The notes under the pieces: model-generated
Database searches by the model: none
The model's input: only the letters and a program-made list of their open reading frames with translations
Told to the model about the DNA's origin: nothing
Origin: a virus
Direction: 5' to 3' (one strand)
IMG/VR virus record: IMGVR_UViG_3300043119_000061
Location: 1 to 25,001 of that record
Length of the DNA stretch: 25,001 nt
Part shown: positions 1-25,001 of the stretch, one piece after another
How positions within the stretch are numbered: the first letter of the stretch is position 1
Layout of the letters: every line of letters starts with the position of its first letter
Made by a program: the position numbers and the translations under genes

Positions 1-992
1 AACTTACCGTCTGTTACGGTCTTTAAGTATTGCTCTAGTTCATAGTGGATAGCACCCCAACCATTCCAAGCGTAGACGTTGCCGTCAGCATCTTCTATAA
101 CTCGGATAGCTGTCTTAGAACCACCGCCCGGAACCCTCTTTTCAAGCGGGATCACACTGAGTTTGGCAAGGTCAGCTTTTGTAGGATTCTTAATCATCTG
201 ACCAGTTGGCGCAGAGTGATCCGTGTAGTCATAGGTATCATCAGTAAGCTTACGAAGATCATAGTCAATCACCTCACGTTGCTTAACAACGGGGCCATCA
301 ATCTTATCTGTCTTGGGAATGCCCTCATCAGTTTTCAGTATTTGTTTCGGACGTATCAGAGAGTTACGAAGTTTAACCATTTGAGACAGCTTATCTGAAA
401 TATCTTTTTTCTCATCCATTAGGGAGTTCAACTCAGGACGAGTAAAGTCCCTATCCTGAATCTTTTTGTTAATGGCATTGAGACGATCAGACAAACCCTG
501 CTCGATCTGCATATGGTCAGGACTTAAGCCAGGTGGCCTAGCTCCGCCACTAGAGCTGACAGTGGGGTCAATCTTTAAGGCACCTTGGGCACCTCTGACA
601 GCTATTGCTGCACCGGGAATCTCAAAGCCCATAGTGGCTATTTCACCACGGTCATTTGGGTTGTTCAGATCATACCCTCCTTCAGCACCGAGAGCGGTCT
701 TACCAAACTTAGCCATTTGTTCCACGACTCCCCCAACTACCTTGCCTACAATGGGAGCAGCGTACTCGAGGAGCTTGGGCTCCCCGGCACGAGGTGTTTC
801 TTGTATGGGGGCAGTAGCAGGCTGGTCGAGGAACTTGAGAAGTTCTTCTCGTGCTTTGGCCTTCTTGTCGTCAATGGGGTTTGCAGAGGGCTGGGTAGGT
901 TTCTTTAATTGGCCTGCTATGAGTGCCTCAATGCGAGGATCGCGCTGTAGGACGTCCGTAGGGGCTTGTAGGGGCATTCCAGGTACAGGCAT
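1..992 (-). CDS. Partial unknown phage protein, last gene of the late arm (runs off left edge)
   Basis: An open frame starts at ATG 992-990 (MPVPGMPLQAPTDV) and runs about 330 codons to the window edge without a stop, so the C-terminus is missing. The start follows the stop of the transglycosylase gene by 3 nt, with GGAG six bases upstream. Visible parts: a Pro/Gln-rich N-terminus; a Gly/Ala-rich hydrophobic stretch around residues 80-95; charged helical, probably coiled-coil segments around residues 165-210; and a C-terminal part reading AIRVIEDADGNVYAWNGWGA. I do not recognise the family. Its position directly after two internal virion proteins, and its similar charged, helical composition, suggest another ejected or virion-associated protein. 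A polyvalent or effector-type protein is the alternative. That it is a real gene is strongly supported by operon continuity; its function is unknown. Confidence 0.8.
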   Translation of the reverse strand, partial: MPVPGMPLQAPTDVLQRDPRIEALIAGQLKKPTQPSANPIDDKKAKAREELLKFLDQPATAPIQETPRAGEPKLLEYAAPIVGKVVGGVVEQMAKFGKTALGAEGGYDLNNPNDRGEIATMGFEIPGAAIAVRGAQGALKIDPTVSSSGGARPPGLSPDHMQIEQGLSDRLNAINKKIQDRDFTRPELNSLMDEKKDISDKLSQMVKLRNSLIRPKQILKTDEGIPKTDKIDGPVVKQREVIDYDLRKLTDDTYDYTDHSAPTGQMIKNPTKADLAKLSVIPLEKRVPGGGSKTAIRVIEDADGNVYAWNGWGAIHYELEQYLKTVTDGK

Positions 993-995
993 GGG

Positions 996-3632
996 TTACT
1001 CCAGACCAAAGCTGGCTTTGAACTCTCCGGCAGTCAACGGAATGGGTTTACCTTCTCCGTCAAATACAGGTTGGAATTTACCATTGATCTTCTTGGTTTT
1101 GTAGAACATTCGGAAGTTCACATCACCCGGTTCAGCCTGTTTGGCTGCTTTGAGCAGTTTATCAATGGGCATACGGGGGTTGGCTTGCAGAACGTCTGAA
1201 GCGCCCTCAGCACCCGCGAAGTGAGCCATGTGTAGTTCTTCACTCAATGGTTTACGGTCTAATTTCTTAACCATAATATCAGCATTGTCAGCAGTAAACT
1301 GTTTCATGATCTGTTCTGACTTGGCAGGATCAGTCCGCATGTCTAGAATTTCTTTGCGTGATTTACCCTGTGCCCACTCTTCATCTTGAGCAAACTGGAG
1401 CCACGTGCTGTCTATGAATTGATCCGGTCCAAGAGCAGACGAATCCAGTGTTCCATTTTCGTTACGGGGTCTGGCAGTATTGACACCACCGGACTCACGT
1501 CCACGGGCTTCCCCGAGGTATCTCGCCCATGAATCTTCAGAGTCAAACGGGTTACCTCCGCCTTTCATTCCTTGCTCCATCAGCCAGTTATCGGGCAGGT
1601 CAGGAGTGAACTCGAGCTTATCAGCAGCCAGTTTGAAGAGTTGGTCAGAGGTCGGTTCGACATTTGCTTTGGCTTTGGCGCTGAGTGCTTTGAGCATGTC
1701 AGGCATTGCGAGACCCTGGGCAATGAAGTCACGGATGTTGGACGAAGTAGATTCAAGAATATCAGACGGAATAACTTCAGTACGGTCTTTGACTTTATCA
1801 AAGAAGTCAAGGAAGTCATTTGCTAGTTTAGTATTCTTAACACTCTCATCATTGATTTGTTGAGGTAGTGCTTTCTCAGCCCAGATGGCTGCACCACTAC
1901 GACCAATAGCGGGCTTACCAAAATTCGCATAAACGGTATTGTTAATTTTAGGGACGAAGAATTTCGTGTTGGGGTCATAAGTAAACTGTCCGGCCTCTAA
2001 CCCTTTAGTGATCAAACCAGAAGAGAAGTTAGCAGCGGCAACAGTCAACTGACTACGGAGCAGTTCAGCATATTCGCTATCACCACCAGCAGCTTCGTAT
2101 GCATCAAGATCATCAAATGCCTTGGTCTTGAAGAACTTGTCAATGGCAATACGACCATTCTCATAGTTCATCTGACTGGGACTAATGCTGTTGTTCAGCA
2201 TGTAGGGGATTTGACGATAGTAGTTTTCAAAGGTAGTCAGAGTAGCTTTGCGGTCTGCATCTGTGGCAAACTTGTTAGTACGGAGTTGGGAGGACGTAAC
2301 TTCAGCTTGGTCCAAGGCCATCATAACCGCAGGCACAGAGACCTTGAGGTCAGGGTTAGCGGCAGGCATCTCCAGACGGTTAGTGGCAGCAGCAATGGCT
2401 TGTGCGCTATTCTCCAGAGTGCTATCAACACCCTTGGAGAATTCATTGATGATACGTGTCATGGCTTGAGCAGTCATGCCGTCTCCACCATCACCACCAG
2501 CAATGGTAAGGATTTGGGAAGTGGACATACCGGTCAATTGGCTGACAGCCTGAATGGACGGAAAGAGTTTCTGAGAGGAGACTGCACTGTTAAGTTTCAG
2601 GTTCTCTAGCAAACGCTTCTGTTCTTCAATGGGGCGGTTGCGCAGAGCAGTGAAGAACTCTTTCTTGGCTGCAATAGCAGCGTTGAAGCGGTCTTCAGCA
2701 GCCTTGTCAAACTGAATAACATAGGGCTTACCTCCAGCCGCTTCGGTGGCCGTACCGGTAATCACATAATCATGGATGTATCCAGAGACGTTCTCAGCAA
2801 ACATAGTAAGACCATCCATAGCTTGCCCGCCAATGGCATCAAGCATCTTAAGACGTTCTGGATCATTACCCGCAGCAATCAAGAGGTCATAGTAGGTACT
2901 GGCGTATGCGCGAGTCTTCTGGTCAATGTCAGAAAGCTTACCGTTAATATAACGGAGCTCCAGGGTTTTCCTTTCTTCTTCCCGTAGCGGATTAGTAAGA
3001 TCCGCATTGGCTTTTGTAACTCTCAAAGCGTCTTCAACTGCTTTATCTTCAAACTGCTTTGCAAGATGTTGTTGTGATCTGCTAATACGGAGATCACGGG
3101 GATCAGTAGCTTTTGCAAGACCATTGGTCACAGCATCAGTAGCGAGTTTATCCTGGAGGTCAGCTTCAGCTTTGGCAGTCCCACGCGCGCGATCATCTTC
3201 TGCTTGCATGTTGCGGAACAGGTGATGGTCAATATTAGTCGGCAGGGCAGCCAGCATCTCATGAGCATCATTAGGGTGCTTCTGCATCATGTCGTAGTAC
3301 ATAGACGTCATCTTGACATCGTAAGTAACTTCATCCAAGTTGCCTGAGTCTTTGGCTTTCTGTAGGCGCTCTGCCAGTTTCCAATGAGTCTTGAACTTGT
3401 TGTTGAGATCAGTGCCCGTACCTACTTGGAAGACACCCATGGCCGCTTCATCAAGAGCTACGTTGTTAGTGGGGCCTCGTTCACGAGTAGCCGATTGATT
3501 CTGGCTAAAAGCTTTCATGAGGTTGCTGCCAAGGTCAGCAAGACCTTCCAGCGGATTGCTATACTCAGAACCGCCAATAGCCCTTGTTTGGGAGTTGGTG
3601 CTGGTCAGCGTATCGGTTAAGTTACTAGGCAT
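996..3632 (-). CDS. Internal virion (ejection) protein with C-terminal lytic transglycosylase domain
   Basis: 878 aa. The first two thirds are charged, largely alpha-helical and without recognised domains. The C-terminal part carries an SLT/lysozyme-like fold signature: a catalytic-Glu motif ESGG at 713-716, then SSALGPDQFIDSTWLQ at about 731-746 (the usual 'G-x-x-Q-F/W-x-x-T-W' type motif), and HMAHFAGAEGA at about 801-811. In podoviruses such domains sit in proteins ejected from the head that open a hole in the peptidoglycan during DNA entry. T7 carries the domain at the N-terminus of gp16; here it is at the C-terminus of a separate protein. ATG follows the stop of the 1635-aa internal protein by 3 nt, with no strong Shine-Dalgarno close by, so translation may be coupled. 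The transglycosylase call is firm; the exact role among the ejection proteins is inferred. Confidence 0.85.
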   Translation of the reverse strand: MPSNLTDTLTSTNSQTRAIGGSEYSNPLEGLADLGSNLMKAFSQNQSATRERGPTNNVALDEAAMGVFQVGTGTDLNNKFKTHWKLAERLQKAKDSGNLDEVTYDVKMTSMYYDMMQKHPNDAHEMLAALPTNIDHHLFRNMQAEDDRARGTAKAEADLQDKLATDAVTNGLAKATDPRDLRISRSQQHLAKQFEDKAVEDALRVTKANADLTNPLREEERKTLELRYINGKLSDIDQKTRAYASTYYDLLIAAGNDPERLKMLDAIGGQAMDGLTMFAENVSGYIHDYVITGTATEAAGGKPYVIQFDKAAEDRFNAAIAAKKEFFTALRNRPIEEQKRLLENLKLNSAVSSQKLFPSIQAVSQLTGMSTSQILTIAGGDGGDGMTAQAMTRIINEFSKGVDSTLENSAQAIAAATNRLEMPAANPDLKVSVPAVMMALDQAEVTSSQLRTNKFATDADRKATLTTFENYYRQIPYMLNNSISPSQMNYENGRIAIDKFFKTKAFDDLDAYEAAGGDSEYAELLRSQLTVAAANFSSGLITKGLEAGQFTYDPNTKFFVPKINNTVYANFGKPAIGRSGAAIWAEKALPQQINDESVKNTKLANDFLDFFDKVKDRTEVIPSDILESTSSNIRDFIAQGLAMPDMLKALSAKAKANVEPTSDQLFKLAADKLEFTPDLPDNWLMEQGMKGGGNPFDSEDSWARYLGEARGRESGGVNTARPRNENGTLDSSALGPDQFIDSTWLQFAQDEEWAQGKSRKEILDMRTDPAKSEQIMKQFTADNADIMVKKLDRKPLSEELHMAHFAGAEGASDVLQANPRMPIDKLLKAAKQAEPGDVNFRMFYKTKKINGKFQPVFDGEGKPIPLTAGEFKASFGLE

Positions 3633-3635
3633 TGG

Positions 3636-6600
3636 TTATTGCGGCCCTTCGTTATTGGAAGCTTCTTCACGTTGTTTTGCCATGTCGTCTTTTTGTTTCA
3701 TTTCGATGACACGCTCGGTGACAGACTGGATGACGGTTTCTTCTGGTTTGGACATACCCACCATACGATCAACTTCATCGAGGAGGTAGGCAGGGACTAC
3801 CACATTACGGTAGTGACGGATTTGTTGGCTGACATCATCTGCACGAGCATAGTCGCCAGACTTGATGGCAGTAGCCCAGTCTTGGCGGAACTTACCAATG
3901 AAATCAGTATGAGTTTTAACTTGGTCTTTACGGTTACCCAGCCAAGACATACGAGCAGTTTGTTTGGTGAACTCTTCGGGGCTGATACCGAGCATTGCCA
4001 TCAGTGCGTACTGATCGGGCAAGTCTCTCATCATCACTTCACCTTTACGGTTGGTGAGGTTGCCATACTGAAGAATGTAGTAGGCTTTGTAAGCGTTGTT
4101 CAAGGTTGAGATAGAACGGGCAAACTCTTGCAGACTACCTTCCAGCAACACAGGAGGTCTATCGGGGTCTGCCATCTGGATAATGGAGTTCTCGAGAACC
4201 TTGTAGAGTGTACCGTAGAAGTTACCGATAATAGCGAGCGATGCACCACCAGCAATGTCAGCGACTGAGTCTTTGCCATAACGACCAACACCCATGATAC
4301 TCGCAACCAAGTCTGTGGGCTGCATACCAATACCAGCAGATTCAGAGAACGCTGCGTCGATACTCCCACCGGAAGCAGCAAAGATTGCTGTGTCCCAGAA
4401 GCCACGATAGGCAATGCCTTCCAGCGTACCCATCTTGGGCTTATCACCGGTCTGAGCAGCAGCAAAGGCAGCAATGGGGGCAACAATGGGGAGACCATTG
4501 ACACCATACATGACACCTTGGCCAAGAGCCAGACGGAACTTCTGAACGGCAGTCAGATCGGGGTTAATCAGCATCTCGTGCCAGCGGGCCATGTAGGACA
4601 TGAACTGCGTGGGGATTTTAGTGAAGACGTTCTTTTGCCATGCAGCAGCAGACGCTTTGTCCATGTTAAAGGACAGCGTGGAGGCTAGGCTCTGGGTCTT
4701 TTCAATGAACAGTGGTGACTTGACATTGAGTTTGGGGAACTTCTCTTTAGTCATTCTCCAAGCCATTTGCCAAGCAACAATACGGTTGGCTTCTTCAGCA
4801 GATTCAACGAAGAACCTGGAAGCTTGGCGAGCATTGTCCACACCGTTTTTGAACATGGACATGGCAGCATTGGGCCCGGCTTCGTTCTTCATAGTAGCAA
4901 GAACGTTGAGAGTCCAGCCAGATTGTTTCATGCTCATCATCATGGCACGATAGTCTTCAGGGTTGGCAAAGCCAACTTTCTTATGCCAGCCATTCTTAAT
5001 ATGAATGCTGAGTTCTTTGGCGACATCTGCAGCACCCTTACGCATCATGAGATACGCAGGCACAATACCAGCCATGGCTTGCGCACCCTTGACAGTGTCA
5101 ATGGAGGCAGCACCAAAGGCAGTTTGAATCTGTAGTGGCCACTGACGAGGGTTAAACAGACCCAGCGTCATGTCATAGGCAAGGCCCATGTGAGCAGCAA
5201 TGGGGTTAGTTTCTTCCCACCAGCGCCCAATGTTATTAGCCAGACGTTTACCGCCAGCAGTAGGAACTTTACCCACAACCCATTCACCGAGACGACGTTG
5301 AGCCACTTGAAGGCTCATATCAATCTCAGATTGCCAACCCAGCATGCGCTTGATCACTGAACGTTGGAGTTCAGCAGCAGCAATGATTTCATGCATACCA
5401 GCAGCGTTCTGGCTTGTGAAGCGGGCTTCCAAGAAGATACGAGCAGGGTTCATGGACTCGAGACCCTTGAGGTTAAGGGCCGGACCATATGTGCTGATCC
5501 AGTTTTCGATGGCTTTGATCTTGAAGTCTTGGATAGAACCAACACGAGCAATTTGATTCATTGCATTGGTTAGTGTCCTGTAAGGATCAAGAACCTCGGC
5601 AGGCTTTTCCCAGTCGTTAATATTATTAAGGATGGGGCCCTTGCCACTCAGGAACATACGTCCTTGAGTTTGCATGTAGGTTTGAATACCAGAGAGTTCT
5701 TCACCCCAGTATTGTTCTGGAATCTTCATACGAGCGGAAGCGTATCCCGACGGAAGTTCTCTGTCAAAGACAACTTCAAACGGATGCTCAGCGCCATACT
5801 TCTTCATCCATGCAATGAAATCAACAGACGGGGGCATGGAGATGCCTTTACCCACACGAGCATTCAATGCATCTTGAACAATGGTATCCAGTTCATCATC
5901 TATCTTACCAGCTTTGACAGCGGTGCGGTAGACCTCTTGAACTTCATTAACGGCTTTGACCCAAGCTGCACCTTCTTCTTTAGTCATGGCAGCAGTCGGT
6001 GTAAATGGTGAATCAAGGAACTCATCGCCCCAAGGTTGTTTACCAGTAACCATTTTCTTAACGAAGTACTTAGCGGAGTACATACGGTGGCCCCCCTCAA
6101 TGTAGGGGACCTGGATCATATCGAGCTTATTAAGTTTCATGTCACTACCTTTAACCAGCAGGAATTTGACACGACCTTTTGACCCATTGACAAAGACATC
6201 AATAGGTTCGTTGGCTCTAATAATTACGTGACCCTTACGTTGATAATCCAACAAGTCTTTTTGGGACAGGCGGGTCATCGTACCGGGTACGCGAGTAGCA
6301 CCAGGGTTCTGAATGTGCACAGACCCCGTGCTGACGTTGTAGATTGTTTCTTCCGGGACTTCAGAGAGAATGCGATAGACTTTACCATTAAAGGTAGAAA
6401 GGCCTCTAACGGTAACTTTCTCAAAGCCTTCAGAGCTGAGTTTAATAACTTGCTCTACGTTGCGGAGATAGTATTCAAGATCATTAATATGCACAGCAGC
6501 TTGATAGGCAGCTACGAACTTTTCAGCGTCAGCAGCGACACCATTCTGTGTAGCATAGATGGTCCTCAGTTCGTCCACGTTGGCCCACTTGCCCTCTGTA

Positions 6601-8543
6601 GCAGCATGCGAGAGGAGACTACCGAGTAGGTCACGATCCGTACCAGTGATCGCGTAGAGCGACGGAGTGATCTCTTTATTAACAGCCGCAATGATCCTGG
6701 CCTTCTTGCCTTCAGACAAGAGAGCAGCACCAAAGAGTTTTTCAGAAGCAGACGTCTTACCAGAACCAATGTAGCGGGCAATGAGGTTGAACGGTCCAGC
6801 TTTCATTTTATCTGTCAGACCTTGGACGATACGGCCACCACCAAGGACTTGACCAGTTTCATCCACAGCAAAGGTGAATTTAATGGCAAAGCCCGTGTCA
6901 CCATCAGGTGCGGGGATAATCTTGGCAATACCTTGACCTGCTGTATCATCTAAGGTAAGACCCATTTTCTTAAGCTCTGTCATTGCAGCTTTGTGAGTCT
7001 TAAACCAAGGATTGTTAAGGACGTTGTCATTCTTAAAAGCACGTCCGAGAACGGCAGAGCCACGGTTCAGTTCAGAACCGGCCATGATCTCAGTTTCAAG
7101 ATCAACACCGACTACGTGGCGTTTGTTAGGGGACATAGGGCTCAAGGCAAAGCGCTTGAGGCGTTCAGCCCAGTCATCCATCATGACTTTCTTCTCACCG
7201 TCTGAAAGACGCTGAATGATGGCCATATCACCGATGAAATCATTGTAGAGCTTCTCACCGTTTTTCAGGCGATCTAGCATGGTCATGCCGGGAGCCAGTG
7301 AGGCGTGGACAGTGGCAGTACCATTGAGAGGCTTGGGCATGACAACAGCCACGAGCTCCTCAAAGGACATGCCGTATTTAGCAGACGCAGCAGCCACACC
7401 TTCCTTGGAGGCGGTGAGCATGAAGTTTTCTACAAGTTTAGAGAGTTTAGCAGTGGCACCGGCTTTACCCAGAGCGGTAGTAATCTTGAAGGGTGTCGTG
7501 ACAGCAGTCTTGGCGATGGGCGCCAAACCAGTAACAAGGTCTACAGCATTTAATATGTCAAGATAAGTCGCAGACGGTGTGTTAAGATACTCAGACAATA
7601 TCTGATTACGCAGAAGCTCGTTGGGGCCAAACCATGTATTAACGTTGTCACCAACCATCTTCACGAGTGTCTTTTGGTGTTCCGCACGTTCGTCAGCAGA
7701 TGTAGAACGCAACATGGCATTCCAGTAGTTATTGACTTCTGTATTGAAACGCCCGCCCGACAGAACAGGATCGAGGAAGCCTTGTTGGCTCGGATTAGTT
7801 GTAAAGGTGCCTTCACGAGATAAGTTATCAGTAACAGGCAGGAGGAACATCAATGCGTCTGTGGCCCACAAGAACCAGTTACGGTCTTTATTGGCAACAC
7901 CAGCATCTTCAATAGCACGCATCATGGATGCGCGAGTTTGTTCTATATCAATGTACCGGTCAAAGGCATTGGGAGTTTCTTTGTCCATGAGCATGAGCTC
8001 AGCTTTGACATCATCTCCGCTGGCACGCAGCGTGGCGATAGTTTCAGCAAACTTACGTTCTGACTCTTCTTTGGCCGTACGGTTGGCGCGTTCTTGAATG
8101 CTAGCCATACGCGCTTGACGTGCGAGGATAGCAGCTTCATCTGGTACTTCAGGATTAAAGTTATAGGCCTTCTCAACTTCATTGTTGAGGGCTTCATTCT
8201 CAGCAGCCTGACGCAACATGTTGTCACCAAGGCTACGAATGGAAGCCTCGTTGACTTTACGAGTCTGCTCCATGAGAGCCATGACATCATCAAAGTTGTC
8301 ACCACCCTTGGTGGCGTCCAAGACATCGCCAAGACTGTGCATATAAGAACGACGCCGAGTAGCGTCTTCATCTGGTACTTCAGGATTTGCCTCTACAGCA
8401 ACTAAGCCATCGAGCGGAGTGCCTTCTGGCTTAGGGGTAAAGGTTTCAGTTAATACATCTGGAGTTTCAGGTTGAACAGGGGTAGGGGCTCCAGGCAGAG
8501 GAAGTTGAATCGTGCCGTTAGGCTGAGGAGTTTGGGGTTCCAT
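3636..8543 (-). CDS. Giant internal virion / DNA ejection protein
   Basis: 1635 aa, the largest gene here. The N-terminus is Pro-rich (residues 1-60), followed by charged helices. A hydrophobic segment lies around residues 223-237 (WFLWATDALMFLLPV), and Gly/Ala-rich amphipathic or hydrophobic stretches lie in the last third (for example GVNGLPIVAPIAAFAAA). The size, position after a gp14-like protein, helical character and C-terminal membrane-prone stretches fit the T7 gp16-like class that forms a trans-envelope channel during infection. It lacks an obvious transglycosylase motif, which is in the next gene. The motif NPEVPDE occurs twice near the N-terminus (53-59 and 130-136), encoded by identical 22-nt DNA. 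The start ATG at 8543 has AGGA about 11 nt upstream and lies 13 nt after the previous stop. The role is inferred from context, not from a diagnostic motif; a polyvalent protein is the alternative. Confidence 0.75.
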   Translation of the reverse strand: MEPQTPQPNGTIQLPLPGAPTPVQPETPDVLTETFTPKPEGTPLDGLVAVEANPEVPDEDATRRRSYMHSLGDVLDATKGGDNFDDVMALMEQTRKVNEASIRSLGDNMLRQAAENEALNNEVEKAYNFNPEVPDEAAILARQARMASIQERANRTAKEESERKFAETIATLRASGDDVKAELMLMDKETPNAFDRYIDIEQTRASMMRAIEDAGVANKDRNWFLWATDALMFLLPVTDNLSREGTFTTNPSQQGFLDPVLSGGRFNTEVNNYWNAMLRSTSADERAEHQKTLVKMVGDNVNTWFGPNELLRNQILSEYLNTPSATYLDILNAVDLVTGLAPIAKTAVTTPFKITTALGKAGATAKLSKLVENFMLTASKEGVAAASAKYGMSFEELVAVVMPKPLNGTATVHASLAPGMTMLDRLKNGEKLYNDFIGDMAIIQRLSDGEKKVMMDDWAERLKRFALSPMSPNKRHVVGVDLETEIMAGSELNRGSAVLGRAFKNDNVLNNPWFKTHKAAMTELKKMGLTLDDTAGQGIAKIIPAPDGDTGFAIKFTFAVDETGQVLGGGRIVQGLTDKMKAGPFNLIARYIGSGKTSASEKLFGAALLSEGKKARIIAAVNKEITPSLYAITGTDRDLLGSLLSHAATEGKWANVDELRTIYATQNGVAADAEKFVAAYQAAVHINDLEYYLRNVEQVIKLSSEGFEKVTVRGLSTFNGKVYRILSEVPEETIYNVSTGSVHIQNPGATRVPGTMTRLSQKDLLDYQRKGHVIIRANEPIDVFVNGSKGRVKFLLVKGSDMKLNKLDMIQVPYIEGGHRMYSAKYFVKKMVTGKQPWGDEFLDSPFTPTAAMTKEEGAAWVKAVNEVQEVYRTAVKAGKIDDELDTIVQDALNARVGKGISMPPSVDFIAWMKKYGAEHPFEVVFDRELPSGYASARMKIPEQYWGEELSGIQTYMQTQGRMFLSGKGPILNNINDWEKPAEVLDPYRTLTNAMNQIARVGSIQDFKIKAIENWISTYGPALNLKGLESMNPARIFLEARFTSQNAAGMHEIIAAAELQRSVIKRMLGWQSEIDMSLQVAQRRLGEWVVGKVPTAGGKRLANNIGRWWEETNPIAAHMGLAYDMTLGLFNPRQWPLQIQTAFGAASIDTVKGAQAMAGIVPAYLMMRKGAADVAKELSIHIKNGWHKKVGFANPEDYRAMMMSMKQSGWTLNVLATMKNEAGPNAAMSMFKNGVDNARQASRFFVESAEEANRIVAWQMAWRMTKEKFPKLNVKSPLFIEKTQSLASTLSFNMDKASAAAWQKNVFTKIPTQFMSYMARWHEMLINPDLTAVQKFRLALGQGVMYGVNGLPIVAPIAAFAAAQTGDKPKMGTLEGIAYRGFWDTAIFAASGGSIDAAFSESAGIGMQPTDLVASIMGVGRYGKDSVADIAGGASLAIIGNFYGTLYKVLENSIIQMADPDRPPVLLEGSLQEFARSISTLNNAYKAYYILQYGNLTNRKGEVMMRDLPDQYALMAMLGISPEEFTKQTARMSWLGNRKDQVKTHTDFIGKFRQDWATAIKSGDYARADDVSQQIRHYRNVVVPAYLLDEVDRMVGMSKPEETVIQSVTERVIEMKQKDDMAKQREEASNNEGPQ
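8135..8156. repeat. 22-nt direct repeat, copy 1 (inside the 1635-aa gene)
   Basis: Identical to 8366-8387. Both copies are in the same reading frame and encode NPEVPDE in the N-terminal region of the giant internal protein. Seen directly in the sequence. Confidence 0.9.
8366..8387. repeat. 22-nt direct repeat, copy 2 (inside the 1635-aa gene)
   Basis: The second exact copy, 231 nt from the first and in the same frame. Flanking bases differ, so only the short segment is duplicated. Confidence 0.9.
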
Positions 8544-8556
8544 GTATTAACTTATC

Positions 8557-9039
8557 CTAAATCTGAGGAGCCACGGCATTAGGATCGGCGGGAGGTTTTT
8601 GACCATATCCTCCAGCCGCAAATGACATGGCCATATTGGAGACAGCACCAAAGGCAGCAGCACGGGAGCTAGCAGCAGCAGCTTTATCCATAAAATTGCC
8701 AGCCATCTTATTGGCTGTTTGTTGAGTATCTAACCAGTGCACATTGGAGTTGGCTTGAGAAGTAATCGAGCCCAACCCACCTTGAGATGAACCACCAGCG
8801 ACACCTTGGTTATTGGCATTCTGTTCAGATGTAGCACGAGCAATCATGCCCTGACGGATAGCATCACGCTTCTCACGAGCAGCCCGTAGGTTGTCAGCTT
8901 CTCGCTGAATGGCCGTGGCCTTTTTTTGTTGCTTTTGAGCGTTGATCCCACTGACTACGGAAGCAGTACCTGTGGTAGCTGCAAGAGCCAGGGTCATAAA
9001 AAGGATATCGTCAATGCCAAAGAATAATGGTAAAAACAT
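8557..9039 (-). CDS. Small internal virion protein (T7 gp14-like class)
   Basis: 160 aa from ATG 9039. It has a hydrophobic N-terminus (MFLPLFFGIDDILFMTLALAATTGTASVV), then a charged Gln/Lys/Arg helix (about residues 36-65), then an Ala/Gly/Ser/Asn-rich tail. This profile, and the position between tail tubular protein B and the giant internal protein, match the gp14 class of T7-like phages, which inserts in the outer membrane during ejection. I chose ATG 9039 over an upstream ATG at 9075 because 9039 forms a TAATG stop-start overlap with the tail tubular B gene, a junction used repeatedly in this operon; the longer form would overlap that gene by 37 nt. The family assignment rests on composition and gene order. 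Confidence 0.75.
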   Translation of the reverse strand: MFLPLFFGIDDILFMTLALAATTGTASVVSGINAQKQQKKATAIQREADNLRAAREKRDAIRQGMIARATSEQNANNQGVAGGSSQGGLGSITSQANSNVHWLDTQQTANKMAGNFMDKAAAASSRAAAFGAVSNMAMSFAAGGYGQKPPADPNAVAPQI

Positions 9040-11321
9040 TAGGGTGCCGTATTTCCTGTATAAAAGACTTGCCAACCGAGAAGATCGAAGTTCTTGCCGG
9101 CTTCATCACATTCAAACCTAAACTGAATGGCGCGACCATGACCTCTAACCTTGTTCCTAGTTGTAACAACGTTAAAACCTGTGTTGAGTGTTAAGTTGCT
9201 AGGATCAACAAAAGGCACTCTAATTAATTTGTATACTTGTATTTTAGTAGACCATCTATTAGATGCAGTCGTGTTGGACCAATCCCATTTAGTTGTTAGG
9301 TAGCACGAAGAGGGTTTATCTACTGTGTAGTCAGTACCATCCAGTACAAAAGCTTCTTCTGTTTGACGGAAGAACGGCTGTATCGTCGTAATGCTTTTAT
9401 TGCGTACTGCATCCTCTAGTATTTCATAACCAGTTTCTACGAAAGAGTTATAGGTAATACCAGTAGAAGTGAATACCTCCCAGTCTACATAGTTAGTATT
9501 ATTAAAGTTACTAATAGTAAACTGATAGTCAGCGAGGACGGGTACTGCAGTAATATACTGAATAAAAGTATCTTTGGCCGTAATTGTATTAGCCTGAATT
9601 GTTACCAACTCTGTATCAATGTAGACTTGGTTCTCATCAATATACATCACATCAAAGTTAGCTACACGATTAATATCGGAGCTAACATAGATTCCTGTCA
9701 GTGCAGGAATGGTACCACTGTAGTCCAAGGTCCAGGGGAAGAAGGATTCAGTAATAATATTGAAGTTAATAAATTTATTGTAGAAGTGAGTATTGCCCAC
9801 ATCTGAAGTTGCATACATCCAATGGATTGTATTAGTACCATAATCAAAGACACCCTTCACGTTCTTCCGAACAGTCGAAGGGATGTTTTTAACTAGTCTA
9901 TCAATTGTATTCTCAGTTAAGTTAGTAGAATTGAATTGGCCTGAAATAGCACCAAACATACCAGATTGTTGTTCAATACGTTGGATACCAGTCTTGGACC
10001 ACCAATAGATGTGGTTAGTGGTATCAACTACTGAATAGGGTGCATCGGTTCCGATAGAGGATACTTTAGTGATCTTATAATCAGTAGCAGAGAAACCACC
10101 TTTTTCACCACCAGCAATAAACCAAACACCATTATTTGCAAAAACCATTATACCATTAGAAACTTCTTTAGTCAAGACAATTTGATCTGCAGCAGGGACT
10201 GGAATCACGCCACCATCATTATCCAAGAGATCACTAATATCTTCACTAGTGGGATCGTTGTCTTGGAAGCAGAGTCCAACTTTGTGTTTCTCGGAGAGAA
10301 TCTGAGAGAAGTAAACGGTGTTTTTATGTCCATAGAATACACGGCCAGCGGCGAAGCAAAGAGAGGAGGGACGAGTTGCTTCTTGTTTAACGGCTAAGCC
10401 TGCAATGCCGGAAGCTGCGGCACGGTCTTTATTAAAAGCATTAAGGATGAAGTGGCCACGAGGAGCACGAGAGTTACCAACGTGGACCTTGTTCAGAAGT
10501 GTGGGGCTGAAGTCTCCTGGCTGGTAGTTCTTATCAGCAATTTCGACTTTACCCAGGAACCACTGTTTGTTGTTGCCAGGGTACTTCCCAATAATGTCTT
10601 TGTATTTTTCAATGACATCTACAGTGCCGGGAGAGTAGGTGACGCTCTTGTATTTACCGAAGAGAGTGACTACAGTCTTGGTCTGGGTGTTAACGGATAC
10701 CCAACCTTGGTTCTGCAAATTGTACTTGTGCGTATCAGCTAGCGTACTGATCTCTTCATCCACGCCCAGGTCATCATCAACACCATCAAAGTCACGAATC
10801 ATGATGTTGACGGGTTCAACAGTGATGTCATCCGTCATCGCATCATATTCCACAATCAAGGGTTCGATTGCAGAAGAGACAATAAACAGATAGCCTTTGC
10901 CCGAAGTCATTTGAACTGGGGCAAACTCAGGGGAGGGATAGCCCGCAACAAAGTAGGGGCTCAAATCAATACTAAAGGATTTAAAAGCAGTCGATACAGG
11001 ATTACCAGATACATCATAGAAATAGATAGTACTATTGACCTGATGGCATAGGAAGTCCAGGCCCTCTACGTCATTGGCGTTTCTCCAGACGAATTCGATG
11101 AGTGCCGCGTCGGGGGCAGTGTTCTGTGCAATAGAATAAGAGGACAACTGATAGTCGTCCTCAAAATCCATACCGAGTCTGCGAGACCTATTACCTGCCA
11201 CGTAGATCAAGCAGTTATCTTCATCGTAAGAGGTATTAGGTGGAAAGGTTAATGGGCTGGCTTCGGTGACCAGTCCTTTAAGAAATGTATTGTAGAGTTT
11301 GTTGGTCTGGGCTTGGGGCAT
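9039..11321 (-). CDS. Tail tubular protein B (T7 gp12-like)
   Basis: 760 aa, close to T7 gp12 (about 790 aa). The N-terminus (NTFLKGLVTEASPLTFPPNTSYDEDNCLI, with NRSRRLGMDFE shortly after) is typical of this family: a conserved 'kG.vt.asp....p.....nc....' opening, then beta-rich propeller-like sequence. The product should form the distal tube or nozzle of the short tail and hold the adhesins. No clear Shine-Dalgarno is seen before ATG 11321, and the overlapping upstream ORF may supply coupling. It ends in a TAATG overlap with the gp14-like gene. Its DNA, especially 9180-10050, is visibly richer in A+T than the capsid gene. Confidence 0.88.
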   Translation of the reverse strand: MPQAQTNKLYNTFLKGLVTEASPLTFPPNTSYDEDNCLIYVAGNRSRRLGMDFEDDYQLSSYSIAQNTAPDAALIEFVWRNANDVEGLDFLCHQVNSTIYFYDVSGNPVSTAFKSFSIDLSPYFVAGYPSPEFAPVQMTSGKGYLFIVSSAIEPLIVEYDAMTDDITVEPVNIMIRDFDGVDDDLGVDEEISTLADTHKYNLQNQGWVSVNTQTKTVVTLFGKYKSVTYSPGTVDVIEKYKDIIGKYPGNNKQWFLGKVEIADKNYQPGDFSPTLLNKVHVGNSRAPRGHFILNAFNKDRAAASGIAGLAVKQEATRPSSLCFAAGRVFYGHKNTVYFSQILSEKHKVGLCFQDNDPTSEDISDLLDNDGGVIPVPAADQIVLTKEVSNGIMVFANNGVWFIAGGEKGGFSATDYKITKVSSIGTDAPYSVVDTTNHIYWWSKTGIQRIEQQSGMFGAISGQFNSTNLTENTIDRLVKNIPSTVRKNVKGVFDYGTNTIHWMYATSDVGNTHFYNKFINFNIITESFFPWTLDYSGTIPALTGIYVSSDINRVANFDVMYIDENQVYIDTELVTIQANTITAKDTFIQYITAVPVLADYQFTISNFNNTNYVDWEVFTSTGITYNSFVETGYEILEDAVRNKSITTIQPFFRQTEEAFVLDGTDYTVDKPSSCYLTTKWDWSNTTASNRWSTKIQVYKLIRVPFVDPSNLTLNTGFNVVTTRNKVRGHGRAIQFRFECDEAGKNFDLLGWQVFYTGNTAP

Positions 11322-11626
11322 CCGGGGTACCGTGCGTATCCTCTGTTATTTCGTTCTAACCAATTGGTTAACTGTTGTTCGGCTTGTCTAAAAGAAGTAA
11401 AGAGACCCTTTAATTGTTCTACCTGTATTCGGTGTCTATACCCGCTTATTCGCCACCTACCTTGCGTAGTCTGCTTGATCCTGAATTCCCGGAAGTCGTC
11501 GGACATATAGATGGGATCAAAAGTATGGCGATGTTTATGGTAACGAATGCAGGTGAGTTCTGTAGGTGTTAAAGGATCATTCTTTTGTTGTATTCTCTTT
11601 TTAACGACCCACCGAAGATGATACAT
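11249..11626 (-). CDS. Small basic unknown protein overlapping both tail tubular genes
   Basis: 125 aa from ATG 11626 (MYHLRWVVKKRIQQKN). The frame is open from 11701, but that start would lie deep within the tail tubular A gene. ATG 11626 overlaps it by only 26 nt and has GGAAG about 8 nt upstream. The 3' end overlaps tail tubular B by 73 nt. The product is rich in Arg, Lys, His and aromatic residues (RYHKHRHTFDP, RWRISGYRHRIQVEQL) with no membrane segment. It fills a 279-nt gap in an otherwise gapless operon, which supports a real gene. I do not recognise a family; a small DNA- or RNA-binding or tail-assembly accessory protein is possible. Confidence 0.6.
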   Translation of the reverse strand: MYHLRWVVKKRIQQKNDPLTPTELTCIRYHKHRHTFDPIYMSDDFREFRIKQTTQGRWRISGYRHRIQVEQLKGLFTSFRQAEQQLTNWLERNNRGYARYPGCPKPRPTNSTIHFLKDWSPKPAH

Positions 11627-12368
11627 GTCTTTTTCTTCCGAAGTCGAGAACTGCGTCTTCAGCGCCAAGTTTGCGATTCCTATTATTGAAGTGGCGTACA
11701 TATTGTTGGCGAACCCGCATTTGATCTACAGGGCTGCCAGTTTGGTTCCAATATACCATAGCAGCTTGTGCGGCTTCAGCAAGTAACTGGGGGAAGTGTT
11801 TGGCGGGAAGATCAGGCACAAAAGAATCCGTCATGGACCAAGTAGGGATAGTCTGCCCAAAGGCTCTTACTTTCGATTCTTGGAGGGTATCATCCACACT
11901 AGAATCATATGAATCAAATACAACATGTACATCATCGAATAGCGTATACCATTGTGGGTGTTTATCGGAATAAACTGTCAAATACGAACCACTGTAGTCT
12001 TGTACAATAAGAGGATTATTGGAGTCTTGATAGTCGGATATCCGCATAATAAATTGTTCAGGAGTCAGGTAGACAACTTCTTCGTAAATGGGTTCAAGCG
12101 CCGTGCCTGTGTTGTACTGTATCCATTTGAAGTTATCTACATTGTCAGGAACCTTCATGTGTGTAGGTTTTGCCGTGTCACCAGAAGACTCAAGAGGAAT
12201 CAGATTATATTGATACGGTAATTCAATATTACCAATCATGGCATAGAAAGTGTTCTTAATCTCATTGGCAATTTGTTGAGATTGTACGGTGTCTCCAATG
12301 GAGTTGACTTCATCAGAGTTCATTTTATTGAGAATCTGTTGAGTCAGTTCAAGCAGAGTCATTTTCAT
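11601..12368 (-). CDS. Tail tubular protein A / head-tail adaptor (T7 gp11-like)
   Basis: 255 aa. The N-terminus (MTLLELTQQILNKMNSDEVNSIGDT) followed by QQIANEIKNTFYAMIGN is typical of podoviral gp11/TtpA proteins, which ring the portal and join head to tail. The C-terminal part (HFPQLLAEAAQAAMVYWNQTGSPVDQMRVRQQYVRHFNNRNRKL) also fits the family's helical end. The start overlaps the preceding Ig-like ORF by ATGA (4 nt), with GGAGG 12 nt upstream; a second in-frame ATG two codons on is possible. It lies directly before tail tubular B, separated only by the small basic ORF. Length is somewhat above T7 gp11 (196 aa). Confidence 0.85.
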   Translation of the reverse strand: MKMTLLELTQQILNKMNSDEVNSIGDTVQSQQIANEIKNTFYAMIGNIELPYQYNLIPLESSGDTAKPTHMKVPDNVDNFKWIQYNTGTALEPIYEEVVYLTPEQFIMRISDYQDSNNPLIVQDYSGSYLTVYSDKHPQWYTLFDDVHVVFDSYDSSVDDTLQESKVRAFGQTIPTWSMTDSFVPDLPAKHFPQLLAEAAQAAMVYWNQTGSPVDQMRVRQQYVRHFNNRNRKLGAEDAVLDFGRKRHVSSSVGR

Positions 12369-12745
12369 GGTATGTACGCGCCTCCGCTAGTTCTTGTTAC
12401 AATTATTTCAATATTTACTATTGCACTTCTACCTGCACTATCCGTAGCCGTACCAGTGAGAATGCCGGTTGCTCGGTCCCCATCATAGACTACCGTAGAA
12501 TATGTAACATTTGTCGTATCTGCTGCGGGGCTTACTGGAGCCAGATTAAACTGATCATCACTCCAAGTGTAGGTAACTGCACCAATAGCTCCGGTGGGAG
12601 TCATGACAAAGTTGGTACTCAGAGTACCCGAAGTACTGCCTACGTCTTCTGTCCAACTTGTTGGGGTAGCAGAAACGGAGAAAGCAGCTGTGGTCGCACT
12701 GGCTGGATGAAGGATTGCACTAAACAATTCCTGGCCCCACGGCAA
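12365..12745 (-). CDS. Ig-like/beta-sandwich domain ORF in the +1 frame after the tail fibre
   Basis: A frame of up to 126 codons. The sequence is Ser/Thr/Ala-rich with an Ig-like or cadherin-like pattern: SVSATPTSWTEDVGSTSGTLSTN, then GAIGAVTYTWSDD, then ATGILTGTATDSAGRSAIVNIEIIVTR. It lacks an ATG. Candidate starts are TTG 12745 or CTG 12757, both inside the tail-fibre gene, with an AAGGAGG at 12761-12767 at poor spacing. The frame is +1 relative to the fibre gene and overlaps its end by 26 nt, so expression as a frameshifted C-terminal extension of the fibre is an alternative. It ends in an ATGA overlap with tail tubular protein A. Phage Ig-like domains usually decorate virions and may bind surface sugars. 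Coding is likely; the mode of translation is uncertain. Confidence 0.65.
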   Translation of the reverse strand: MPWGQELFSAILHPASATTAAFSVSATPTSWTEDVGSTSGTLSTNFVMTPTGAIGAVTYTWSDDQFNLAPVSPAADTTNVTYSTVVYDGDRATGILTGTATDSAGRSAIVNIEIIVTRTSGGAYIP

Positions 12746-13529
12746 ACCATGTATCAGATGCCTCCTTAATGAGCGTCACAACGCCACCAGCAGCGATTGT
12801 GCCGTCAGCGCTAGTGGTACTGCCATTAATGTACAAGGCCACTCCTAGGCCACGTGTAAGCGTTATAGCGCCTGCTCCAAAAGCATTGCGGATAGTGTAC
12901 TGGGTGCCCACCGGATGTGCAATGGAAGATTCAGGGTTAATGATGTAGGCATGAGCAGCAGCATCAGTGTGGTATACGATTGTTGGGGTTGTAGGAACTG
13001 GCAAGAAATAGTCGGCATTCTGCAAGCTGATAGAATACAGATAAAAGCGAGTATCGTCCCCTGCAGCTACCGTTCCAGCAGCGGTGCCTACATTTTTAGT
13101 AGAAGCATCACCCAGTAGAAGCGTATTACGAATGTCTCCGACTGTCGCATCATCGAGAATAGTCCGAGCAGCCGTAGTCACGACTGAAGAATCTAATGAC
13201 CATACAGTACCTGAACTTGATACGACAACATCCCCTTTGTCCCCATCAGTGACGGAACCAGAAGGACCTTGGATACCTTGTGGGCCTTGGATTCCATCCA
13301 CTACATCAATAAGACGAACAGCGTCGTTGTCATCTACGGGGGCACCAAGGTTAAGAAGACGGTTAGAATTTAAATCAATATTAGCATTCATAGTATTAGG
13401 GGTCTGGCCATTACGTGCCAGAACTTGCTCACTGAAAGTCTCCAGTGTCGCAGCCCACTCGTTAAGAGCTTGAATAGCGGACTCTTGATTTGTTAACGAG
13501 GTAAGGCGTGGTAGAGTAACCTTAGTCAT
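12720..13529 (-). CDS. Tail fibre with collagen-like segment
   Basis: 269 aa. The N-terminal module (VTLPRLTSLTNQESAIQALNEWAATLETFSEQVLARNG) leads into the phage fibre motif IDLNSNRLLNLGAP (about 51-64), which also occurs in the tail spike of this window, and likely anchors the fibre to the tail tube. A short collagen-like Gly-X-Y run follows (GIQGPQGIQGPSG, 79-91), then GDVVVSSSGTVWSLDSS, and a beta-rich C-terminus (GTQYTIRNAFGAGAITLTRG, GGVVTLIKEASDTWFAVGPG) of a type common at the end of phage fibres. ATG directly follows the TAA of the preceding gene, with GAAGG about 11 nt upstream. The protein should form trimers and bind a host receptor. The fibre class is firm; receptor specificity is unknown. 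Confidence 0.85.
   Translation of the reverse strand: MTKVTLPRLTSLTNQESAIQALNEWAATLETFSEQVLARNGQTPNTMNANIDLNSNRLLNLGAPVDDNDAVRLIDVVDGIQGPQGIQGPSGSVTDGDKGDVVVSSSGTVWSLDSSVVTTAARTILDDATVGDIRNTLLLGDASTKNVGTAAGTVAAGDDTRFYLYSISLQNADYFLPVPTTPTIVYHTDAAAHAYIINPESSIAHPVGTQYTIRNAFGAGAITLTRGLGVALYINGSTTSADGTIAAGGVVTLIKEASDTWFAVGPGIV
12761..12767 (-). promoter_or_regulatory. Internal Shine-Dalgarno-like AAGGAGG near the 3' end of the fibre gene
   Basis: A strong anti-rRNA match (AAGGAGG on the minus strand). It lies 15 nt before TTG 12745 and 3 nt before CTG 12757 of the Ig-like ORF. It could start that ORF or stimulate frameshifting, or be chance within codons for Lys-Glu-Ala. Confidence 0.4.
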
Positions 13530-13817
13530 TTAGTGAAACACCTTCCTCATGAGTAAGTCCGAGAGGCTTCTAACCTGTTCGGCTAAATTTTTAATTTGTT
13601 CTTCCATACGGATCACGGCTTCTTTTGTGTCATTGTGGGTCAGCATTTGTTGCTCCAACGTGGTTACACGTGAGCGTAAACTTGGAATTTCTTCAACGTC
13701 GGTAACTTTCTTTTTGATTGTCGAGAGAATAAACCAACCAAATACAGCACCGCCTCCGCCAACGATACCCAAAGTAGATAATAAGTCGACTATAGGGTCG
13801 TGCATATTAGGTGACAT
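13530..13817 (-). CDS. Holin-like small membrane protein with coiled coil
   Basis: 95 aa (91 aa if ATG 13805 is used, which sits just after the upstream stop; ATG 13817 overlaps that gene by 11 nt). One membrane segment at about residues 14-35 (LSTLGIVGGGGAVFGWFILSTI) is followed by KKK, then a heptad-rich coiled coil (about 45-88: LRSRVTTLEQQMLTHNDTKEAVIRMEEQIKNLAEQVRSL). This layout is found in phage holin/spanin-region or 'hemolysin XhlA-like' proteins. No endolysin is seen next to it, so a lysis role is only inferred; a virion or membrane-anchor role is possible. It fits between a structural gene and the fibre gene with no spacer. Confidence 0.7.
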   Translation of the reverse strand: MSPNMHDPIVDLLSTLGIVGGGGAVFGWFILSTIKKKVTDVEEIPSLRSRVTTLEQQMLTHNDTKEAVIRMEEQIKNLAEQVRSLSDLLMRKVFH

Positions 13818-14295
13818 CCATCAGGATTGTGACACTAGCGCGACAAGCAGTTGTAGAGCCACCATCAGTAATTACTTCAATGGGTGCGCCGGAAGCAACA
13901 GTATTCGCACCAGAAGGTGTCGAACTAAATGTAGTACCCGCAGCGGAACCTGTATAGGTAGCCGTGATGTTACCTCCAGTAACAGCAATACCACTAATCT
14001 CAAAAGACACAACAGCGTCAGCGACAGAAATGGCATTATCAAGCGTTACATAGGCTTTATAAATTTTACCAAGAATAGGGTTGGTCACATAGTAGGAGCC
14101 AGCAGTAGAGAGATCAGGGATAGAAACATTCAACGTAACAAAGTTACGGTTATTAATAGCAGTAACGGGATTACTCCAAGCACCGGAGCCAGTACCGTCT
14201 GCTACGTAGACTTGACCAGAAGCAGCAGTAGAGATGCCTTTTGGTTCATGTCGTTTGCCATCAGGGGCGTCTTTATGCTGAATACCACCAGCCAT
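13807..14295 (-). CDS. Putative virion accessory protein, beta-rich
   Basis: 162 aa. The N-terminus carries HEPKGISTAASGQVYVADGTGSGAW (about 16-40), a motif often seen in phage structural and tail proteins. The rest is Thr/Ser/Gly/Ala-rich beta sequence (VTLNVSIPDLSTAGSYYVTNP, GNITATYTGSAAGTTFSS). It has AGGAG seven bases before ATG 14295 and lies two genes after the major capsid protein. Head decoration, head fibre or tail accessory are all possible. The first 110 codons show no membrane segment or enzyme motif. Confidence 0.75.
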   Translation of the reverse strand: MAGGIQHKDAPDGKRHEPKGISTAASGQVYVADGTGSGAWSNPVTAINNRNFVTLNVSIPDLSTAGSYYVTNPILGKIYKAYVTLDNAISVADAVVSFEISGIAVTGGNITATYTGSAAGTTFSSTPSGANTVASGAPIEVITDGGSTTACRASVTILMDVT

Positions 14296-14316
14296 TTATA
14301 TTCTCCTAGGAGGTTG

Positions 14317-14340
14317 TGGAGGGGCTGTTACACCCCTCCA
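14317..14340 (-). terminator. GC-rich hairpin between the decoration gene and the next gene (weak terminator, attenuator or RNA stabiliser)
   Basis: An eight-base-pair inverted repeat (GGAGGGG at 14318-14324 with CCCCTCC at 14333-14339, plus a T-A closing pair) with an 8-nt loop. It sits five bases after the stop of the 181-aa gene. No U-run follows on the minus strand, so it does not look like an efficient intrinsic terminator. It may reduce read-through or protect the 3' end of the capsid mRNA. Confidence 0.6.
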
Positions 14341-14345
14341 TAATC

Positions 14346-14891
14346 TTAGTTAGCGATTTCGAGATACAGACGGAACTTACCGGCTGTGAACGTGCCAGTG
14401 CACGTAACACCCAGGTAAGAATCAGCCGTGATACCCACAGTACCGCTCGTCTGAGAAACGAGAGCACCCGTGCAGGTCATCTTTTCGCCAACGGTACCGA
14501 TGTTAGCAATAACACCTTCCGTAGTCGTCATGATGCCCGTAGCGCTGATGGCGGAGCCAGCAACGTCATAGGTACCAATCGAGAAGCTCGTGCCACCAAC
14601 ACCGACTTCCGTACCAACGGCGAATGCACGAAGGATCGAAGCACCAGCGGGGATATAAGCTTCTCCCGTGGTGAAACCATCACGCGTACCGTCGTTGTTC
14701 AGGTCAACGGGGTAGTAGACAGAACCAGCGGTAACCAGTTCAAGGTCAACATCCATAACGATCCATTTGACGGGACCATCGCAGAGAACAGCGCGAGCGC
14801 GGTTCACATACGGGGAGTTGAACTTCTGATAGTCGCCTTGCATTTGGACGGTCAGACCGTCTTTATTTTGGATAATACCGGGACTCGGCAT
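14346..14891 (-). CDS. Putative capsid decoration / head accessory protein
   Basis: 181 aa, starting 24 nt after the major capsid gene and preceded by AAAGGAG with a 9-nt gap, one of the best ribosome sites here. It is beta-rich, with Gly/Thr/Ala repeats (TAGSVYYPVDLNNDGTRDGFTTGEAYIPAGASILRAFAVG, ISATGIMTTTEGVIANIG) and ends GTFTAGKFRLYLEIAN, a common ending of phage decoration or fibre-like proteins. Codon use resembles the capsid gene (many NNC/NNG codons such as GTC, ACC, ATC, GGT), suggesting high expression. A hairpin follows the stop. A decoration role is inferred from position, expression signals and beta-rich sequence. Confidence 0.72.
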   Translation of the reverse strand: MPSPGIIQNKDGLTVQMQGDYQKFNSPYVNRARAVLCDGPVKWIVMDVDLELVTAGSVYYPVDLNNDGTRDGFTTGEAYIPAGASILRAFAVGTEVGVGGTSFSIGTYDVAGSAISATGIMTTTEGVIANIGTVGEKMTCTGALVSQTSGTVGITADSYLGVTCTGTFTAGKFRLYLEIAN

Positions 14892-14915
14892 GTTATCATT
14901 CTCCTTTAAATATTA

Positions 14916-15932
14916 CTACCAGATCGAGCCGGTACCAGTGAGAACGGTAACGAAGTTCTCCGGGTAGAACAGTTTAGCACCGTAACGAGCCGTCACGACG
15001 TACTCTTCACGCTGCAGTTTATAGTCATAGCCCGAATCAACTTTGGGCATTTGACGCCATGCACCGACCCAAGGCGGACAGTTGGAAGCGCCGGAGAAGA
15101 ACAGGTTACCAACAGCGTTAGTACCCGAAGCAACACCATCGATCGTTTCCGACGTACCGGTTTGACTCGTGCCGCAGAGCGGGAGGAAGTTCGATTCGTA
15201 AACGTCGAAGCCGAACACTTTCTTGACCCAACGGAAGCCCGAGGACATACCCGACTGCATCATGTCGCTCATCGTGCCATCAGAGTAGTTGATGAAGTTC
15301 GGATGAGTTTCAATGACAGCGGCCTGGACCGGATCAACAATAGCGATCAGGTTCGTCAGGGGCACATTGGCTTTGCGCAGCGAGTAGCGAGCGCGCGAGA
15401 AGTCTTCCGGCGACAGGACACGTTGAGTGGCCGAGGTCGTCGTGCGGGTGTCCATACCAACCCAACGGTGAGCAGCACCATTGTAGCTGTTCAGGTTGGC
15501 AACGGTTTGACCGTTGGCAGTACCCGGCTGGCCTTGCTTGAAGATGAAGTTTTCAACTTCTTCGCTCAGAGCGCGCGACTGTTCCGGCACGAATTTGGCT
15601 TCGAGTTGAGCCGCATAGTGCAGGTCTTGACGGGCTTTCTGGGTGATGTAGGTACCAGCGCCTTTGTATTCCGTGATCGAGAACTGGAAGTTACCAGTGT
15701 CGAGCGACTGGAATTGGATCGGCGTATCTTCCGAGTAATCGAAGATGTTGAGCTGACCAATCGAAGGCATGTTAAACGTATCGCCATCGGAGAACTCAGA
15801 GTTCATCCATTTGACATACTTGGAGGCCATACGCATGTCGTCCGTGAGGACTTCCTTCATTTGGTCCGTCCAAACGCTCGAGCGAACGAGCTGGGCCATA
15901 TTGGCCGTGGTACTACCAGTACCGAGAGTCAT
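14916..15932 (-). CDS. Major capsid protein
   Basis: 338 aa, close to T7 gp10A (345 aa). It has features of the HK97-like capsid fold: an N-terminal helix region (MAQLVRSSVWTDQMKEVLTDDMRMASKYV), an E-loop/beta-hairpin region (GDTFNMPSIGQLNIFDYSEDTPIQFQSLDTGNFQFSITEYKGAGTYITQKARQDL), and a P-domain region (LSPEDFSRARYSLRKANVPLTNLIAIVDP). AGGAG lies 6 nt before ATG 15932. It follows the scaffold gene by 20 nt. DNA here is richer in G+C at third codon positions than the tail genes, consistent with strong expression. The assignment rests on gene order, length and sequence style, and is secure. Confidence 0.9.
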   Translation of the reverse strand: MTLGTGSTTANMAQLVRSSVWTDQMKEVLTDDMRMASKYVKWMNSEFSDGDTFNMPSIGQLNIFDYSEDTPIQFQSLDTGNFQFSITEYKGAGTYITQKARQDLHYAAQLEAKFVPEQSRALSEEVENFIFKQGQPGTANGQTVANLNSYNGAAHRWVGMDTRTTTSATQRVLSPEDFSRARYSLRKANVPLTNLIAIVDPVQAAVIETHPNFINYSDGTMSDMMQSGMSSGFRWVKKVFGFDVYESNFLPLCGTSQTGTSETIDGVASGTNAVGNLFFSGASNCPPWVGAWRQMPKVDSGYDYKLQREEYVVTARYGAKLFYPENFVTVLTGTGSIW

Positions 15933-15952
15933 AGTTATCTCCTAAATTAAAA

Positions 15953-16633
15953 TTATGCTAAACCAGCGGCTTTCATGGCCTTTGCCATGATCGCATTCTG
16001 CACTTCTTGTGTATTATACTTGTTGCGGTCTTTTTGCAGGATATCACGATATTCTGATTGGACATCAACAGGTTTAGGGTCACTTAGACCAGTGCGGATA
16101 TTACCCGTGGTCGGGGCTGTATTTACGTATCGCGTAGCTTGAGCTTCGATACCAAACAGCTTGTAGAACGCCGTAGGAGAGTTAATAGCAATTGCATCCA
16201 GTGCTTCAATAGGCATTCCAAGTTCTCTAGCTTTAAGGGCCATTTCAGACTTGGCTTTCTCTGGCGTACCAAAGGTATTGAGCAGAGTAGACGAGACTTC
16301 AGCCTTAGCTTGTTCTTGTCGTTCTTTAACTGCTTTCTCTTTGAGGAGTTTATCAAGAGTTTGTTCGAGCGTCACATTATCAAGAACGCTGGGCGTGGGC
16401 TGGCTGGTCGGCTCAGGTTGGCTCGGCGGAGTTTGGACAGTGCTCTGGGTATTGTTAGTGCGAAGTTGTTCAAAGAATGACTCACTACGAACCTTGGCTT
16501 CAGCTTCAAGCTTTTGGATGTGTGCCTCTTTGTGAGCAAGAGCTTTAACCATTTCACTTGGATCGTTTTTATAGCGTTCCGAAATGGCAGAGAAATCCGG
16601 CTCAACTTCGATATTGTCAAACATATTGGTCAT
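15953..16633 (-). CDS. Capsid scaffolding protein
   Basis: 226 aa, highly charged and almost entirely helical. It has a coiled-coil region (about 20-60: YKNDPSEMVKALAHKEAHIQKLEAEAKVRSESFFEQL), a Pro/Gln/Thr linker (SQPEPTSQPTPS) and further Lys/Glu-rich helices, ending QNAIMAKAMKAAGLA. The position immediately before the major capsid gene and the composition are typical of podoviral scaffolds, which direct procapsid assembly and then leave. AAAAAGGA about 12 nt upstream overlaps the end of the previous gene; a second Met three codons in is an alternative start. Confidence 0.87.
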   Translation of the reverse strand: MTNMFDNIEVEPDFSAISERYKNDPSEMVKALAHKEAHIQKLEAEAKVRSESFFEQLRTNNTQSTVQTPPSQPEPTSQPTPSVLDNVTLEQTLDKLLKEKAVKERQEQAKAEVSSTLLNTFGTPEKAKSEMALKARELGMPIEALDAIAINSPTAFYKLFGIEAQATRYVNTAPTTGNIRTGLSDPKPVDVQSEYRDILQKDRNKYNTQEVQNAIMAKAMKAAGLA

Positions 16634-16641
16634 ATGTGTAG

Positions 16642-16896
16642 TTAGTCCTTTTTAATTCGATTCTCTTTTGTCAAGAGTAGTATGTATTTTAAGGCGCGAA
16701 TGTAGCCTTCTCGGTCTGCAGCCTTATAGGCCCAAGAAGGTGAGTCGTAATCATTAGTAGAGATACGCTCGGTCTCTTCAATCTTATTCTTAACTACCGT
16801 TTCCAGACGGTTAAGAAGAAATCTAGAATTTTTGAGAGTCGCTTCGAGATGCGCGGCTTCATCGGCAGTAAGACCTTTGTCCCAATCGGTTATCAT
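16642..16896 (-). CDS. Small unknown protein between portal and scaffold
   Basis: 84 aa, acidic to neutral and helical (LTADEAAHLEATLKNSRFLLNRLETVVKNKIEETERI ... AADREGYIRALKYILLLTKENRIKKD). It starts in an ATGA overlap with the portal stop and ends 8 nt before the scaffold start. It has no recognised motif. Small helical proteins often occur at this position in podoviruses, so a role in head assembly is possible but unproven. Confidence 0.8.
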   Translation of the reverse strand: MITDWDKGLTADEAAHLEATLKNSRFLLNRLETVVKNKIEETERISTNDYDSPSWAYKAADREGYIRALKYILLLTKENRIKKD

Positions 16897-18710
16897 TGCG
16901 GGGGCATAGCCATTGTAGCAGGTTGTGCAGCTTGGCTACCTTGTGGTCCCGGAGGTGCTCCAGGAATCTGGTTGGCAGGTGTTCCCTTATCCATGAGGAT
17001 TTGCTGACCAGTAGACTGCATTTCTTGCGTCTCAATCGACTCCATAACACGGATGTTATCTTCGACGAGATCATAATGTTCAAAACCAAGCAGGGTTTCA
17101 ATGAGATCAGCCATACGTTTACCAGAGAAGTGAACATTGACAGATGGGTCTTGGTAAAGAGCAGAAGCAGACAGTTGGGTCAGGTTCTGCAGCATGTTAG
17201 CATTACGAGCAAAACGACGAGCACCAATGGGACGGAGCTTACCAACAGCCACGATATCATCACGGGTAACCGTGAGGAACGAATCAAAGTTAAAGTCTTC
17301 GTCTTCTACGCGAATGGTCTCAGCAAGACCAATGTTACGGCGAGCAGCTTCAAACATGGCATTCAGCGCGGGTTCCATGAAGACTTCTTCAAAGTACGCT
17401 GTTTTGTTAATAAAGACCTTGTTGCGGGCTTGGTCCATGATCTGGACCTCGTAGGCAGTCTTCTCACCAGGAGTGCGGAAACCAGTGGACTCAGCAGGAG
17501 CGCCAGCCATCATTTCCATTTTCTGTTCATACATGGCAATCTGCGTATCGAGGTGCAGAATTGTTGAGTCAGGGTGCATGAACTCTACATCACCTTCCTC
17601 GGAGACATAGATACGCTCGTTAGGTCCATAATTGAAATGCTCAACCGCCCCTTTGATTTTGAGGACAGGTTGGACAATCATGTCCATGCCGTCAGCCTTA
17701 GTATTTTCCAAGTGGTTAATGCGATACTGCATCCCCACAATGTTATCAAGCGGACCCATAGCGTAAAGGTTGTCCGGCCTGACTCTCCAACCAGCATGGA
17801 AGAACGGGGCCTTCCCAAACCAATTGTTTAATTCTACTTTGCGAATAATGTAGCAGCGATCAACCACAGTGATGCAGTGATTACGATAAAGTTTATCTTC
17901 ATCTTTGTCATAAATATCTCCGTAGAAGTCTAATAGTTCTACGGTGTCTGAATTCAGATACTCTTCCCAAGAACTAAAACCATCAACCTCAAACTGGGAG
18001 TTCTTGTCTACTTGACCCATTGAAGTAGTAGCTTTTTTACGAAGAGCTGTGACTTTCTTAAACACATCTTCGAGATAGGCTTTCTCCGGGTTATCTTCGA
18101 TCATTGCACGAAGATCGCCCAAAGTCATCAGGGATCGGATAATTTTAGGAGTATCTTCAAATCGAGCAGCAGTAGGATCAAACACGATATCTTCAGGGCT
18201 AATGCGAACCAGTCGAGGCCCCACATAGACTTGGTGTGTTTCACCCGAGTTCTCATTTTTTACTTTCTGGTTTCGGTATTCAATAGTGGCAAAACAATTA
18301 CCATAATCAATAAAGTCCAGAATACACTTGTTGAGTTCAACATTGAATTTGCTCTGACGGAGTTTGTTACGCATATACGCCGTGATGACGTTACGTTTTT
18401 CTTTGGTTTGGCTAGATTCGTCATCGCCCTCCCATGTGATAGCATTATCATTGGGGTAAAGGGCGGCGATGTAGTTAGCATAGAGTACATCACGAATCTG
18501 ACAGATTTTTGGAATGTGAACAGAGTTCTTCCAAGGGAGGTTACCCATGGAGGTCGTGCGAGTATCCGTAGCGAAGATGTAGTTACGAAGTTCTTTTACA
18601 ATCTGCTTCCAACCACTACGACGGGACTCCCATTCGACAAAGCGCATGGCAATGTTGTTTGCCAGACGATCACCATCAGCCCATTCCTGAAAATCAATTG
18701 TTTCGCTCAT
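16893..18710 (-). CDS. Portal (head-tail connector) protein
   Basis: 605 aa. The N-terminal part contains WKQIVKELRNYIFATDTRTT and NLPWKNSVHIPKICQIRDVLYANYIAALYPND, followed by DYGNCFATIEYRNQ and the strongly portal-like LVRISPEDIVFDPTAARFEDTPKIIRS. The middle carries GPLDNIVGMQYRINHLENTKADGMDMIVQP, and the long helical region has GFRTPGEKTAYEVQIMDQ. The C-terminus is Pro/Gln/Ala-rich and probably disordered. The start overlaps the terminase stop by ATGA. The product forms the dodecameric ring through which DNA is packaged and released. It is somewhat longer than T7 gp8 (536 aa). The assignment is secure from motif order and neighbours. Confidence 0.92.
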   Translation of the reverse strand: MSETIDFQEWADGDRLANNIAMRFVEWESRRSGWKQIVKELRNYIFATDTRTTSMGNLPWKNSVHIPKICQIRDVLYANYIAALYPNDNAITWEGDDESSQTKEKRNVITAYMRNKLRQSKFNVELNKCILDFIDYGNCFATIEYRNQKVKNENSGETHQVYVGPRLVRISPEDIVFDPTAARFEDTPKIIRSLMTLGDLRAMIEDNPEKAYLEDVFKKVTALRKKATTSMGQVDKNSQFEVDGFSSWEEYLNSDTVELLDFYGDIYDKDEDKLYRNHCITVVDRCYIIRKVELNNWFGKAPFFHAGWRVRPDNLYAMGPLDNIVGMQYRINHLENTKADGMDMIVQPVLKIKGAVEHFNYGPNERIYVSEEGDVEFMHPDSTILHLDTQIAMYEQKMEMMAGAPAESTGFRTPGEKTAYEVQIMDQARNKVFINKTAYFEEVFMEPALNAMFEAARRNIGLAETIRVEDEDFNFDSFLTVTRDDIVAVGKLRPIGARRFARNANMLQNLTQLSASALYQDPSVNVHFSGKRMADLIETLLGFEHYDLVEDNIRVMESIETQEMQSTGQQILMDKGTPANQIPGAPPGPQGSQAAQPATMAMPPQ

Positions 18711-20296
18711 CTACCGCCTAAGCCTCCAAACCGAGGATGGCCAGATAATTGGAATATGTTTGTGTCAATGTTACTCGCTATATTTCTTGAGGGGGCTACT
18801 GCGTATTGCATGGCATTAGCCACAGCGTCTTTGCAGTCATCGTGAGGAGGGAACTGAAGAACCAGCTCATCTTCCAGTGTTTGGATATTGCCGTGTCTAG
18901 CATGCCAGACGTGGTTGTTCATGTAACGGGGGTCAAGGATAGCCTTGAGACGTTCTTGCTTAGTACCATCGTGTTTAGTCGGTTTGACCTCTTCGATGGA
19001 GAGCATAATGCCATTGGGCTTCAGGTAGGATTCTTTAAGTTCATTAATAAGGGGGACTGCACCCGAAACGGCTTCAGCAATTAGCTTTTTGAAGTCCCAT
19101 TTACGATGTAATTCAAGTAGGTGTTCAAAGTGCTCTTTAATGGACCGGGTCTTGTACCTGTCCACTTCCAGAACGTAGTAATTGCGGTCCGAGTCAATCC
19201 CAACAATAGCAATAGCCGTATAGTCTGAGCGGATAGATAGAGTGTAACTAAAGTCAACAGCGGCAGTAATATTAATACGTTTACCATTTATATACCAATA
19301 ACCAGCAGAGTGTTTTAAATGAAGGGGGTCAAAATATTGGAAGTATGACCTAGAGATAGCACCTTCAGTTGCGGCATTGGGCTTGTTGTAGTACTGAGCA
19401 AAAAATTGGGTTTTGTCTAAGTACTTGGCAAATTTAGTCTGCCAAATCTTCTGATCAAATCCATACCATTTGCCGTCTTCACGCTGTTGACGGGGCCACA
19501 GGAATTGACCTGTGCCATCACCACGATCTTCTACTTCACGTTCAAATACTTCATAGACGGGTTCCTTATCTAGTTCATTACCTTCGTCGTCGAAGATACT
19601 GACAGTCATGGTCAGCATTTCGTTATAGAGGTCTTTAGGGTGGTAACGGGTACCAACAACTACTTCACGGGCCTCAGCGCCTTCGATAGACGCAAGGAAC
19701 GAGTATTGGCGGGCAACCTTGGAGCGCCCTTCTTCAGTATAAGCATTGTCTCCGGTGACTACGTCATCAAGAACAGCAATGTCAAAGTGAAGACCAACGA
19801 TAGAAGTGGTTAGACCGGCGACCATTATTGAGGGATCACGGATGCCTTCTTCCGCACGCTTAGGGTGGTCTACGGCAATTTCCGTAGTGGTCCACCGTTT
19901 ACGCTTACCTTCTTCTTCATTGATCATTTCAGGCCAATAACGCCTATAGATCGATGAAGTCATAATGTCTTTAATGAAACCGAGTTGTTTTTCGGCCAGA
20001 GTCGATGTGTTAGAAATATATAGAATACGTTTAGTCGGGTCTTTAGTAAGTTCCCAGATGGCCAAGAAAGCCGCATAACGGGACTTACAATGATCTCGGG
20101 GCAGGAGGATAAGTTGGTGGTCCGAGCGACTGGACCGGGTCATCCATTGGCACAGTTCCTGGTGGATCATACCAAAGACGTTCTTAGGCACTACCAAACG
20201 AATAAAGTACTCGAGATTGGCTTCAGCAGCCTCTCGAGTTTCCCGAATTTTGCGTTCGGATTCCGTCTCTTCTGTTTTAGTAGTAGTCCTAGCCAC
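18707..20296 (-). CDS. terL: Terminase large subunit (packaging ATPase and nuclease)
   Basis: 529 aa starting at GTG 20296 in a TAGTG overlap with the HNH gene. The ATPase half shows a variant Walker A, LPRDHCKS (65-72, with Lys71), a Walker B IAVLDD (173-178), and the coupling motif GTRYHP (215-220). The RNase H-like nuclease half shows AAVDFSYT with D348, an acidic residue at E408 (LIAEAV), and D487/D490 near the C-terminus (DDCKDAVANA). These are the expected metal-binding positions. The enzyme cuts concatemers and drives DNA into the procapsid. Immediate neighbours are an HNH endonuclease upstream and the portal downstream. The assignment is firm; the packaging type (cos, pac or direct repeat) cannot be told by eye. 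Confidence 0.95.
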   Translation of the reverse strand: MARTTTKTEETESERKIRETREAAEANLEYFIRLVVPKNVFGMIHQELCQWMTRSSRSDHQLILLPRDHCKSRYAAFLAIWELTKDPTKRILYISNTSTLAEKQLGFIKDIMTSSIYRRYWPEMINEEEGKRKRWTTTEIAVDHPKRAEEGIRDPSIMVAGLTTSIVGLHFDIAVLDDVVTGDNAYTEEGRSKVARQYSFLASIEGAEAREVVVGTRYHPKDLYNEMLTMTVSIFDDEGNELDKEPVYEVFEREVEDRGDGTGQFLWPRQQREDGKWYGFDQKIWQTKFAKYLDKTQFFAQYYNKPNAATEGAISRSYFQYFDPLHLKHSAGYWYINGKRINITAAVDFSYTLSIRSDYTAIAIVGIDSDRNYYVLEVDRYKTRSIKEHFEHLLELHRKWDFKKLIAEAVSGAVPLINELKESYLKPNGIMLSIEEVKPTKHDGTKQERLKAILDPRYMNNHVWHARHGNIQTLEDELVLQFPPHDDCKDAVANAMQYAVAPSRNIASNIDTNIFQLSGHPRFGGLGGR

Positions 20297-20571
20297 TATT
20301 TCTTCTTTTTTCTTTTCTTAGCACGATGACCATTAGCGGTCCGGTCGTAGCTTCGATTCTTTGTCTGGGATTGATGTTCTAGATTGCTGGACGACTGGTT
20401 AAAACTATTGTTGTCCTTGTGAGCCACATCTAGGCCATCTCCCGGATGATCCCAACCTTCTCGCTGGGCTTTGCGTCGAGCGTGGTTATTACGGGCTCTG
20501 CGCTTTTTGGATGCTGGCTTAGCCGCATATTTTTTGTCAGCTCTAGTTTGAGCTGGAGTTCTTTTTGGCAT
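20296..20571 (-). CDS. Small HNH endonuclease next to the terminase
   Basis: 91 aa, very basic. It has an HNH core: GDGLDVAHKDNN (about 44-55, with D48, H51 and D53), SSNLEHQS (61-68, with N63) and KNRS (71-74), matching the 'D-h-x-H ... S-N-L ... N-R' pattern of small phage HNH proteins. A Lys/Arg-rich N-terminus and a poly-Lys end should bind DNA. It starts in a TAATG overlap and ends in a TAGTG overlap with the large terminase. In several phages an HNH protein beside TerL is needed for specific genome cutting, so a packaging role is more likely than homing, but homing is not excluded. No zinc-binding Cys pairs are present. Confidence 0.85.
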   Translation of the reverse strand: MPKRTPAQTRADKKYAAKPASKKRRARNNHARRKAQREGWDHPGDGLDVAHKDNNSFNQSSSNLEHQSQTKNRSYDRTANGHRAKKRKKKK

Positions 20572-21272
20572 TAGGGTGTCATCTTTTGAATTTGAGAAGC
20601 TGTAAGGGAGCTTGTAAAGATGCCTACTTTACGAATGTACCCAGTAAACAGCGCTGTGGCCGCCGGACTATTTCCAATAAGCAATCGAGTAGGGTTGGCG
20701 CCAATGGTTACAGAAGTATCCGCAGAGGGCGTGGTGCCGTTTACAGAGTATTGCGAATTGTTAGATTCAATACGCACAGCCGCTTTGTGAATAGTGTTTA
20801 ACGTGTCTGTAATACCACTTCCGTAAGATAGTTGTATTACTGATGCTGTGTATTTTTCGACCCTGATTGCATCGGTACTAGAGATGTAGACAGTGGTATA
20901 CTCTGCGGTTGTGCCGTCATCAATAGTAATAACCCTAGCATTTGCCCCAGAATCCACAGTTCTTACAAACTCTATGTAATATGTAAATGGGTGAGCAAGT
21001 GTAATAGGGATGTCGAGGACGTTAGCAGCACTAGAGATTGCATGCCCATTGCTGGATAGTGCCAGTGTACCAGAAGTTAAGGTGACACCAGCAGTAATAG
21101 TGTCAACATCTACGTTGTTAAAGATGGCACGGTCACGCGTGAAGTCAAACCAGTAGTTAGGAATAGGGCCTCTTAATTCTGTGGCAGCTTGTTGAAAGAG
21201 CGTAGAACCAGAACTACCCGCGAGACGCGAGTTGTTAATTAGACCAACTTCTCCCACAGAATTAAGTAGCAT
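20571..21272 (-). CDS. Putative LamG/concanavalin-like virion protein
   Basis: 233 aa. A WFDFTRDR motif (about 41-48) precedes beta-strand-rich sequence (ITLAHPFTYYIEFVRTVDSG, RVITIDDGTTAEYTTVYIS, HKAAVRIESNNSQYSVNGTTP, PTRLLIGNSPAATALFTGYIRKVGIFTSSLTASQIQ). The last part, small insert 'GYIRKVGIF...LTASQIQ', is the hallmark ending of LamG/concanavalin A-like jelly rolls. Such domains bind sugars and are seen in phage virion proteins. It lies between the terminase subunits with a 2-nt gap from the previous gene and no clear Shine-Dalgarno, so coupling is likely. The fold is inferred from pattern; ligand and virion location are unknown. Confidence 0.72.
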   Translation of the reverse strand: MLLNSVGEVGLINNSRLAGSSGSTLFQQAATELRGPIPNYWFDFTRDRAIFNNVDVDTITAGVTLTSGTLALSSNGHAISSAANVLDIPITLAHPFTYYIEFVRTVDSGANARVITIDDGTTAEYTTVYISSTDAIRVEKYTASVIQLSYGSGITDTLNTIHKAAVRIESNNSQYSVNGTTPSADTSVTIGANPTRLLIGNSPAATALFTGYIRKVGIFTSSLTASQIQKMTP

Positions 21273-21274
21273 TA

Positions 21275-21565
21275 TTAGTATCCAACAGGTGTGATAATCA
21301 GCGAGCCAGCACCAGAGTCTTGAATAACAGCAACCTTATCATTCGGAATCCACTTGATCGTAATCATCGTGTTAGCCGGAAGATATTGATTTCCGCTAGT
21401 CGTGGCGACTGCAGTGGGGGCCAGACCAAATTTGAGCCAGCAATTGGTAGTTGAGACCAACATGATCTCATTAACAATCATTGCGGCAGACAGAGCTGAA
21501 GCACCAGAGACGGCGACAACAACGCTATTTGGGAGATCAAGTTTACGAGTGTTGTCGCTAGCCAT
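21275..21565 (-). CDS. Small beta-rich putative virion protein
   Basis: 96 aa: LDLPNSVVVAVSGASALSAAMIVNEIMLVSTTNCWLKFG ... YLPANTMITIKWIPNDKVAVIQDSGAGSLIITPVGY. This pattern (initial SVVV-sV-sGAS, a Thr/Cys strand, 'lpa....i' and a final 'vavIqdsgaGsLiItpv') occurs in small phage proteins of unknown function thought to decorate heads or fibres. The start is a TAATG overlap with the preceding gene and lacks a Shine-Dalgarno. No membrane segment is seen despite the hydrophobic N-terminal part. The specific function is not known. Confidence 0.72.
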   Translation of the reverse strand: MASDNTRKLDLPNSVVVAVSGASALSAAMIVNEIMLVSTTNCWLKFGLAPTAVATTSGNQYLPANTMITIKWIPNDKVAVIQDSGAGSLIITPVGY

Positions 21566-22074
21566 TAGACAGCAGCCGAGAACGGAGTGGCTTCAACGCC
21601 AGTACCAACCACAACACCGCGAACAGCCCAGTAACCGGCAGCGATATCTTTGACGAAGAGACGTTCGCCAATGGCAACCGATCCGGTCGTGGTACGGTTG
21701 AGGGTAATGGTATCCGAACGAGTCGTAGTGGCGCCAGTCGTGCCAAACGTGGTGGACGAACCATCAGCATTATCAACAACGGTCAGGGCACCCGTGAAAT
21801 ACGTGGTAGCATCCGGAACTTTAACGATATGCGAGTTGGACGTAGCAATCACCGAAGTGGCAATTTCATATTCAATGTTGGAGCCAGTAGCCGTAGGCAG
21901 AGTGACAGTCGAACCAGTGGCGGTATCGAGTAGAATCGTCTTGCCCGCGTGCAGGTTATTCGAGAGCGTGAGAGCGGTACCAGCTGAGACTCGGTCTGTT
22001 TGCCAGTAGCCACCAGCGCGATCAATCAGCTTGTCATCAATTTCATTATAGCGTGTGCGTGAATCAAAGGCCAT
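21565..22074 (-). CDS. Putative abundant virion / decoration protein
   Basis: 169 aa, beta-rich, Thr/Ser/Ala/Val-dominated. It has RAGGYWQTDRVSAGTALTLSNNLHAGKTILLDTATGSTVTLPTATGSN, then TYFTGALTVVDNADGSSTTFGTTGATTTRSDTITLNRTTTGSVAIGERL, and a C-terminus VKDIAAGYWAVRGVVVGTGVEATPFSAAV typical of small phage structural modules. A good AAGGAGG lies about 13 nt before ATG 22074, inside the end of the previous gene. Codon use is closer to the major capsid gene than to the flanking genes, hinting at high expression. A virion role is inferred. It could also be a neck or head-fibre component. Confidence 0.7.
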   Translation of the reverse strand: MAFDSRTRYNEIDDKLIDRAGGYWQTDRVSAGTALTLSNNLHAGKTILLDTATGSTVTLPTATGSNIEYEIATSVIATSNSHIVKVPDATTYFTGALTVVDNADGSSTTFGTTGATTTRSDTITLNRTTTGSVAIGERLFVKDIAAGYWAVRGVVVGTGVEATPFSAAV

Positions 22075-22077
22075 TAG

Positions 22078-22503
22078 TTATTTCTTTCCTCCTTGGACGA
22101 CAGTTAAGCCTGTCATACGGTTAAAATCTTCATTTAATACGTCGATAGCTTTTACTTGTCGTTTAAGCTCGCCAGAGACCTCTTCTTTTGATGGTCTCCC
22201 ACGTTTGGCCCCTGCACCCTCTAGATACTCTCCGTTGGCCAAATACTTGGCTGCATTGAGTGATTGGGCGGAACCTTCCTCTGAGATTTCTTGAATGCGC
22301 TTGAGGGCTTCAGATTTGATTCTGGCTCTCAGTTCATTTTGCCAGTCATCCCAGGAATTCTTAAACCAGCCTTGAGTCAATAGATTTTCAAGACGGGCGT
22401 AGGATTCTAGGTACTTTTCAGCAAACTTAAATCCAGTGGGGTCGTTCAGTTCCAAGAACTTCTCTCGAAGTTCAGGTAAATCTTTTTTTAAATATAGTCG
22501 CAT
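22078..22503 (-). CDS. Probable terminase small subunit
   Basis: 141 aa, charged and helical: YLKKDLPELREKFLELNDPTGFKFAEKYLESYARLENLLTQGWFKNSWDDWQNELRARIKSEALKRIQEISEEGSAQSLNAAKYLANGEYLE, then an AT-hook-like RGRPSKEEV (about 100-108). The layout (N-terminal helical DNA-recognition part, 'sLnAAKyLA' helix, RGRPSKEE) resembles small terminase subunits of several podoviruses, and the gene lies upstream of TerL. ATG follows the spike stop by one base (TAACATG) without a Shine-Dalgarno. The alternative is another DNA-binding regulator. Identification is from pattern and position, not from a unique motif. Confidence 0.6.
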   Translation of the reverse strand: MRLYLKKDLPELREKFLELNDPTGFKFAEKYLESYARLENLLTQGWFKNSWDDWQNELRARIKSEALKRIQEISEEGSAQSLNAAKYLANGEYLEGAGAKRGRPSKEEVSGELKRQVKAIDVLNEDFNRMTGLTVVQGGKK

Positions 22504-22504
22504 G

Positions 22505-24559
22505 TTAGACCGGAGTATTGACTAGGGTGCCCGCACCATCAACCCAAGTGGATGTATCAACAGCGCCAACTGCCCAGACGGGTTTGTTAACGGTAGAATT
22601 CCAAACTTGAGTGCCGGCAGTTTTTTGAGATGTGTTGACAACGTGTGTTTTGTCGTTGAGCTGAGTGCTGGTGAATGAAATATTGTGAATACGCTTCTGA
22701 GCATCAACAATTGTAGTTCCGTACATGTTGAGTCCGACAGAATAGATCAGACCCATGACTTCCGTTATTGTGGTTGAGCCATCTGGGCACAGGAAGAAGT
22801 AACGTCCTGCGGCCATATCGGTGCTGCTAGGGGAAGCAGTACGAATAAAGACGGTATCACGAGCAGCTTCGCGCATGGAACCAGAAGCCTGGGCCAGCCA
22901 GATGTGCCGACCTACTTCATCGTATTGGACAGCGTTAGCTGGGACAGCCGCGGTACCACGGGCTTTTTGCATACCATGAGCAGCACACGAGGCATCGTTT
23001 GAGTATTTAGCGATACTGTCTGTGATGGCTGCATCAGCGACCATATAACGAGAAAGGGTAGTTGCACCCGAAGCAGACTGAGACAGGTTACCCGTTACGT
23101 TCAAGGCAGCGGAAATCTGTACGGCCCTGTCAAGAGTCCAAGTACCAGCGGCGTTGGATTCCAAACCACGTTTAACGTTGGCAGACATGGCCGGTTGAGT
23201 CGCGTATCCGATGTAGGTGTTACCCACGTCGTGCGTAACAAGAGTACCCGTAGATGTCCACGTAAGGACACCTGAGAGGTTTTGAACGTGACGGAAGTTG
23301 TTACCAGTGACAGCAATTTCGAGACCTGCCACAGCAGAAGAGAACTCTGCGAGTTTGATTACTTCAGTACCGTTAAGAGCCGTTCGTGCACAGAAGATGT
23401 CGTTGCCGACGATTGGGCTGGAACCCCAACCTGCTGTAGCAAATTCCATCTTGAGGCCGATAAGGGTGCCAGCGGTTGCTGTAGAACCTTCAGACGTGAT
23501 GTCAATGTGGTTACCGATAACGCGAGTACCGGCACAGAGTTGAAGGTACAGGTTGCCGAGGCCATCAGCCGAGTAGATTTGGTTGGCAATAAACTGAGCA
23601 CCGGCGGAACGTTCGCTACGGATGTTCCAGGTGCCGTTGATCTTACCATTGCCCCAGATGTTGCAGTTCTTGACTTCCCAGTCTGACATTTTGCTGGAGT
23701 GGTCTTTGATGTACAGACCTTCCGAGCCGCAATCAAGGAACGTGCATTTGTCAAAGATGTTGTTGGCCATGTTGCCCGATGCACCAAGAGTGCCATCGCT
23801 GTTGGCAGCAGTGAGAAGAAGGCCATACCTGCGGGCCGACCAGACTTGAACGTTGGTCAGACGAGATTGATAGGTTTTGAGAACAAAGGCATCGCAGTCA
23901 ACGGTTTGGTTTGTGCGGTTGCCGTCGATACGGAAGTTAGAGAACTCAGAGCCATAGGCTGCCCAAGAGGTGTTGGTGATGTAGTGGGAGCTGGCAAGGA
24001 CAAAGGTGTTGGCGTTGTTAGGGAGCTTGAGGATGGACTTGTCGTGTTCCACACCTTCAATGGCGGTATCTTGCGGAAGGCTGAGTGCTTTGCAGTAGAT
24101 GGTAGCAGCGGGGAGCATGAGCTTACCACCGGAGGCAGCGTCGAGGGCTGCTTGCATTTGAGTGGATTGGTCTGCGACAGAGGCAATGTCTACGTAGTCT
24201 GCTGCATAGACAATCTTGGAGCGCGTGGTCATGGACTCGATATTGTCGATCCATTCAGAGGCCGTCTTGGTGACTGCCGTGCCCGAGGTGATATTCTGAC
24301 TGGAGAAGTCAATGGTGACTTCCAGATCGGTTACCAGTGAATCAACATACTGCTTGGTAGCGGCGTTGGAGGGCCCAGTGGGGGTGCCCAGGTTGATGAG
24401 CTGATTGGAGTTCATGTCCAAATCAACTTCCATGGTACCGCCAGCGGACTCGGAGACGGTATCGGCAAAGCCGGCTTCAATGGCGTCGAAGTTGCTATTC
24501 ATCTTTGTGGCGGATGTATAGGCAGATTCGATGTTATCAAGGGTGACGGGAGTGGCCAG
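22505..24559 (-). CDS. Tail spike with right-handed beta-helix (probable non-AUG start)
   Basis: The first ATG is at 24502 (665 aa), but the frame stays open upstream to a TAA at 24574-24572. The extra residues (LATPVTLDNIESAYTSATK) complete a typical fibre N-terminal module that parallels the other tail fibre here. CTG 24559 has AAAGGA with an 8-nt gap, while ATG 24502 has none, so 684 aa from CTG is preferred; ATT 24568 is too close to the site. The anchor VDLDMNSNQLINLGTPTGPSNAATKQYVDSL is followed by a pectate-lyase-like beta-helix with repeated N/G/I strands (NIFDKCTFLDCGSEGLYIKDHSSKMSDWEVKNCNIWGNG, IANQIYSADGLGNLYLQLCAGTRVIGNHIDI). The C-terminal part may trimerise. It is the first gene after the promoter and likely the receptor-binding or capsule-depolymerising spike; catalytic residues are not identified. 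Confidence 0.85.
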   Translation of the reverse strand: MATPVTLDNIESAYTSATKMNSNFDAIEAGFADTVSESAGGTMEVDLDMNSNQLINLGTPTGPSNAATKQYVDSLVTDLEVTIDFSSQNITSGTAVTKTASEWIDNIESMTTRSKIVYAADYVDIASVADQSTQMQAALDAASGGKLMLPAATIYCKALSLPQDTAIEGVEHDKSILKLPNNANTFVLASSHYITNTSWAAYGSEFSNFRIDGNRTNQTVDCDAFVLKTYQSRLTNVQVWSARRYGLLLTAANSDGTLGASGNMANNIFDKCTFLDCGSEGLYIKDHSSKMSDWEVKNCNIWGNGKINGTWNIRSERSAGAQFIANQIYSADGLGNLYLQLCAGTRVIGNHIDITSEGSTATAGTLIGLKMEFATAGWGSSPIVGNDIFCARTALNGTEVIKLAEFSSAVAGLEIAVTGNNFRHVQNLSGVLTWTSTGTLVTHDVGNTYIGYATQPAMSANVKRGLESNAAGTWTLDRAVQISAALNVTGNLSQSASGATTLSRYMVADAAITDSIAKYSNDASCAAHGMQKARGTAAVPANAVQYDEVGRHIWLAQASGSMREAARDTVFIRTASPSSTDMAAGRYFFLCPDGSTTITEVMGLIYSVGLNMYGTTIVDAQKRIHNISFTSTQLNDKTHVVNTSQKTAGTQVWNSTVNKPVWAVGAVDTSTWVDGAGTLVNTPV

Positions 24560-24620
24560 GGGGATAATCCTTTATAATAATATTATATATACATTTAATA
24601 ATTAGTTAGTTATATACTAT

Positions 24621-24632
24621 TGTATATATACA
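24621..24632. repeat. 12-bp perfect palindrome TGTATATATACA in the leader
   Basis: A perfect inverted repeat located about 11-22 bases after the expected transcription start, where a repressor could block elongation. It may also be chance in AT-rich DNA, so operator function is only a suggestion. Confidence 0.4.
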
Positions 24633-24649
24633 GTTCTTCTATAAGAGAT

Positions 24650-24715
24650 ATTATACAATATTCTTTAACACTTGTCAACAATTATTTTTATATATTTTTA
24701 TTTTATTTATAAAAC
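24650..24715 (-). promoter_or_regulatory. Consensus sigma70 promoter with UP-like element for the virion operon
   Basis: On the minus strand TTGACA (24678-24673) is separated by exactly 17 bases from TATAAT (24655-24650), a perfect match to the bacterial housekeeping consensus. The 35 bases upstream are nearly pure A/T with A- and T-runs, as in UP elements bound by the RNA polymerase alpha subunit. The start of transcription should be near 24643, giving a leader of about 84 nt before the CTG of the spike. No other gene intervenes. Confidence 0.85.
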
Positions 24716-24720
24716 ATGTC

Positions 24721-24779
24721 AGCGAGCCCGCAGGGCGAGCTCACCCCCGCCGGGTTAGGCGGTCCCCATTCCGTGGAAT
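24721..24779. repeat. GC-rich block with three short inverted repeats
   Basis: Abrupt GC-rich DNA next to AT-rich DNA. It holds GCCC-GCA-GGGC (24726-24736) flanked by direct repeats GCGAGC (24722-24727 and 24735-24740), CCGCC-6-GGCGG (24747-24762), and ATTCC-GT-GGAAT (24768-24779). Stems are short and no U-run follows on the plus strand. On the minus strand the A/T-rich promoter upstream region follows, so it could act as a barrier or terminator for transcription entering from the right, or be part of an origin. Confidence 0.5.
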
Positions 24780-24851
24780 TTCTGTGAGATACTTTTTATA
24801 CATGTTATGCAATAAAAGAAAGACCCCTACCCCCCTTGCCAACCCCCCGGT

Positions 24852-24935
24852 ACGGAACGTTCCGTCTCATATATACGTGAGACGAGACGTCCTGTCTCGT
24901 TTACATAGTACGATCCGTCTCATATAGCCTGTCTT
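24852..24935. repeat. Cluster of overlapping inverted repeats with GTCTC/GAGAC motifs
   Basis: Three adjoining inverted repeats share bases: the perfect 14-bp palindrome ACGGAACGTTCCGT (24852-24865), CGTCTCA/TGAGACG (24863-24869 with 24878-24884), and ACGAGAC/GTCTCGT (24882-24888 with 24894-24900). A GTCTC-like core recurs at 24864, 24894, 24917 and 24931 (last one GTCTT), and TCCGTCTCATATA is nearly repeated at 24861 and 24914. Such density is not expected by chance and suggests protein binding sites (operator or origin) or structured RNA. Confidence 0.6.
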
Positions 24936-24967
24936 GTATTACACCTGTAACATAGGGAGGGGAGGCG

Positions 24968-25001
24968 ATTGAAACTAGATGCTTAGTTGATATCAATAAA
25001 C
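24968..25001 (+). CDS. Possible start of a divergent plus-strand gene (very partial)
   Basis: The only plus-strand frame open to the right edge here reads IETRCLVDINK from ATT 24968. GGGAGG at 24955-24960 lies seven bases upstream, good ribosome-site spacing, and the frame is closed by TAG at 24953. It has no ATG, GTG or TTG, so the start is doubtful, and only 11 codons are visible. It is reported because the strong purine tract and the divergent layout suggest a gene begins near here; the product cannot be named. Confidence 0.2.
   Translation, partial: METRCLVDINK

Follow-up and report, generated by a model that had tools for sequence, protein, structure and literature searches.

The window, that is, the entire virus record of 25,001 bases, carries a podovirus virion operon on the minus strand. 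The first gene of this operon (22505..24559, minus strand) encodes a tail spike or fibre of 684 codons, counted from a CTG codon, with a beta-helix-like body and a frame that is intact throughout; the body gives a match to Pfam PF13229 that is below the Pfam cut-off (E = 4.8e-4). The gene sits ahead of those for terminase, portal and capsid, and the terminase large subunit (TerL; 18707..20296, minus strand; phrog_38) served as the basis for finding relatives and for a tree. Upstream of the spike, at 24650..24678 (minus strand), there is a promoter-like TTGACA-17 nt-TATAAT, which matches the sigma-70 consensus at 12/12 positions and is the sole such match in a consensus scan in which promoter-like sites were no commoner in the region than in shuffles; about 85 nt of leader separate it from the CTG. 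The same scan placed a hairpin followed by a T-rich stretch, terminator-like and near chance number, upstream of the promoter at 24721..24745 (minus strand). The initial annotation had placed the spike at the head of a strongly transcribed operon, which would fit the TTGACA-17-TATAAT box, a sequence match. The leader also contains a minimal reading frame, ATG TAT ATA TAA (24583..24594, minus strand), which has no Shine-Dalgarno (SD) sequence and probably occurs by chance.

In the spike frame, the minus strand reads TAA AGG ATT ATC CCC CTG GCC ACT and runs on to ACA AAG ATG, the last codon (24500..24502, minus strand) being the first in-frame ATG; no ATG, GTG or TTG is present in this frame from the upstream TAA to the ATG at 24502. 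The proposed start is the CTG at 24557..24559 (minus strand), exactly 8 nt ahead of which lies the SD sequence AAAGGA (24568..24573, minus strand). Both this motif with its distance and the absence of an SD from the first ATG, which is preceded by ...acatccgccacaaag, had been noted earlier, and we find them as described. A start at the CTG gives the spike an N-terminal extension of 19 residues, LATPVTLDNIESAYTSATK (24503..24559, minus strand), the first of which is presumably fMet, and turns ATG 24502 into residue 20. The GC content is 49% in the 81 nt from the CTG on and 15% in the 80-nt upstream stretch that ends just before the last 10 nt ahead of the CTG, while folding at the spike start in the window shows nothing unusual relative to shuffles (z 0.01). 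The codon thus combines a single mismatch to AUG, an SD sequence at working distance and the lack of a canonical in-frame start near the conserved N-terminus, as is characteristic of near-cognate starts.

Homologues place the beginning of the protein at the same codon, where their own ATG aligns. In tblastn searches, most of the best matches set in between residues 1 and 5 of the CTG-started protein, and the spike matches the Zobellviridae-type fibre N-terminal domain significantly and from the profile start, phrog_18671 (E = 1.2e-9) aligning protein residues 3-74 with profile positions 2-75, and phrog_17587 (E = 1.8e-7) residues 5-77 with positions 3-76. In the seed alignment, MAKRPTLSDI of L010 and (L)ATPVTLDNI of the spike align without a gap, with the ATG of L010 at the CTG position. 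Scored against a profile of the family from which the window had been left out, the spike attains 69.0 bits when the 19-residue extension is included and 51.1 bits when it is not (+17.9), and none of 1000 shuffles of the extension comes up to 69.0 (mean 55.4, maximum 63.4 bits). An alignment of homologues only from MNSNFDAIE, the outcome that the initial annotation had named as speaking against an upstream start, was therefore not what the comparison returned; homologues begin at the CTG position, in line with the non-AUG start proposed there. On the basis of these alignments, spike translation very likely starts at CTG 24559.

The same data bear on internal initiation at ATG 24502, which would make the spike either alone or as a second, anchor-less form. 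This ATG is the first in the frame, but besides having no SD it encodes a residue that is not conserved (Met 20 aligns with Leu in L034, L038 and L041), and a protein starting there would lose residues common to the family. An AlphaFold2 model of spike residues 1-120, computed from 56 sequences and of modest quality (mean pLDDT 70.4, pTM 0.38), is best predicted over residues 1-30 (84-92 by blocks of ten) and has a predicted helix at residues 15-34 that includes Met 20, so that a start at ATG 24502 would, according to the model, cut both the helix and the conserved end. When the N-terminal alignment was searched against the PDB, only weak matches came back, the best being tail fibre 8vbx (E 0.0078). 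We regard internal initiation as extremely improbable, and ATG 24502 as probably an internal Met codon.

The CTG is not the only codon of its kind at this site. The first set of sequences read consisted of the three terminase relatives whose contigs reach the matching first fibre, and these have AAAGGA-8 nt-ATT TCC AAG CTA ACC (L041) and AAAGGA-8 nt-ATC GCC AAA CTT ACC (L034 and L038). A wider fibre scan, which took in 80 of 243 confirmed relatives, brought in one more contig, L122, which comes from another metagenome id and has ATC with AAAGGA 8 nt upstream. Four IMG/VR contigs under three IMG metagenome ids hence lack ATG, GTG and TTG at the aligned codon, and in the leader alignment their motif and spacing line up with AAAGGATTATCCCC CTG of the window. 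Between L041 and L034, L038 or L122, the first 20 codons differ by 11 or 12 third-position changes, compared with 7 or 8 for the first two codon positions combined, with no indel, whereas the leader has indels of 1 and 2 nt. The frame of L034 and L038 is open for 46 and 36 codons ahead of the ATC; upstream coding was rejected despite this open frame, the leader being taken as noncoding because of the 1- and 2-nt indels relative to L041. In L034, L038, L041 and L122, a leader of about 200 nt is conserved in sequence, with CTCAAGGGGTACCCGAG and GTCGACCC elements, and one part of it in L038 folds somewhat better than shuffles (z -2.05); it is possible that this leader is an RNA element.

These contigs also alter the standing of what the initial annotation called the dull alternative, namely that an error of sequencing or assembly has replaced the A of a true ATG beside a run of C. 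The surrounding TATCCCCCTGG is a homopolymer context, and the CTG itself is known from one metagenomic assembly only, since the contigs of the closest terminase relatives that could settle the matter, L028 (88%), L029 (73%) and L043 (65%), stop short of the fibre start codon, which L040 does not include either. Such an error is nevertheless very unlikely, because four other contigs are equally without a canonical codon there and have an identical SD and spacing; furthermore, the spike frame downstream is intact over all 684 codons. Additional searches returned no further case: a pattern scan for AAAGGA-N8-ATH gave 13 stretches, with a fibre reading only in the four contigs already known, and one for AAGGA-N8-CTG gave a single match (L214) with a 53-codon frame and nothing fibre-like. 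A search of the phage collection at blastn sensitivity gave no DNA match, and none of 17 pattern matches obtained by seeking relatives via the neighbouring 141-aa gene was confirmed.

For a census of start codons, a profile of the N-terminal domain was run over 201 sequences (the window and the loci, L001 left out); the seeds of the profile include the window and three near-cognate relatives, which aids their detection but does not set their codons. The 164 matches comprise 136 distinct ones, with 110 ATG starts (107 at the position, within one codon, and three at -3 or -4), nine TTG, two GTG, five without ATG, GTG or TTG (the window, L034, L038, L041 and L122) and ten partial matches that were not counted. 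A separate pass that included SD analysis (n = 124) found 108 ATG, nine TTG, two GTG, three ATC, one ATT and one CTG. AAGGA stands at 8 nt in all five near-cognate starters, with motif and spacing identical to those of the window, whereas an SD is present in 84 of the 108 ATG starters at widely scattered spacings. Most homologues use ATG, close ones included (L101, L065, ctOsX528); homologous fibres with TTG or GTG (L128, L142, L129, L143, L057, L112, L117) often have an SD 7-8 nt away.

First fibres seem to be enriched in weak starts. Near-cognate codons occur in 4/30 homologues with at least 150 nt upstream free of same-strand open reading frames (ORFs) and in 1/89 of the rest (Fisher p 0.014), and any non-ATG codon in 9/30 and 6/89, respectively (Fisher p 0.0023), with six homologues at contig edges left out, with p values that are optimistic (too small) because the census rows are related, and with L034 counted in the class with a gap under 150 nt because a probably spurious ORF, 60 aa or longer, lies upstream of it. 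Thirty-seven fibres with the N-terminal domain, that of the window included, lie upstream of TerL in the same orientation and within 9 kb, with four near-cognate starts (one CTG, one ATT, two ATC), two GTG, two TTG and 29 ATG; L122 is not among them because its TerL is outside the stretch read. A comparison of open frames of at least 110 codons in the window and in L034 singles out the first fibre: no other virion gene has its first ATG, GTG or TTG far within the conserved protein. In L034, the terminase has a GTG with its own SD, ahead of which the frame is already open for 25 codons.

The window encodes a second fibre with the same N-terminal domain (12720..13529, minus strand), which opens with MTKVTL and contains NSNRLLNLG, corresponding to NSNQLINLG in the spike; the VTL opening and the NSN-L-NLG motif reported for the other fibre are thus present. 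Second fibres with the shared domain start with ATG both here and in L034. A frameshift at the second fibre was a first thought that was dropped. After the second fibre there is an Ig-like-looking ORF (12365-12727, minus strand) without a match in Pfam or PHROG, whose likely start, TTG 12727, overlaps the fibre TAG, an arrangement suggestive of translational coupling. At the corresponding place in L034, an ORF with an ATG overlapping the stop codon matches the Hoc-like head decoration family phrog_2973 (4.6e-8).

A terminase tree of 43 rows unites the window with the ATC/ATT lineage in one larger group (support 84-94), but ATG and TTG relatives stand between the two, which amounts to at least two changes. 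Two origins are favoured on this tree; a single origin is not rejected by an AU test in which the unsampled kin of the window were kept with it (p-AU 0.064). A lower value against a single origin (p 2.65e-5) came from an ill-posed test that separated the window from its closest unsampled kin, and was discarded for this reason. The tree distance between the terminases of L034 and L041 is zero, yet the two contigs differ in their fibre start codon, ATC and ATT; their first-fibre N-termini are only about 83% identical, and the fibre end apparently undergoes faster evolution or recombination than the terminase in this pair.

Position, frame, homology, SD spacing and recurrence in other contigs can be read directly from the sequences; we infer in addition that the CTG initiates in the host, that its output is low and that this low output is kept by selection. 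Initiation would be of the ordinary SD-directed type, with the 30S subunit brought to CTG 24559 and the initiator tRNA forming a mismatch with the first base of the codon; the product would be fMet-ATPVTLDNIE..., with the N-terminal peptide (fM)ATPVTLDNIESAYTSATK, and the related lineage would use its ATC or ATT, likewise near-cognate, at the corresponding codon. With an SD at working distance, a near-cognate codon would be expected to initiate at a low but definite level. By the figures given within PMC11497404, the output from CUG in E. coli is 0.86% of that from AUG, and 0.024% of bacterial starts are CUG, and AUU, AUC and AUA are placed outside the "canonical" starts, which end in G, in a passage of PMC4611024. 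Since the spike comes first behind a consensus promoter, the poor codon would most likely act as a fixed brake, allowing much mRNA for the downstream virion genes and little spike. That a rare start tunes the adhesin dose, as the initial annotation had proposed, is plausible and would fit the published efficiencies. Our preferred reading, held with moderate confidence, is that the near-cognate start is genuine and keeps down the output of the gene at the head of a strongly transcribed virion operon; the near-cognate class needs a reason of its own, because GTG, TTG or a weak SD would also provide a brake on dose.

The start may instead be genuine and tolerated, not selected: if few spike copies are needed, decay of the start codon would be nearly neutral in a strongly transcribed gene. 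The use of three different codons (CTG, ATC and ATT), as well as the occurrence of ATG, TTG and GTG in relatives, is consistent with such drift, but switches of this kind are very rare genome-wide, with two changes to CUG and one to AUU from 61,358 ancestral AUG starts in the counts quoted from PMC5622118. Moreover, the SD and its 8-nt spacing are retained in every near-cognate starter, and we consider tolerance rather unlikely.

Still less probable is a start gated by initiation factors, in which spike output would follow the availability of IF3 or initiator tRNA during infection, by analogy with the AUU start reported for infC. IF3 discriminates against AUU and AUC starts, and all five codons are near-cognates other than GTG and TTG. 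A work cited by PMC4611024 describes AUU starts, in its title, as repressed by IF3. There is, however, no sign here of these phages altering IF3, and CUG may be discriminated otherwise than AUU and AUC. Returning to the fixed brake, a broader proposal can be put forward only tentatively: a podovirus lineage may repeatedly have placed its receptor-binding spike under a near-cognate start (CUG, AUC, AUU), with a consensus promoter and an SD fixed at 8 nt, as an evolved and possibly IF3-sensitive control of adhesin dose or timing that is hidden from gene callers that truncate the protein.

Taken together, the data describe a phage spike gene whose non-canonical start is real and recurrent; the position of this start is close to settled, unlike its proposed purpose. 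Starts at CUG, AUU or AUC are exceedingly rare and tend to be encountered in single genes; here, one virion gene is without a canonical start in five assemblies and two terminase lineages, and the availability of these together with ATG, GTG and TTG relatives for comparison makes the relation between start-codon quality and phage adhesin dose directly testable. Automatic annotation would drop 19 spike residues that are part of the predicted virion-attachment end, and their loss would spoil host-range and structure work.

The spike shares its N-terminal domain with the fibres or spikes of Zobellviridae podoviruses (PHROG 18671/17587; ICP2, PA11, SIO1, P12053L), including the pattern M-x-K/T-x-T-L...N-x-N-F-D-x-I-E...LDMNSN-x-I-x-NL, and the TerL of the window shows the corresponding Zobellviridae/Cobavirinae relationship, being 53-57% identical to Cobavirinae records (T5S1 57.1, CRP-5 54.6, P12053L 53.3%). 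An ATG start is usual in the family, though not defining for it: all 16 phage records read at the start (Cobavirinae, other Zobellviridae and ctOsX528) have ATG, in contrast to the CTG of the window. Most of the Cobavirinae records examined have another gene ahead of the fibre, whereas in the window the spike comes first behind the promoter. The infC gene reportedly has an AUU start under IF3 control and would resemble the spike in combining a near-cognate codon with an SD; its feedback logic, however, has no visible counterpart for the spike, which is a virion protein. Open-licence PMC full text yielded no title or abstract reporting CUG, AUU or AUC starts for phage fibres, which is weak evidence of absence. 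A mild parallel may be drawn with the tail spike gene 21 of SPP1, which has a UUG start and is described in a section of PMC6316719 as the sole SPP1 gene of known function without AUG; UUG, however, is a canonical start with 29.8% of AUG output, compared with near 1% for CUG, by the values given within PMC11497404.
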